Below, in pieces: positions 1-58,655 of a stretch of DNA of 58,655 bases. The stretch's first letter is position 1; the number at the start of each line of letters is the position of its first letter. The stretch lies in NCBI GenBank assembly GCA_026982395.1, contig JALSHD010000125.1, positions 1-58,655 on the forward strand, written 5' to 3'. The notes beneath the pieces were generated by a model. That model saw only the letters and a list, made by a program, of their open reading frames with translations. It was not told the DNA's origin and searched no databases. Both the position numbers and the translations under genes were made by a program. Source of the DNA: Chromatiales bacterium (GTDB lineage Bacteria > Pseudomonadota > Gammaproteobacteria > Thiohalospirales > Thiohalospiraceae).

Positions 1-444
1 GCCCAAAATATTCATCGGGATGCCGATACCCATACCCTGTCCTATATAAAGTTGTGAGAGGCCTTATATATCAACAGATTACATGGGGATCGGCATCTTT
101 TTTCACTCACAGGGCCGGAGAAGAGCCCCTCTTTTGTTACTCCCTGCCCAACTGCAGAAACCGGACAGAATGGAACAATACACCGGTATCCAAAGAGCCA
201 ACCAATCGCCCGGTTGTGGGGGGAGTTATTATTATTCCAAATAGCCGCAGCACTATTTGAGATGCGCTTGAATTGCTGCTGTCCATATGTTAGCGTCATC
301 TGATAAGGGGGGGAGGTCGTATCGTATTCTCTTTTGGCTTCCCAATGCTAGGCAGACGTCTGTAATCAGGTAATACACAGGTTCTGTGTATTACTGATAT
401 TCAGGTTTTCTGCCGGTTGCACTGTTCTACGCAATGGAACACAT
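1..444. other. Non-coding region before the HEPN-like gene
   Basis: I see no convincing gene here; the short open frames lack recognisable motifs. The notable content is a pair of overlapping palindromes at 366-404, about 40-75 bases before the start of the gene at 445. The region is moderately AT-rich and may be the tail of an accessory segment that continues outside the window. Confidence 0.5.
366..404. repeat. Perfect inverted repeat with overlapping second palindrome
   Basis: TAATACACAG (371-380) and CTGTGTATTA (384-393) are perfect 10-base arms around a 3-base loop. G370 and C394 extend the pairing. CTGATATTCAG at 394-404 is a second palindrome that shares its left edge. No T-run follows, so a terminator is unlikely. 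An operator for the gene at 445, or a recombination or transcript structure, fits better. Function is inferred only from position. Confidence 0.5.
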
Positions 445-1062
445 ATGTACTTATATAGAGATCAGGCGCAGAAAATCATTCAAGAATTTAAGAACGATAC
501 GATCAGCGAACTTAAAAAGAACCATGAGTTTATGATCTCTCTATTAACCGGTGATGACTGGTCCTTGGTTATTAAATCACATGCGCTCGTCGAATCTATC
601 ATTAACTATCATATAGTTGCCGTTACGGATGAAAGCAGACTTAAATATCTAATAGAAAGACTGCCTATGCATGACAAGCAAATAGGTAAGCTATTGATTA
701 CAAAAAAATATGGATTGCTTGATGATAGTCAGCGCAAATTTGTCATAAGGTTGTCTGAGATTCGAAATAAACTGGTTCATAATTTTGAAAATATTAGTTT
801 TGACTTTGTTGAATATGTCGAGTCATTGGATAGCAATCAAAGAAAATCATGGGTAAGAGATGTAACTTGGCATGCCGCTGATTATGATGCGCCAGAAATA
901 TGGAGAGAAATTGCGATTGAAAACCCTAAGGTTGCTGTCTGGTTTTCAGTCCTTATGTTTGTATCTCTTACTACAGCGAAAACCGTAGAGGTCAGTACCA
1001 TGGCTAAGATTCGGGAGATTGCCTCGGACACTGTAAAAAAAGATTTTAAGGGTCGCGTATAA
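445..1062 (+). CDS. Hypothetical protein with HEPN/MtlR-like helical domain
   Basis: A 205-residue soluble protein of unknown function with no signal peptide or membrane segment. Residues 107-112 read RNKLVH, matching the RNxxxH signature of HEPN domains, many of which are RNases in toxin-antitoxin and defence systems. The helical region around residues 45-115 also recalls the MtlR (mannitol operon repressor) fold, so MtlR-like is the main alternative. The ATG at 445 is preceded only by a weak GGAA. The gene is visibly more AT-rich than the core genes. It stands alone: no antitoxin or nucleotidyltransferase partner is next to it. A possible attC-like hairpin overlaps its stop codon, so it may be a captured gene cassette. 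The HEPN motif is seen in the sequence; RNase activity is inferred. Confidence 0.6.
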   Translation: MYLYRDQAQKIIQEFKNDTISELKKNHEFMISLLTGDDWSLVIKSHALVESIINYHIVAVTDESRLKYLIERLPMHDKQIGKLLITKKYGLLDDSQRKFVIRLSEIRNKLVHNFENISFDFVEYVESLDSNQRKSWVRDVTWHAADYDAPEIWREIAIENPKVAVWFSVLMFVSLTTAKTVEVSTMAKIREIASDTVKKDFKGRV

Positions 1063-1119
1063 CCAATAAGGTTAGATCGTGTGAGCGAAGCTAACCACGA
1101 TCTGAACCGTTTGTTGGAC
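1057..1119 (+). repeat. attC-like imperfect hairpin overlapping the stop codon
   Basis: GTATAAC (1057-1063) faces GTTGGAC (1113-1119), which fits the integron core GTTRRRY. Inside, GGTTAGATCGTG (1070-1081) pairs with CACGATCTGAACC (1096-1108), leaving G1104 extrahelical. Unpaired spacers lie between the two stems (1064-1069 and 1109-1112). This layout (outer core boxes, spacer, inner boxes with an extrahelical base, variable loop) is that of an integron attC site. The left box departs from RYYYAAC at one position, and no integrase gene is visible. Alternatively it is a REP-like hairpin or a terminator lacking a T-run. Confidence 0.35.
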
Positions 1120-1140
1120 AATCCCGCCCGGTTTGATAGA

Positions 1141-1164
1141 CAGGTAGGGTGCGTTCAACGCACC
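1141..1164 (+). repeat. Palindromic dispersed repeat, copy 1
   Basis: GGTGCGTTCAACGCACC at 1148-1164 is a perfect palindrome with 8-base arms around one base. It is preceded by AGACAGGTA, as in copy 2, so the repeated unit is longer than the palindrome. Such units resemble REP-type extragenic repeats. Confidence 0.7.
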
Positions 1165-1311
1165 AAATAATCATCATCAATACCAACGGTTATTCACATA
1201 TCTAAATAACTGTTCCAAAAAGGTGTCCACTTAGGGAACTTGGGCGCATCTCTGCGATCAGATCAATTGACAAAAAAATCACTGTTCGAGAGAGGCCCAA
1301 GTTGGAATACA

Positions 1312-1337
1312 GACAGGTAGGGTGCGTTCGACGCACC
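1312..1337 (+). repeat. Palindromic dispersed repeat, copy 2
   Basis: GGTGCGTTCGACGCACC at 1321-1337 follows AGACAGGTA and matches copy 1 except for one central base. The unit lies about 170 bases from copy 1 in the same orientation. Confidence 0.7.
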
Positions 1338-1416
1338 AAAAACAAAAAAAGCCTCATCCAATCGCTATTTGTACATCTAATGTAATGCCACAGCCATTGC
1401 CTGCCAGCGATATTGT

Positions 1417-1437
1417 GGTGCATGGAATGCACCCTAC
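1417..1437 (-). repeat. Palindromic dispersed repeat, copy 3 (inverted)
   Basis: GGTGCATGGAATGCACC followed by CTAC is the reverse complement of a GTAGGGTGCATTCCATGCACC-type unit. It is thus a diverged copy in opposite orientation to copies 1 and 2. Copies facing each other could form a larger cruciform or mark the ends of a decayed element. Confidence 0.6.
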
Positions 1438-1561
1438 TTGGCTAATGTGATGCCGCTGTCATTGCCATCGATGTTGTGGTGCATGGCCCCCCTCCCTGGC
1501 CGCTTGTCCTTCAGAACTTCTTGGACCCAAGCCGTAACAAAATGAGTGTCGTTGCTCTCCG

Positions 1562-4396
1562 CTATCTGTTTTTCTCCAGACGCCGCACAATGTATTTTTC
1601 CAGCTCTACCAGAAACAGGACGGAGGAGGAGGCCAGCAGGATGTACAGCCATAGTTTGAAGTCGATTGCGGTGGTGCCAAACAGTGACTGAAGTGGTGCA
1701 AGGTAGGTGAATCCCAGCTGGAGGATGATGAGTACGGCAATGGCGATCAGTACATGGCGGTTGCCGGTGAGTCCGGCCCGGTTGAATACCGGGGCGGTAA
1801 TGTAACGTGCGTTGAACAGGTAGAAGATCTGGAACATTACCAGTGTGTTTACTGCGACGGTGCGGGCATGTTCGATGCTGGCGCCTCGTTCCATTTCCCA
1901 GAGAAAAAAGGCAAATGTTCCGCTCATCAATATGATGGAGACGAAGGCTATTCGCCACAGAAGATAGAGTGTCAGGATCGGTTCCCGGGCGTTGCGCGGG
2001 GGGCGGCGCATGACATTTTTTTCGGGTGGTTCGAAGGCCAGAGAGAGTGCCAATGTTACGGCGATTACCATGTTTACCCAAAGGATCTGCACGGGGGTTA
2101 ATGGCAACTGGTGAAAGCCGAACAGGATGGCGGCCAGGATGATTAGTGCCTGCCCTCCGTTGGTGGGAAGGATGAACAGGATGGCCTTCTTGAGGTTGTC
2201 GTATACTGTGCGGCCCTCTTCCACGGCATGGGCGATTGATGCGAAGTTGTCATCGGCAAGGACCATTTCGGCGGCTTCCTTGGCGGCCTCTGTGCCGTTG
2301 CGGCCCATGGCGATTCCTACATCTGCGCGTTTCAGGGCGGGGGCGTCGTTTACGCCGTCGCCGGTCATTGCCACGATCAAGCCCTGTTCCTGCATCAGTT
2401 TTACCAGCAGCAGTTTGTGTTCGGGGTTGACGCGTGCATATACGTCGACTGTTTTCACGCGTTGCCGCAACTCTTCCTCGCTCATTGATTCCAGTTCCTG
2501 CCCGGTCATGACGTCCCGGGCATTGGCGAGATTGAGTTGCCGGGCGATGGCGCGGGCGGTGGCGCCGTGGTCGCCGGTGATCATTTTTACCCGGATCCCC
2601 GCCTGATGGCACTGCTGCACCGCTTCAATCGCCGCTTCCCGGGGGGGATCGATCAGGCCAAACAGTCCCAGCATGACAAGGCCGTTTTCCACGTCGCTGA
2701 ATGTCAGCTCTATCTGTTCATGGGTTACCGGTTTGACGGCAATGGCCAGTACGCGTTGGCCCTGCTGCGCCATCTCTTCGATGCGTTCCAGCCAGTAGCT
2801 TTTGTCCAGGGGCCGATCGCCGTCGATGGTTTTTTGCCGGTTACACATCTCCAGTACGCGCTCCGGCGCTCCCTTGAGAAAGATAAAGGTTTCGCCGATG
2901 TGGCTGTGATGCAGTGTCGCCATGAAACGGTGTTCTGATTCGAACGGGATGAGGTCGGTGCGTGGATGCTGTTTTGTCTCGGCTTCAATATCCAGCCCCA
3001 CCTTCATGCCGGATACCAGCAGTGCGCCTTCCATCGGATCGCCATGGACGAGCCATTGACCTTTGCTCTGTTCCAGCGATGCATCATTGCAGAGCATGGC
3101 GGCGCGAGCCACCTCCTGCAACAGCGGTTTCTCTTCCGGCAGCACATCTCTGCCAGCCAGCGATATTGCACCGTGGGGGTCGTAGCCCGTGCCGCTCAGC
3201 TTGAACTGACTCTCGGCCGTGGCAATGGTGCGCACGGTCATTTCGTTGCGGGTCAGCGTGCCGGTTTTGTCCGAGCAAATCACGTTGACGGCACCCAGTG
3301 TTTCAACCGCCGGCAACTGGCGGATAATGGCATTGCGTCTGGCCATGCGTTGTACGCCGATGGCCAGTGTGATGGTCATGATTGCCGGCAGTCCTTCCGG
3401 GATTGCAGCCACTGCCAGGCTGACCGCGGCGAGAAACATCTCGGTGGCAAGATAGTCCCGAAGCAGCACGCCGAATGCGAAGGTGACTGCGGCAAGGCCC
3501 AGAATCGCAACGGTAAGCCAGCGGCCAAACTGGGATATTTGGCGTAGCAGCGGGGTTGTTACCGACTCGACTTCCGATACCAGCGTGCTGATACGGCCAA
3601 TCTCGGTTTGCGCGCCGGTGGCAATCACGACACCGGCACCCTGTCCATGGGTTACCAGCGTACCCGAATAGGCCATGCAACGGCGATCGCCGATTACCGC
3701 TTCCCGGGCGACCGGGTCGGTGCTCTTTTCCACCGCCATCGACTCGCCGGTCAGCACCGACTCCTGAATTTGCAGCCCCTTGACACGAAACAGGCGCAGA
3801 TCGGCCGGAACCTTGTCGCCCGATTGCAGCAATACGATGTCGCCGGGCACCAGATCTTCGGAGCGAATGGTAATCTGCCGGCCATCGCGCAACACCATTG
3901 CATTGGGGGAGAGCATCTGCCGTATTGCCTTCAATGCATTCTCGGCCTTGCCCTCCTGCACGAATCCGATCACCGCATTGAGAATAACCACTCCGAGAAT
4001 CACACCGGCATCTATCCAGTGCCCCAGCATGGCGGTGATGGCGCTTGCCGCGATCAACACATAGATCAATATATTGTGGAACTGGTAGAAAAACCGTACC
4101 AGCGGGCCACGGGTTTTTGGCTCGGGAAGGCGATTCGGCCCATGCGCGGCAAGCCTTTTGTCAGCCTCCTCCATGGACAGTCCATCGGGGGTGGTGTTGA
4201 GCGAATCAAAGACCGTTTGTTTGCTTTCGGCATGCCAGTTTTCCGATGCGGAAACCGGTTCTTCTGACTGCCTGTCTGATTTCCTGAACTGGCGTGAAAC
4301 TGCAGCAATCATGGTCAACAGGATGACCAGTATGGCAAAGAGTATCAGCCACTCTGTGATTGACATATCAAATTCCCATACAAGATCGTTAATCAT
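1562..4396 (-). CDS. P2-type cation-transporting ATPase
   Basis: Membrane pump of 944 residues coupling ATP hydrolysis to cation export. It has the N-terminal cation-ATPase domain, an actuator TGES motif, the PEGLPA motif of transmembrane helix 4, the DKTGTLT phosphorylation motif (Asp376) and the TGDGVNDAPALKRAD hinge. PEGLPA is typical of Ca2+ or Na+/H+ type P2 pumps, but the ion cannot be fixed by eye. I chose the ATG at 4396 because AGGAGAG (4404-4410) lies seven bases upstream; a longer in-frame start at 4465 lacks such a site. Odd: an extra hydrophobic helix (about residues 15-37) precedes the usual N-domain and may be an added anchor. It is monocistronic, with a promoter presumably in 4397-4767. 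Confidence 0.9.
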   Translation of the reverse strand: MINDLVWEFDMSITEWLILFAILVILLTMIAAVSRQFRKSDRQSEEPVSASENWHAESKQTVFDSLNTTPDGLSMEEADKRLAAHGPNRLPEPKTRGPLVRFFYQFHNILIYVLIAASAITAMLGHWIDAGVILGVVILNAVIGFVQEGKAENALKAIRQMLSPNAMVLRDGRQITIRSEDLVPGDIVLLQSGDKVPADLRLFRVKGLQIQESVLTGESMAVEKSTDPVAREAVIGDRRCMAYSGTLVTHGQGAGVVIATGAQTEIGRISTLVSEVESVTTPLLRQISQFGRWLTVAILGLAAVTFAFGVLLRDYLATEMFLAAVSLAVAAIPEGLPAIMTITLAIGVQRMARRNAIIRQLPAVETLGAVNVICSDKTGTLTRNEMTVRTIATAESQFKLSGTGYDPHGAISLAGRDVLPEEKPLLQEVARAAMLCNDASLEQSKGQWLVHGDPMEGALLVSGMKVGLDIEAETKQHPRTDLIPFESEHRFMATLHHSHIGETFIFLKGAPERVLEMCNRQKTIDGDRPLDKSYWLERIEEMAQQGQRVLAIAVKPVTHEQIELTFSDVENGLVMLGLFGLIDPPREAAIEAVQQCHQAGIRVKMITGDHGATARAIARQLNLANARDVMTGQELESMSEEELRQRVKTVDVYARVNPEHKLLLVKLMQEQGLIVAMTGDGVNDAPALKRADVGIAMGRNGTEAAKEAAEMVLADDNFASIAHAVEEGRTVYDNLKKAILFILPTNGGQALIILAAILFGFHQLPLTPVQILWVNMVIAVTLALSLAFEPPEKNVMRRPPRNAREPILTLYLLWRIAFVSIILMSGTFAFFLWEMERGASIEHARTVAVNTLVMFQIFYLFNARYITAPVFNRAGLTGNRHVLIAIAVLIILQLGFTYLAPLQSLFGTTAIDFKLWLYILLASSSVLFLVELEKYIVRRLEKNR

Positions 4397-4767
4397 CGAA
4401 AAACTCTCCTGTCGGTACAGTGCTGGTAGCACGTAAACAAACCGTAAACCCGGAATGTGTCCCACATCTCCAGAAACTAGTTGCGATTTCTTGCTCCCCG
4501 AATCGAGTTTCCGTCTGACAAGATTGTAGATACAGAAATCTGCTATTCGTTCAAACTGTTTTCTTGCTCAGGCGTGCCGGTAATACAACTTATCCGGTAT
4601 GGGAAAAATCTTTAAATGTGCAGAGCTACAGAGCTACTATTAGTGTAGAGCATTCGGCAACAATCATATGGGCGCATCTAACAATGCTCCTTTTCCGCAA
4701 CCGAAGAGTAAGGAGGAAGACGGGGACAAGCAATTGACTGTCAAAGTATCGGGAATGGGTTCACCGC
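4397..4767. other. Intergenic region between pyrC' and the ATPase gene
   Basis: No gene seen. It contains the ATPase ribosome-binding site (4404-4410), a tandem CAGAGCTA duplication at 4621-4636, and a short palindrome TTGAC-T-GTCAA at 4734-4744 just after the pyrC' stop. I found no clear T-run terminator for the pyr array. Confidence 0.5.
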
Positions 4768-6048
4768 TTACAAGTTGTTCTCATGAACCAGCCGACCCGC
4801 CAGTAGGGTATGGGTAACCCGTCCCTTCAGCTCCCAGCCCATAACCGGGCTGTTGAGGCCGTGGCTGATTAATGTTTCCGGGCTGGCTGTCCAGTAGTGC
4901 TCCGGATCGAAAATACAGATGTTGGCTGTGGCGCCCGGTGACAGCGTTCCTGCCGGGATACCAAGCATTTTTGCAGGATGCCAGCTCAGGGCGGCGATCA
5001 CTTCCGGCAGTTCCATTACGCCTTGCTCAACCAGGCGCAGGCTGAGGGGCAACAGGGTTTCCAGACCGGAAGCGCCGGGTTCTGTTTCGCCGAAAGGAGC
5101 CAGTTTGGCATCGATATCATGTGGCTGGTGGTCAGAACAGATTGCCCCGATAACGCCACGAACAAGTCCGCGGCGCAGACCTTCCTGGTCTCGCTGGGTG
5201 CGCAGGGGAGGGTGCAGGTAACACTGGCTGTTGAAGTCGCTGATGTCAATTTCACTGAGGTGGAGATGGTGAGCCGTGACGCTGGCACTGATCGGCAGTC
5301 CGTCGAACTGGGCGCGGCCTATCATTTTCACCGCTCTGGCTGTGGAGAGCGGACCCAGATGGAGGCGGGCACCGGTCTGTTCGACCAAGGTAAGCAGGCG
5401 TGTTACCTCCATGGTTTCGGCGAACTCTGGGATACCGGGCAGACCGAGCCGGGTGCTGACGGCGCCTTCGTGGGCGCAGCCGTTGGCTGCCAGCCAGGGG
5501 TCCTGTGGACGCAACAGCAGGGTCAACTCGTGGCTGGCGGCATACTCCATGGCCCGGCGCAGTACTTCGGTGTTGATGATGGAGCGCTCAGCATTACTGA
5601 AAGCGACGCACCCGGCCTGGCTGAGAATGACCATTTCACAAATCTGTTCGCCACACAGCCCCGGTGTAACAGCACCAATGGGAAGTACCTGGGCATTGCC
5701 GGCCAGCTGGGCCAGTTCCTGGATTAGATTGGCGACGGCGGGAGTGTCGGTAACGGGATCCGTGTCAGGGGGGCAGCACAGGGTGGTAATTCCACCGGCG
5801 GCAGCGGCTGCGGTCTCGCTTTTGATGGTGCCTTTGTGCTCCTGTCCGGGTTCGCACATTCTGGCCTGCAGATCGACCAGTCCAGGGCAGACAACCAGCC
5901 CGCTGGCATCGATCTCTCGTTCAGGAACGAACTCTTGCGGGGGCTCTCCCACCGAAACAATGCGCCCGTTTTCAATGCAGAGTTCGGTGATTTTGTCGAT
6001 GCTACTGGCCGGGTCGACAATGCGGCCGCTGTGGATGCGCAGTTTCAT
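4768..6048 (-). CDS. pyrC': Dihydroorotase-like protein PyrC' (predicted inactive)
   Basis: A 426-residue amidohydrolase-fold protein of the dihydroorotase family. The zinc-binding DxHxH motif is lost: residues 59-65 read DLQARMC, so both metal histidines and the following substrate arginine are replaced. A SDHQPH segment further on is retained. In Pseudomonas a similarly degenerate PyrC' is a structural partner that assembles with aspartate carbamoyltransferase, while a separate PyrC does catalysis. The gene directly follows pyrB with a 4-base ATGA overlap (6045-6048), fitting a PyrB-PyrC' dodecamer. A functional dihydroorotase should be encoded elsewhere. Confidence 0.88.
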
Positions 6049-7025
6049 TCTCTTTCCTCGTCGTTGCCGAAACGGTTGCCCATGATGATGGACATGACGG
6101 CCATGCGAATGGCGATCCCGTTACTGACCTGTTCGAGGATGACAGAGTGCGGGCCGTCAGCTACCTCTGAGCTGATCTCCACGCCGCGGTTAATGGGGCC
6201 GGGGTGCATGACGATAGCATCGGGTTTGGCAAAAGCCAGTTTTTCGGGAGTGAGTCCATATAGTTCGAAATACTCCCGCTCACTGGGGATGAGGGCGCCG
6301 GTCATTCGCTCACGTTGCAGTCGCAGCATTATGATTACATCCACGTTTGCCAGACCGGCGTGCAGATCATGGTATATATGCACACCCAGATTTTGTACTT
6401 CCCGTGGCAACAGGGTCTCCGGTCCGATAACCCGTACTTCGTGTACGCCCAGTGTAGTGAGGGCATGGATCTGGGAGCGGGCGACCCGTGAGTGGAGGAT
6501 GTCACCAACAATGGCCACCCGCAGGTCGGCAAACTCTTTTTTGTGGCGGCGGATGGTGAACATGTCCAGCATCGCCTGGGTGGGATGGGCATGGCTGCCA
6601 TCACCGGCGTTGATTACTCGGATATGGGGTGCCACATGGCGCGCAATGAAGTGGGCGGCGCCACTTTGAGAGTGGCGCACCACGAACATGTCACAGTGCA
6701 TCGCCTCCAGGTTGCGCAGCATGTCCAGCAGGCTCTCTCCCTTTGTGGTGGCAGATGTATTGATGTTGATGTTGAGAACATCGGCCGACAGCCGTTTGGC
6801 GGCCAGTTCAAAAGTGGTTCGGGTGCGGGTGCTGGGCTCGAAAAAGAGATTGGCAATGGTGTTGCCGCGCAGCAGGGGAATCTTTTTTACACTGCGGTTG
6901 CCGACGGAGGTGAAGTTTTCCGCATGGTCGAGAATATCCACGAGGAGTTGGCGTTTTAGCCCTTCGGTGGTGAGGAAGTGACGCAGTTTTCCGTTTTCGT
7001 CAATCTGGATGTTGTATTGTTTCAT
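6045..7025 (-). CDS. pyrB: Aspartate carbamoyltransferase catalytic chain
   Basis: Joins carbamoyl phosphate and aspartate to carbamoyl-aspartate, the committed step of pyrimidine synthesis, in the cytoplasm. It is 326 residues, usual for the class that pairs with PyrC'. The carbamoyl-phosphate motif [15 protein letters not shown] lies near residue 60, and HPGPINRG near the C-terminus. It overlaps pyrR and pyrC' by ATGA on both sides, so translation is probably coupled. No pyrI regulatory chain is present. Confidence 0.96.
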
Positions 7026-7543
7026 TCCTGCGTTACCGGGAGTTCAGGTTCAAGCAGGATGAGACGCAACGGCTCGGGGCCTTCCAGTTTAATCTGCTGC
7101 CGGGCATCCAGCTCCAGGTGAGTGCCGGTTACGGTTGGTTCGACAGGCAGCTCTCTGCCGGATCTATCTACCAGTACGGCAAGGGTTACGGAGGCGGGCC
7201 GCCCGTAATCGAAAATCTCGTTAAGGGCGGCGCGAATGGTGCGTCCGGTTTGCAGTACGTCATCGACCAGGATGATGTGGCGATTTTCAACCGTTACCGG
7301 GAGTCGCGACGGCTTTACCTGGGGATGAACGCCGATGCGGGTAAAATCGTCCCTGTAGAATGAGATGTTCAGGGTTCCCAGTGGCTCTTCCAGGCCAAGC
7401 TCCCGGTGCAGCTGTTTTGCAATCCACACACCGCCCGTATGGATGCCGATCATCAGCGGCTTTTCGATACCGGTTTGCTGCAAGTGGCGCTTCAGTTCAG
7501 TTGCCACTGTTTTCAGCAGGTCAGCTACGTTCAAATTGCTCAT
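7022..7543 (-). CDS. pyrR: Pyrimidine operon regulator / uracil phosphoribosyltransferase PyrR
   Basis: A 173-residue type I phosphoribosyltransferase. The PRPP-binding loop [17 protein letters not shown] is intact at about residues 92-108. In Gram-positives PyrR binds pyr mRNA; in Pseudomonas-type operons it acts on pyrimidine gene expression and may salvage uracil. It lies directly upstream of pyrB with a 4-base overlap, as in Pseudomonas. Confidence 0.93.
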
Positions 7544-7968
7544 TGGATACAGTTTTGCTCCAGCCAGCTTTGCAGGATCAGTTGCGCCGCCAGTTTGTCG
7601 ATTGCCTGTTTATCATAACGCCCGGGGCCACAGGTTTCAGCAAGAATCTGTTCCGCTTCCACCGAACTGAGGCGTTCATCCGCATGGCTTACCGGCAGCC
7701 TGAAACGGCCGTGCAGCTGGTTGGCGAAACGTCGTGCGGTGTGGGTCATCTCCTGCTCTTTCCCATCCAGATGCAATGGCAGACCAACCACCAGGCGAAC
7801 AGGTTGCCACTCCTCCAGCAGCCGCTGAATGGCTTTCCAGTCCGGTTTGCCATCCTGGTTCTGCAGGGTGGTCAGTGCCTGGGCTTTGCGGGTCAGGGTC
7901 TGTCCAACGGCGATGCCGATACGTTGTTTGCCGTAGTCGAAGCCGAGGATACAGCCCGCTTCAGGCAT
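7540..7968 (-). CDS. ruvX: Putative pre-16S rRNA nuclease / Holliday junction resolvase-like YqgF
   Basis: A 142-residue RNase H-fold protein. The N-terminal LGFDYGKQRIGIAVG supplies the first catalytic Asp; DERLSSVEA and a late Asp in GRYDKQAIDKLAA complete the usual set. The family matures the 5' end of 16S rRNA in E. coli and was first named as a RuvC-like resolvase. It overlaps pyrR by 4 and yqgE by 8 bases. Confidence 0.94.
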   Translation of the reverse strand: MPEAGCILGFDYGKQRIGIAVGQTLTRKAQALTTLQNQDGKPDWKAIQRLLEEWQPVRLVVGLPLHLDGKEQEMTHTARRFANQLHGRFRLPVSHADERLSSVEAEQILAETCGPGRYDKQAIDKLAAQLILQSWLEQNCIQ

Positions 7969-8521
7969 GGCCTATGTCGCTGGATAGCAGCGATAGGTCA
8001 ACGCCGAGTAGAGTGGCAGCCGCCTCCCACCGCTGTTCAGGCGGTGTTTCAAAAATGATCTTGCTGTCTACCGGGCCGCTGAGCCAGCTGTTGGCGGCCA
8101 GCTCATCCTCCAGCTGCCCTCCTCCCCAGCCGGCATAGCCCAGTGCAATCAGGTATTTGCCGGGGCCTTTCCGGTGGGCGATGGCCTCGATAATATCATG
8201 CGATGTGGTAACGCTGAGTTCGTCGCTGACCTTCAGGGTTGAGGCCCATTCGCCAGCCGGTTGGTGAATGACGAACCCCTGCTCCGGGTGAACTGGTCCG
8301 CCGGAGAACAGTGGCAGGTCACCCTCTTCGAACTCATTCGTATTGATATTCATCGAGCGGAACAGTTCGCTCAACCCGATATTAATCGGTCTGTTGATAA
8401 CAATGCCCAACGCACCGTCTTCATTGTGCTCACAGATATAGGTAACGGAGTGCAGAAAATTCGGATCGGCCAGAGCTGGCATGGCGATGAGAAAGTGGTT
8501 GGTCAGGTTGGTCTGTTCCAT
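7961..8521 (-). CDS. yqgE: UPF0301/AlgH family protein YqgE
   Basis: A 186-residue cytoplasmic protein of the YqgE/AlgH family. Its N-terminus, NHFLIAMPAL, followed by GALGIVINRP and an FSGGPV segment, is typical. The biochemical role is unknown; AlgH was linked to alginate regulation in Pseudomonas. I prefer the ATG at 8521, because the N-terminus then aligns with family members; an in-frame TTG at 8530 would overlap the tonB stop by TGA/TTG. It sits between tonB and ruvX, as in Pseudomonas. Confidence 0.92.
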   Translation of the reverse strand: MEQTNLTNHFLIAMPALADPNFLHSVTYICEHNEDGALGIVINRPINIGLSELFRSMNINTNEFEEGDLPLFSGGPVHPEQGFVIHQPAGEWASTLKVSDELSVTTSHDIIEAIAHRKGPGKYLIALGYAGWGGGQLEDELAANSWLSGPVDSKIIFETPPEQRWEAAATLLGVDLSLLSSDIGHA

Positions 8522-8526
8522 CGGAT

Positions 8527-9423
8527 TCAACGTGTCTGTAGCTGATTGTTGCTTTCAAATACCCAGGTGCGGGTGATATGCAGCACATCAAAATCTCTGC
8601 GGATATGCTCGGGAAATGGTGCAAAAGGTGCGGCCAGGGTAACAATGCGAATGGCGGCGTCGTCGAGAATTTTATGCCCGGATGAGCGCAACAGGTCAAT
8701 GCGTTTTACACTGCCATCGGAGTTGATGACTACATCCAGCAGCAGTCGTCCGTAGATCTGGCGGTTTTTCGCCTCATCCGGATAGTTGAGGTTGCCGATG
8801 CGCTCTACCTTGGAGCGCCAGGAGTCCATGTAAGCGGCGTATTTGTACTCCCGGGTGTTTGCGTTCAGGTGTTTCTCACGCGGCAGTTTGGCCAGTGTCT
8901 CCTTGAGCTGACGGATCTCGGCGTCGAGACTGGCCACCTCCTTGCTGCTCTCTATCAGCTTGTCGGCAGTGACCTGCTCCGGCCGGGAGGGGGTTTCCCT
9001 TTTTTCATCGAGCTCGGGAATGGCCCGTTCGGACTGCTCGGCGGTAATCATCTTCATTGTCGGCAGGGGATCGGACTGTGTCTGTGGGGACGCGGCCTGC
9101 TGAGTGCTTGGGGCGTCTCCCTGTTTTGGAACCGGCAGCGGGTTGAAGTTCTGGCTGGACGGACGAACCTTTTCCGGTGTGTTGCCACCACCGCGCTGAT
9201 TGGCTTGCGCCAGATAATCGGCATCTTCCGGAGCCTCGTCACTGCGGCTGTGTACCAGAGTAATCTCCATGGTGGGCAGTGGACTCTCTTCCGGAAAGGT
9301 AAGCATTTCCAGATCGAAAGAGAGACCCAGAATAAAGATCAGGTGTAGCGCAACGGCCAGGAACAGCGTCAGGCCAAGCCGGTCGATGGCGGTTATTGAT
9401 GTCGATGAAGTACGAGCTGTCAT
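8527..9423 (-). CDS. tonB: TonB-family energy transducer
   Basis: A 298-residue inner-membrane anchored periplasmic protein. It has an N-terminal transmembrane helix at about residues 13-35, a polar Pro/Gln-rich linker, a coiled coil around residues 140-180 (EVASLDAEIRQLKETLAKL), and a C-terminal TonB domain (YGRLLLDVVINSDGSVKRI) that would contact outer-membrane receptors. The ATG at 9423 is coupled to the upstream stop by ATGA; a longer reading frame upstream is only overlap with the neighbour. No exbB/exbD is adjacent. The position corresponds to tonB3 of Pseudomonas, which is linked to twitching motility. Confidence 0.88.
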   Translation of the reverse strand: MTARTSSTSITAIDRLGLTLFLAVALHLIFILGLSFDLEMLTFPEESPLPTMEITLVHSRSDEAPEDADYLAQANQRGGGNTPEKVRPSSQNFNPLPVPKQGDAPSTQQAASPQTQSDPLPTMKMITAEQSERAIPELDEKRETPSRPEQVTADKLIESSKEVASLDAEIRQLKETLAKLPREKHLNANTREYKYAAYMDSWRSKVERIGNLNYPDEAKNRQIYGRLLLDVVINSDGSVKRIDLLRSSGHKILDDAAIRIVTLAAPFAPFPEHIRRDFDVLHITRTWVFESNNQLQTR

Positions 9424-9923
9424 TGGATATGTTTTAACATTGCTGCCACAATTATACCGCTCACCACACCGAATACCACTGCGGCAGTCATCAATATTGG
9501 AAATAGATGAAGCAGTGCCGGATGGGGAATAAACAACCAGTAGGCGGCGGTGAACTGGCCGGCCATGTGCGCCATGGCGGCCAGCACGCTGTAGCCGACT
9601 GGCCCGAAGCTTTGCCCGGGAACGAGCCTCGCCAGACCGAGAATCAGCAGACTGGCCAGGGCGCCGGTGAAGCTCAGCGCAAAAGTGGGGGAGAGAAAGG
9701 TTCCCAGCAGCAGGCTGCCGGCCAGCACCCGTAACATCAGCACCCAGGCTGCGGTGCGCAGCCCGTATATGCACAGCGCCGCGATAGTCACGATATTGGC
9801 CAGGCCCGGCTTGATGCCCGGTAACGGGCTGGGCAGTGCGCTTTCGGCAATATGGATGGTGATGGCCAGCGCTGCGAGCAGGGCGATGCGGTGGTCTTCG
9901 GTTGTGGTAGTGAGTGTGGTCAC
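9420..9923 (-). CDS. Gx transporter family membrane protein
   Basis: A 167-residue protein with about five transmembrane helices. The start IALLAALAITIHIAESALP and the PGIKPGLANIVT motif are typical of the Gx transporter family (often annotated heptaprenyl diphosphate synthase component I). Homologues occur beside ApbE and NusG domain II proteins in flavin-based extracytosolic redox gene sets. The start is GTG at 9923, about 15 bases from the end of a small MITE-like element, so the element now separates it from its upstream partner. Confidence 0.82.
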   Translation of the reverse strand: MTTLTTTTEDHRIALLAALAITIHIAESALPSPLPGIKPGLANIVTIAALCIYGLRTAAWVLMLRVLAGSLLLGTFLSPTFALSFTGALASLLILGLARLVPGQSFGPVGYSVLAAMAHMAGQFTAAYWLFIPHPALLHLFPILMTAAVVFGVVSGIIVAAMLKHIQ

Positions 9924-9938
9924 GGGCTCTCAGCTAAA

Positions 9939-10068
9939 GGGTAGCTCTAAAAATAGTGATTTTTCCGCGATAGCGGTGTCAGTTTCGTGCTCGAATTCTT
10001 CATGCACTGCGGTTATGTACACGGGGCTTCCTTGCGCTCGCAAAAAAACACTACTTTCAGAGGTGCCC
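9939..10068. mobile_element. MITE-like element with terminal inverted repeats
   Basis: A 130-base non-coding insertion. The left end GGGTAGCTCTAAAAATAGTG (9939-9958) matches the inverted right end GGGCACCTCTGAAAGTAGTG (10068 back to 10049) at 16 of 20 bases, and both continue into T-runs. Both subterminal regions hold short hairpins (CCGC-gata-GCGG at 9965-9976; TTGCG-CT-CGCAA at 10032-10043). TAAA flanks both sides (9935-9938 and 10069-10072), consistent with a target duplication. The ends recall IS5-type elements. Removing the element plus one TAAA would leave about 19 bases between the two flanking genes, as expected for this tight array. Confidence 0.72.
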
Positions 10069-10076
10069 TAAATGGT

Positions 10077-10454
10077 TCAGTAGTTGAATGTATCATACCG
10101 GGCTGTTCCGCCAGTGACCTGCAGGGCGATCCGGTTGGGCAGGCAGGCGGTGAATTCACCGCTGTGATAGTGCCAGCCGCTATGAACGCACTGTTGTCCC
10201 TGACAGGGTGAACTGATGAAACGAACTCCGCCATCCGCTATTTTCAGTATGCTGGGGCCGATGGTGCCCTGGATTGTCAGGGTTTGATCCTGCTTCAGGG
10301 AGATGGCTGGCAGCTCCTTGCCATCGACCATGATATGAACCTCATCGCCTGCGCCGCCATCACTGCCCCAGAAGGTGGCGTAGAGCCAGGGCAGCAAGGC
10401 GATGGCGGTTATGATAACCAGCCAGTCTGCATGGGTGATGAGTTGGGATCTCAT
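10077..10454 (-). CDS. NusG domain II-containing protein
   Basis: A 125-residue protein with one N-terminal transmembrane helix (about residues 10-29) and a small extracytosolic NusG domain II. The cysteines in SSPCQGQQCVHSGW and ACLPN are characteristic of this group. Known neighbours are ApbE and Gx transporter proteins, as here, and a role in flavin or redox protein maturation outside the cytoplasm is inferred from that. Its start overlaps the apbE stop by ATGA. Confidence 0.82.
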   Translation of the reverse strand: MRSQLITHADWLVIITAIALLPWLYATFWGSDGGAGDEVHIMVDGKELPAISLKQDQTLTIQGTIGPSILKIADGGVRFISSPCQGQQCVHSGWHYHSGEFTACLPNRIALQVTGGTARYDTFNY

Positions 10455-11497
10455 AACTTTTTGCTGAGAACAACCTCCGGTTTGTCCGCCACCTCAAAGT
10501 GAACACGCCGGGCCATGGCGGGGTTCATGTAAATTACCCCTTTATCGTCCACCAGCATCACATATTTAATGTTCATGTTCCGGGCGGTTTCGTACCATTC
10601 GCGGGGACCGGCAACAAACAGTGCAGTGGCTGCCGCATCGGCTTCGGCCGCATTGTTGTGGATGACGGTGACAGAGGTAACTCCCCGGGCCGGGTAGCCG
10701 GTGCGGGGATCGAGTATGTGATGATAACGTTCCCCATCATATTGATAGAAGCGCTCATAGTCACCGGAGGTAAATACGCTTTCATCGTCCTCCAGCTCGA
10801 TAGCGGCCAGCACCCCCGGTTGACGCGGATTGCGAATACCTATCCGCCACGGGCGGTCACCGTGCCTGCCGATGGCGCGCAGATCACCACCGGCATTGAT
10901 GATGACATTCTTTATGCCGGATGCAATCAATCTCTCGATGATGCGATCGATGGCGTAGCCCTTTGCAAAGGCGCCCAGATCCAGCTGTACGGCGGGATTG
11001 CTGGAGCGCAGCCGCTGTCCATCAATGGTGATCGCATCCATCCCGGGTTTCAGCGCTACCAGCCGGGTGATGGCTGCGGGCTCCGGGGGCGGTCCGGAGG
11101 GGAGGATGTCACTGTGGAATCCCCACAGTGCGACCAGCTGCCCGAGGGCTGGGTTGAACAGGCCGTTGCTGCGCTGGTAGAGCTGTTTTGCCTGGCTGAT
11201 CAGCGGTAGTAGACCGGCGGGACAGCTAAACCATTCCCCGGTCCGGAGTTGCTGGTTGGTTTCGGTCAGCAGCCCCGGTTGCCAGGCATGCCAGGCATTA
11301 TGCATGGTCTGGAGCTCTTCATGAATGATCCGTTCGGCATTCTCGATCTGTTCTGGTGTGGCGTCCCACAGGCTGATGTCTACCAGGGTGCCAAAGCTGA
11401 ATAGTTGGGCGTGGTGCAGCTCGGCGCGGCTGCAGGCAGCAAGCAGCACCGTTACGGCCAGTATTGCGACTGCAGCGATCTTCCCGCGGTGAATCAT
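10451..11497 (-). CDS. apbE: FAD:protein FMN transferase (lipoprotein)
   Basis: A 348-residue ApbE enzyme that transfers FMN from FAD onto Thr/Ser of extracytosolic redox proteins. A lipoprotein signal (AVTVLLAAC, Cys22) predicts membrane attachment in the periplasm. Diagnostic segments are SFGTLVDISLWD, LDLGAFAKGYAIDRI, INAGGDLRAIG and HHILDPRTGYPA. The ATG at 11497 overlaps the gshB stop by ATGA; longer in-frame starts lie inside gshB and are less likely. The target flavoprotein (RnfG/NqrC-like) is not in this window. Confidence 0.93.
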   Translation of the reverse strand: MIHRGKIAAVAILAVTVLLAACSRAELHHAQLFSFGTLVDISLWDATPEQIENAERIIHEELQTMHNAWHAWQPGLLTETNQQLRTGEWFSCPAGLLPLISQAKQLYQRSNGLFNPALGQLVALWGFHSDILPSGPPPEPAAITRLVALKPGMDAITIDGQRLRSSNPAVQLDLGAFAKGYAIDRIIERLIASGIKNVIINAGGDLRAIGRHGDRPWRIGIRNPRQPGVLAAIELEDDESVFTSGDYERFYQYDGERYHHILDPRTGYPARGVTSVTVIHNNAAEADAAATALFVAGPREWYETARNMNIKYVMLVDDKGVIYMNPAMARRVHFEVADKPEVVLSKKL

Positions 11498-12441
11498 GTC
11501 AGTTTTTCTGCGATACAGTCCATCAGTTGTTCTCCGATAGAGAGTCCAAACTGCTGGTCGAGTTCCCTGACGCCGGTGGGACTGGTGACATTTATTTCGG
11601 TGAGGAAGTCGCCGATGATATCCAGACCAACAAACATCAGTCCCTTGTCGCGCAGCGTTGGCCCCACCTGTTGGCATATCCAGTAGTCCCGTTTGGTCAG
11701 TCCCTGTCCCACTCCGGTGCCACCGGTGGCCAGGTTGGCGCGGGTCTCGCCGGCAGCAGGGATGCGCGCCAGGGCATAAGGCACCGGCTCACCATCGATG
11801 AGCAGAACACGCTTGTCTCCCTGCCGGATCTCCGGGAGGTAGCGCTGTGCCATGGTGTAACGCCGTTCATGTCGGGTAAGGGTCTCCAGGACGACATTGA
11901 TGTTGGGATCTCCTGCCTGCAAGCGAAAGATTGAGGCACCGCCCATGCCATCCAGGGGTTTGAGGATGGTGTCACCCTGTTCGGCAATAAACTCCCGCAG
12001 CTGTTTGGCGTTGCGTGTTACCAGTGTTGGCGGGGTGCAGTGCGGAAACCAGGCGGTAAACAGTTTTTCATTGGCATCGCGCAGGCTCTGTGGCCGGTTT
12101 ACCACCAGCAATCCCTTCCGTTCGGCTTGTTCCAGCAGGTAGGTGGCATAGATGTACTCCATGTCAAAGGGCGGATCCTTGCGCATCAACACCACATCCA
12201 GTTCGGCCAGGGGCGCAATCCATTCATGCTGAAGGTCAAACCAGTGGCGGGTGTCATCATGGACGCGGATGGAGCGCATCCGGCCGTATACCTCGCCATC
12301 GCGCAGCCAGAGATCCCCCATCTCCAGATAGTAGAGCTGCCACTCTTTTGCCTGTGCCGCGAGCAGCATTGCCAGCGTGGTGTCCTTGTAGGGTTTGATG
12401 CCGGCAATGGGGTCCATTACCACGCCGATTTTGGTTGTCAT
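11494..12441 (-). CDS. gshB: Glutathione synthetase
   Basis: Adds glycine to gamma-glutamylcysteine in the second step of glutathione synthesis. It is 315 residues, the usual length, with ATP-grasp features: MDPIAGIKPYKDTTLAML at the N-terminus, LKPLDGMGGASIF for nucleotide binding, and GLDIIGDFLTEINVTSPTG for metal and product binding. It lies directly after gshA with an ATGA overlap, so both steps of the pathway are coupled. Confidence 0.96.
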   Translation of the reverse strand: MTTKIGVVMDPIAGIKPYKDTTLAMLLAAQAKEWQLYYLEMGDLWLRDGEVYGRMRSIRVHDDTRHWFDLQHEWIAPLAELDVVLMRKDPPFDMEYIYATYLLEQAERKGLLVVNRPQSLRDANEKLFTAWFPHCTPPTLVTRNAKQLREFIAEQGDTILKPLDGMGGASIFRLQAGDPNINVVLETLTRHERRYTMAQRYLPEIRQGDKRVLLIDGEPVPYALARIPAAGETRANLATGGTGVGQGLTKRDYWICQQVGPTLRDKGLMFVGLDIIGDFLTEINVTSPTGVRELDQQFGLSIGEQLMDCIAEKLT

Positions 12442-13727
12442 GGGATTGCGATCTCCCGGGCGGCAGCAAGCAGGGCCAGCCGGGCAATGACTCCGTAGGC
12501 GTAAAACCGGTTGGGGTTGGCATCCGGCTCCTGACTGGCATCGGGATTGTTGAGTGGTTCGGCGAAAGCCAGCGGTTCAAAGTGCATGCCGGGGGCATTG
12601 AGGTTTTCGTTCGGGCCGCGCCCGGTGTGGACCCGGTAGAATCCGCCCACCACAAAGTGATCTATCATATAGACCACCGGCTCGGCCACCGCTTCGTCAT
12701 CGCCCCAGGTCTCAAAGGTGTAGACCCCCTCCTGAATGATTACCTTGCTGACATCCTGCCCCCCCTTGCCGGCTGACATGCGGGTGCGTTGCTTGCGGTT
12801 CAGTTCGCGCACCTCATCGGCATCGTGGGCGGTCATAACCGCCATACCATAGGTGCCGGCATCGGCTTTCACTACCACAAAGGGCTTTTTGTCGATGCCG
12901 TACTGTTCATACTTCTGCTGAATGGTGCGCAGCAGAATATCCGTGTTGCGTGCCAGGCAATCCTCACCTTCCCGTTTCATGAAATTGATCTCTCCGCAGT
13001 TGCGGAACAGCGGATCAATCAGCCAGGGATCGATCTCCACCCGTTCGGCAAACTCTTTCGCCACCTGGCGATAGTGTTTGAAGTGCTCGGACTTGAGCCG
13101 GTTGCTCCATCCTGAAGTGAGTGGCGGAGCAATGCGTTGCTTGATGTTTTCCAGGATGGGTGGACGGCCACCGGACAGATCGTTGTTGAGAAGTATCAGG
13201 CAGGGGGTGAAATCTGCAACGCCCACCTTGTCACCGGAACGGACTACCGGCTCCAGCAGCAACCGCTTCCCGGAGGAAAGCTCAAACTCCTTGGCGTCAT
13301 CGTCCTCCGCCAGCGTCCCGGTGCGCACCTCGAAACCCGCTTTTGACAGAAGATCCCGCAGTGTAGCGACACTCTCCAGGTAAAAGGTATTGCGGGTGTG
13401 GCTTTCAGAGATGAGCAGCACCCGCACTGCTGTCGGGCAGCTGTGCTCAATGGCCGACTGAAGCGCCTGAATGCAGAGCGGGATAAAGGCGGGATTAAGA
13501 TTATTGAAACCGGCTGGAAACAGATTGGTATCAACCGGCGCCAGCTTGAAACCGGCATTACGCAGATCTACCGAGGCATATACCGGTGCAGGGGAGCGTA
13601 ACCACTCGTTACGGAACCAAGCCTCGATATGAGGCTGGTGCTCCAGAAAATGGGACTCGAGTTGCAGTAGTGGTCCGGAAAGCGCGGTGGTAAGATGAGG
13701 CACCGCAGAAAAGGGGGCTATGCTCAT
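12438..13727 (-). CDS. gshA: Glutamate-cysteine ligase (proteobacterial GshA type)
   Basis: Forms gamma-glutamylcysteine from glutamate and cysteine. The 429-residue protein belongs to the GshA form found in many environmental proteobacteria, not the E. coli form. Typical segments are PVYASVDLRNAGFKLAPVDT, NLFPAGFNNL and KADAGTYGMAVMTAHDADEV. It is the first gene of the long - strand array, so the array's promoter is probably in 13728-13919, back to back with pilG. Confidence 0.9.
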   Translation of the reverse strand: MSIAPFSAVPHLTTALSGPLLQLESHFLEHQPHIEAWFRNEWLRSPAPVYASVDLRNAGFKLAPVDTNLFPAGFNNLNPAFIPLCIQALQSAIEHSCPTAVRVLLISESHTRNTFYLESVATLRDLLSKAGFEVRTGTLAEDDDAKEFELSSGKRLLLEPVVRSGDKVGVADFTPCLILLNNDLSGGRPPILENIKQRIAPPLTSGWSNRLKSEHFKHYRQVAKEFAERVEIDPWLIDPLFRNCGEINFMKREGEDCLARNTDILLRTIQQKYEQYGIDKKPFVVVKADAGTYGMAVMTAHDADEVRELNRKQRTRMSAGKGGQDVSKVIIQEGVYTFETWGDDEAVAEPVVYMIDHFVVGGFYRVHTGRGPNENLNAPGMHFEPLAFAEPLNNPDASQEPDANPNRFYAYGVIARLALLAAAREIAIP

Positions 13728-13837
13728 AAATTTTAGAATCGATGGTATTAGTGTTCTGTTACAGACGGATTTGCCGACTTAAAAAGCGCGTTGCCGATTA
13801 GTTGATGCAGTTCACGATAACGCGGCATATATTGTGC

Positions 13838-13853
13838 ATAATTGGGCAATTAT
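13838..13853. promoter_or_regulatory. Palindrome in the gshA-pilG divergent region
   Basis: ATAATTG-GG-CAATTAT is a perfect 7-base inverted repeat in the middle of the 192-base divergent region between gshA and pilG. A regulator operator serving one or both directions is possible. The regulator is unknown, and I could not assign clear -35/-10 boxes. Confidence 0.35.
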
Positions 13854-13919
13854 ACCATTTGCCGAATCCTGTTGGGATTTGGCAATTCTGACAGTTCAGG
13901 CAACCGTGGATGAGCCAAC

Positions 13920-14342
13920 GTGAATAATACAATCAGTGCTGATATGACCGCAGTAGATAGTTTCGATGGTATGAAGGTGGTTTTGATTGATGACAGCAAG
14001 ACTATTCGCCAGAGTGCGAAAGCATTGCTGGAGGGAGCTGGCTGTGATGTTGTTACAGCATCGGATGGCTTTGAGTCGTTGGTAAAAATCGTGGATCATC
14101 AACCGGATATCATCTTTATCGACATCACCATGCCACGCCTGGACGGGTTTCAAACATGCGCACTGATAAAGCAAAATAGCAAATTCAGACAGGTTCCCGT
14201 CATTATGCTGACCAGCAAGGATGGACTGTTTGATCGGGCCCGAAGCAAGCTGGTTGGAGCAGAACACTATATTACAAAGCCATTTTCACGAGATGAGCTA
14301 TTGGATATATTGGCTCTTTGTGGGAAAAATGTGACTAATTAG
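13920..14342 (+). CDS. pilG: Pilus response regulator PilG
   Basis: Single receiver-domain protein of 140 residues that takes phosphate from ChpA to promote pilus extension. VVLIDDSKTIRQSA holds the acidic pocket, FIDITMPRLDG the phospho-acceptor Asp, and ITKPFSRDEL the conserved Lys. The DSKTIR and CALIK stretches match PilG better than PilH. I chose the GTG at 13920 because GGATGAG (13908-13914) lies five bases upstream; an in-frame ATG at 13944 would give a length closer to Pseudomonas PilG and remains possible. Confidence 0.9.
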   Translation: MNNTISADMTAVDSFDGMKVVLIDDSKTIRQSAKALLEGAGCDVVTASDGFESLVKIVDHQPDIIFIDITMPRLDGFQTCALIKQNSKFRQVPVIMLTSKDGLFDRARSKLVGAEHYITKPFSRDELLDILALCGKNVTN

Positions 14343-14430
14343 GCGCTAGAATACAGGTTTACATGACAGCGTTTTGACGCTGGTGGCGCCAAGTGTATTA
14401 TCATTGGCGGAACGTAATCGTTGTTACTGC

Positions 14431-14439
14431 GGGGGGGGG
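14431..14439 (+). repeat. G9 homopolymer before pilH
   Basis: Nine consecutive G bases end one base before the pilH ATG and occupy the ribosome-binding position. Length change by slippage would alter the spacing or strength of pilH translation. It may be a phase-variable site or a sequencing-sensitive run. Confidence 0.6.
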
Positions 14440-14440
14440 C

Positions 14441-14815
14441 ATGGCGCATATCTTGATTGTGGATGATTCACCGACTGAAGTTCATGTATTCAGAACCATG
14501 CTGGAGAAACATGGTTATTCCGTTTCAGTGGCAACCAGCGGCGAAGAAGGGGTTGAAAAGATACGGGGGGAGAAGCCCGATCTGGTGCTGATGGATATTG
14601 TTATGCCGGGGTTGAATGGTTTTCAGGCGACACGGCAACTGACCAGAGATCCGGAAACTTCCTCAATACCTGTCGTTATTCTCTCAACCAAAGGTCAGGA
14701 GAGCGATCGGGTATGGGGGTTGAGGCAAGGAGCAAAAGACTATCTGACCAAACCGGTAAGGGAAGATCTGCTGGTTGGCAAAATCCATTCGATATTGAGA
14801 GAGCGGCAAGGGTAG
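14441..14815 (+). CDS. pilH: Pilus response regulator PilH
   Basis: A 124-residue CheY-like receiver, thought to act with the retraction side of twitching or as a phosphate sink. AHILIVDDSPTEVHVF supplies the acidic pocket, VLMDIVMPGLNGFQATRQL the acceptor Asp, and YLTKPV the Lys. The ATG at 14441 gives the standard PilH start; the frame remains open 16 codons upstream without support. It is three bases from pilI. Confidence 0.92.
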   Translation: MAHILIVDDSPTEVHVFRTMLEKHGYSVSVATSGEEGVEKIRGEKPDLVLMDIVMPGLNGFQATRQLTRDPETSSIPVVILSTKGQESDRVWGLRQGAKDYLTKPVREDLLVGKIHSILRERQG

Positions 14816-14817
14816 CA

Positions 14818-15366
14818 ATGACCGATTCAGGGATGAATAGCCCGTTTGAATTGCTGGGCAGTATCGACCGTAAAATTCGGGAGCATGCAGCACCACTGCC
14901 GGAGCGACAGACCCGGGCCGGTAGCTGGAAGGGGATTGCATTTCGCCTGAAAGAGTGGCATCTGGTGGCGAAGCAGGGGGTAGTGCGGGAAGTTCTTATT
15001 CCTTCGTGCATAACGCGGGTACCCGGTACCCACCCCTGGGTGATAGGGATTGCCAACGTCCATGGGAATCCTCTTCCCGTAGTTGATTTGGCGGATTTTT
15101 TTTGGGGGGAACGGTTGCCTCCCGGCCAATCCAACCGGGTTTTGCTGGTACGCCAGGGTGAACTGGAGTGTGGTGTGCTGGTTAGTGAAGTAATGGGAAT
15201 CCGCTATTTTCTGTCGCAAGATGAATGCACTCAACCCCACCCGTTCCCTCCTGAGCTAAGCGATTATTTGGCGGGATACAACCGGAATCAAGGAATATTG
15301 TGGGGGGAGTTCAGTATGCAGACGCTGTTGGAAAGCCCGGGGTTCATTGATCTGAGTGCGGGTTGA
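14818..15366 (+). CDS. pilI: CheW-like coupling protein PilI
   Basis: A 182-residue protein linking the receptor PilJ to the kinase ChpA. The CheW fold is visible from about residue 40, with VLIPSCITRVPGTHPWVIG and ANVHGNPLPVVDLADFF. The ATG at 14818 starts two bases after the pilH stop. It is the second gene of this operon with clear Pil-Chp identity beyond the receivers. Confidence 0.9.
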   Translation: MTDSGMNSPFELLGSIDRKIREHAAPLPERQTRAGSWKGIAFRLKEWHLVAKQGVVREVLIPSCITRVPGTHPWVIGIANVHGNPLPVVDLADFFWGERLPPGQSNRVLLVRQGELECGVLVSEVMGIRYFLSQDECTQPHPFPPELSDYLAGYNRNQGILWGEFSMQTLLESPGFIDLSAG

Positions 15367-15468
15367 CTGCCGGATGTATCCGCGAAGCAATCCGGTCAGT
15401 TATACAACATCCCTACTACTCGCTGAGTAGCTACTGATGAATAACATTAAATACGACGGAAATCAGAC

Positions 15469-17514
15469 ATGACAGCGACATATAAAAAAATAAAAATGCA
15501 GCGGGGAGGAGGAGTGATTTTCCTTCTGGTTTTGTTGCTTGGTGCTGTTGCTGCCATGGTAGGTATTTACAGTTATTTCACTGTCCAGACCCGCCATTAT
15601 CAGGAATACAGGAGCCTGTCGGAGATCATGCGTTTCAGTACCCGGCAAATTGATAAATATGTCGAGTTGGCGACTACCGGTGATGTACCGGCGTTCAGCG
15701 CCTTGAAGGAAAATCGCGACCGGTTTGAGCGGGCTATTCTGCAACTGCAGGGTGGAGATGCCGAAACCGGGTTGCCCGCGTTTCCTGACAGTGCCGAAGA
15801 ACTCCTTGAAAAAGTGGCGATACAGTGGCGTAAATACCGCAACAGCGTTGATACGATTCTTGCGTATCAGGATGATATCTACCGGTTGCAAGAGGCGCTG
15901 CAGGCTTTGGAGCAGAGTCTGCCGGAATTAACTTCTGTCAGTGAAGAGATAGCTGCAACCCTGGTGCAGCGTGGAGCCTATGGGGGACAGGTCTATATTG
16001 CCACCAGGCAACTGGCACTGCTGGAGCGGATCAAACAGAACCTGGCCATTATTCCTGTTGGTGGTGATAGCGGCTCTGGAGCCATGGAACGATTTAACAG
16101 CGACCTGGGTCTTTTTGCCAAGGTGGTTAACGGGTTGCTCTCCGGAGATCAATCGATAGGTGTGGTACAGGTGCGGCACAGGAGCATACGCGAGCAGTTG
16201 GAGCAACTCTCTTCGCTGGTTGAAGAGCTTGAGGGCAAAAGACAACTGGTTGAGGAGTCCCTGCCTGTCATCTCTCAGGTGGGGTTGGTTGCCACCAACA
16301 TGAACAGAAGTGCCGAGGATCTGCTGGATGCCATCGGGAAATTTGAAGAAGGGTACGCGGTATTTGACCACAAACTTCAGCGCTGGACCCTATACAACTA
16401 TTTGCTGGGTGCGATTGCACTGCTGTTGTTGATTCTGTTTGCCTTGCAGCTTCGCCGGGAGGATAAGCGCCGCCTTGCGGCCGTTGAAGAGCAGAAGCGG
16501 TTGAGTGAGGAGCAGAACAAACGCAATCAGCAGGCGATTCTACGGCTGCTGGACGAAATGGGGACTCTTGCTGACGGTGATCTTACCGTACAGGCAACAG
16601 TAACCGAGGATATTACCGGAGCTATTGCCGACTCGGTCAACTACGCCGTGGATGCAATGCGTCACCTGGTTCGCTCGATAAACGATACCACGCGGCAGGT
16701 ATCCGGTGCGGCACAGGATGTTCAGAGCACGACACAGCGGCTGGCCATGGACAGCGGTAAACAGGCCGATCAAATTCGTGACTCCGCCGCAGAAATTACC
16801 GGAATGGCCAATGCCATCGAAAAAATATCGGCTGATGCTGCTGTTCTGGCTGAAGAGGCCAAGCATTCGGTCGAGAGCGCAAGCAAAGGGACGAAAGCGG
16901 TGCGCGCCACTGTTCAGGGGATGGAGACCATCCGGGAGCAGATTCAGGAGACTTCCAAACGAATCAAACGCTTGGGAGAGAGTTCGCAGGAGATCGGCAA
17001 TATCGTGGAGCTGATTAATGATATCGCCGAGCAGACCAATATATTGGCGCTCAATGCCTCCCTGCAAGCTGCCATGGCGGGAGAATCAGGGCGCGCTTTT
17101 TCCGTTGTCGCGAGTGAGGTTCAACAGCTGGCGGAGCGCTCTGCCAGTGCTACACGGGATATCGAAACCCTGGTCAGAACCATCCAGGCGGACACCAGTG
17201 AAGCAGCTATCTCCATGGAGCAAAGTACAGAAGGCGTTGTTGCGGGAACCAGGCTGGCAAAAGATGCCGGTGAGTATCTGGAGGATATTGACAGAGTTGC
17301 GCAGCATCTGGCCGAACTGATCCAGAACATCTCCAATGATGCGCGAAAATATGCTGAGTCAGCGAGTGGTGTTTCTGACGGGATGAATGAAATTCAATCA
17401 CTCAGCTTGCTTACTTCTGACGGGTTAAACAAAGCCACGGAGGCAATTGGCCACCTGGCCGAGTCGGTCAATACCCTGAAAAAATCGGTGGCAGGCTTCA
17501 AGCTTCCGCAATAA
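15469..17514 (+). CDS. pilJ: Methyl-accepting pilus chemoreceptor PilJ
   Basis: A 681-residue inner-membrane receptor. TM1 is at about residues 15-37 and TM2 at about 305-327. A periplasmic helical PilJ-type sensor lies between them, followed by HAMP and a cytoplasmic signalling domain. Its hairpin tip reads [22 protein letters not shown]. In Pseudomonas PilJ responds to pilin and surface contact and activates ChpA. No pilK methyltransferase or chpB methylesterase follows in this cluster, so adaptation must differ or use distant genes. Confidence 0.93.
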
Positions 17515-17548
17515 CGGAAAACAGAAATGGATGCCGGGATGAAACACT

Positions 17549-20500
17549 ATGGCTGAATCGGAAAATTTATCGCAGCTGGGCCAGATTCGGGAAGAGGTGG
17601 ATGCCGCGTTGATGACAGCGCGGATTGCGCTGGTTACATCCAGTGATATTGCGGCCATCCAGAAGCGCTTGCCGATTTGTGTCGAACAGCTGCAGCAGGT
17701 GCGTGGTGCCATGGATATGGTACAGCTGTCCGGCGCTGTTATGGTGCTGGATGAGATGTTGCAGCTTACTCAGGCGCTGGAGGCGGGACAGGTTGCCCTG
17801 CCACGGCCTGCTGTAGACGCTTTGATTCATGCATTGTTGCAGCTACCTGTTTATCTTGAGCAGCTTGAAGGGGGGGGGGCTGACTCTCCCTACGTAACAC
17901 AACCGCTGATTGAGGAACTGCGTGCCGCACGAGGTGCTTCACCATTAACTCAAGAGCTGCTGTTTTCCCCCGAACTGGATATTGCTGAAGGGGATATTTC
18001 TCCTGTTGATGATGGCTCCAGCCAGATGAAGTCCCTGGCCGGGCGGCTCCGGCCAATTTATGAGCGTGCCTTGCTTGAGTGGATGCGCCAGCCTGCGGAA
18101 GAGGGCTATTTGAAGCAGCTTTCAGTTATGCTTCGGGCGTTGGTGGACGCTAGCAGCATGCCCGTAACCCGGCAGCTGTTTGAAATAGCAGAAGCGGTTT
18201 TGCATCTTTTGGAAGGGGGGCATTTACAACCGGAGAAGTCACTTTATCAACTGCTGGGCAAGCTCAACCTGGAGCTGAAGCGCCTGGTTGGTGCGGGTGA
18301 GGCCGAGCTGCAGGGCAATCCCCCTGAAGAGCTTATGCGGCGACTGCTCTATCACATTGCCCGCGTTCAAGGTGGTGGAGAAAAAGTTGACCTGATTCGG
18401 GAGCGCTACCGGCTCGATCAAGCACTGCCTTCGGGCACAGAGATTTCCCGGGCGCATGCCGGTTTGTCGGGGCCGGACCGAGGCTCGGTACAGAGTGCGT
18501 TGTCAGCGTTGCGTGGCGAAATGGGCTCTGTCAAGAGAGCGTTGGAAGAGCTGCTTCGGGATGAAATTCTGCAGGGGGGCAAATGGCTGGAGGTGGTTAA
18601 CAAGCTGAAGCAGTTTGCTACAACTCTCGAATTTCTCGGGCTTGAGGTTTCCGCCGGATATATAAGGCAGCAGGTTGATATGCTGCAGCCAGTCGCAGAC
18701 GGACAACAGGTGGCTGATGAGTCATTCCTGATGGAAGTGGCAAAGAACCTGCTGATGATTGAATCTGTCCTGAGGGGCGGGGTAGAAGAGACAGCGCTGG
18801 CAGCCGGGAATGCAGCCGATGGTGCATTGTTGACTGATGGTGAGTTCGGCAAGCTGCGCCGTGAAGCTTGCAGTGAGGTTATTTCCGCACTGAATCGCCT
18901 GAAAGCCACGTTTGAAAACACCTCTTCCAACATGCAGCGAAGAGAGGTGCTTCCTGCTCTGGAGATGGTGGGCGGTGCTCTGGAAATGCTGGAGCTGCAT
19001 GAGGCGGCAGGTCTAATCCGGATTTGCTACCGATATATTGACAGCACCGTCAGCGATACCCGGCAGCTGCAACAGAGAGAGCTTGAAAGCGCAGCAGAAC
19101 TTATTACAGCGGTAGAGATTTGTGTGGAAGCTGTAGCAGCGGGGCAGGCCGATGCTGAACGGTTGTTGGAGCCTGTCCAGGCAACAGCCACCTTGCTGGA
19201 TGAGTCCATTGCCCGGTCTGACCGGCAACCGGTCGATGAAAAACGAGGGGACAATGATCGGGCTATCGCATCGATTATCAAGGCATCAATGTCCTCAGCC
19301 GGGGTTGAAACCGAATTGAAAACAGTAATTCCGGAGTCTGTAGATAAAACGCCCGAACCGGAAAATGAAGTTTTGGCAGTGGAGAAGGAAGCTGCCGGTG
19401 AGCTGTCTTGTGAAGAGTCAAAATCCGTAGAGAAGGTAGCCGCCGAAGAGGAGCTGGCCACTGAAGAGAAAGTGGCTGCTGAAGAGGAGGCAACTGCCGA
19501 AGAGATAGTCGCTGAAAAAGAGACGACTGTTGATGATCCCGAACAGGGTTCACCTGAGCGGGAAAGCCCTGCAGAGAAAGAGCCGGCTCCGGTTCAGTCT
19601 CAATCTTCCTATGTACCAGGGCGGGATCCGGTATTGCTGGATATATTTGCCCAGGAAGTGCGCGAGCACCTGACAGCGATCCGGGGTTTTGTTGCCAGGG
19701 CGGAGACAACGGAAGAGCCTGAGGAAATTAATGCGGAATTACACAGGGTTCTGCATACCTTGCATGGCAGCGCACTGACGGCAGAAATTCCGGATATTGC
19801 CACGTTGGCCGGGCAGCTGGAAAACCATATCGGTAAACTGGTCGAAAAGCGATTGTCGATCCAGGGTGGTTTGTTGCAGTTGCTTGAGGACAGCTGTAAC
19901 AGCATTGAGGCGATGCTGGTTTCTTTGTCGCAATCCGGTATGGATGTGCAACTGGATGACAAAGAGTCCTTCCTGGCGCGGATAGATGCTCTCGATGTAT
20001 TGCTCGAGGCAAATCCCGAGCCGGAAGTGGAGTTGACGCCTGAGCAGAAGGCTGAGGCAGAGTTGCGCCAGGTATTCAGCGATGAGTGTGACGAGATTCT
20101 TGAGCGCTATCAGCAACATCTGCAGCAGTGGCAGGAGGACAAGACAGAGATTGCTCCGCTTCAGGCGCTGGAGCGCGAGCTGCATACCCTGAAGGGAAGT
20201 GCGCGGGTAGCCGGAATAGGGGCGATTGCCGACATCAGTCACGTGCTTGAATCACTGTTGTCGGAGGTATTGGCCGAACGGATGGAGCCGTCCGGCCGCC
20301 TGTTCGAATTGCTTGAAGAGGCATGCGAGCGGTTATCGATGATGGTTGAGCAGGTTAAGGCCGGTCATCGGCCGGAGGATTTGCCGGAATTGATTCGTCA
20401 GGTACGGGAATTTGTTGCTGGCTCCCGCGGAATTGTGCAACAGGAGTCTGCTCAGGAGGATGATGAACCACCTCCGGCTCAGGGCCAGATAGTACGTTTC

Positions 20501-22408
20501 CCCACACCGGGAAGCGGGCGCATGGTGGCGGTAGAAGTGCTGGCAGACAATCTGCGCCAAATGCCGCAACTGTCGGCGGAACAGTTTCGGGTGCGGGCTG
20601 ATTTAATGGATAATCTGGTCAACGTGGCCGGTGAGGCGGGGGTTTACCGTTCCCGTATCGGTCAGCAGGTTGAGGGAGCCAAAAACAATATCGAAGAGCT
20701 GCACAGGACGGTGGAGCGGCTACGTGAGCAGCTGCGCAGGCTGGACATTGAAACCGAGTCACGGATCCTGTCCCGCCACGGGGAAGCGGAAGAGCTTTCC
20801 GGCGAACAGTTCGATCCACTGGAGCTGGATCGTTTTTCCCGCAAACAGACGCTTGCCCGAAGCATTATGGAATCTCTCAACGATTTGACCAGCCTTGAAA
20901 ATTTACTGGCGGATCAGATAAAACAGTCTGAGATTCTGTTGCAGCAGCAAGGGAAAGCGACCCAGGAGCTGCAGGATGTTCTCAACCGTGCACGGCTGCA
21001 ATCTTTTTCAAGCTATCTGCCCCGGTTGCACCGGGTTGTTCAGCAGGCTGGCAAAGAGCTGGGCAAGGAGGTGGAGTTGTATGTGGAGGGGGCTGAACAG
21101 GAGCTGGATCGCAGCATGCTGGCCCACATTCTGCCCTCTATCGAGCATATACTGCGTAACGCTGTTACCCATGGTATCGAGATGCCGTCAGTGCGCAGCA
21201 AGGCCGGAAAACCGGAAAAAGGGCAAATCAGTATTCAACTGGAAAGGCACGGGGCAGACATGCTGGTTCGCATCAACGATGATGGTGCGGGTCTGGATCT
21301 GGAGCGGATACGGCGCAAGGGAATTGAAGCGGGCTATATTCACCCGAGCACACCGTTTACCGAAGAGCAGGCTGTTCAGTTCATTCAGCGGGCAGGTTTC
21401 AGTACCGCTGACTCGGTGACACAGTTGGCCGGGCGAGGGGTCGGGCTGGATGTAGTGAAAAGTGAAACCCGGCAGCTTGGCGGAACCGTTCAGGTTCGCA
21501 GCTGGCAAGGGGAGGGCATGCAGTTTACCCTTCGTCTGCCGCTGATTCACTACCTTTCCAGTGCTCTTCTGGTCCAGGTTGATACCGAGACCTATGCGCT
21601 GCCGCCAATGGGCATCGAGGGGATAACACGCATTGAAGGTGCACAAATCATAGCCAGGGAGAAGGAGTGTGAGATAGACAGCTATGTCGAATGCATGGGG
21701 CAGAGCTATCGAATTGAAATTCTTGCTGATCTGGTTGGCGCCCGGCGTCCTCATCGCTATCGGGAAGATCGCCACTATATTGTGGTTCTGCTCAGGGTGG
21801 CTGAACATCGGTTGGCGGTTGTAGTGGACAAGGTAGCCGGTGAGCGCGAAATAATGATGAAATCATTTGGCCCCCAGCTAAGCCGGGTCAAGGGAATTCC
21901 GGGCGCAGCCTTTATGGATGATGGTAGTGCGGTGATGATTCTGGATCTTGCCGCTCTGATCGAATCGACTGGATTGCGGTATAAGGGGGGTGCGGGGCGC
22001 CTGGCTTCACGCAGTGTATCGCGACACAAAGTGCTGGTAGTGGATGATTCCATCACAGTACGGTGCGTTATGTCTCAGTTTCTTGAACGTCATGAGATAC
22101 AGGTGCTGACGGCAAAAGATGGAATGGAGGCAATCCCGATGCTGGATAAACAGCGACCGGACGTTATTCTGCTGGATGTGGAAATGCCTCACATGAATGG
22201 TTACGAACTGACCCGCTATATTCGCAATGATGCCCGGCTGAAAAACATACCTATTATTATGATTACCTCCCGAAGCGGCGAAAAACATCGCCAAAAGGCG
22301 TTGGCTTTGGGAGTGGAAGCGTTTTTGAGCAAACCCTACCGGGAAGATGAGTTACTGAAGCTCATCCAGCAGATGCGGACTCCAAATCGCTTGGAAGAGG
22401 GTGGCTGA
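17549..22408 (+). CDS. chpA: Hybrid chemotaxis kinase ChpA (CheA-Hpt-receiver)
   Basis: Very large (1619 residues) histidine kinase of the pilus chemotaxis pathway. The order is: N-terminal degenerate helical Hpt-like modules; an acidic low-complexity linker of about residues 590-690 (repeated EEKVAAEEE-type units); two Hpt domains with candidate phospho-histidines His736 (HTLHGSA) and His879 (HTLKGSA); dimerisation and HATPase domain around residues 1030-1340; CheW-like domain to about 1465; and a C-terminal receiver with Asp1543. In the first Hpt the usual Lys after the phospho-His is a His. A G10 run encodes Gly108-Gly110 and the first base of Ala111; slippage there would truncate the protein. 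Pseudomonas ChpA has more Hpt domains. Confidence 0.94.
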   Translation: MAESENLSQLGQIREEVDAALMTARIALVTSSDIAAIQKRLPICVEQLQQVRGAMDMVQLSGAVMVLDEMLQLTQALEAGQVALPRPAVDALIHALLQLPVYLEQLEGGGADSPYVTQPLIEELRAARGASPLTQELLFSPELDIAEGDISPVDDGSSQMKSLAGRLRPIYERALLEWMRQPAEEGYLKQLSVMLRALVDASSMPVTRQLFEIAEAVLHLLEGGHLQPEKSLYQLLGKLNLELKRLVGAGEAELQGNPPEELMRRLLYHIARVQGGGEKVDLIRERYRLDQALPSGTEISRAHAGLSGPDRGSVQSALSALRGEMGSVKRALEELLRDEILQGGKWLEVVNKLKQFATTLEFLGLEVSAGYIRQQVDMLQPVADGQQVADESFLMEVAKNLLMIESVLRGGVEETALAAGNAADGALLTDGEFGKLRREACSEVISALNRLKATFENTSSNMQRREVLPALEMVGGALEMLELHEAAGLIRICYRYIDSTVSDTRQLQQRELESAAELITAVEICVEAVAAGQADAERLLEPVQATATLLDESIARSDRQPVDEKRGDNDRAIASIIKASMSSAGVETELKTVIPESVDKTPEPENEVLAVEKEAAGELSCEESKSVEKVAAEEELATEEKVAAEEEATAEEIVAEKETTVDDPEQGSPERESPAEKEPAPVQSQSSYVPGRDPVLLDIFAQEVREHLTAIRGFVARAETTEEPEEINAELHRVLHTLHGSALTAEIPDIATLAGQLENHIGKLVEKRLSIQGGLLQLLEDSCNSIEAMLVSLSQSGMDVQLDDKESFLARIDALDVLLEANPEPEVELTPEQKAEAELRQVFSDECDEILERYQQHLQQWQEDKTEIAPLQALERELHTLKGSARVAGIGAIADISHVLESLLSEVLAERMEPSGRLFELLEEACERLSMMVEQVKAGHRPEDLPELIRQVREFVAGSRGIVQQESAQEDDEPPPAQGQIVRFPTPGSGRMVAVEVLADNLRQMPQLSAEQFRVRADLMDNLVNVAGEAGVYRSRIGQQVEGAKNNIEELHRTVERLREQLRRLDIETESRILSRHGEAEELSGEQFDPLELDRFSRKQTLARSIMESLNDLTSLENLLADQIKQSEILLQQQGKATQELQDVLNRARLQSFSSYLPRLHRVVQQAGKELGKEVELYVEGAEQELDRSMLAHILPSIEHILRNAVTHGIEMPSVRSKAGKPEKGQISIQLERHGADMLVRINDDGAGLDLERIRRKGIEAGYIHPSTPFTEEQAVQFIQRAGFSTADSVTQLAGRGVGLDVVKSETRQLGGTVQVRSWQGEGMQFTLRLPLIHYLSSALLVQVDTETYALPPMGIEGITRIEGAQIIAREKECEIDSYVECMGQSYRIEILADLVGARRPHRYREDRHYIVVLLRVAEHRLAVVVDKVAGEREIMMKSFGPQLSRVKGIPGAAFMDDGSAVMILDLAALIESTGLRYKGGAGRLASRSVSRHKVLVVDDSITVRCVMSQFLERHEIQVLTAKDGMEAIPMLDKQRPDVILLDVEMPHMNGYELTRYIRNDARLKNIPIIMITSRSGEKHRQKALALGVEAFLSKPYREDELLKLIQQMRTPNRLEEGG
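17870..17879 (+). repeat. G10 homopolymer inside chpA
   Basis: Ten consecutive G bases lie in codons 108-111 of chpA. A gain or loss of one base would frameshift the kinase near its N-terminus, which is a classic layout for phase variation. A genuine polymorphism cannot be shown from one sequence. Confidence 0.7.
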
Positions 22409-22509
22409 CGTGAGATGCGCGCCGGCGAGAGATAACAGTACACGATATTGCGGGAAATCACGGTTTGCGCACGGCGAGCGGCTGTCTTTTTCACGGGGTT
22501 CTGTTTGTG

Positions 22510-23004
22510 ATGGCTGATAACAGCGCGTGGGTTATGGGGCAGCGCAGCGACAGCATACGCTGCCTGCTGCTCCCGATGGCTGGCTGCAAACTGTTGCTGC
22601 CAAGCGTATCTGTTGCCGAGGTGCTTCCCTATGCGAGCGTCAAACCCGAGAGAGATGCTCCCGAGTGGATGCTGGGTATGGTTGAATGGCGTTTTGTCTC
22701 CCTGCCGCTGATATCGTTTGAGGTGCTGGCCGGAGAGTCCTGCCCCGAGCAGGGCAGTAGCTATCGGGTTGCTGTTTTTCATACCCTTTCCAAAGATGGC
22801 GGACAGGATTTTTACGGGGTTCTTATGCAGGGAATACCGCATATTATCCAGGTTCGGGAAAGTGAGCTGACGCTGCTACAGTCAAAGTCCGGCGATGAGG
22901 CGGTGCTTTCCCGGGTAGAGGTACAGGGCCAGTTGGCTGTTATTCCCAATCTTGAAATCATGGAGGGGCATGCCAACCGTTATCAGGTCAATCAGTCGCC
23001 ATAA
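22510..23004 (+). CDS. chpC: CheW-like protein ChpC
   Basis: A 164-residue single-domain CheW homologue. RCLLLPMAGCKLLLPSVSVAEV and MVEWRFVSLPLISFE match ChpC, a second coupling protein of the Pil-Chp system. The ATG at 22510 gives the expected length; an earlier in-frame start at 22465 adds 15 unsupported residues. Its 3' end overlaps the end of the convergent TRAP gene by 13 bases. Confidence 0.82.
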   Translation: MADNSAWVMGQRSDSIRCLLLPMAGCKLLLPSVSVAEVLPYASVKPERDAPEWMLGMVEWRFVSLPLISFEVLAGESCPEQGSSYRVAVFHTLSKDGGQDFYGVLMQGIPHIIQVRESELTLLQSKSGDEAVLSRVEVQGQLAVIPNLEIMEGHANRYQVNQSP

Positions 23005-24377
23005 ATGATATCCGGCAACCAGGTGGCAAGTTCAGGCCATAGAGCCAATGTGCACAGGGCGGCCAGCTGGATGACAATAAACGGCAGCACACCGCGGTAA
23101 ATCTGGGTGGTTTTCAGCTTGGGGGGAGCAACGCCGCGCAGATAAAACAGTGCGAAACCAAAGGGTGGAGTGAGAAACGATGTTTGCAGGTTGATGGCGA
23201 TCATCACGCCGAGCCAGACCGGATCCAGCCCCATGGCGAGCAGGATGGGGCCGACGATCGGGACCACCACAAAGGTAATCTCGATAAAGTCGAGGATGAA
23301 TCCAAGCAGGAACATGATCAGCATCACTATCAACACGGCGGTAAAGGTTCCGCCGGGCAGATCGGTCAGTAGCTGCTCAACTACCTCATCACCACCAAAG
23401 CCGCGAAATACCAGTGAAAATATCGAGGCGCCGATAAAGATCAGAAACACCATGCTGGTAACCTGCAGAGTGGTGCGCATGACCTCACTCAGTACTGTGC
23501 GGTTGAAATTGCGCTGGCTGATGGCCAGCAGTATTGCGCCGACTGCTCCAACTGATGCGGCCTCTGTGGGGGTGGCCAGGCCCAGCAGAATCGAGCCAAG
23601 CACCGCCAGAATCAGCAGCAGTGGCGGGAATAGCACACGTGTGACGCGAATAAACAGTTCTCTGCCGTGGAGGCTGTGTTGTTCTGCCGGGATGGCGGGT
23701 ACGCTGGCGGGTTTCAACCACGCCAGCGCCACCAGATATAGAATGTAGAATCCGACCAGCAGCAATCCCGGCAGCAGGGCTCCGGCGAACAGATCACCTA
23801 CCGAAATGGTTTCCGGAGAAAAAATCCCCATGTCCAGCTGGGCCTGCTGATAGGCGGAAGCCAGTACATCTCCCAGCAGTATCAGGATGATGGATGGTGG
23901 AATAATCTGCCCCAGGGTGCCGGATGCGCAGATGGTTCCGGCCGCGATCGCCGGATCATAGCCGCGTTTGAGCATGGTTGGCAGGGAGAGCAGTCCCATG
24001 GTGACGACCGTGGCGCCAACGATACCGGTACTGGCCGCCAGCAGCATGCCGACAACAGTGACAGATATTCCCAGTCCTCCCCGCAGTGGCCCGAACAGGG
24101 CGGCCATGGTCTCCAGCAACTGCTCTGCCACGCGGGAGCGCTCCAGCATGACCCCCATAAACACAAACAGGGGAACGGCAATCAGAGTGGTATTGGTCAT
24201 GATGCCATACAGGCGACTGGGCATGGCGGTCAGCAGGCCGGTATCGAATGTGCCGCTGAGGGTACCGATGGCGGCGAACAGGAGGGCTGTTCCACCCAGG
24301 GCGAAGGCAACCGGGTAGCCTGTCAACAGCACCAGGCCGACACACAGAAACATCAGCAGAGGGATGGCTTCTGTCAC
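22992..24377 (-). CDS. TRAP transporter large permease (DctM family)
   Basis: A 461-residue membrane protein with about 12 hydrophobic segments, forming the transport subunit of a sodium-driven TRAP uptake system. Typical segments are FALGGTALLFA, ASTGIVGATVVTMGLLSLP, GTLGQIIPPSIILILLGD and LQTSFLTPPFGFALFYLRG. The last resembles the subgroup that handles carboxylates or haloacid-like compounds, but the substrate is not predictable. It follows the small permease by four bases. No DctP-type binding protein gene is nearby. Confidence 0.92.
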   Translation of the reverse strand: MTEAIPLLMFLCVGLVLLTGYPVAFALGGTALLFAAIGTLSGTFDTGLLTAMPSRLYGIMTNTTLIAVPLFVFMGVMLERSRVAEQLLETMAALFGPLRGGLGISVTVVGMLLAASTGIVGATVVTMGLLSLPTMLKRGYDPAIAAGTICASGTLGQIIPPSIILILLGDVLASAYQQAQLDMGIFSPETISVGDLFAGALLPGLLLVGFYILYLVALAWLKPASVPAIPAEQHSLHGRELFIRVTRVLFPPLLLILAVLGSILLGLATPTEAASVGAVGAILLAISQRNFNRTVLSEVMRTTLQVTSMVFLIFIGASIFSLVFRGFGGDEVVEQLLTDLPGGTFTAVLIVMLIMFLLGFILDFIEITFVVVPIVGPILLAMGLDPVWLGVMIAINLQTSFLTPPFGFALFYLRGVAPPKLKTTQIYRGVLPFIVIQLAALCTLALWPELATWLPDIIYGD

Positions 24378-24381
24378 TGTA

Positions 24382-24927
24382 CTACAGCTCCGCTATCTGT
24401 TCGGATGGTTCTGGCTCAGCGGTGTGGCCGGAGATTACCAGCAAACTGCGGATTGCCTGAGAGACTCCCTGCAGTATCAGCAGGATGCCGAGCGCCGGAA
24501 TAGCACTTTTGAGCAGAAATACTCCCGGCAGTCCACCCTGTTCACGGGAGCCTTCGAGCAGTGACCATGAGCTGCCTACATAGCCCCAACTGACCCAGAG
24601 AATAAAGCCAGCCACCGGCAGCAACAGCAGCAGGGCGCCTGCTAAATCCACCCAGGCCCGGCCGCGAACTCCCAGTTTGCTGTAAAAGATATCTACCCTG
24701 ACATGGCCGTTGTGCTTCAGGGTATAGGCCGCACCCAGCATAAATACCAGTGCGTGCAGATAAGTGACGGTCTCCTGCATCGCAATCCAGCCAAGATTGA
24801 AGGCATAACGCAGTACCACCACAGCGAAGGTGAGAAGCACCATTGCCAGTGTAAACCAGGCGATTGCCCGGCCGATATACTCATTAATGATGTCGATGGT
24901 GTTGGCAATGGTTTGCAGTGAGTTCAT
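24382..24927 (-). CDS. TRAP transporter small permease (DctQ family)
   Basis: A 181-residue protein with four hydrophobic helices, partner of the large permease. FNLGWIAMQETVTYLHALVFMLGAAYTLK is the family signature region and VRVDIFY follows it. I chose the ATG at 24927 (MNSLQTIANTID); the frame is open 12 codons further upstream. It is divergent from the sucrose operon, with a shared 94-base promoter region. Confidence 0.88.
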   Translation of the reverse strand: MNSLQTIANTIDIINEYIGRAIAWFTLAMVLLTFAVVVLRYAFNLGWIAMQETVTYLHALVFMLGAAYTLKHNGHVRVDIFYSKLGVRGRAWVDLAGALLLLLPVAGFILWVSWGYVGSSWSLLEGSREQGGLPGVFLLKSAIPALGILLILQGVSQAIRSLLVISGHTAEPEPSEQIAEL

Positions 24928-25021
24928 GGCGATAAACTTTACTACAGAATGCGCACAGGACACAGAGGGATAGTGGTGGTATGGTATATAAGTTGATTAT
25001 GTTGATGATTTCAGGGGGGGA

Positions 25022-25939
25022 ATGGTGAACCCGGGCTGCAATACTTCTCTCTCTCCCGGTCGGCCGATCGTTTTCGGTGAGGTGCTGTTCGATCGCTTTC
25101 CTGATGGGAGCAGCGTGCTGGGCGGCGCTCCGTTCAATGTTGCCTGGCATCTGCAGGGGTTTGGTCTGCATCCACTGTTTGTCAGCCGTATTGGTGACGA
25201 CGCGCCGGGAGAGCAGGTGCTGGATATCATGCAGGAGTGGGGGATGGACAGATCTCATATCCAGCGTGATGCAGAGCACCCCACCGGCCAGGTGGAGGTC
25301 ACGATTACAGGAGGACAGCCGGGTTACTCCATTCTGCCCCTACAGGCTTACGACTTTATCGAATTGCCTTTGGTTGCGGCGGCAGATTTTTCCCTTGTCT
25401 ATCACGGTTCATTGATTACCCGTAGTTCCGTTTCGCGTAGCTCTCTTAACCGGCTTTGTGAACACTCCGGCCTGCCAGTGTTTATGGATGTCAATCTGCG
25501 TAGCCCCTGGTGGGAGCATGCGGCAGTGATGGAGTGGCTGCAACAGGCTCGCTGGGTCAAGCTCAATGACGAGGAGCTGGATATTTTACTGCAACGGACG
25601 CACTCCCGTTCCGGGATAGAGTCAGCAGCGGCACAGCTGCGTGCCGATGCCGGACTGGAGCTGCTGATAGTTACGTTGGGGGCTGATGGTGCCTGGATGT
25701 TTACTGAAGGTGGTGCGCAGTACGGCGAGCCGGTGATGGTTGACGAGATTGCCGATACGGTGGGGGCCGGTGACGCTTTCAGCGCAGTTGCCCTGCTGGG
25801 TCTGCTGAAAGGCTGGAGCGCTCAGGTGACGCTTCAGCGGGCACTGCAGTTTGCAGCGCGGATCTGTCGTCAGCATGGAGCAACCTCGCCTGATCGGCCC
25901 CTGTATGACGAGTTTATCCAGCGGTGGCAGGATGAGTGA
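25022..25939 (+). CDS. PfkB-family sugar kinase, likely fructokinase
   Basis: A 305-residue kinase predicted to phosphorylate fructose released by sucrose synthase. The N-terminal GEVLFDRFPDGS and GGAPFNVAWHLQGFG form the sugar site; LIVTLGADGAWMF and the C-terminal DTVGAGDAFSAVALLG hold the catalytic Asp and anion hole. It opens the sucrose operon and overlaps the next gene by 8 bases. A G7 run lies just before the ATG. Substrate is inferred from the family and the operon. Confidence 0.88.
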   Translation: MVNPGCNTSLSPGRPIVFGEVLFDRFPDGSSVLGGAPFNVAWHLQGFGLHPLFVSRIGDDAPGEQVLDIMQEWGMDRSHIQRDAEHPTGQVEVTITGGQPGYSILPLQAYDFIELPLVAAADFSLVYHGSLITRSSVSRSSLNRLCEHSGLPVFMDVNLRSPWWEHAAVMEWLQQARWVKLNDEELDILLQRTHSRSGIESAAAQLRADAGLELLIVTLGADGAWMFTEGGAQYGEPVMVDEIADTVGAGDAFSAVALLGLLKGWSAQVTLQRALQFAARICRQHGATSPDRPLYDEFIQRWQDE

Positions 25940-28130
25940 GAAGCGGGAGGATGGGTTGTATCTGCTGCTGATCAGTATTCATGGCCTCATTCGCGGAGAT
26001 CATCTGGAGCTGGGGCGGGATCCGGATACCGGCGGCCAGATCCAGTACGCCGTTGAGTTGACCAGGGCCCTGGCGGCGGACCCGGCGGTGGATCGGGTTG
26101 ACCTGCTCACTCGACAGGTGTTTGACCCAAAGGTGAATCCGGACTATGCCGAGCCACAGGAAGAGATTGGCGAGGGTGCCCATATCATCCGGCTGCCCTG
26201 CGGCCCGCGGCGCTATCTGCGCAAGGAGCTGTTGTGGCCGCACCTGGATACCTTCATAGACAATGCGCTGCAGCATGCCCGGCGAGTGGGCCGCACTCCC
26301 GACGCAATCCACAGCCATTACGCTGATTCCGGCTATGTTGGCTCCCGCCTGTCTCAGTTGATGGGAGTCCCGCTGATCCATACCGGCCACTCACTGGGCC
26401 GGGTCAAGCTGGAGCGGCTGCTGGCTTCGGGGATGGCAGAGAACGTTATCGAAAGCCAGTACAACATCAGCCAGCGTATAGAGGCGGAAGAGATAGCGCT
26501 CGGGAATGCTTCACTGGTGGTTGCCAGCACCAACCAGGAGGTCGAGGAGCAGTACAGCCAGTATGAGAACTACCACCCCAAGCGGATGGTGGTGATTCCG
26601 CCCGGAGTTGACCTGTCTCGCTTCCGCCCTCCTCGCCGAAGCGATCCCGAACCGGCCTATGCAGCGGAGATCAACCGTTTTCTGCGTTACCCGCGCAAGC
26701 CGATGATTCTCGCACTGTCGCGGGCCGATGAACGCAAGAATATAGTCACCCTGGTACGCGCCTACGGGGAAAACCGGCAGTTGCGCGATACTGCCAATCT
26801 GGTGGTTGTTGCCGGTAACCGGGATGATATCGATTCCCTGGAGAAGGGGCCGAAGGAGGTGCTGAAAGAACTTTTGCTGATGATTGATCGTTACGATCTG
26901 TACGGTTGCATCGCTTATCCCAAGCACCACAAGTCGACCGATATACCTGAACTCTACCGCCTGGCTGCCAAGGTGCGGGGTCTGTTTGTCAATCCGGCGC
27001 TTACCGAGCCGTTTGGCCTGACTCTTATCGAGGCAGCCGCCAGCGGATTGCCGCTGGTAGCTACCGAGGATGGCGGGCCGATCGATATCATCCGCCACTG
27101 TAACAACGGTTTGTTGATTGATCCGCTGGATGCAGATGCCCTGGGAGTAAAGCTGCTGGATGCCCTGGGTGACCGGACACGCTGGCGGCGCTGGTCAAAG
27201 AGCGGCCTGAGCGGAGTGCGACGCTATTACTCCTGGAAGGCCCATGTCAAAAAATACCTGCGAGAGCTGCAACGGGTCAAACGGCGCTATCACAAGCCGG
27301 TTGTTCGTTCGCACAAGAGCCGTTTACCCGTTGTTGACCGTATCCTGGTCAGCGATATAGACAATACACTGATTGGTGATCGGGATGGGTTGAAAATACT
27401 TCTGCAACGGCTGCAGGAGGCGGATGGCCGGATCGGTTTTGGTATCGCCACCGGTCGTCATCTGAACAGCGCGCTCAAGGTGATGAAGGAGTGGGATATT
27501 CCCAAGCCGGATCTGCTGATCACTTCGGTAGGCAGCGAGTTGCATTATGGCGCCGGCCTGGTGGAGGATCTCGGCTGGCAGCGTCACATCGACTATCTGT
27601 GGAAGCCGGAGGCGCTGCGCGAAGCGCTTGCCAATCTGCCGGGACTGAAACTGCAGGCAAAAACCAACCAGCGCCGATTCAAGATTAGTTATAACGTCAC
27701 TCCTGACAGTATGCTGACTCTTCAGGAGATTCGCACCCATTTGCGCAAGCTGGATCTGCATGCCCGGCTGATTTATTCTCACCAGGCTTATCTTGACGTA
27801 CTGCCGGTGCGGGCATCAAAAGGGATGGCGGTTCGCTATCTGGCCATGCGATGGGGCGTTCCGCCAGACTGTTTGCTGGTAGCGGGCGATTCTGGCAATG
27901 ATGAAGAGATGCTGAGTGGCAATACATTGGGGGTGGTGGTTGGTAACTACAGCCCGGAGCTGGAGCTGCTGCGCAACAGGCCGCGGATCTATTTTGCCGG
28001 GGCGGGTTATGCCCGCGGAATTGTGGAAGGGATGGACCACTATGGTTTTCTCGACGCAGCATGCGTGCCTGAATATACAGACCTGATAGACAATAATATC
28101 GGGTTGGAAACCCATAACGAATATGATTAA
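25932..28130 (+). CDS. Bifunctional sucrose-phosphate synthase / phosphatase
   Basis: A 732-residue fusion. The N-terminal GT-B glycosyltransferase (residues 1 to about 455) joins UDP- or ADP-glucose to fructose-6-phosphate; seen are [42 protein letters not shown] and [19 protein letters not shown]. The C-terminal HAD domain (about 470-715) would hydrolyse sucrose-6-phosphate: [23 protein letters not shown] and [14 protein letters not shown] contain the catalytic and Mg-binding aspartates. The ATG at 25932 overlaps the kinase stop region by 8 bases. The same fusion occurs in halotolerant bacteria and cyanobacteria that make sucrose as a compatible solute. Confidence 0.93.
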
Positions 28131-30504
28131 TGAAGAACTGGAAAATTTTATCGCTGCCCACCGGGATGAGACCTATCTTCTGTTACGTCATTATCTGAAT
28201 CTGGGCCGCCCGTTTCTGTTGCATTCTGATCTGCAGGATGAGCTGGAGAGCTTTTGCAGTCAGCAGCAGACCGGCTTTCCCGGCAGCGCACTGGAGGGGG
28301 TTATTCATGCTTCCCAGGAAGCGATAGTGAATGCGCCTTGGTTCTACCTGGCGGTGCGGCCCGGTGTGGCTTACTGGCACTATCTGCGTTTCCATGTGGA
28401 ACAGAGGGAGTTCGAGGAGATCTCTGTTGGCGAGTTTCTGGCTTTCAAGGAGCGTCAGATTGACGGAAAGAAGAGTGACTGGACCCTGGAGATCGATCTG
28501 CAACCGTTCAACCGGGAGTTCCCCAGAATGCAGCAGGCGCGTTCCATCGGCCGGGGGGTGGAATTCCTGAATCGCCACCTTTCCAGCCAGTTGTTCCAGT
28601 CACCGCAGGGTGGTGACCGCCGTTTGCTGGGGTTTTTGCGTGTGCATCAGCACCAAGGGCAGCAGTTGATGCTGAATCAGCGTATCAGCTCGGTGAAAGT
28701 ACTGCGTCAGGCCTTGCGTCGGGCAGAAGAGTATCTGGCGGCTCAGCCACAGGAAGCGTTATGGAATCAGGTGGGAAAAGCCTTGCAGTCAATCGGTTTT
28801 GAACCCGGCTGGGGGCGCACGGTTGCTCGCATGCGTGACACCATGCAGCTGCTGGCCGATATTCTGGAAGCGCCTGATCCCGTGACGCTGGAAAAGTTCC
28901 TGGGCCGTATTCCGATGATTTTCAAGCTGGCTATTCTGTCGCCGCACGGTTTTTTTGGCCAGGCCAATGTATTGGGGTTGCCCGATACCGGCGGGCAGGT
29001 GGTTTATATCTTGGACCAAGTGCGGGCGCTGGAAAAGGAGATGCGTCAGCGCATTTTTGAACAGGGGCTGGATATTGAACCCCGTATTCTGGTTATCACC
29101 CGGCTGATCCCCGAGGCGCGGGGAACCACCTGTGATCAGCGTATGGAGCCGATTGTTGGAACCGAACATTCGAGTATTCTGCGAATACCCTTTCGTTCCC
29201 CGACGGGAGAGGTTGTGCGTCACTGGATCTCCCGCTTTGAAGTGTGGCCCTATCTGGAGACTTTTGTAGCAGAAGCTGGCAAGGAGCTGGTATCTGAACT
29301 GGACGGACGGCCCGATCTCATTGTCGGCAACTACTCTGACGGCAACCTGGTTGCCACCCTGTTGGCCAATGAACTTAAAGTGACGCAGTGCAACATTGCC
29401 CACGCGCTGGAAAAAACAAAATATCTCTATTCTGACCTCTATTGGCAGGAGAATGAGGAGCAGTATCACTTTGCCGCTCAATTTACCGCCGATCTCATCG
29501 CCATGAACGCCGCGGATTTCATTATTACCAGTACCTATCAGGAAATTGCCGGCCGCAAGGATGGGGTGGGGCAGTATGAGAGTTACCAATCCTTTACCAT
29601 GCCAGGTCTCTATCGGGTGGTGAACGGTATCGATGTGTTTGAGCCAAAATTCAATATCATCTCACCTGGTGCAGATAGCGAGGTCTACTTCCCCTGGACT
29701 GAAACCACGCGCCGCCTTGAGGCTCTGCATGGAGAACTTGAGCAGTTGGTGTTTGGTTCGCCGGATGAATCATCCCGTGGTGAGCTGATTGAGCAGGATA
29801 AACCGCTGCTTTTCACCATGGCCCGTCTGGATCACATCAAGAACATCACCGGGTTGGTTGAGTGGTACGGGCGAAGTGAGTCGCTTCGAGATTCCGCGAA
29901 TCTTTTGGTGATTGCCGGACATGTGCATTCAGAACTCTCCAGTGATCGGGAAGAGCAAGAGCAGATAGCGCGTATGCACAAGCTGATGGGCGAGTACCAG
30001 CTTGATGGCCAGTTGCGCTGGCTGGGTACTCATCTGGATAAAAACATGGCTGGAGAGTTGTACCGTTTTATTGCTGATCGGCGTGGTGTATTTGTCCAGC
30101 CTGCTCTGTTTGAGGCGTTCGGGTTGACTGTCATTGAGGCCATGGCCTCCGGCCTGCCCGTTTTTGCCACACTTTACGGCGGACCGCAGGAGATTATTGA
30201 AAACGGTGTGTCCGGATTTCATATTGACCCCAATCACGGTGAGCAGGCGGCGCAGCAGATGGTGACATTTTTTGAACGCTGCAGGAACGAGCCGGATTAT
30301 TGGGAGGAGATCTCCCGAAACGCTATTGCCCGGGTTGAAAATCACTATACTTGGAAGTTGTATGCAGAGCGGTTAATGACGTTGTCGCGTATCTATGGTT
30401 TCTGGAGATATGTATCCGATCTGGAACGCAAGGAGACCCGGCGCTATCTGGAGATGTTCTATGGACTGCAGTTCAGGCCGTTGGCGGACAAAATTCCCCA
30501 TTGA
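28123..30504 (+). CDS. Sucrose synthase
   Basis: A 793-residue GT-B enzyme that reversibly cleaves sucrose with UDP/ADP to nucleotide-glucose and fructose. The N-terminal regulatory domain (to about residue 260) is followed by [36 protein letters not shown], the [15 protein letters not shown] stretch and [19 protein letters not shown]. Length and order match bacterial and plant SUS. It overlaps the SPS gene by 8 bases. Having synthesis and cleavage in one operon suggests sucrose is turned over, not just stored. Confidence 0.95.
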
Positions 30505-30918
30505 CAAGAGCTTTTTTCAGGGAGATGGAATACCGATCTCGACCCGGGGCGGGGAGTTGTAACCGCTGGCTACAGTTTTTTTGCACAGTCTAAAAGAATA
30601 TGATAAAGGAGCGATTGTCTGGCTTGCTTATATGTCCGCCGAAGAAGCTGACATGATCTTAATCTATTGATAAATATGAGATAGTTATCCTTGGTTAAAT
30701 TTTAACCAGTTTAACAATAGTTCCCGAATTATGTATGTTTAAGAACGTTGTTACCATTTCATCCACAAAGTTATCCACAGGTTTTGTGGATAACTCTCCA
30801 ATGCCTGATATTACAGTCGGTTAACCTGATTATTTCAGTTTTATTTCATGAAGCGGGGCTAACTTTTGGGGGGTATTGGCCTAGAGTCTTCCAGGGTCTT
30901 CGCCATCTGCTGTCCCTC
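30505..30918. other. AT-rich intergenic region with paired DnaA boxes
   Basis: No gene in 414 bases. After the sucrose synthase stop there is a weak stem (TTGTA-TACAG around 30556-30579) followed by T7, a possible terminator. Then comes an AT-rich stretch (about 30660-30760), and DnaA-box sequences at 30759-30793. It separates convergent genes, so promoters are not expected here, which makes the conserved-looking boxes more notable. Confidence 0.55.
30759..30795. promoter_or_regulatory. DnaA-box cluster (inverted pair plus degenerate box)
   Basis: TTATCCACA (30771-30779) and its inverse TGTGGATAA (30785-30793) are both perfect matches to the DnaA-box consensus. They form an 11-base inverted repeat AGTTATCCACA / TGTGGATAACT around GGTTT. 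TCATCCACA at 30759-30767 is one mismatch away, in tandem. A replication origin, a DnaA-titration site or a DnaA-controlled structure is possible; typical oriC neighbours (dnaA, mnmG) are absent. Confidence 0.5.
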
Positions 30919-32163
30919 TTATTCATCGACGAAAAAGAGCAGCGCCAACCCCAGAATGAACAGCACTGCAATGGCTAAAATGGAGAGCCGGGGGTTGCCG
31001 GTGGTTACGCTGACCCATCCCATCAGGACAGGACCGAAAATTGCGGCGAACCGGCCCAGCATGTTATAGAAACCAAAAAATTCACCTGCTTTATCTGTGG
31101 GAATGATGCGTGCATAGAATGAGCGGCTCAATGACTGGATTCCGCCCTGTACCAGGCCGATAGTGATTGCCATGGCATAGAACTCCCATTCGCTGTCCAT
31201 CCGGCTGGCCCACACCACAACAACGAGGTAAACGGTGATGGCGATATAAATCCCGGTCTTGGCTCCCAGCCGTTCACCCAGAATTCCAAATGCAATTGCG
31301 GCGGGAAAGCCGACAAACTGGGTAATCAGCAGCGCCACGATGAGGTTGTTGCTGTCAAATCCCAGTGCCATTCCATAGTCCACAGCCATTTTGATGATTG
31401 TGTCCACACCGTCAATGTATAACCAGTAGCTGAGCAGAAACAGAAATACCACTCGCAGGCGTTTTACCTCCTTAAATGTGCCGGTTAGCTGCCGGAAAGC
31501 GCTCCGTAATGTAGCCAGGGGGGGGCGTGTGACTCTGGCTGGCCGCGGCTCTTTGACGAACAGGAGTAATGGAATGGAAAACAGCGCCCACCATATCGCA
31601 ACCATCAGAAATGACCAGCGTACCGCTTCACTGGTGTCAGTCAGGCCAAACCAGTTTGGATTGAGGGTCATGACGACATTGAGTGCGAACAGCAGGCCAC
31701 CGCCCAGATAACCGCAGGCATAGCCGAAGCCGGAGACAAAATCCAGATGTTTGCGCGGGGCAACATCCACCAGCAGCGCGTCATAAAAGATGATGCTGCC
31801 GGAGAATCCGATGGTGGCCAGTACATAGAGCCCCATTGCAACAGGCCATGCCCCCTGTTCAACCCCGTACAGGCCAGCGGTCATGATGATGCCGATCACG
31901 GCAAAAAACAGCAGAAAACGCTTTTTGCTGCTGCCCTGATCAGCGATGCTACCCAGCAGCGGAGCCAGGATGACAATTACCAGGCTTGCGGAAGAGTTCG
32001 CGATCCCCAGGTGGAAGCTGCTTTGGGTGACATCATCTCCAGTGCTCCAGTACTGCTTGAAGAAAACCGGGAAGAATCCGGCCATGATGGTGACAGCGAA
32101 GGCGGAGTTGGCCCAGTCATACAAGGCCCAAGAGACGATCTGTCGGTTGCTGAGCCGGTTCAT
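30919..32163 (-). CDS. MFS transporter of the UMF1/Atg22 type
   Basis: A 414-residue, about 12-helix inner-membrane transporter. The N-terminal SWALYDWANSAFAVTIMAGFFPVFF is the hallmark of the group related to fungal Atg22 (amino-acid efflux) and bacterial UMF1. GGIQSLSRSFYARIIP follows in the C-terminal half. The substrate is unknown. Its start overlaps the tatD stop by ATGA, indicating co-transcription. Confidence 0.9.
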   Translation of the reverse strand: MNRLSNRQIVSWALYDWANSAFAVTIMAGFFPVFFKQYWSTGDDVTQSSFHLGIANSSASLVIVILAPLLGSIADQGSSKKRFLLFFAVIGIIMTAGLYGVEQGAWPVAMGLYVLATIGFSGSIIFYDALLVDVAPRKHLDFVSGFGYACGYLGGGLLFALNVVMTLNPNWFGLTDTSEAVRWSFLMVAIWWALFSIPLLLFVKEPRPARVTRPPLATLRSAFRQLTGTFKEVKRLRVVFLFLLSYWLYIDGVDTIIKMAVDYGMALGFDSNNLIVALLITQFVGFPAAIAFGILGERLGAKTGIYIAITVYLVVVVWASRMDSEWEFYAMAITIGLVQGGIQSLSRSFYARIIPTDKAGEFFGFYNMLGRFAAIFGPVLMGWVSVTTGNPRLSILAIAVLFILGLALLFFVDE

Positions 32164-32948
32164 TCCGGGCCTGGGTCAGAGGTGCCTGACGGGAATAGCT
32201 CCCTGATATTTTCAGTTGTCCGGGCAGCGATAGTTTGTGGATCTTCGTTACGCAAACGAGCCAGGGTTTCAAGTATTTCAGGTAGATAGTCAGGGCGGTT
32301 GCGCTCGCCGTGATGGTTGACGGGCGCCATATCCGGTGCATCTGTTTCGAGTACCAGTGCGCTCAGGGGAAGCTGCCGAGCCAGATGCCTTAGCTTCTTT
32401 GCCCTCCAATAGGTGACCGCTCCGCCAAAACCCAGCTTGAAACCCGATGCAAGATATTGTTCTGCTTGTTGCAGACTGCCGTTGAAGGCATGGATTATAC
32501 CGCCTTTCAGTTGCCGTTGGCGCAGGCGGCTCAACACGGCATCGTGTGCCTTTCGAACATGCAGAATCACAGGCAGGCCAGCCTGTTCAGCTATCTCCAG
32601 CTGGGTATCGAAATAGTATAGCTGAAGGACTTTGTCTTGGTGAGGGGAATAGTAATCCAGCCCGATTTCTCCTACAGCCACGGGCCGGGTACCGGCGATC
32701 AGGCTGGCCAGTTCAGTCAGGTCGTTTTTATTGTGCCGTTTCAAAAACAGCGGGTGCAAACCAAGGGCTGGATAGAGGGTGTGGCTATGCCTGGAACAGA
32801 GAGAAAGCAGCCCTGCCCATCCAGCCCGGGTTACGCCAGGGACAATGATTTTCCTGATGCCGAGCTTTTTGCAATGGTCCAGAATGGCTTCGCGGTCAGA
32901 GGCAAAAGCCGGAAAATCAAGATGGCAGTGGGAATCGACAAGCTCCAT
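32160..32948 (-). CDS. TatD-family metal-dependent DNase
   Basis: A 262-residue TIM-barrel hydrolase. Metal ligands are visible in DSHCHLD, GEIGLDYY, ILHVRKAHD, HAFNGS and LETDAPDM. Family members are 3'-5' exonucleases in DNA repair or RNA quality control. The GEIGLDY and ETDAPDM forms match YjjV/YcfH-like proteins. It is coupled to the downstream MFS gene. Confidence 0.93.
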   Translation of the reverse strand: MELVDSHCHLDFPAFASDREAILDHCKKLGIRKIIVPGVTRAGWAGLLSLCSRHSHTLYPALGLHPLFLKRHNKNDLTELASLIAGTRPVAVGEIGLDYYSPHQDKVLQLYYFDTQLEIAEQAGLPVILHVRKAHDAVLSRLRQRQLKGGIIHAFNGSLQQAEQYLASGFKLGFGGAVTYWRAKKLRHLARQLPLSALVLETDAPDMAPVNHHGERNRPDYLPEILETLARLRNEDPQTIAARTTENIRELFPSGTSDPGPE

Positions 32949-33025
32949 GGTACACAGGATACCTCGATCATCACCGCTGCAATAGTGAAATATTTTTCTG
33001 TCGCGTGATGCGGGGCAAGGGTTTT

Positions 33026-34624
33026 TCAGACGGGTTGTTTGGTTTGTAGCGGGTTAAAGCAGGTGATGCGGTTTCGGCCACTCTCTTTGGAGATATACAG
33101 GGCTTTGTCGGCACTCTGGAACACCTCCTCGTAGTTTGTCATGCTGCTATTCAATTCTGCCACCCCGATACTGGCGGTGATATTGATTGGCCGGCCTTCA
33201 AAAAATACCGGTCGCTCCGCAATCAATTCGCGCATTTTCTCCGCAATCTGCGCGGCATCGGATGCGTGGGTTTCCGGAAGGATGACGACAAACTCCTCAC
33301 CACCGTAACGGCCGATGAAATCTGTTTCCCGAATTGCCTTGCCCAGTCTCCGCCCAACTTCGCTAAGCACCTTGTCTCCGGCCAGATGGCCGAGAGTATC
33401 GTTGATTTTTTTAAAATGGTCCAGATCGACCATCAGCATGGAGAGGCTATGGTTGTAGCGGACCGCACGCTTGAATTCCACACCCATTTGCTCTTCCAGA
33501 TAGCGGCGGCTGGAGAGGCCGGTAAGCGGATCGGTATTGCTCAGGCGCTTGATCTCTTCCGTACGCGCCTCGACCTCTCGCTCCAGACGATCCCGCTCCT
33601 GCTTGACGCTTTGCATATTCACCCGGTAAATGGAATAAGAGATCAGTACGGCAAACAGGATTCCTGCCAGAGTGGTTGCTACTGCAGTCATCAGCAGGGC
33701 GTGATTGTTTTTGGCATATTCATGTGCATTAACCAGCATCAGCAAAGTGTGCTCGTGAGCGCCACCGTGACTCATATTGGGCAGCGGTGCAGTGATGCGG
33801 TATACCGGCTGGCCGTGCTCGTACAGGAATATTCCGCTAAAAATCCTGGCTGGCCCGTCAATATTTGCGGTGCTGTTGACCAGCAAAAAATCACTGCTCA
33901 ACTCTATAGTCCCGTCGGGCGCTACAATGGATATCTGTTTGAGATTTTTGCTGGTATCGGTGAAATTACGTAAAAACTCATAGTAATCAAGTGTTTCATA
34001 AACTGCCAGGCTGGTGGTGATTGAACCGGCTATCGCTTTTAGCAGATTTCGGATATCCCGTTGCATATGGCGAATGGCAGCATCTCTAAGGCTGTTTTCC
34101 ATGTAGTTGAGATCCGATATATCAACCGCAAGATCAATAATTCCGGTCAGTTCACCGTTTGCATAAACCGGGTATGAAATAGCGAGTACCGGCGTCATGT
34201 CCCGGTTGTCGGTGTAGAACTGGCCCAGCTCGTCCGGCTTCTGCAGCGTTTCTCTGAAGCCGGGGCGATCGAAGGTGCGGCCAATTTCATCCTGGAACAT
34301 GGAGTTGACAATGATTCCGTTTCGATCCAGATAGCGGAATTCGAAGATCTCCAGTTCGAGAGAGATGTTTTTTACCAGTACCTGAAGGTTCACAGCTTTC
34401 CTGATGGCCTCAAAGCGGGTCAGGGCCGCATGAAAAGAGTGCACCAGGTTAATGTTGTCTGTTTCCAGCTGCTTCAAAAGCACATTCTTTTGCGAAAAAT
34501 AGTTATGTGCGGACAGGCCCGCAAGAATCAGAATCATGCTGGCGAAAGGCAGGATGTTATAACGCCGGAGGAATCCTATCGGCCTGTTATCTCCGTGTTG
34601 TTTAGATCTGGTGAAAAGATTCAC
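33026..34624 (-). CDS. Membrane-bound diguanylate cyclase with extracytosolic sensor
   Basis: A 532-residue enzyme making cyclic di-GMP. TM1 is at about residues 25-46, an extracytosolic Cache-like sensor at about 47-305 with an inner repeat of strand-rich segments, and TM2 at about 306-328. A short coiled coil precedes the GGDEF domain. The active motif GGEEF is at residues 441-445, and RETD sits five residues before it, so the product-inhibition I-site is kept. The signal sensed is unknown. A link to the nearby pilus system is possible but not shown by linkage. Confidence 0.92.
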   Translation of the reverse strand: MNLFTRSKQHGDNRPIGFLRRYNILPFASMILILAGLSAHNYFSQKNVLLKQLETDNINLVHSFHAALTRFEAIRKAVNLQVLVKNISLELEIFEFRYLDRNGIIVNSMFQDEIGRTFDRPGFRETLQKPDELGQFYTDNRDMTPVLAISYPVYANGELTGIIDLAVDISDLNYMENSLRDAAIRHMQRDIRNLLKAIAGSITTSLAVYETLDYYEFLRNFTDTSKNLKQISIVAPDGTIELSSDFLLVNSTANIDGPARIFSGIFLYEHGQPVYRITAPLPNMSHGGAHEHTLLMLVNAHEYAKNNHALLMTAVATTLAGILFAVLISYSIYRVNMQSVKQERDRLEREVEARTEEIKRLSNTDPLTGLSSRRYLEEQMGVEFKRAVRYNHSLSMLMVDLDHFKKINDTLGHLAGDKVLSEVGRRLGKAIRETDFIGRYGGEEFVVILPETHASDAAQIAEKMRELIAERPVFFEGRPINITASIGVAELNSSMTNYEEVFQSADKALYISKESGRNRITCFNPLQTKQPV

Positions 34625-34647
34625 GTATCAACTCTGGAGCCATGTTT

Positions 34648-35337
34648 TTAATCGCCGCTATCGTCACCAGGGAATGGTGTTTTGTACAGATCATAGGCGG
34701 TCTGGAAATCATGGGCTGTGCGTGGGAAAGAGCCTCCCCAGCGCTTGGTGTGGCAGGAGAGGCACATTCTCTTGATCATCTTGGGCCTGTCTGCACCTGC
34801 CAGAAACCCGCCCTTGATCTCCTTGTCATTTTTGTTTTTCCCGGTGGTCGGGCCAATCCGGGGGATCGCAAACGGGCTTGAGTCCTTGGCGTGCAGGCGA
34901 ACATGTTCGCTTCCCGGGCCGTGGCATCCTTCACACTGGACACCTACCAGAAGGGGGGTTTGTTTGAAATTGGTAAAACCGGTTTCCACACCGTATCCTG
35001 TTGTGTGACAACCAAGACAGCGTTCGTTTTTTTGATAGCCAGTCGCTACAAGATGTTCATAGCTGTAGATATGGGGATCCTTTTTTCGTCCGACAAAAAA
35101 ATCACGATGGCACAGTCGGCATTTGGCATTTCCGGTGTAGCGGTACTTTCCTGATTTCATGGCCCGCTCGTACCCCTTGTCACCCAAGGCCTTGCGCAAC
35201 GGATTCAATGTAGGGGTGGGATCCCGCAGTTCATCCTGAATGCGGGCATCTTCCGCCATGGACTGCTGTGGTACAAACAGACATGCTATAGCAGCCAGCA
35301 GTGTAATATTTATAATTTTGCAACAGTTTTTTATCAT
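34648..35337 (-). CDS. Periplasmic tetraheme cytochrome c (c554-like)
   Basis: A 229-residue exported protein. A signal peptide ends around AMA-like SMAEDA. Four CxxCH heme motifs are seen: CRLCH, CLGCH, CEGCH and CLSCH, with HGPGSEH and other distal histidines. The spacing resembles the cytochrome c554/tetraheme family used in respiratory electron transfer. It is transcribed towards the diguanylate cyclase gene, 23 bases apart. The specific partner is unknown. Confidence 0.9.
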   Translation of the reverse strand: MIKNCCKIINITLLAAIACLFVPQQSMAEDARIQDELRDPTPTLNPLRKALGDKGYERAMKSGKYRYTGNAKCRLCHRDFFVGRKKDPHIYSYEHLVATGYQKNERCLGCHTTGYGVETGFTNFKQTPLLVGVQCEGCHGPGSEHVRLHAKDSSPFAIPRIGPTTGKNKNDKEIKGGFLAGADRPKMIKRMCLSCHTKRWGGSFPRTAHDFQTAYDLYKTPFPGDDSGD

Positions 35338-35497
35338 GATGGTCCTGGTTCAGTCATGATGGAAGTCAGATACGAGAAAGCAGGTTTGTTCGCCACCTAT
35401 TATAGCGGCAAGAGCGAAATCTTCCTTTAGCCGGATCCGGGGCCGGCAGCTGGTGGTAGTCGAGGAGAGCTGGAGTTTGGGTGGGGCGGTTTCGGAG

Positions 35498-36649
35498 TTA
35501 TGGGTTTCCGGCGGTGGAGGTTTGAGAGATTGCCAGTGCTTTTTTTATCTCCCGGGATAGGAGCAGAGCCTGCTCAATATCCGGGTGCAGGAGGTTGAAA
35601 TGTCCCATCTTGCGTCCCGGCCGGGCTTTCTTTTTTCCGTAGAGATGCAATTTTGCCGAGGGGTTTTTCAACAAATTCTTCCAGTCTGGCGTGGAATGGG
35701 TCCACAGTTCGCCCAACAGATTGGTCATCACCACCGGAGATAGTAACGTGGTATCACCCGCGGGAAGGTCACACAACATGCGCACTTGCTGCTCGAACTG
35801 GCTGGAGACTGAGGCATTCAGTGAATAGTGTCCGCTATTGTGTGGACGGGGTGCTATTTCATTAATCAGCAACGAATCACTGACGACGAAAAATTCTACC
35901 GCCAGAACACCCACAAAACCGAGTTTTTCCGCAACTTGTGTAGCGAGACGGGAGACCTGCCGTGCCAACTGATCCGGGATACGCGCCGGAACTATCGAAG
36001 TATCAAGAATTCCGTTTTCATGGCGATTTTCCGCTACCGGGTAACAACAGGTTGTACCTTGAGTGCTGCGGGCGATTATCACCGACAGCTCAAGTGAGAG
36101 CTCAAGCCGCTGTTCCAGGACACAGGGTCGCTGATTCAGTTTGGCAAAGGCTGCTTCGATCTGGTTTTTTTCGGTGATGAGCTGTTGTCCCTTGCCATCA
36201 TAGCCGCCGGTTGCAGTCTTGAGCAGGGCGGGAACTCCGATTGTCTGAATCGCTTGCTCCAACTGGGACTTGTTGGCTATTGCTACAAAAGGAGCGGTAG
36301 GGAGATCGTGCTCCCTTAGAAAGGTTTTTTCACGAATGCGATCCCGGCAGATCTGCAGCGCTTCCGGAGTAGGGTGAATCTGGCAGTGCTGACCAAGATA
36401 CTGCATACTGGAAGCTGGGACATTCTCAAATTCAACGGTAATGGCAGCGCACAATTTGCCCATTTGCGCCAGAGCAGCTTCATCCTTGTAGTCTGCGCAG
36501 ATATGTTTGTCGGCCACATGGCCAGCCGGGCTGCCCGGATCCGGATCAAGGACAACGGTCTGATAACCCAGCGGGCGTGCGGCTTCGCAGAACATGCGGC
36601 CCAACTGTCCCCCTCCCAGCACTCCTAGCGTGTTGCCGGGTAGAATCAT
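35498..36649 (-). CDS. purK: 5-(carboxyamino)imidazole ribonucleotide synthase
   Basis: ATP-grasp enzyme of 383 residues that carboxylates AIR with bicarbonate in purine synthesis. [38 protein letters not shown] and [14 protein letters not shown] are diagnostic. It directly follows purE with an ATGA overlap at 36646-36649. Confidence 0.96.
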
Positions 36650-37146
36650 CTGGTTACGGGCAGTTCCATGCTGAGTGCCGCCTCGGTTTGCTGTTTGCGG
36701 AAGGCATGCAACTTGTTGGCGATGCAGGTATCTTCACGGGCCAGCAGAGCGGCAGCAAAAAGGGCCGCGTTGGCGGCGCCGGGTTCTCCTATGGCAAAGG
36801 TTGCTACCGGGATCCCCTTCGGCATCTGCACAATGGAGAGTAACGAGTCCTGGCCTTTCAGGTAACGGGATGGCACAGGGACTCCAAGTACCGGCACAGT
36901 GGTTTTGGCAGCCAGCATGCCCGGCAGATGGGCTGCGCCACCCGCCCCGGCAATGATGCAACCCAGTCCGCGTTCGGTCGCATCGGCAGCGTACTCATAC
37001 AGCAGGTCAGGCGTGCGATGAGCAGAGACCACTCGGGCCTCATGCGGGATTGCAAATTCGTCCAGCAGCTGAACGGCGTGCTTCATTACTTCCCAGTCGC
37101 TGCTGCTGCCCATTACGACCCCGACAAGGGGTTGTTTTGTTGCCAT
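36646..37146 (-). CDS. purE: 5-(carboxyamino)imidazole ribonucleotide mutase
   Basis: A 166-residue class I PurE that isomerises N5-CAIR to CAIR, taking the PurK product. [40 protein letters not shown] and GVPVPS are the conserved segments. It is the first gene of the purEK pair. Confidence 0.97.
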
Positions 37147-37274
37147 TTTGTCACCTCTAAAACCCCGTTTTCTCTGGAAGAGAAGCTGGAAAGCGCCTCA
37201 TTATGCCAAACTGTGACAGCTGTTTCACTATTTACAAGCTGATTTGATGGGTGAGAAATTTGAAGCAGTATGTG

Positions 37275-37280
37275 TATAAT
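37275..37280 (+). promoter_or_regulatory. -10 box of the tRNA-Leu promoter
   Basis: A perfect TATAAT lies 12 bases before the first base of tRNA-Leu. No good -35 box is visible at the standard distance, which is acceptable for a tRNA promoter with upstream elements. Confidence 0.55.
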
Positions 37281-37291
37281 GAAGGGCTAAA

Positions 37292-37377
<86 letters not shown>

Positions 37378-37404
37378 GAATTCAGTTGCTTACGAGGAAA
37401 GAGC

Positions 37405-38706
37405 ATGCAAGTATCCGTGGAAACCACCGGCACACTAGAGCGGCGCATGACCGTGGCCGTACCTGAAGAGCGCATTACCAGTGAGGTGAAAGAGCGTTTG
37501 AAATCCATGCGGCAGCGGGTGCGGATTGACGGCTTTCGTCCGGGAAAGGCTCCGCTGCCCATCGTGCAGCAGAGATATGGCAAGCAGGTGCGTGATGAAG
37601 TTATCGGGGAAGTAATGCAGTCTACCCTTTACGAGGCGTTGGCACAGGAAAAACTGAATCCGGCCGGAGCGCCGACGATCGATCCGGCCAATCTGGAACA
37701 GACGGATGGTTTACAGTATACCGCGGTATTTGAGGTTTATCCGGAGTTTGAGCTGGCGCCCTGTTCCGAAATAAAGATAGAGAAGCCGGTAACGGAAATC
37801 AGTCAGCAGGATATCGATGACACCATAGAGTCGATCCGCAAGCAGCGGATTCGCTGGGAAGAGAAGCAGGGCCCTGCTGCCGACGGTGACCAGATCGTTA
37901 TGGATTTTACCGGCACCATTGATGACGAACCTTTTGAGGGTGGCAAGGCGGAGGATTTCCAGCTGGTACTTGGAGCCGGCCGCATGATTGCTGGTTTCGA
38001 GGATGGTCTGAAAGAGGTTAAGGCTGGCGAAGAGCGGGTTGTGGATGTTGTTTTTCCTGAAAACTATCATGCCAGTGAGCTGGCGGGCAAGGCAGCCAGT
38101 TTCACCGTTAATATAAAGCGGGTTGAAGCGCCAGTGCTGCCGGAGGTGGATGATGAATTTGCCAGGCATTTGGGTATTCCCGGAGGAGTCGATGCCTTGC
38201 GTGAAGAGGTCAAGGCCAATATGCAGCGGGAGCTCAATCAGGCGTTGAAGTCACGTATCAAACAGCAGGTGATGGACAAGCTGCTGGAAGCCAACAAAAT
38301 AGAGCTGCCCAAAAGCCTGGTTGAACAGGAGGCGCGCGGACTGGCGACGCAAATGCAGCAGCAGATGATACAACAGGGTCTGGGTTCTGATAACAAGAGC
38401 GCGATGGAACCCTCCCTGTTTACCGAACAGGCAGAGCGGCGTGTTTCGCTGGGATTGATCGTGGCAAAAATTATCACGACCAATGAGCTCAAGGCGGAAC
38501 CGGATGATATCCGGGCTGCCGTCGAGGAGATAGCCCAGCCCTATGAGCAACCACAAGAGGTTATCGATTGGCACTATGCCGACAAAAAACGATTGGCCGA
38601 GATTGAGGCACTGGTGCTGGAAAACAACGTGGTTGACTGGGTTCTGGCGCATGCCGAGGTGGAAGAGAAACCTGTGGCGTTTGCCGAGTTGACCGCAAAA
38701 CAATAA
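37405..38706 (+). CDS. tig: Trigger factor
   Basis: Ribosome-bound chaperone and peptidyl-prolyl isomerase of 433 residues. GFRPGKAPLPIVQQRYG is the ribosome-docking signature near residue 45. DFTGTIDDEPFEGG and FPENYHASELAGKAA mark the FKBP-like domain, and helical arms fill the C-terminal half. The ATG at 37405 has GAGGAAAG upstream; an earlier in-frame start lies inside the tRNA and is rejected. It heads the tig-clpP-clpX-lon row. Confidence 0.97.
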   Translation: MQVSVETTGTLERRMTVAVPEERITSEVKERLKSMRQRVRIDGFRPGKAPLPIVQQRYGKQVRDEVIGEVMQSTLYEALAQEKLNPAGAPTIDPANLEQTDGLQYTAVFEVYPEFELAPCSEIKIEKPVTEISQQDIDDTIESIRKQRIRWEEKQGPAADGDQIVMDFTGTIDDEPFEGGKAEDFQLVLGAGRMIAGFEDGLKEVKAGEERVVDVVFPENYHASELAGKAASFTVNIKRVEAPVLPEVDDEFARHLGIPGGVDALREEVKANMQRELNQALKSRIKQQVMDKLLEANKIELPKSLVEQEARGLATQMQQQMIQQGLGSDNKSAMEPSLFTEQAERRVSLGLIVAKIITTNELKAEPDDIRAAVEEIAQPYEQPQEVIDWHYADKKRLAEIEALVLENNVVDWVLAHAEVEEKPVAFAELTAKQ

Positions 38707-38859
38707 CAAACACGGCGGTTGTGTGCACAGTGTTTCCGCCAGCCCATCAGGCTTCTGTCCCCGGAGTCTGTGCTTTGGCGCGGGAAATTCTGTCTGTAGT
38801 TTTTTGTCAAGAAACAGCGGATATGACCGATTACCTAAATAACAATACAGGAGAGATCA

Positions 38860-39477
38860 TTGGAAATATTTAACACCGGACTGGTTCCTATGGTGGTGGA
38901 GCAATCGGCGCGCGGTGAGCGAGCCTACGATATCTACTCCAGACTGCTCAAGGAGCGCGTTATTTTTCTGATCGGGCCCGTTGAAGATTACATGGCAAAC
39001 CTGGTGGTTGCCCAGCTGCTGTTTCTGGAATCGGAAAATCCGGACAAGGATATTCATCTGTATATCAACTCGCCGGGAGGCGCGGTTACCGCCGGAATGG
39101 CCATCTACGACACTATGCAGTTTATTAAGCCTGATGTGAGCACCATGTGTATTGGTCAGGCGGCCAGCATGGGAGCCTTGCTGCTGGCTGGTGGAGCGGT
39201 TGGCAAGCGCTATTGCCTGCCTCATTCACGCATGATGATCCATCAGCCACTGGGGGGATTTCAGGGGCAGGCTACAGATATCGAGATCCATGCCAATGAA
39301 ATTCTGAAGGTGAGGGAACGTTTGAACAGCGTTATCGCTACTCATACTGGCAAACCGATAGATCAGGTTCGCCAGGATACCGACCGCGATTTCTTCATGG
39401 ATGGTGAAGAAGCAGTAAAGTATGGTTTGATCGACAGTGTTTTGTCTGAACGCCACGCTTCTGTTGAGAAAAAGTAA
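38860..39477 (+). CDS. clpP: ATP-dependent Clp protease proteolytic subunit
   Basis: A 205-residue serine protease forming the ClpP tetradecamer with ClpX. The catalytic triad is Ser103 (QAASMGA), His128 (MIHQPLGG) and Asp177. I place the start at a TTG (38860) because AGGAGAG sits just upstream and no ATG precedes the conserved LVPMVVEQ; the next ATG at 38890 would remove the N-terminal axial-loop residues. Confidence 0.96.
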
Positions 39478-39570
39478 ATAAATATCCAGATTTTGTGCTG
39501 GGGCTTGCAAAAAAGGGGAAATTTGGGCAGGGTTGAGCCATACGTTCTGCTGGATTGACGAGGTAGGTAA

Positions 39571-40839
39571 ATGAGTGACGAGAAACGTAACGGTAACAAG
39601 CTGCTTTATTGCTCTTTCTGTGGAAAGAGCCAACACGAAGTACGCAAGTTAATCGCCGGTCCATCGGTATTCATCTGCGATGAATGTGTGGATCTTTGCA
39701 ACGATATTATCCGCGAGGAGATTCAGGAGCAGGACGCCGAGGAGACTTCGGCCAAGTTGCCGACTCCGCATGAGATTAACCGGGTGCTGGACGAATACGT
39801 TATCGGTCAGCACGGAGCTAAAAAGACTCTGTCGGTGGCTGTATATAACCACTACAAGCGCCTTGAAGTTGGTCAGAACCGGGATGATGTCGAACTGGTC
39901 AAGAGCAATATACTGCTTATCGGTCCTACCGGAAGCGGCAAGACACTGTTGGCCGAGACGCTGGCGCGGTTGCTCAAGGTTCCATTTACCATTGCGGATG
40001 CCACCACACTTACCGAAGCGGGCTACGTGGGCGAAGATGTCGAGAATATCATCCAGAAGCTGTTGCAGAAGTGTGACTATGATGTGGAAAAGGCCCAGAC
40101 CGGCATAGTCTACATCGATGAGATCGACAAGATCTCCCGCAAGTCCGAAAACCCCTCCATTACCCGGGATGTTTCAGGCGAAGGTGTGCAGCAGGCACTG
40201 TTAAAGCTGATCGAGGGTACTATCGCTTCCGTGCCACCACAGGGTGGCCGCAAACATCCGCAGCAGGAGTTTTTGCAGGTGAATACCGCCAACATTCTGT
40301 TTATTTGCGGCGGTGCCTTTGCCGGGATGGATCGCATTATCCGCGATCGCACCGAGAAGGGCGGCATCGGGTTCGCGGCCGAGATCAAGGCAGCCGATGA
40401 CAAAAAGGCATTTGGTGAACTGATAAGCGGTATTGAGCCGGAAGATCTGGTCAAATATGGCCTGATTCCCGAGTTCGTGGGGCGGCTGCCGGTGCTGGCT
40501 ACCCTGGAGGAGCTGGATGAGGAGGCGTTGGTACGTATTCTGACAGAGCCAAAAAATGCTATTGCCAAGCAGTTTACCAAACTGTTCGAGATGGAAGGAG
40601 TGGAGCTGGAGTTCCGCCCTGAAGCCCTGCATACTGTGGCTCGCAGGGCAATGGAGCGCAAGACAGGTGCGCGGGGACTCCGCTCTATCATCGAACAGGC
40701 GCTGCTGGATATCATGTACGATCTCCCCTCCATGGAAAACGTATCGAAAGTTATTGTCGATGAGGGGGTAATAACGGGTGATTCCGAGCCGATGTTACTC
40801 TATGAAGGCTCCGAGAAGCAGGCTGCATCGGATCAATAG
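39571..40839 (+). CDS. clpX: ATP-dependent Clp protease ATP-binding subunit ClpX
   Basis: A 422-residue AAA+ unfoldase feeding ClpP. The zinc finger uses Cys14, Cys17, Cys36 and Cys39. Walker A (GPTGSGKT), GYVGED pore loop, Walker B (VYIDEIDK) and the GFAAE/ RGLR sensor segments are complete. The distance from clpP is 93 bases. Confidence 0.98.
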
Positions 40840-40891
40840 CAGCCTGCTTTATCCCGGGAGGAGGAAACCGGATCAGTTTTTTGTTACCGCT

Positions 40892-40920
40892 CTTGAAATC
40901 CGGTTGGATCGATCCTATCT
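40892..40920 (+). promoter_or_regulatory. Candidate sigma-32 promoter for lon
   Basis: CTTGAAA (40892-40898), a 15-base gap and CCTATCT (40914-40920) match the heat-shock consensus (CTTGAAA / CCCCATNT). It lies 58 bases before the lon start, in the only sizeable gap of the clpX-lon pair. Lon is heat-shock controlled in E. coli, so this is plausible. Confidence 0.5.
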
Positions 40921-40977
40921 CATAGGAACCGAAAGCAGTTTCCTGGGCGCCGCCCGGAATCAATACAGGAAAACTCC

Positions 40978-43416
40978 ATGGTAGAGCACCCAGATCAAGT
41001 ATCCGAAGTTATAGACGAGCCAATCCAGGTGGCGCCACTGTTGCCGTTGCGCGATGTCGTTGTTTATCCCCATATGGTTATCCCTCTGTTTGTAGGAAGA
41101 GAAAAATCCATCAGGGCATTGGAAAAGGCAATGGAAAGCAACAAGCAGATTCTGCTAGCGGCCCAAACCAATGCCTCCACCGATGAACCCGGTTTGGATG
41201 ATATTCATCGGGTTGCCACCTTGGCCAATATCCTGCAACTACTGAAACTGCCGGACGGAACCGTCAAGGTGCTGGTTGAAGGCGGTCAACGGGCCCGCGT
41301 GGTGAATTTTCTCGGTAGTGACGACTTTTTTCAGGCGCAATTTACCGTTCTCGTTCCAGAACAGATTGATGAGCGTGAATCCGAGGTGATGATACGTTCT
41401 GTAATCACCCAGTTCGAGCAGTATGTAAAGCTGAATAACAAAATTCCTCCCGAGATTCTCTCCTCCCTGTCTGGTATTGATGACCCCAGCCGGCTGGCGG
41501 ATACCGTTGCGGCACATATGGCACTCAAGATTGAGGAGAAGCAGAAAATCCTGGAGTTCAACAAGGTAAGCGAACGCCTTGAATATCTGATGGGGCTGCT
41601 GGAATCCGAAATCGATCTGCTGCAGGTTGAAAAACGGATCCGTCACCGGGTCAAGCGGCAGATGGAGAAGAGCCAGCGGGAGTACTACCTGAATGAACAG
41701 ATGAAGGCAATTCAGAAAGAGCTTGGTGAAATGGAGGAGGTTCCCAATGAGATGGAGGAGCTCGCCAAGCGTATTGAACAGGCTGGTATGCCGCAAGAGG
41801 CCAAAGAGAAGGCGGAAGCGGAACTCGGCAAGTTAAAGATGATGTCTCCCATGTCGGCGGAAGCCTCTGTGGTGAGGAACTATATCGAGACATTGACCAG
41901 TGTCCCCTGGAAAAAACGTACCAGGATTCATCGTAATCTGCTCAAGGCCAGTGAAATACTGGAAGCGGATCACTACGGGCTGGAGAAGGTCAAGGAGCGT
42001 ATTCTGGAGTATCTGGCAGTGCAACAACGGGTCAGAAAGCTGAAAGGCCCGATTCTCTGCCTTGTCGGGCCGCCGGGCGTGGGCAAGACCTCGCTTGCAC
42101 GCTCTATTGCCAGAGCAACAAACCGCAAATTTGTCCGCATGTCGCTGGGTGGCGTACGGGATGAGGCAGAGATTCGGGGGCATCGCCGTACCTATATCGG
42201 CTCCATGCCGGGCAAAGTGATTCAGAATCTGATCAAGGTTGGAACCCGTAATCCTCTTTTTCTGCTGGACGAGATTGACAAGATGGCTGCGGATTTTCGT
42301 GGTGATCCGGCAGCAGCGTTGCTGGAAGTTCTTGATCCGGAGCAGAACAATACTTTCAGTGACCACTATCTGGAGGTCGATTACGATCTTTCTGATGTCA
42401 TGTTTATTGCCACCTCCAACAGCATGAATATTCCAGGTCCATTACTGGATCGGATGGAAGTTATCCGTATTCCCGGTTATACCGAAGATGAAAAACTCAA
42501 TATTGCCATACGCTATTTGGTTCCCAAGCAGTTGAAGGCAAATGGCTTGAAGGAAAACGAGATTACCATTACAGAGCCAGCCCTGTGTGACATTATTCGT
42601 TACTATACTCGCGAGGCGGGAGTGCGCGGCCTGGAAAGAGAGATAGCCAAAATCTGCCGCAAGGTAGTTAAGGAAATTCTGCTTGGCAAGGCTGCCCGGA
42701 GCAGGAAAATCACAATTAACGGTCGTAATCTGGACAAGTATCTGGGAGTACGGCGATTCCGCTTTGGCCGGGCCGAAGAGCTGGATCAGGTTGGTCAGGT
42801 GACCGGCTTGGCATGGACCGAGGTAGGTGGTGATCTGCTTACCATTGAGACAGCGGTTGTTCCCGGCAAGGGGAAACACCAGGTAACCGGCCAGCTTGGT
42901 GATGTGATGAAGGAGTCGATTACCGCTGCAATGAGTGTTGTTCGGGCCCGATCCCGGATGCTGGGCATCGATTCCGATTTCTATGAAAAACACGATATCC
43001 ATATCCACGTCCCTGAAGGGGCGATTCCCAAGGATGGCCCAAGCGCCGGTATCGGAATGTGTACTGCACTGGTTTCGGCATTAACCGGCATTCCGGTCAG
43101 GGCCGATGTGGCCATGACTGGTGAAATTACGTTGCGAGGAGAAGTGCTGGCGATTGGAGGTCTGAAAGAAAAGCTTTTGGCAGCTCTTCGTGGCGGGATC
43201 AAGATTGTCATAATTCCGGAAGAGAATCGCAAGGACTTGGCGGAGATTCCAAAAAATGTTCTGGAAGAACTTGATATCCGGCCGGTGCGCTGGATTGATG
43301 AAGTGCTGGCAATTGCCTTGCAGCATATGCCGGAACCATTGCCGGAAGATGCCGACGTTCTGGAGAAAGACAAGCCCAAAAAAGCCAGAAAGCGCACTGT
43401 CTTGCGTCCACACTGA
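40978..43416 (+). CDS. lon: ATP-dependent protease Lon
   Basis: An 812-residue AAA+ serine protease. The N-terminal LON substrate domain ([22 protein letters not shown]) is followed by a coiled coil, Walker A (GPPGVGKTS), Walker B (FLLDEIDKM) and the protease domain with KDGPSAG and the catalytic Ser/Lys pair. The C-terminal tail is Lys-rich. Distance to hupB is 163 bases. Confidence 0.98.
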
Positions 43417-43480
43417 TTGGCTTCCGGATAGAAAATCATGATATTATTGGCTTTTTTGCAAACGAGCAACAGATTCCAGC

Positions 43481-43510
43481 TTGACAGCAGGTTAAGCCGA
43501 TTGGTATAAA
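43481..43510 (+). promoter_or_regulatory. Sigma-70 promoter of hupB
   Basis: TTGACA (43481-43486) and TATAAA (43505-43510) are separated by 18 bases. They lie about 70 bases upstream of the GTG start of hupB, giving that gene independent expression from lon. Confidence 0.65.
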
Positions 43511-43579
43511 GTCCGTTTGCGGAATATGCCGTAGCGGAAAAGCGGCAGATGTTTTTTTGCCTTTAAGGAGAGGAAAGTA

Positions 43580-43852
43580 GTGAATAAATCGGAACTGATT
43601 GATGCAATTGCGGAAGGAGCAGATATTTCCAAGGCTGCGGCTGGTCGCGCACTGGATGCTACGCTGGAGGCTGTTACCGGCGCCCTGAAAAAAGGTGATC
43701 AGGTGACTCTTATAGGTTTTGGTACCTTTTTGGTGCGCGAGCGCGCTTCCCGTGTTGGGCGCAACCCGCGTACCGGCGAGGCAATGACCATTGCTGCCGC
43801 CAAAATCCCCTCGTTCAAGGCTGGTAAAGCGCTCAAGGATGCAGTAAACTAG
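43580..43852 (+). CDS. hupB: DNA-binding protein HU-beta
   Basis: A 90-residue nucleoid protein. [47 protein letters not shown] and [16 protein letters not shown] are the family signature. It starts at GTG with AAGGAGAGG upstream. It lies between lon and ppiD as in E. coli, with two tRNA genes inserted after it. Confidence 0.97.
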
Positions 43853-43868
43853 CCGGCTTTCAGAGCAT

Positions 43869-43944
43869 GGGTGCTTAGCTCAGCTGGGAGAGCGTCGCCC
43901 TTACAAGGCGAATGTCGGGGGTTCGATCCCCTCAGCACCCACCA
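43869..43944 (+). tRNA. tRNA-Val(TAC)
   Basis: A 76-base tRNA with encoded CCA. GGGTGCT pairs with AGCACCC; the anticodon loop CTTACAA gives TAC. It sits 16 bases after hupB, in a small tRNA pair. Confidence 0.97.
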
Positions 43945-43950
43945 AAGTTT

Positions 43951-44027
43951 GGAGTGGTAGTTCAGTTGGTTAGAATACCGGCCTGTCACGCCGGGGGTCG
44001 CGGGTTCGAGTCCCGTCCACTCCGCCA
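43951..44027 (+). tRNA. tRNA-Asp(GTC)
   Basis: A 77-base tRNA with encoded CCA. GGAGTGG pairs with CCACTCC; the loop CTGTCAC gives GTC. It is six bases after tRNA-Val and is followed by a clear terminator. Confidence 0.97.
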
Positions 44028-44052
44028 TATAGTTAGTCAGGAAATGTGGAAG

Positions 44053-44078
44053 GGCGTGCCGGCAGGTACGCCTTTTTT
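44053..44078 (+). terminator. Rho-independent terminator after tRNA-Asp
   Basis: GGCGTGCC pairs with GGTACGCC (one G-T pair) around GGCA and is followed by TTTTTT. It ends the hupB-tRNA transcript before ppiD. Confidence 0.8.
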
Positions 44079-44279
44079 GTTTGTACCATGAAATTAATTT
44101 TCCATTCAGGTGTTTTGTGCATGCCCCGAGTCGGGTTTTGCGGCTATTTTGGTCGAAAGCTTCATATCTCATGATATTGCTATATAGCTGCGGACATGGG
44201 ATAAAATAGCAGTCGTTAATTCAGCGGATTAAAGTTATCTGCTGCAGGTGTAATTTCTTAGTCAAGGTGTATTTTCAAC

Positions 44280-46187
44280 ATGCTACAGAGCATCCGTAAT
44301 CGTTCCCAAGGCTGGTTTGCCTGGACCATCGTCATATTAATCACCATCCCTTTTGCTCTCTGGGGAATTCAGGAATATGTCGGTGGTGGGCGTGAGTCCG
44401 CAGCTGCGACTGTAAACGGAGTGGAGATTCCCCAGCGCGAAGTACAGCGCATGGTACAGATGCAGCGGCAACGCCTGTTGGCTGCGCTGGGAGAGAATGC
44501 GGATCCTGCGCTGCTGGATCAGCTACGTTTGCGGGATGTGGCATTGGAAGGGCTGATTGAAAATGAGGCTCTGTATCAGACCGCGGAGTCAGCCGGATTC
44601 CGGGTCAGCGATGTTCAGCTGGTATCACGTATCCACTCTATTTCAGCCTTTCAGGAAGATGGTGTTTTCTCACCGGCGCTTTATGAGCAGACACTCCGTA
44701 ACCAGGGAATGCTGCCGGGTGGTTTCGAACCAATGTTGCGCCGTGATCTTTTGATCGAGCAGTTGCAGCTTGGGATCGAAGGTAGTGCTTTTGTTACAGA
44801 TCTGGAACTGAATGAGCTGCTAAGGCTGGGGCAACAGCGCCGGGATATTGGTTATCTCATCGTTCCGTCAAAAGAGCATGAAGAGAGTATAACTGTAACG
44901 GAGGAGGAGATTGCCGCTTACTATGAGCAAAACTCCCGGGCTTATGTTTTGCCGGAGCAGGTGAGTGTTGAATATCTGGAGCTCAGTGTTGACGAACTGG
45001 CGTCTGGAATAAAGGTTGATGAGGATGAGTTGCGCAGCTATTACGATGAGCATAGCAACAGCTACAGCAAGCCTGAGCAGCGCCGGGCGAGTCACATCCT
45101 TATCCTGGTTGATGCAGATGCCGATGATGCTGCAGTAGCAGAGGCTCGGAGCAAGGCTGAGGAACTGGTTAAGCGCATTCGCGCCGGGGAATCGTTTGCC
45201 GATTTGGCTAGAGAGTACTCTGGAGATTCCGGCTCTGCCAGAGAGGGGGGGGATCTTGGGCTGTTTGGCAAGGGAATTATGGAACCAGCATTTGAGGCGG
45301 CAGCTTTTGCCTTGGCTCAGGGGGAGATAAGCGATCCTGTGCGTACTGATTTTGGTTTTCATATCATTACCGTTACCGAGATCAAGCCGGCTACTACCCC
45401 GGGTTATGAAGATGTTCGTGACCAGGTAGCTGCCGAGTATCGCCGTCAACAGGCCGAGAAGCAGTATTATGAGGCTACCGAGCAGTTGGCCAATCTGAGC
45501 TACGAGCACCCGGACAGCCTGGAGCCGGCAGCAGAGCAGCTGGGGATCACCATCAAGACAACCCCTCTTTTTGGCAAACAGGGGGGAGAAGGAGTTACTG
45601 GCGAACCAAAATTTATTGCCGCTGCATTCAGCCCGGAAGTGCTTGAGCAGGGATACAATAGTGAGCCGATCGAACTCAGCCCTGTTCACATGGTAGTGGT
45701 GCGCAAGAAAGAGTATGTACCGGAAAAACTGCAGCCACTTGCGGAAGTAAAAGAGAAAATTGCCGAACAGCTACGTAGAAAAAAAGCAAGTGATGCTGCT
45801 TATGCCGAAGCCGAAAAAATAGTGCAGCGGGCGGGAGCCGGCGAGGATATCGAGACGCTGGCGGCAGAGCACAAGCTGAAATGGGAGCGCATCAACTCTC
45901 TTTCGCGTAGCGAGCAACAGGTAAAACCAGGTATTGTACGCCAAGCGTTCCGGATGGCGCGTCCCAACGAAGGCAAGCCGCGCTATATGGCACAGCGTAT
46001 CGATGGAGACGCCGTGGTGATTGGTCTGTTTGCCGTGTGGGATGGTGATCCGGAAAGTGTTGACAAGAAAGAGGTCGAAAGCGAGAAACGGTCACTGGTT
46101 GTCAATTCGGGTCGGGCTGACTATGCGGATCTTGTTAAGACAGTGAAGGCTGGAGCGGATGTCAGTCGTTTGGAAGAAACCCCGTGA
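44280..46187 (+). CDS. ppiD: Periplasmic folding chaperone PpiD
   Basis: A 635-residue inner-membrane anchored chaperone. One transmembrane helix at about residues 13-30 (GWFAWTIVILITIPFALWG) is followed by a SurA-like N-domain, and a parvulin-type domain at about residues 260-365 (SHILILVD, GDLGLFGKG, FGFHIITV). It helps outer-membrane protein folding at the translocon. The length matches family members and the position after hupB is conserved. Confidence 0.95.
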   Translation: MLQSIRNRSQGWFAWTIVILITIPFALWGIQEYVGGGRESAAATVNGVEIPQREVQRMVQMQRQRLLAALGENADPALLDQLRLRDVALEGLIENEALYQTAESAGFRVSDVQLVSRIHSISAFQEDGVFSPALYEQTLRNQGMLPGGFEPMLRRDLLIEQLQLGIEGSAFVTDLELNELLRLGQQRRDIGYLIVPSKEHEESITVTEEEIAAYYEQNSRAYVLPEQVSVEYLELSVDELASGIKVDEDELRSYYDEHSNSYSKPEQRRASHILILVDADADDAAVAEARSKAEELVKRIRAGESFADLAREYSGDSGSAREGGDLGLFGKGIMEPAFEAAAFALAQGEISDPVRTDFGFHIITVTEIKPATTPGYEDVRDQVAAEYRRQQAEKQYYEATEQLANLSYEHPDSLEPAAEQLGITIKTTPLFGKQGGEGVTGEPKFIAAAFSPEVLEQGYNSEPIELSPVHMVVVRKKEYVPEKLQPLAEVKEKIAEQLRRKKASDAAYAEAEKIVQRAGAGEDIETLAAEHKLKWERINSLSRSEQQVKPGIVRQAFRMARPNEGKPRYMAQRIDGDAVVIGLFAVWDGDPESVDKKEVESEKRSLVVNSGRADYADLVKTVKAGADVSRLEETP

Positions 46188-46570
46188 CATTGTATTTCTT
46201 TCCTCTGGTAAAGGATGAACGAAGTTCATTGTGAGCGGTTCTTTGTCCCGGATGCTGATATTGCAACCGGTATCCTGTATAAAAGGAAAGTAATAAAATT
46301 GTGTTGCTGGTTTGTCGTATGGCCAGGGGCGGTGTAAATTCTACGTTAAACCGATTCGGTTCTTGCTTTGGAGCAGTGAAGATCCTGTGTCGGCTGTTGT
46401 CAGCGGGTAAAAAACCCTTCTAATGGTCATTTGCCCTTGACCGTTCCCGCACCTCCATGTACTACATGGCATTTGAACTTCCTGTTCGGTATAAACGCAC
46501 ATTTTTCGCTTTGAACTGGCCCGTTTCAGAAGCAGTTACACGACATATTCATTACCTGCTGAGTAGTTAC
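46188..46570. other. Intergenic region between ppiD and the cytochrome b561 gene
   Basis: No convincing gene. A weak hairpin TGAAC-GAA-GTTCA at 46216-46228 has no T-run. An open frame begins at 46457, but its first 38 codons lack the family sequence and I read them as leader. I could not place a promoter with confidence. Confidence 0.4.
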
Positions 46571-47143
46571 ATGATAGCAATCAAAAGCGAGCCGGATCGA
46601 TACGGTGTTCCGGCACTGATACTACACTGGTTAATGGCGCTGCTTGTGGCGGCCCTGTTTCCGCTGGGGCTGTATATGACCAGCCTGGACTATTACCATC
46701 CCTGGTATCAACTGGGTCCGTGGTGGCACAAAAGTTTTGGTTTGCTGGTTTTGGTGCTGTTGGTTATTCGCATGGTCTGGCGGGGAATAAACATGAACCC
46801 TCGCCCCCTCTCGGCCCATCGGCCCTGGGAGGTATCTCTCTCACTCTTTGTGCATCGGCTGTTTTATCTGTTACTGTTCTTTACCTGTATCAGTGGCTAC
46901 CTGATCTCCACTGCGGATGGCCGCAGTATCGAGTTTTTTACCTGGTTTGAGGTGCCGGCGCTGATTAGTGGTATCGAGCGGCAGGAGGATGTGGCAGGTG
47001 ACGTTCATTTTGTGCTGGCGGTCTCAATCATCATGTTAACGGCACTGCATATTGCGGGTGCACTCAAGCACCATTTTATCGACAGGGATGAAACGCTGAA
47101 GCGCATATTCGGCCTTGTCGCCAAGGAAAAAAGGAGAGTCTGA
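46571..47143 (+). CDS. Cytochrome b561 family protein
   Basis: A 190-residue four-helix di-heme membrane protein, likely passing electrons between quinone and periplasmic partners. Histidines in ALILHWLMALLVA, WHKSFGLLVLVLL, FVHRLFYLLLFFTCISGYL and ALHIAGALKHHF fit the heme ligands. I chose the ATG at 46571 because the family's YGVPALILHW follows at once. It ends two bases before yceI, a pairing seen widely. Confidence 0.88.
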   Translation: MIAIKSEPDRYGVPALILHWLMALLVAALFPLGLYMTSLDYYHPWYQLGPWWHKSFGLLVLVLLVIRMVWRGINMNPRPLSAHRPWEVSLSLFVHRLFYLLLFFTCISGYLISTADGRSIEFFTWFEVPALISGIERQEDVAGDVHFVLAVSIIMLTALHIAGALKHHFIDRDETLKRIFGLVAKEKRRV

Positions 47144-47144
47144 A

Positions 47145-47726
47145 GTGAGTTATAAAAATTATCTGGGCACTATTGTTGCGGGAGTTGTTTTATCTGTTTC
47201 TGCGAACCTGCATGCTGATGAGTACCTTATTGACACCAAGGGTGCCCACGCCTTTATCCAGTTTAAAATTTCCCACCTTGGTTACAGCTGGTTGCTGGGC
47301 CGTTTTAACGAGTTCGGTGGCAGTTTCAGCTACGATGAAAAGAACCCCTCTGCATCGAAGGTTGTGGTTACCATCAATACAGCAAGTATCGACTCCAACC
47401 ATGCAGAGCGGGACAAACATCTGCGTGGTGAGGATTTTCTGGAGGTCAAAAAATATCCCGAGGCTAAATTTGTCAGCACATCGTATGAGGAAAAGGTAGA
47501 CGGGAAAGGGACCCTGAAAGGTGACTTTACCCTGCGTGGTGTTACCCGTCCCATCGTTATCGATGTCAGGCAGGTCGGTGCAGGCTCTGATCCATGGGGA
47601 GGATTCAGGCGTGGTTTTGAGGGAACCACCCGGATTGCGCTGAAAGACTACAATATAGATTATGATCTCGGACCCGCATCGAAAGAGCTGGAGCTGCAGC
47701 TGCATATTGAAGGAATCCGGCAGTAG
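47145..47726 (+). CDS. YceI family periplasmic protein
   Basis: A 193-residue exported lipocalin-like protein binding polyprenoid lipids in characterised members. A signal peptide ends after LHA; then IDTKGAHAFIQFKISHLGYSWLLGRF and LTLRGVTRPIVIDV-type strands follow. The start is GTG at 47145 with AAAGGAGAG upstream. It is probably co-transcribed with the cytochrome b561 gene. Confidence 0.9.
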   Translation: MSYKNYLGTIVAGVVLSVSANLHADEYLIDTKGAHAFIQFKISHLGYSWLLGRFNEFGGSFSYDEKNPSASKVVVTINTASIDSNHAERDKHLRGEDFLEVKKYPEAKFVSTSYEEKVDGKGTLKGDFTLRGVTRPIVIDVRQVGAGSDPWGGFRRGFEGTTRIALKDYNIDYDLGPASKELELQLHIEGIRQ

Positions 47727-47733
47727 TTTTCTG

Positions 47734-47763
47734 CAAAAAGAAGGGAGCCTGTGGCTCCCTTCT
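47734..47763. terminator. Bidirectional terminator between yceI and fabI
   Basis: GAAGGGAGCC (47740-47749) and GGCTCCCTTC (47753-47762) form a perfect 10-base stem with a 3-base loop. On the - strand a T-run follows (the A5 at 47735-47739), so it clearly ends fabI; it may also end yceI, though there is no good T-run on the + side. Confidence 0.82.
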
Positions 47764-47778
47764 CAGCGAGTTCAATCG

Positions 47779-48564
47779 CTATTTATATCCGCCCATACCT
47801 ATCGTATTGAAGCCTGAATCTACATAGACAATCTGGCCGGTAATGCCTGAAGAGAGATCCGAGCAGAGGAACGCCGCCGTGTTGCCAACCTCGTCGATGG
47901 TCACGTTGCGGCGCAGCGGCGCGTTCTCCTCCACATAGTCCAGCATCTTGCGGAAGTCGCTGATCCCGGCGGCGGCCAGGGTGCGGATCGGCCCGGCGGA
48001 GACCGCGTTGACCCGGATCCCGTCTGGCCCCAGCGAGTCGGCCATGTAGCGCACGTTGGCCTCCAGGCTGGCTTTCGCCAGCCCCATCACGTTGTAGTTG
48101 GGCATGGCGCGCTCGGCGCCGAGGTAGCTCAGGGTCAGCATGGCGCCGTCACGGCCAGTCATCATGTTCCGGCCCGCCTTTGCCAGGGCGGAGAAACTAT
48201 AGGAGCTGATCTCGTGGGCGATCTTGAAACCCTCGCGGGAAACGCAATCCAGATAGGGGCCTTCCAGCTCGCTGCGCGGCGCGAAGGCGACTGAGTGGAT
48301 GATGATATCGAGGCTGTCCCAGTAGTCGTCCAGCCGTTCGAATACAGATTCGATTTCGCTGTCACTGCTGACATCGCAGGGGATGGTGATGTCGGAATCC
48401 AGTTCACCGGCCATGTTCTCCACGCGGGACTGGAGTTTTTCATTCTGGTAGGTGAAGGCCAGTTCTGCTCCCTCCCGGTGCATTGCCTTGGCGATGCCCC
48501 AGGCGATAGAGCGGTTACTGGCGAGTCCAACGATGAGCGCACGTTTGCCGGTCATAAAACCCAT
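47779..48564 (-). CDS. fabI: Enoyl-[acyl-carrier-protein] reductase (NADH)
   Basis: A 261-residue short-chain dehydrogenase-type enzyme completing the fatty-acid elongation cycle. The N-terminus [20 protein letters not shown] binds [12 protein letters not shown] is the Tyr-x6-Lys active site; [10 protein letters not shown] follows. Target of triclosan-type inhibitors in other bacteria. It is divergent from the ABC transporter cluster. Confidence 0.97.
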
Positions 48565-48709
48565 GATGCTATTCCTTTCTTGCTGGTTGATGCAGCCATA
48601 CAGTACGGCGTTTTTTAATGGGGATCAATGGGAAATTCCTGCGGTTTTGAAAGAGATGCATTATATTAGGTTTCGCTCTATAGTAATCCCTTTTTGAACG
48701 GATCGAGGC

Positions 48710-50584
48710 ATGGAACGGCGTTTTACAGTAAAAGATCTGCTGCTGTTTGTTTCGTTGGTGGTGCTGGCGGGGATGATCCTGCTGGCCATGTACATGGTGG
48801 ATCGCCAGTGGCTCAAGCTGGAGCAGATTCAGCGTACCATGCAGGAGCAGGCGGATGACCTGCGCGGCGTCCGCGATACCGTGCGTCTCCTCGAGCAGCG
48901 CATCGGCAACGGCCAGCTGGGCGCCGCGACCGATATCCCGGCGCAACCTGCCGGGCAGATTCCCGCCGCCTTCCAGCGCGCCTGGCAGGCAGCGCAGCAG
49001 CCGGACTACCAGCCGGGCGACTGGCGGGTGCTGGCCTTCGGTACCGGGCTGAAAACCATCACCCCGCTGATTTCGGCTGACGTGTATGCTTCTCAGGTGC
49101 AGGGCTATGTGCAGGAGTCGCTGCTGCTGCGTAACCCCGAGACGCTGGAGTGGGAGGGGTTGATCGCCCGTGACTGGCAGATCGGTGACGATGGTCTGAG
49201 CTTTACCTTCCAGCTGCGCGAGGGGGTGAGGTTCTCCGATGGCCGCGAGCTGACCGCCGCCGACGTGGCGTTCACCTTCGCCTTCATCATGGACGAGTCC
49301 ATCGCCGTGCCGCGCGCCCGCGCCTATTTCGAGAAGATCGAGAGCGTCACCGCCACCGGGAAACATGAGGTGGTGTTCCGCTTCAGGGAGCCCTATTTCG
49401 ACGCCCTGGCGCTGGCCGGAGGGATGTCCATCCTGCCGCAACACTTCTACGAGCCCTATCTGAAGGATCCCCAGAAGTTCAATCAATCCAAGGGGCTGCT
49501 GCTGGGCTCCGGGCCCTACCGCCTGAAGGACCCCGTCAACTGGACCCCGGATCTGGGAATGGTGGAGCTGGAGCGCAACCCCCGCTATTGGGGCCCGGTG
49601 CAGCCTCCCTTCGACAAGCTGCTGTGGAAGGTGATCGAGAACGACAGCGCCCGCCTGACCACCTTTCGCAACGGCGACATCGATGTCTACAGCGCCCGGC
49701 CGCGGGAGTACAAGACCCTGCTCGACGACCAGGCGCTGGCCGAGCGCACCCGCAACCTGGAGTACATGAGCCCCACCGCCGGCTACTCATACATCGGCTG
49801 GAACCAGCTGCGCGACGGCAAGCCCACCCGCTTCGCCGACAAGCGGGTGCGTCAGGCGATGACCTGGCTCACCGACCGCCGACGCATCATCGAAGAGGTG
49901 ATGCTGGGCTACGCCGAACCGGCCATCAGCCCGTTCAACCCGCGCAGCCGCCAGCATGCCCCCGCCCTGCAGGCGCGCAGCTTCGACCCGGCCAGGGCGA
50001 AAAAACTGCTGGCCGAGGCGGGCTATCTGGATCGGGACAACAACGGCGTACTGGAGGATGCCGACGGTCGGCCGTTCGAGTTCGAGCTGGTCTATTTCCA
50101 GGACAGCGAAGACACCAAGCGCATCGTCCTGTTCCTGAAAGACATGTACGCCCGCGCCGGGATCCTGATGCATCCCAAACCCACCGAATGGTCGGTGATG
50201 CTGGATCTGCTGGACAAGAAGAACTTCGACGCCATCACCCTCGGCTGGTCCAGCGGCGTGGAGACCGACATCTACCAGATGTTCCACGGCAGCCAGACCG
50301 TGGCGGGCGGTGACAACTTTATCAACTACAAAAACGGGCGGCTCGACAAATTGATCGATCAGGCGCGCGCCACCGTGGATGAAGAGAAGCGTATGCCCCT
50401 CTGGCAGCAGTGCGAACAGATCCTCTATGAGGACCAGCCCTATACCTTCCTGATGCGGCGCAAATCCATGGTGTTCATCGACAGGCGGATGAAGAATGTC
50501 CAGGTCACCAAACTGGGGCTCAACCTGCACAGCGTTCCGGTGGAGTGGTATGTTCCGGGACCGTTGCAGAAATATTCCCGGTAA
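48710..50584 (+). CDS. ABC transporter substrate-binding protein, family 5, membrane-anchored
   Basis: A 624-residue peptide/nickel-type solute-binding protein. Instead of a cleavable signal peptide it has a transmembrane helix (about residues 9-28) followed by a coiled coil (about 33-65), so it probably stays tethered to the inner membrane. The family-5 fold runs from about residue 105: RDWQIGDDGLSFTFQLREGV, GSGPYRLKDP, ERNPRYWG and LGWSSG. The gene is GC-rich with strong third-position bias, unlike the AT-rich genes inserted right after it. Its permeases lie 1.7 kb downstream; no ATPase genes are present. Confidence 0.9.
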   Translation: MERRFTVKDLLLFVSLVVLAGMILLAMYMVDRQWLKLEQIQRTMQEQADDLRGVRDTVRLLEQRIGNGQLGAATDIPAQPAGQIPAAFQRAWQAAQQPDYQPGDWRVLAFGTGLKTITPLISADVYASQVQGYVQESLLLRNPETLEWEGLIARDWQIGDDGLSFTFQLREGVRFSDGRELTAADVAFTFAFIMDESIAVPRARAYFEKIESVTATGKHEVVFRFREPYFDALALAGGMSILPQHFYEPYLKDPQKFNQSKGLLLGSGPYRLKDPVNWTPDLGMVELERNPRYWGPVQPPFDKLLWKVIENDSARLTTFRNGDIDVYSARPREYKTLLDDQALAERTRNLEYMSPTAGYSYIGWNQLRDGKPTRFADKRVRQAMTWLTDRRRIIEEVMLGYAEPAISPFNPRSRQHAPALQARSFDPARAKKLLAEAGYLDRDNNGVLEDADGRPFEFELVYFQDSEDTKRIVLFLKDMYARAGILMHPKPTEWSVMLDLLDKKNFDAITLGWSSGVETDIYQMFHGSQTVAGGDNFINYKNGRLDKLIDQARATVDEEKRMPLWQQCEQILYEDQPYTFLMRRKSMVFIDRRMKNVQVTKLGLNLHSVPVEWYVPGPLQKYSR

Positions 50585-50603
50585 CTATGAGCAATTTACC
50601 GTA

Positions 50604-50637
50604 TTGGCTGATGCAATTGTCTAGTATATATACTAGA
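50604..50637 (+). promoter_or_regulatory. Promoter and operator of the SocA-type module
   Basis: TTGGCT (50604-50609), 17 bases, then TATATA (50627-50632) form a candidate promoter. TCTAGTATATATACTAGA (50620-50637), an 18-base perfect palindrome, overlaps the -10 box. Such an overlap suggests autorepression by the antitoxin encoded 77 bases downstream. Confidence 0.6.
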
Positions 50638-50713
50638 ATTAAAATTGAGTGCCTTAGGCAATAACAACCATAACCCACTGATTCTAAATAAAACGAGGGA
50701 GAAGGTTAAGCGA

Positions 50714-51169
50714 ATGAATACGTTAACACATGACACAGTTGCTGACTTTTTTATTAAGTTCGCACACGAACATGGCGATTGCCTTACTAACTTAAAACTC
50801 CAGAAGCTGGTTTATTATGCTCAAGCATGGAATTTGGCGCTTTACGACAAGCCCCTTTTTGAATCCGATTTTCAGGCATGGGTTCATGGCCCCGTTTGTC
50901 CTGAATTATATGCTAGGTTTAAGGGTTATCGATGGAAGCCAATTACCGAGCAGCCAGATTTGCCTGAAATTCCTGAAAACGTTAAAAAACACTTGATAGA
51001 TGTTTTTGAGGCCTATGAACGATACTCAGGATATCAACTTGAACAAATGACTCATGCAGAGGCTCCTTGGATTGATGCTCGCGACGGCATCCCTCTGGAT
51101 GAAGCGTCTAATGCTGTTATCTCCAAAGAATCAATGAAGGATTTTTATTCTAAACTTGCTGGTGAGTAG
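50714..51169 (+). CDS. Panacea/SocA-type antitoxin (DUF4065)
   Basis: A 151-residue protein of the Panacea (SocA-like, DUF4065) antitoxin domain. TNLKLQKLVYYAQAWNLAL and FQAWVHGPVCPELYARFKG are the family signatures. Known members neutralise many unrelated toxins encoded next door. The ATG at 50714 is chosen because the domain starts there; GAGGGAGAAGG lies upstream. The gene is AT-rich compared with the transporter genes around it. Confidence 0.88.
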   Translation: MNTLTHDTVADFFIKFAHEHGDCLTNLKLQKLVYYAQAWNLALYDKPLFESDFQAWVHGPVCPELYARFKGYRWKPITEQPDLPEIPENVKKHLIDVFEAYERYSGYQLEQMTHAEAPWIDARDGIPLDEASNAVISKESMKDFYSKLAGE

Positions 51170-51174
51170 CTTCT

Positions 51175-51603
51175 GTGGCGCGAAAAAAAATCAAACCTAC
51201 AAGAATTGAACAGAAGTCAGCTATACACCCAACACCGCTCACTATAGATAATGAAACCATTCGATTCTCATTTAAACATTTATCTCTTAACCATCCGAAA
51301 TTTTCACTAGAACGTAAAACGCACGAATACTTTAAAAAAGTATTAGAACGATTAAAAAGCATATCTTCTCTTAAAGCCTCAGAGGTATTCTCAAGTAGAT
51401 CTCCATCTCTTAGAGCTCATCCTATCGAATGGAGCGATACAACTGAGCAAGGTGGTTTTGAGCATTTAAACGAGCAACTCCGACAAGTACCAGCTTATCA
51501 ATTCCAGATATCTGCAAATGAGCATGGTCGAGTTCATGGCTTCATACTAGAGAACGTCTTTTTTATCATTTGGCTGGATCCAGAACACAAATTGTATGAC
51601 TAA
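51175..51603 (+). CDS. Putative toxin paired with the Panacea antitoxin
   Basis: A 142-residue basic protein of unknown family. The C-terminus HGRVHGFILENVFFIIWLDPEHKLYD resembles the ends of RelE/HigB-like mRNA-interferase folds, but I cannot assign it. The start is GTG at 51175, five bases after the antitoxin stop. Function as toxin is inferred from the operon position and size. Confidence 0.62.
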   Translation: MARKKIKPTRIEQKSAIHPTPLTIDNETIRFSFKHLSLNHPKFSLERKTHEYFKKVLERLKSISSLKASEVFSSRSPSLRAHPIEWSDTTEQGGFEHLNEQLRQVPAYQFQISANEHGRVHGFILENVFFIIWLDPEHKLYD

Positions 51604-51675
51604 AGGTGCCTTCGTTGCAGCCATCCACCCGAGCGCCTACAATGTAATACAAAGTAATTTCGCGGAGATGGTGAG

Positions 51676-51939
51676 ATGGGCGTAACAAGTGTAAGACTGC
51701 AACCTGAAATCGAGGATCCGCTGGAGCATCTGTCGAAAAAACTGGACAGAAGCAAGAACTACCTGATAAATCAGGCAATCAAGGAGTTTCTTGCGCGGCA
51801 GTCGCTGGAGGAGCTGCGTTGGGGGGAGACCCTCGAGGCGATCGATTCCGTCAGGGCAGGACGGTCGATCGATGAAAGGGCGGTCAATGAGTGGCTCGAG
51901 AGCTGGGGCGGAGAGAACGAACTCGAACCGCCCCGGTGA
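51676..51939 (+). CDS. CopG-type ribbon-helix-helix antitoxin
   Basis: An 87-residue antitoxin. The N-terminal TSVRLQPEIEDPLEHLSKKL with NYLINQAIKEFL is the ribbon-helix-helix DNA-binding domain; the C-terminal acidic helix likely binds the toxin. The start follows GGAGATGGTGAG. Its stop overlaps the toxin start (TGATG). Confidence 0.86.
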   Translation: MGVTSVRLQPEIEDPLEHLSKKLDRSKNYLINQAIKEFLARQSLEELRWGETLEAIDSVRAGRSIDERAVNEWLESWGGENELEPPR

Positions 51940-52220
51940 TGAAAATATCCTATTCACCCGAAGCAGTTGCCGATCTGGTTCGCCTCAGGGAGTTTATCGA
52001 AGTGAATAATCCGGATGCCGCCCGGTGCGTGGCAACAGCCCTGAAGAGAGGAATCGGCCAGCTCAAGACGTTTCCCCATATGGGGGTAGAGGTTCCGCAG
52101 GCGCCGAGTCCCAAAATGGTTCGGGATCTGATTATCGGAAAATATACGGTTCGTTACCTGCTGCGCTCCAGTGACATCTATATTCTGCGTGTCTGGCATC
52201 ACAGGGAGAACCGCTTATGA
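51939..52220 (+). CDS. RelE/ParE family toxin
   Basis: A 93-residue toxin. ISYSPEAVADLVRLREFI, KTFPHMGVEVP and IILRVWHHREN-type C-terminus (YILRVWHHRENRL) match the ParE/RelE fold; the residue set looks closer to ParE (gyrase inhibitor) than to the RNase subgroup. It is coupled to the CopG antitoxin and forms the second TA module inserted in the transporter cluster. Confidence 0.86.
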   Translation: MKISYSPEAVADLVRLREFIEVNNPDAARCVATALKRGIGQLKTFPHMGVEVPQAPSPKMVRDLIIGKYTVRYLLRSSDIYILRVWHHRENRL

Positions 52221-52278
52221 CAGGTTTTGCGCCTGGATATTCGACATGCCGGTTTGATTACCTGCTGCAATCGTTCAG

Positions 52279-53661
52279 ATGTACAGCTACATAACCCGCC
52301 GCCTGCTGCTGATGGTGCCCACGTTGCTGGGCATCACCCTGGTGGTGTTCGTGGTGATGGCCTCGGCGCCGGGGGGGATCAGTGTGCAGAGTCTGATCGA
52401 GGGGCAGAATCTGGAGCCGGCGGCGAAGAAGGCGATGGAGGATTACTACAACCGCCTCTATGGACTGGACCTGCCGCTGCCGATGCAGTATCTGCGCTGG
52501 CTGAACAACGTCTCCCCCATCGGCTTTGTGTTCGACGAGCAGAACAACATCAGCGGCTTCGCCTTCACCAAGGGTTCCGATCTTGGCATGAGTTTCCGCT
52601 ACGGCCGTCCGGTGCTGGATCTGATCGAGGAGCGGGTGCCCATCACCCTGCTGCTGAACCTGCTCTCCCTGCCGATCATCTACCTGCTCTCCATCGCCGT
52701 CGGGGTGCGCGCCGCCACCCAGCGCGGCAAGTCGTTCGATGTCACCTCCGGGGTGGTGATGCTGGGGCTGTGGTCGATCCCCACCATGCTGGCCGGGGTG
52801 CTGCTGATCGGTTTCTTCGCCAGCGACCAGTACTGGCGCTGGTTCCCCACCGCCGGGCTGAACCGGCGCGAGGCGCTGGACATGCCGTTCCTGCCCCACT
52901 GGGGCTCGATGCTGGATGTGCTGCTGCTGTTCGCCTGCATGGTGATCGGCCTGCTGCTGTTCGTCCTGCTCAGCCAGCGCGGCGGGGCGCGGCTGCGCGG
53001 GCTGCTGATGGCCGCGCTGGGAGCAGGGCTGGGGGTGATGATGGCCGCCAGCGTGCGGCCGGAGGGGTTGTCGCTGCTGCATCTGCTGCTGGGCGCCGCG
53101 GGCGGGGTGCTGTTCGGCGCCATCGGCTGGAGCGACTACCGCGCCATGCGCAGCGGCTTCATGGGGCTGATCGGCGTCACCCTGGGGGTCCTGCTCTCCT
53201 TCCAGCTGATGCAGGGGGAGTTCGTGCGCGGCTTCCTGCTGGACCGTCTCTGGCATCTGGTGCTGCCGGTGCTCTGCTTCACCTACGGCGGGTTCGCCTT
53301 TCTCGCCAAGCTGATGCGCACCTCGGTGCTGGAGAACCTGATGGCCGACTACGCCCGCACCGCGCGAGCCAAGGGGCTGGGGGAGAAGGAGGTGCTGTGG
53401 GTGCATGTGTTCCGCAACAGCCTGCTGCCGCTGATCACTGTCTCCGCCAGCCTGCTGCCCAGCCTGCTGGCCGGTTCGGTGATCGTGGAGTCCATCTTCA
53501 GCATCGACGGCATGGGCAAACTGGCGGTGGAGGCGGTCAAGGGGCGGGACCGCGAGCTGGTGCTCTCCATCACCCTGATCAGCGGGCTGCTGACCCTGCT
53601 CAGCTACCTGATCGCCGATCTCTGTTACGCCATCGCCGATCCGCGGGTGAGCTATGAGTGA
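52279..53661 (+). CDS. ABC transporter permease, DppB/OppB type, enlarged
   Basis: A 460-residue inner-membrane permease, long for the usual 300-340 residues. The N-terminal YITRRLLLMVPTLLGITLVVF and the ABC-contacting YARTARAKGLGEKEVLWVH loop are standard. An extra region of about 120 residues (roughly 205-325) adds about three hydrophobic segments between the periplasmic domain and the core. GC-rich. The 3' end overlaps the next permease by 8 bases. Confidence 0.9.
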   Translation: MYSYITRRLLLMVPTLLGITLVVFVVMASAPGGISVQSLIEGQNLEPAAKKAMEDYYNRLYGLDLPLPMQYLRWLNNVSPIGFVFDEQNNISGFAFTKGSDLGMSFRYGRPVLDLIEERVPITLLLNLLSLPIIYLLSIAVGVRAATQRGKSFDVTSGVVMLGLWSIPTMLAGVLLIGFFASDQYWRWFPTAGLNRREALDMPFLPHWGSMLDVLLLFACMVIGLLLFVLLSQRGGARLRGLLMAALGAGLGVMMAASVRPEGLSLLHLLLGAAGGVLFGAIGWSDYRAMRSGFMGLIGVTLGVLLSFQLMQGEFVRGFLLDRLWHLVLPVLCFTYGGFAFLAKLMRTSVLENLMADYARTARAKGLGEKEVLWVHVFRNSLLPLITVSASLLPSLLAGSVIVESIFSIDGMGKLAVEAVKGRDRELVLSITLISGLLTLLSYLIADLCYAIADPRVSYE

Positions 53662-54838
53662 TATGGTCGAATCACCCACCCGCTCCGGACGCAGCTACAG
53701 CGCCCAGCTGCTGCGCGAGACCTTCCGCCGCTGGGGGGCGCGCATCGGCCTGAGCTGGATCGCACTGCTGGTGATCGCCGCCGTGTTCGCCCCGTTCATC
53801 GCCACCAGCCATCCGCTGCTGCTCAGCATCAACGGCGAGCTGCACAGCCCGGCGCTGCAGTTCCTCACCCCGGCGGATGTGATCCTGCTGGTACTGTTCT
53901 TCAGCGCCATCGTCCTGGCCCTGCTGCCGCTGGCCACGCGCTACAAACTGATTGCCTTGCTGGCCGTCCTGGCAACCACCAGCCTGCTCAGCTACGCACT
54001 CATCTCACCTCCCCAGCTGACCATCTACGAGCAGTACCGGGAGAACCTGGCGGCGGGAAAATATGACTGGGTCATCAACGCCCCGGTTCCCTGGTCACCC
54101 AAGGACTACCTGCGCGACATGGGGGACACCGGCCTGGAGCCGCCGCTGGCGAGCGCCGAGCGCACCCACTGGTTCGGCACCGAAGAGAACGGCGCCGACG
54201 TATTCAGCCGCATGGTCCACGCCTCGCGCATCGCGCTGGGGATCGGCTTCGTCGCCACCGGCATCGCCATGCTGATCGGCATCATCATCGGCGGGCTGAT
54301 GGGCTACTTCTCCGGCATCGCCGACATCATCGGCATGCGCCTGGTGGAGATCTTCGAGGCGGTGCCGACCCTGTTCCTGCTGCTCACCTTCGTCGCCTTC
54401 TTCGGCAGCAGCCTCTACATGCTGATGGTGATCATCGGCCTCACCAGCTGGCCCGGCTACGCCCGCTACATCCGCGCCGAATTCCTGCGCCTGCGCCAGC
54501 AGGAGTTCGTGCAGGCGGCCATCGCCTGCGGACTGCCGCTGCGCTCCATCCTGTTCCGCCACATGCTGCCCAACGGCGTCGCCCCCATCCTGGTAGCCGC
54601 CAGCTTCGGCGTCGCCTCCGCCATCCTCGCCGAAGCCACCCTCAGCTTCCTCGGTCTGGGGCTGGTGGACGACCCCTCCTGGGGCCAGATGCTCAACCAG
54701 GCGGTACAGGCCTCCACCTTCAACTGGTGGATGGCCGCCTTCCCCGGCGGCGCGATCTTTCTCACCGTGTTCGCCTACAACCTGATCGGCGAGGCGCTGC
54801 GGGATGCGTTTGATCCCTATCTGAACAAGAGTGGTTGA
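53654..54838 (+). CDS. ABC transporter permease, DppC/OppC type, enlarged
   Basis: A 394-residue permease partner, also longer than the usual 300. Extra hydrophobic segments occur near residues 70-115 (LTPADVILLVLFFSAIVLALLPL). WFGTEENGADVFSRMVHASRIAL, the RQQEFVQAAIACGLPLRSIL loop and GVASAILAEATLSFLGLG are typical. No ATP-binding DppD/DppF gene follows; they must be elsewhere or lost. Confidence 0.9.
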   Translation: MSDMVESPTRSGRSYSAQLLRETFRRWGARIGLSWIALLVIAAVFAPFIATSHPLLLSINGELHSPALQFLTPADVILLVLFFSAIVLALLPLATRYKLIALLAVLATTSLLSYALISPPQLTIYEQYRENLAAGKYDWVINAPVPWSPKDYLRDMGDTGLEPPLASAERTHWFGTEENGADVFSRMVHASRIALGIGFVATGIAMLIGIIIGGLMGYFSGIADIIGMRLVEIFEAVPTLFLLLTFVAFFGSSLYMLMVIIGLTSWPGYARYIRAEFLRLRQQEFVQAAIACGLPLRSILFRHMLPNGVAPILVAASFGVASAILAEATLSFLGLGLVDDPSWGQMLNQAVQASTFNWWMAAFPGGAIFLTVFAYNLIGEALRDAFDPYLNKSG

Positions 54839-55051
54839 TGCCAAGCGAACTTTTCTGGCACCCATGCTGGCCAGCGGACGCGGGCATGAGTATCGGACTG
54901 GATGCGTCAGGAGGAAGATAGCCGCTCTCCCGGCGACACCATCGTCGATCAGGAAAAGGAGCATCTGTTTCCCACGCTGAAGGTGGCGATTGTTCAGGTG
55001 AGTTATTCGATTTTCACCACCTGTGAAGATAGCCAATTACCGGGAAGCTGT
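54839..55051. other. Junction between the transporter cluster and the right-hand accessory segment
   Basis: About 210 bases with no supported gene. The composition shifts here from GC-rich to mixed. A short open frame at 54902 has no recognisable motif. No inverted repeat or attachment site was evident to me. Confidence 0.45.
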
Positions 55052-55560
55052 TTACTTCCATCGATAATGCACCTTGCATTTATTCAGCATCTTCCACGGC
55101 AGAAATCCCTCCTTTTGCATGCGGCCAACTATAATTGCTGCAGCAATGCCAATTTTTCCGGCAAATTTCTTGACACTCGAATAGGTGTTGCCAATGGATG
55201 CCGCCTCCTTGGCGTATCGGGGAGGAATCAGCAAATCACTGGCGAATTTGTCTGCCTCTCGCTCGTGCTCACCATTGAGGTCTTTGGTTTCGAGAAACAC
55301 CATTTTCTTGCCATGGAGCAGCAAATGGCCTGCCTCGTGAAAAAATGCGAACCAGAGATGATCGTTGGTCTTGTGGCGCAGGCTCAGCATCAGCAACGCC
55401 TTGTCGGGCGATAACCAACGGGTCGCACCGCTGGCCGGGCATCCCTTGGGCGCCGGGGCCAGCGCCACTCCCGTTGCCGCACAACGCTCAACCAGCCGTG
55501 GCACAAAGACTTTCCGGTAGTGGCTTGACAGCCCATATTCTGTCCCGACCCTTGAGCTCT
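55052..55560 (-). pseudogene. ImmA/IrrE metallopeptidase domain, 5'-truncated remnant
   Basis: Reading leftwards, HEAGHLLLHGKK is the HExxH zinc motif of ImmA/IrrE proteases. GEHEREADKFASDLLIP is the second conserved stretch. Related full-length proteins carry an N-terminal XRE/HigA-type helix-turn-helix. Here the frame runs back through RKVFVPRLVERCAATG to a TGA at about 55561 without reaching one. A GTG at 55504 would give 150 residues, so a shortened product is possible. I read it as a remnant of a larger antitoxin-like regulator. Confidence 0.66.
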
Positions 55561-55569
55561 CGCAACACT

Positions 55570-58146
55570 TTAATCATCGTCACGAGCATGCTTGGCCTGC
55601 TTTCGGTCAGCTTCCCGGTCATATGAGTCAGCCAGTTTCCTTAATGTAGCGCCGAACCGAGCGTAACCAGCTTCTTCAACTGCTTCTGCCTTCTGCCTCC
55701 ACCGCTGAGCCAGCTCCCTTTCCTGTCGCCCGGTCGGATCGACCCAGTGGACGCCCCTGGAGTTGTAAACTTCTGACTGAAACCCGTTCCTCATATCATC
55801 GGCGTCTCTCGCATTGAGTAGTTTTGCAACTTTTTCATCTATCCACAAGCCGCCCGGATCTTCAGGGCAATAGAACAGAACCTCGCCAACCTTAATCTTC
55901 GCTACCTCCAGATGGCCAGATTTGTCGCACTGCCCTTTTACCTCCTCAAACCACGCAATAAATTCTTGAGCAATAAAACTATCGTCATCGTGAAGCCCGG
56001 GTGGGCGTTTCCACTCACGTAGAAGACGCCAGGCGTTCATGGCTATGGATTTGGTTTCCTCATCGGCTGTTTCTTGTCTATCCGCCCCTTTTGGTCGATA
56101 AAGCAACCGTATTACTTTGCAGAAAAAATCTGGGTCGCTGGCCAGTTTCTGCTCCAGGAGTTTTGGTCTGGTATCGCCATCCATCAACGCCACACAAGCC
56201 CACTCCACCTTGAATAAGCCTTCAGGGTCGGTATCTGGATCCTCTTGCAGAGCCTTGATAAGTTTCAGAGCATAACGTTGGTTTAGAGTATTGCGGGGTT
56301 CATTGGAAGAGACGGAGTCAATCAAGGCGGTTATGGTCAAGGCATGATCTAGCGGCAACTTTACATGCTGACGGGCATACAGGCAATCCAAGGCCGCAAT
56401 GGGGCGGCCATATCTGAGTAACTTTTCAGCGGCATAGATGAGGTTTTCCTTGTCAAGGTACGGATTGACGTTCACATGCCGCCAATAAGATGCTTCTTCT
56501 TCCTCCAACCAAGCAGAGACATGCTCCCATGTATTATTATCAAACGGGAGACGAATCAGAAACTGATTTCGTTGCTTCCCATTCCATTGCTCCACAGGTA
56601 GTTGATCCAGCCACTTCGCACCCAGGTTTTGGTGTTTCTTCCAAACAAATCCATCAAGGAATCGGCCTATTTTGTCATTCTGTTCAAGCAGGTCTGGTAG
56701 TATCTTCAACTCGGCATTTGCATCCGCAATATTCGCGAAAGCCCGGCCGACTTGATAGGGTGAAGCAACAATCCCAGCAAAAGCCAGTACATACTCCAGG
56801 CTTCCGCCATTCCAGATCTCCGACACTGCCCGATTCCGCTTTTCTTCAAGCAAGTGCTCCTGCTCATTCCAGTCTCCGTCCTCTTCAAAAAGATCGAAGC
56901 TATTGTCGGTGAACAGGTGCTGGTAACGTCTTTCCGGAGATTCTGGTGAAATGGCTTTTGCTACATCCTCCAGCCTTTCGACCACATCCAAGGGTAGCGC
57001 CCAGTCTGCATCATGGTATCTGCGATGTTTTCGAGAGAAGCGCATAAGGCTCGACCAGATTGGAAGCTTACTCTCCTCACCCAAATTCCTTATAGCATCC
57101 GATGACAAGTAATCCACGACCTTGTCAAATGCTGGCTGCGGAAGATTATCCATTTCATCAACCAGCTCGGTCAGCCTGCCAATGTCTGCACAAGCCATCT
57201 CGACGGCCATTTCCGCGTACTTTGAAACCTGCTCACGGTACTCGGCGTGGGTCACCGATGGTTCCCAGTCATCAGTAATATCCATGAACCAGGATGGTCT
57301 GTGCGTGCCAGATGTTGTTTGATGTTGATTGGGTAACAGGCGCACGAGCACCCGCCAGGCAATAGCCGGATGATCGCACAGGATTGCCTTCATGCACGCC
57401 AACTGTTTTTCGAACGGTGCGAAGGTTTGTGGGTACCAGGGCAACAAAATCGATACCAAAGAATTATCCGGCCTGTTTGACCATCGGCCGCCCGGGTCAC
57501 GGGCGGCCAGATCAGCCAATAGCGTAGCGACTCTTACCAGATAGTCTTCGCTCCAGGCCAAGCCCTCCAGCGCCCACAAAAGACCGGTGATATAGTTACC
57601 CCCAAAAACTCCATCACCCTCCTGACGGAATAGCTCATCGAAAGGCGGGTCATCACCAAGCAGAGCATTCTGTACTGCGTCAAGGAACTCGTCGGGCGCG
57701 CCTTCCGCCACTGTTGGCAGCAATTGGCCGACACTTGCCCAGATGCGCCAATCGTTCTTCTCGAACAGTTCGCGGAGTATAAAAACCGCGGTCGAATGCG
57801 CCTTGTTTCGTGAGCAGTTCTTGAGCTCATCGCCTTTGTTCCCAAGCAGTGCTATGGTTTGCGCGATGCCTTCTCTCAGGTTTTGAGAATGCCTTAAACC
57901 TTTCCCGTACACTCCGGCAGCATATCTCTCACCCGTATTCATTCCGAACTGAGGGTCCATTTCCCCCAGGACATCAAGGGCACATGATTTAAATACATCA
58001 AGATGACTATCGAATATTCGTGCCCCGAATTGCTGCCAGGCCGCCAGACGTTCAACAATCTTCCAGCGGTTATCGCGATAATCTATGTAGCGCTCATCCT
58101 CCTGGATTTCATCGCGCAGGATGCCCGTCCATTCGTCAAAATTCAT
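55570..58146 (-). CDS. Large helical-repeat protein of unknown function
   Basis: An 858-residue acidic, tryptophan-rich soluble protein with no signal peptide, membrane helix or P-loop that I can find. The sequence is alpha-helical throughout, with HEAT/ARM-like spacing of hydrophobic residues (for example GLLWALEGLAWSEDYLVRVA). The C-terminus with YNSRGVHWVDPTG and QERELAQRWRQKAEAVEEAG recalls tails of large proteins found in defence and accessory islands; this is from memory and unverified. Its start overlaps the end of the HEPN-motif gene by 11 bases, so the two are probably made together. A scaffold or sensor role is speculative. Confidence 0.6.
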   Translation of the reverse strand: MNFDEWTGILRDEIQEDERYIDYRDNRWKIVERLAAWQQFGARIFDSHLDVFKSCALDVLGEMDPQFGMNTGERYAAGVYGKGLRHSQNLREGIAQTIALLGNKGDELKNCSRNKAHSTAVFILRELFEKNDWRIWASVGQLLPTVAEGAPDEFLDAVQNALLGDDPPFDELFRQEGDGVFGGNYITGLLWALEGLAWSEDYLVRVATLLADLAARDPGGRWSNRPDNSLVSILLPWYPQTFAPFEKQLACMKAILCDHPAIAWRVLVRLLPNQHQTTSGTHRPSWFMDITDDWEPSVTHAEYREQVSKYAEMAVEMACADIGRLTELVDEMDNLPQPAFDKVVDYLSSDAIRNLGEESKLPIWSSLMRFSRKHRRYHDADWALPLDVVERLEDVAKAISPESPERRYQHLFTDNSFDLFEEDGDWNEQEHLLEEKRNRAVSEIWNGGSLEYVLAFAGIVASPYQVGRAFANIADANAELKILPDLLEQNDKIGRFLDGFVWKKHQNLGAKWLDQLPVEQWNGKQRNQFLIRLPFDNNTWEHVSAWLEEEEASYWRHVNVNPYLDKENLIYAAEKLLRYGRPIAALDCLYARQHVKLPLDHALTITALIDSVSSNEPRNTLNQRYALKLIKALQEDPDTDPEGLFKVEWACVALMDGDTRPKLLEQKLASDPDFFCKVIRLLYRPKGADRQETADEETKSIAMNAWRLLREWKRPPGLHDDDSFIAQEFIAWFEEVKGQCDKSGHLEVAKIKVGEVLFYCPEDPGGLWIDEKVAKLLNARDADDMRNGFQSEVYNSRGVHWVDPTGRQERELAQRWRQKAEAVEEAGYARFGATLRKLADSYDREADRKQAKHARDDD

Positions 58147-58655
58147 CGACGATCCTCCTGACTATCTCCAGATCTGCTTCCTTTCTCTCATCCCACTGAC
58201 CAATCAGCGCGGCCGCCGCTATCGCTTTTGCCTGAGCCGGTGAATACTCCCTGGTCGAAGGCTCAGGGTATTCAGGAACGACAAGATCATCCGGTATGGT
58301 CGGAGTTGCTGTTCTCTTCGCCAGTTCCTCTTCTAGGATCAGCTCGATATTCGGCACGTCAAACAGTACGGAGAAAACCCAAAGCGCAGTCTGGCGCACG
58401 CCTTCCAGCGTGGTCTGCTCAGGAACCGCTGCGCCGCCCCCGTGATAATGCTCGTTTCTCTGATCGTGCTCCCAGACAATCTCTTCCTTTGACTTGTGTT
58501 CGGGTAGCCCTCTGCCCTTGTTCTCATAAAAGAAGAAATCAAGCCGGGTGTGGAAATTGTGCAGCCACTTCGTAACATCCACCTTCGGATAAGATTTGCC
58601 ACCTCTGTTTGCAGGGTTCAGTTTCAGGTAAGCGGCGATGGTTACCTCGATTGCA
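58136..58655 (-). CDS. HEPN-motif protein, 5' end outside the window
   Basis: The frame is open to the window edge, so at least 172 residues are present and the true start is missing; a GTG at 58582 could give a 148-residue product but the coding frame continues further upstream with family-like sequence. RNEHYH (58442-58459) matches the RNxxxH signature of HEPN RNases. The surrounding GRGLPEHKSKEEIVWEHDQ stretch is hydrophilic helical. It overlaps the following 858-residue protein by 11 bases, suggesting one transcript and a shared job, possibly host defence. Confidence 0.55.
   Translation of the reverse strand, partial: AIEVTIAAYLKLNPANRGGKSYPKVDVTKWLHNFHTRLDFFFYENKGRGLPEHKSKEEIVWEHDQRNEHYHGGGAAVPEQTTLEGVRQTALWVFSVLFDVPNIELILEEELAKRTATPTIPDDLVVPEYPEPSTREYSPAQAKAIAAAALIGQWDERKEADLEIVRRIVDEF

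What the first reader, a model, noticed from the sequence alone, without database searches (positions are those of the whole stretch)
55570..58655. HEPN-motif protein coupled to an 858-residue helical protein: candidate two-gene defence or abortive system
Two overlapping - strand genes (11-base overlap) at the edge of an accessory segment. The upstream protein carries RNEHYH, a good HEPN RNase signature; the downstream one is a very large helical-repeat protein without a visible enzymatic motif. HEPN effectors paired with large sensor or scaffold proteins are a recurring defence design. They sit beside a broken ImmA/IrrE gene and close to two TA modules. I do not recognise this exact pair as a described system. 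The 5' end of the HEPN gene is cut by the window, so an extra N-terminal domain may be hidden.
Basis: partly seen in the sequence, partly recalled or inferred. Interest (0 to 1): 0.72.

Follow-up and report, generated by a model that had tools for sequence, protein, structure and literature searches.

The report
HEPN nuclease plus split-domain sensor pair
Two overlapping bacterial genes make a predicted RNA-cutting HEPN toxin and a large helical protein that share one DNA-binding-type domain split between them; they look like a HEPN version of an unnamed family of mobile, probably anti-phage, proteins whose relatives carry DNA nucleases in the same place.

Summary
In detail: a 5'-truncated HEPN gene (58136-58655, -) and an 858-aa all-helical protein gene (55570-58146, -) overlap by 11 bases at a true contig end. 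A relative gives the full HEPN protein, 214 aa, with no extra N-terminal domain. The large protein belongs to a family without a Pfam, NCBIfam or PADLOC name, spread over proteobacterial chromosomes, plasmids and prophages. Most relatives are single 1180-1370-aa proteins: an N-terminal nuclease-like module (two unrelated kinds), then a winged helix, then the solenoid. One E. coli branch pairs the solenoid with the anti-phage adaptor GapS6a. Here the HEPN module takes the nuclease's place, and the split lies inside the winged helix: the HEPN protein's tail supplies helices 1-2, the large protein helix 3 and the wing. The fused reading restores the domain (50.7 bits) and folds at pLDDT about 79-97. 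Three genomes keep the split; the junction is the longest identical DNA run (34 nt) in the 3 kb shared with the most distant of them. Best reading: a two-polypeptide, HEPN-armed anti-phage system assembled by winged-helix complementation. Perfect Shine-Dalgarno spacing favours two products; a shifty stop (UUU UGA C) leaves a +1-frameshift fusion open. Anti-phage function is inferred.

The parts
58136..58655 (-). HEPN-protein gene, 5' end cut by the contig end (172 of an expected ~214 residues)
   Evidence: full-length relative L003:7367-8011 of 214 aa
58313..58655 (-). HEPN domain (helix 2 onward; helix 1 lies beyond the contig)
58442..58459 (-). RNEHYH, Rx4H HEPN RNase motif (polar N after R); R, N, H invariant in 7 relatives
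   Evidence: motif definition PMC3710099
58139..58240 (-). N-terminal half of the winged helix (helix 1, strand 1, helix 2) = C-terminal tail of the HEPN protein
58154..58159 (-). AGGAGG Shine-Dalgarno, 7 nt before the ATG of the large gene, kept in all three genomes
58135..58141 (-). TTT TGA C: stop of the HEPN gene in a shifty-stop context; +1 slip would join both frames (VDEF-DEW)
   Evidence: RF2 comparison PMC5009743
55570..58146 (-). 858-aa large protein gene (ATG, stop included)
58057..58146 (-). C-terminal half of the winged helix (helix 3 and wing strands) = N-terminus of the large protein
55573..58050 (-). all-alpha HEAT/ARM-like solenoid, the conserved family region (putative sensor/scaffold)

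Best explanation
The locus encodes a two-polypeptide anti-phage (probably growth-arresting) system. The upstream protein is a metal-independent HEPN endoribonuclease carrying the first half of a winged helix as a C-terminal docking tail. The downstream protein is a large HEAT/ARM-like solenoid whose N-terminus is the second half of the same winged helix. The two are translated in fixed proportion from one mRNA by translational coupling (AGGAGG, 7-nt spacer, ATG overlapping the upstream stop) and assemble by completing the winged helix. The solenoid senses an invader cue, or holds the RNase inactive until it does, and the HEPN domain then cleaves RNA. Shown (computed): shared domain split between genes, HEPN motif, solenoid fold, conservation of the unit, interchange of N-terminal modules in relatives, mobile/prophage setting of relatives. 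Inferred: coupling, complex formation, RNase activity, sensing, phage target.
For: Winged-helix HMM built only from 16 unsplit relatives scores the fused window reading at 50.7 bits and the HEPN tails alone at 18-29 bits; best of 6000 shuffles 11.4. An independent protein search joins HEPN residues 140-213 to a 1223-aa ORF (E 2.6e-6). [quoted passage not shown] Two-gene unit intact in three genomes under purifying selection; window/L002/L003 DNA homology stops with the end of the pair. The junction is the longest identical run (34 nt, next 20) between window and L003 at about 66-77% identity elsewhere. N-terminal module interchange on the same solenoid: Mrr-like nuclease, Cap4-like nuclease, GapS6a-type tag, HEPN. 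Relatives on conjugative plasmids, in a P2-like E. coli prophage next to gapS6a and beside Abi and superinfection-exclusion genes. HEPN motif features met.
Against: Only three HEPN-type copies were found. No phage-challenge data for any member of this solenoid family; the validated GAPS6 known to me pairs GapS6a with a different, TPR-PIN partner. HEPN Foldseek E-values do not pass 0.001. The HEPN subfamily also occurs away from this solenoid, in operons with an AAA ATPase and DUF6638. Phage records hold no copy. The complex was not modelled as two chains.
Confidence: 0.57

Rival explanations
1. The two ORFs are one gene expressed by +1 programmed frameshifting at UUU_UGA_C, as in release factor 2: most ribosomes stop and make the HEPN protein with a half winged helix, some slip and make a full HEPN-winged-helix-solenoid fusion like the single-gene relatives. 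The separate 858-aa protein may also be made from the internal ATG.
For: The fused product is collinear with single-gene relatives with a one-residue gap. UUU slips perfectly onto UUU, UGA is followed by C, an internal Shine-Dalgarno precedes it; RF2 genes use CUU_U, in a minority UUU_U, with UGA(C) (PMC5009743). All three genomes keep the site.
Against: AGGAGG sits 12 nt before the slip codon, whereas RF2 needs about 3 nt (own knowledge), and has the optimal 7-nt spacing for starting at the ATG; the ATG would be superfluous. Overlapping frames plus Shine-Dalgarno can explain the conserved DNA without slippage.
Confidence: 0.15
2. HEPN toxin with the large protein as its antitoxin or inhibitor: a toxin-antitoxin-like plasmid/island maintenance unit rather than a phage sensor.
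For: Toxin-like RNase directly upstream of an overlapping partner; TA genes (SocA, ParE) nearby in the window and an MqsA-type gene downstream in L002/L003.
Against: An 858-aa solenoid is far larger than usual antitoxins; relatives fuse the solenoid to nuclease-like modules or tag it with a GapS6a-type motif, as sensors are.
Confidence: 0.15
3. A decaying, frameshifted copy of a single-gene protein without function.
For: Single-gene relatives are the majority; the neighbouring ImmA gene is truncated.
Against: The same split in three genomes at 68-74% identity (most distant pair), dN/dS well below 1 on both sides, junction hyperconserved with an optimal Shine-Dalgarno and ATG.
Confidence: 0.03
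4. A non-defence regulator: the winged helix binds DNA or RNA and the HEPN domain acts in RNA processing.
For: Winged helix present; HEPN domains also serve RNA-processing and RNA-binding roles (PMC3710099).
Against: Sparse, patchy distribution (3 of 369 gammaproteobacterial genomes), plasmid and prophage homes of relatives, nuclease-for-HEPN replacement.
Confidence: 0.1

Closest known systems
Unnamed single-gene relatives: Mrr-like nuclease + degenerate NTPase-like region + winged helix + solenoid (L007, L008, plasmid and genome loci)
   Same: winged helix and whole solenoid homologous end to end (about 23-41% identity); accessory distribution
   Different: one polypeptide; nuclease-like module instead of HEPN; no split
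Cap4/DUF4297-like nuclease + winged helix + the same solenoid (E. coli EC96 genomic island, L045-L050, L054, L017)
   Same: includes the closest solenoids to the window after L002/L003 (45-48% identity)
   Different: different N-terminal module; single gene
GapS6a-paired branch (E. coli P2-like prophages, Buttiauxella, Photobacterium)
   Same: small upstream gene plus large winged-helix/solenoid protein, two genes in one unit
   Different: partner is GapS6a (NF047935), not HEPN; both proteins carry a QNHxGTGxNxxG tag, and no domain is split
GAPS6 with TPR-PIN partner
   Same: two-gene layout and RNase-type effector idea
   Different: partner solenoid not homologous (no hit with the family HMM); PIN (PF20698) instead of HEPN; no GapS6a in the window genome
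PD-Lambda-4_A (PADLOC)
   Same: weak hit to two fused relatives (E 5e-4), similar length and position
   Different: no hit to the window protein
RF2 (prfB) +1 frameshift cassette
   Same: pyrimidine-UU UGA C shifty stop and an internal Shine-Dalgarno
   Different: Shine-Dalgarno 12 nt rather than ~3 nt upstream; alternative ATG with ideal spacing

Membership tests
HEPN superfamily (RNase type) | Rx4-6H motif with a polar residue after R | tested here: met
   R-N-E-H-Y-H; R108, N109, H113 (L003 numbering) invariant in 7 relatives; definition PMC3710099
HEPN superfamily (RNase type) | conserved acidic residue in helix 2 | tested here: met
   E45 invariant, lies in modelled helix 30-52
HEPN superfamily (RNase type) | HEPN helical-bundle fold | tested here: inconclusive
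   many of the top Foldseek matches are HEPN (2hsb probability 0.99, TM 0.63 by target), but no E <= 0.001
HEPN superfamily (RNase type) | endoribonuclease activity | not testable with these tools
   needs protein and RNA in vitro or in cells
Effector-winged-helix-solenoid family defined here | homologous solenoid over its whole length | tested here: met
   alignments A2, A3, A7; search hits
Effector-winged-helix-solenoid family defined here | winged helix between effector module and solenoid | tested here: met
   present but divided between two genes
STAND/Avs sensors | NTPase domain with Walker A between effector and repeats | tested here: not met
   no NTPase in the pair; Walker A pattern absent in nearly all fused relatives, 3 pattern matches
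GAPS6 | GapS6a component | tested here: not met
   no NF047935 hit in the window proteins or anywhere in the window genome
GAPS6 | TPR-PIN partner | tested here: not met
   no PIN hit; TPR-PIN partners do not match the family HMM
PD-Lambda-4 | PD-Lambda-4_A homologue | tested here: not met
   no hit for the window protein; weak hit in two fused relatives only
MNT-HEPN toxin-antitoxin | adjacent minimal nucleotidyltransferase antitoxin | tested here: not met
   the gene downstream is the solenoid, no family hit; upstream in L003 is a transposase, no nucleotidyltransferase recognised by eye
RF2-type +1 programmed frameshift | slip codon + UGA C | tested here: met
   TTT TGA C in all three genomes
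RF2-type +1 programmed frameshift | Shine-Dalgarno about 3 nt before the slip codon | tested here: not met
   spacing is 12 nt
RF2-type +1 programmed frameshift | fusion protein made in cells | not testable with these tools
   needs protein analysis

The most novel reading that the evidence does not exclude
An RNA-cutting immune protein whose effector-sensor joint is set by translation: ribosomes stop in the middle of the winged helix (half-domain HEPN protein) or slip +1 at UUU_UGA_C to make the full fusion, so that release-factor shortage or termination stress during phage infection would itself change the amount of armed effector.
Probability: 0.08. Interest if true: 0.85.

Novelty: new variant of a known kind. 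Interest (0 to 1): 0.62.

Why it matters
It shows a widespread but unnamed solenoid family being armed with unrelated effectors (two nuclease-like kinds, a GapS6a adaptor, and here a HEPN RNase), and it shows effector and sensor separated inside a single folded domain, which makes domain complementation, or translational control of it, directly testable in a laboratory strain. It also gives a handle for finding more such systems: the solenoid and winged helix can be used as a search profile.

Tried and rejected
HEPN relatives in viral contigs and phage records: none. Exact junction DNA in viral contigs: none. Missing 5' end of the HEPN gene elsewhere in the own genome or in L002's genome: only the known 18 residues at the contig ends; both contigs break at the same base. 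Solved-structure sequence searches: nothing useful. Foldseek of the solenoid: only generic HEAT/ARM superhelices such as importins and CAND1 with low TM-scores, so no specific relative is claimed; viral structure library: nothing. Rfam near the junction: nothing. TTTT=F as frameshift code misread later codons, replaced by TGAC=D. The founding GAPS paper is not in the library; statements on validated GAPS6 rest on the NCBIfam name and my own knowledge. A decayed-gene reading was considered and rejected.

Full report
Observation. Two minus-strand ORFs, 58136-58654 (open at the edge) and 55570-58146, overlap by 11 bases. The window is a whole contig: G000 C125 is 58655 bases. Neither protein has a Pfam, PADLOC or NCBIfam hit.

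Relatives of the pair. A genome-contig scan found two more copies of the same two-gene unit, L002 (Chromatiales MAG) and L003 (gammaproteobacterial MAG), large proteins 70% and 68% identical. L003 is complete: its HEPN protein is 214 aa, so no extra N-terminal domain is hidden in the window copy. The window and L002 contigs begin at the same base of the HEPN gene, which I read as an assembly break at sequence shared by two genomes of one sample (inference). Window DNA matches L002 and L003 only as far as the end of the two genes, whereas L002 and L003 also share about 1.7 kb downstream with an MqsA-type antitoxin gene: the pair is the shared unit.

Relatives of the large protein. In 369 gammaproteobacterial genomes 8 carry a match to the family and only 3 carry the HEPN protein; a phylum sample gave 12 of 399. 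Plasmids gave 22 records, viral contigs 12, phage records none for the window protein. Most are single ORFs of about 1180-1370 aa. By motif, N-terminal modules are: Mrr-like nuclease followed by a region without Walker A (15 of 29 loci), a Cap4/DUF4297-like nuclease (5, plus L041 by eye), a short GapS6a-type tag (3), the rest unassigned by the pattern although several look Mrr-like. The nuclease names rest on motifs I recognise; Pfam gave no hit for them. In E. coli the tagged version lies in a P2-like prophage between ogr and the late-control D gene, directly after gapS6a, and NCBIfam confirms GapS6a (NF047935, E 1e-39). Other GapS6a genes are followed by an unrelated large partner, with a TPR-PIN type match in two of the cases looked at.

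The split lies inside one domain. The tail of the HEPN protein (AQAKAIAAAALIGQWDERKEADLEIVRRIVDEF) and the start of the large protein (DEWTGILRDEI...NRWKIVER) are one continuous segment in single-gene relatives; the alignment runs through the junction with a single one-residue gap. An HMM made from 16 unsplit relatives gives 50.7 bits to the joined window reading, 18-29 bits to the HEPN proteins alone, 11.4 bits at best to 6000 shuffled HEPN proteins. A plain protein search with the L003 HEPN protein independently hit a 1223-aa ORF through residues 140-213 (E 2.6e-6). AlphaFold of the joined window protein (pLDDT 83.5) shows a canonical winged helix, H139-151, E153-155, H159-168, H172-185, E190-193, E196-199, block pLDDT mostly 89-97 (79 in one block); residue 172 is the last of the HEPN gene. 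The remainder is an all-alpha superhelix, resembling HEAT/ARM proteins only generically. The HEPN part of that model is poor (block pLDDT 35-66), as expected for shallow alignment depth and a missing helix 1; the separate L003 HEPN model is better (74.3 overall; most blocks of the first 150 residues above 83).

HEPN assignment. Rx4H with N after R and an acidic residue in helix 2 are conserved in L003, window, L002 and four further relatives, fitting the published definition (PMC3710099). Foldseek lists 4nqf, 2hsb, HEPN-MNT toxins, sacsin HEPN and Csm6 among its matches, but none at E <= 0.001. The same HEPN type occurs in operons with an AAA ATPase and DUF6638, fused to a HATPase, and on Leptospira plasmids.

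Junction. AGGAGG-ATCGTCG-ATGAATTTTGAC: the Shine-Dalgarno is 7 nt from the ATG; read in the HEPN frame the end is GAA TTT TGA C. The 34-nt identical stretch there is the longest between window and L003 (next 20 nt), where identity elsewhere is 66-77%. Frames, Shine-Dalgarno and slip site together constrain this DNA, so the conservation proves a maintained junction, not which product is made. RF2 uses CUU_U, rarely UUU_U, before UGA(C) (PMC5009743), but with the Shine-Dalgarno much closer (own knowledge). I therefore favour translational coupling and two polypeptides, and keep frameshifting as the main rival.

Selection and exchange. dN/dS is about 0.1-0.18 on both genes for window versus L003 (HEPN dS 0.88, dN 0.15; large dS 1.9, dN 0.20). 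Window and L002 differ at only 11% of synonymous sites in the HEPN gene but at 64% in the large gene, with the change close to the junction: one of the two parts was exchanged. That is what one expects if sensor and effector halves are re-paired, though simple recombination explains it too.

Mechanism. Most likely the HEPN protein docks on the solenoid by completing the winged helix; the solenoid detects an invader signal; the HEPN RNase then cuts RNA and stops phage growth or the cell. Only the architecture, conservation and effector interchange are shown by computation; docking, activity and phage protection are inferred.

Literature. No paper found describes this pair. The modular effector-on-sensor logic and inactive STAND-type modules are described for other systems (PMC7159879, PMC8195603, PMC12839542).

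Noticed in passing
window 55052-55504 (-): 5'-truncated ImmA/IrrE metallopeptidase (HExxH kept), best PADLOC match the C-terminal part of PD-Lambda-2_B; its missing upstream part is where the solenoid gene now ends, as if the pair had inserted into or recombined with it.
   Followed up: partly
window 50645-51603 (+): SocA/Panacea-type antitoxin gene followed by a 142-aa ORF without family hit, a possible Panacea-partner toxin, lodged between opp-type transporter genes.
   Followed up: partly
window 51676-52220 (+): RHH antitoxin overlapping a ParE toxin gene.
   Followed up: partly
L002:3254-4756, L003:10754-12271: Directly downstream of the pair: 144/145-aa protein, MqsA-type antitoxin, ~170-aa protein; looks like an MqsRA toxin-antitoxin-chaperone set, only MqsA confirmed.
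   Followed up: partly
L058:1486-2199, L059:1477-2202, L060:1195-1920: The same HEPN subfamily sits in a conserved three-gene operon between an AAA-type ATPase and a DUF6638 protein, with gene starts overlapping or abutting the preceding stop.
   Followed up: no
L061:1489-3081 (-): GHKL/HATPase protein with this HEPN type fused at the C-terminus; the Methanomethylovorans plasmid copy (L030) lies beside an HSP90-family gene, echoing sacsin.
   Followed up: no
L068:1417-5118, L070:5001-8634: GapS6a genes paired with TPR-PIN type proteins; in Pseudomonas sp. FeN3W the PIN part seems split off into an overlapping ORF, a second possible split effector.
   Followed up: no
L062:5609-9182: P2-like prophage of E. 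coli carries gapS6a plus the solenoid gene between ogr and gene D, a likely defence-cargo spot.
   Followed up: partly
L024:4844-8661: Paracoccus plasmid copy: Mrr-like N-terminal module and the rest are separate ORFs, perhaps broken.
   Followed up: no
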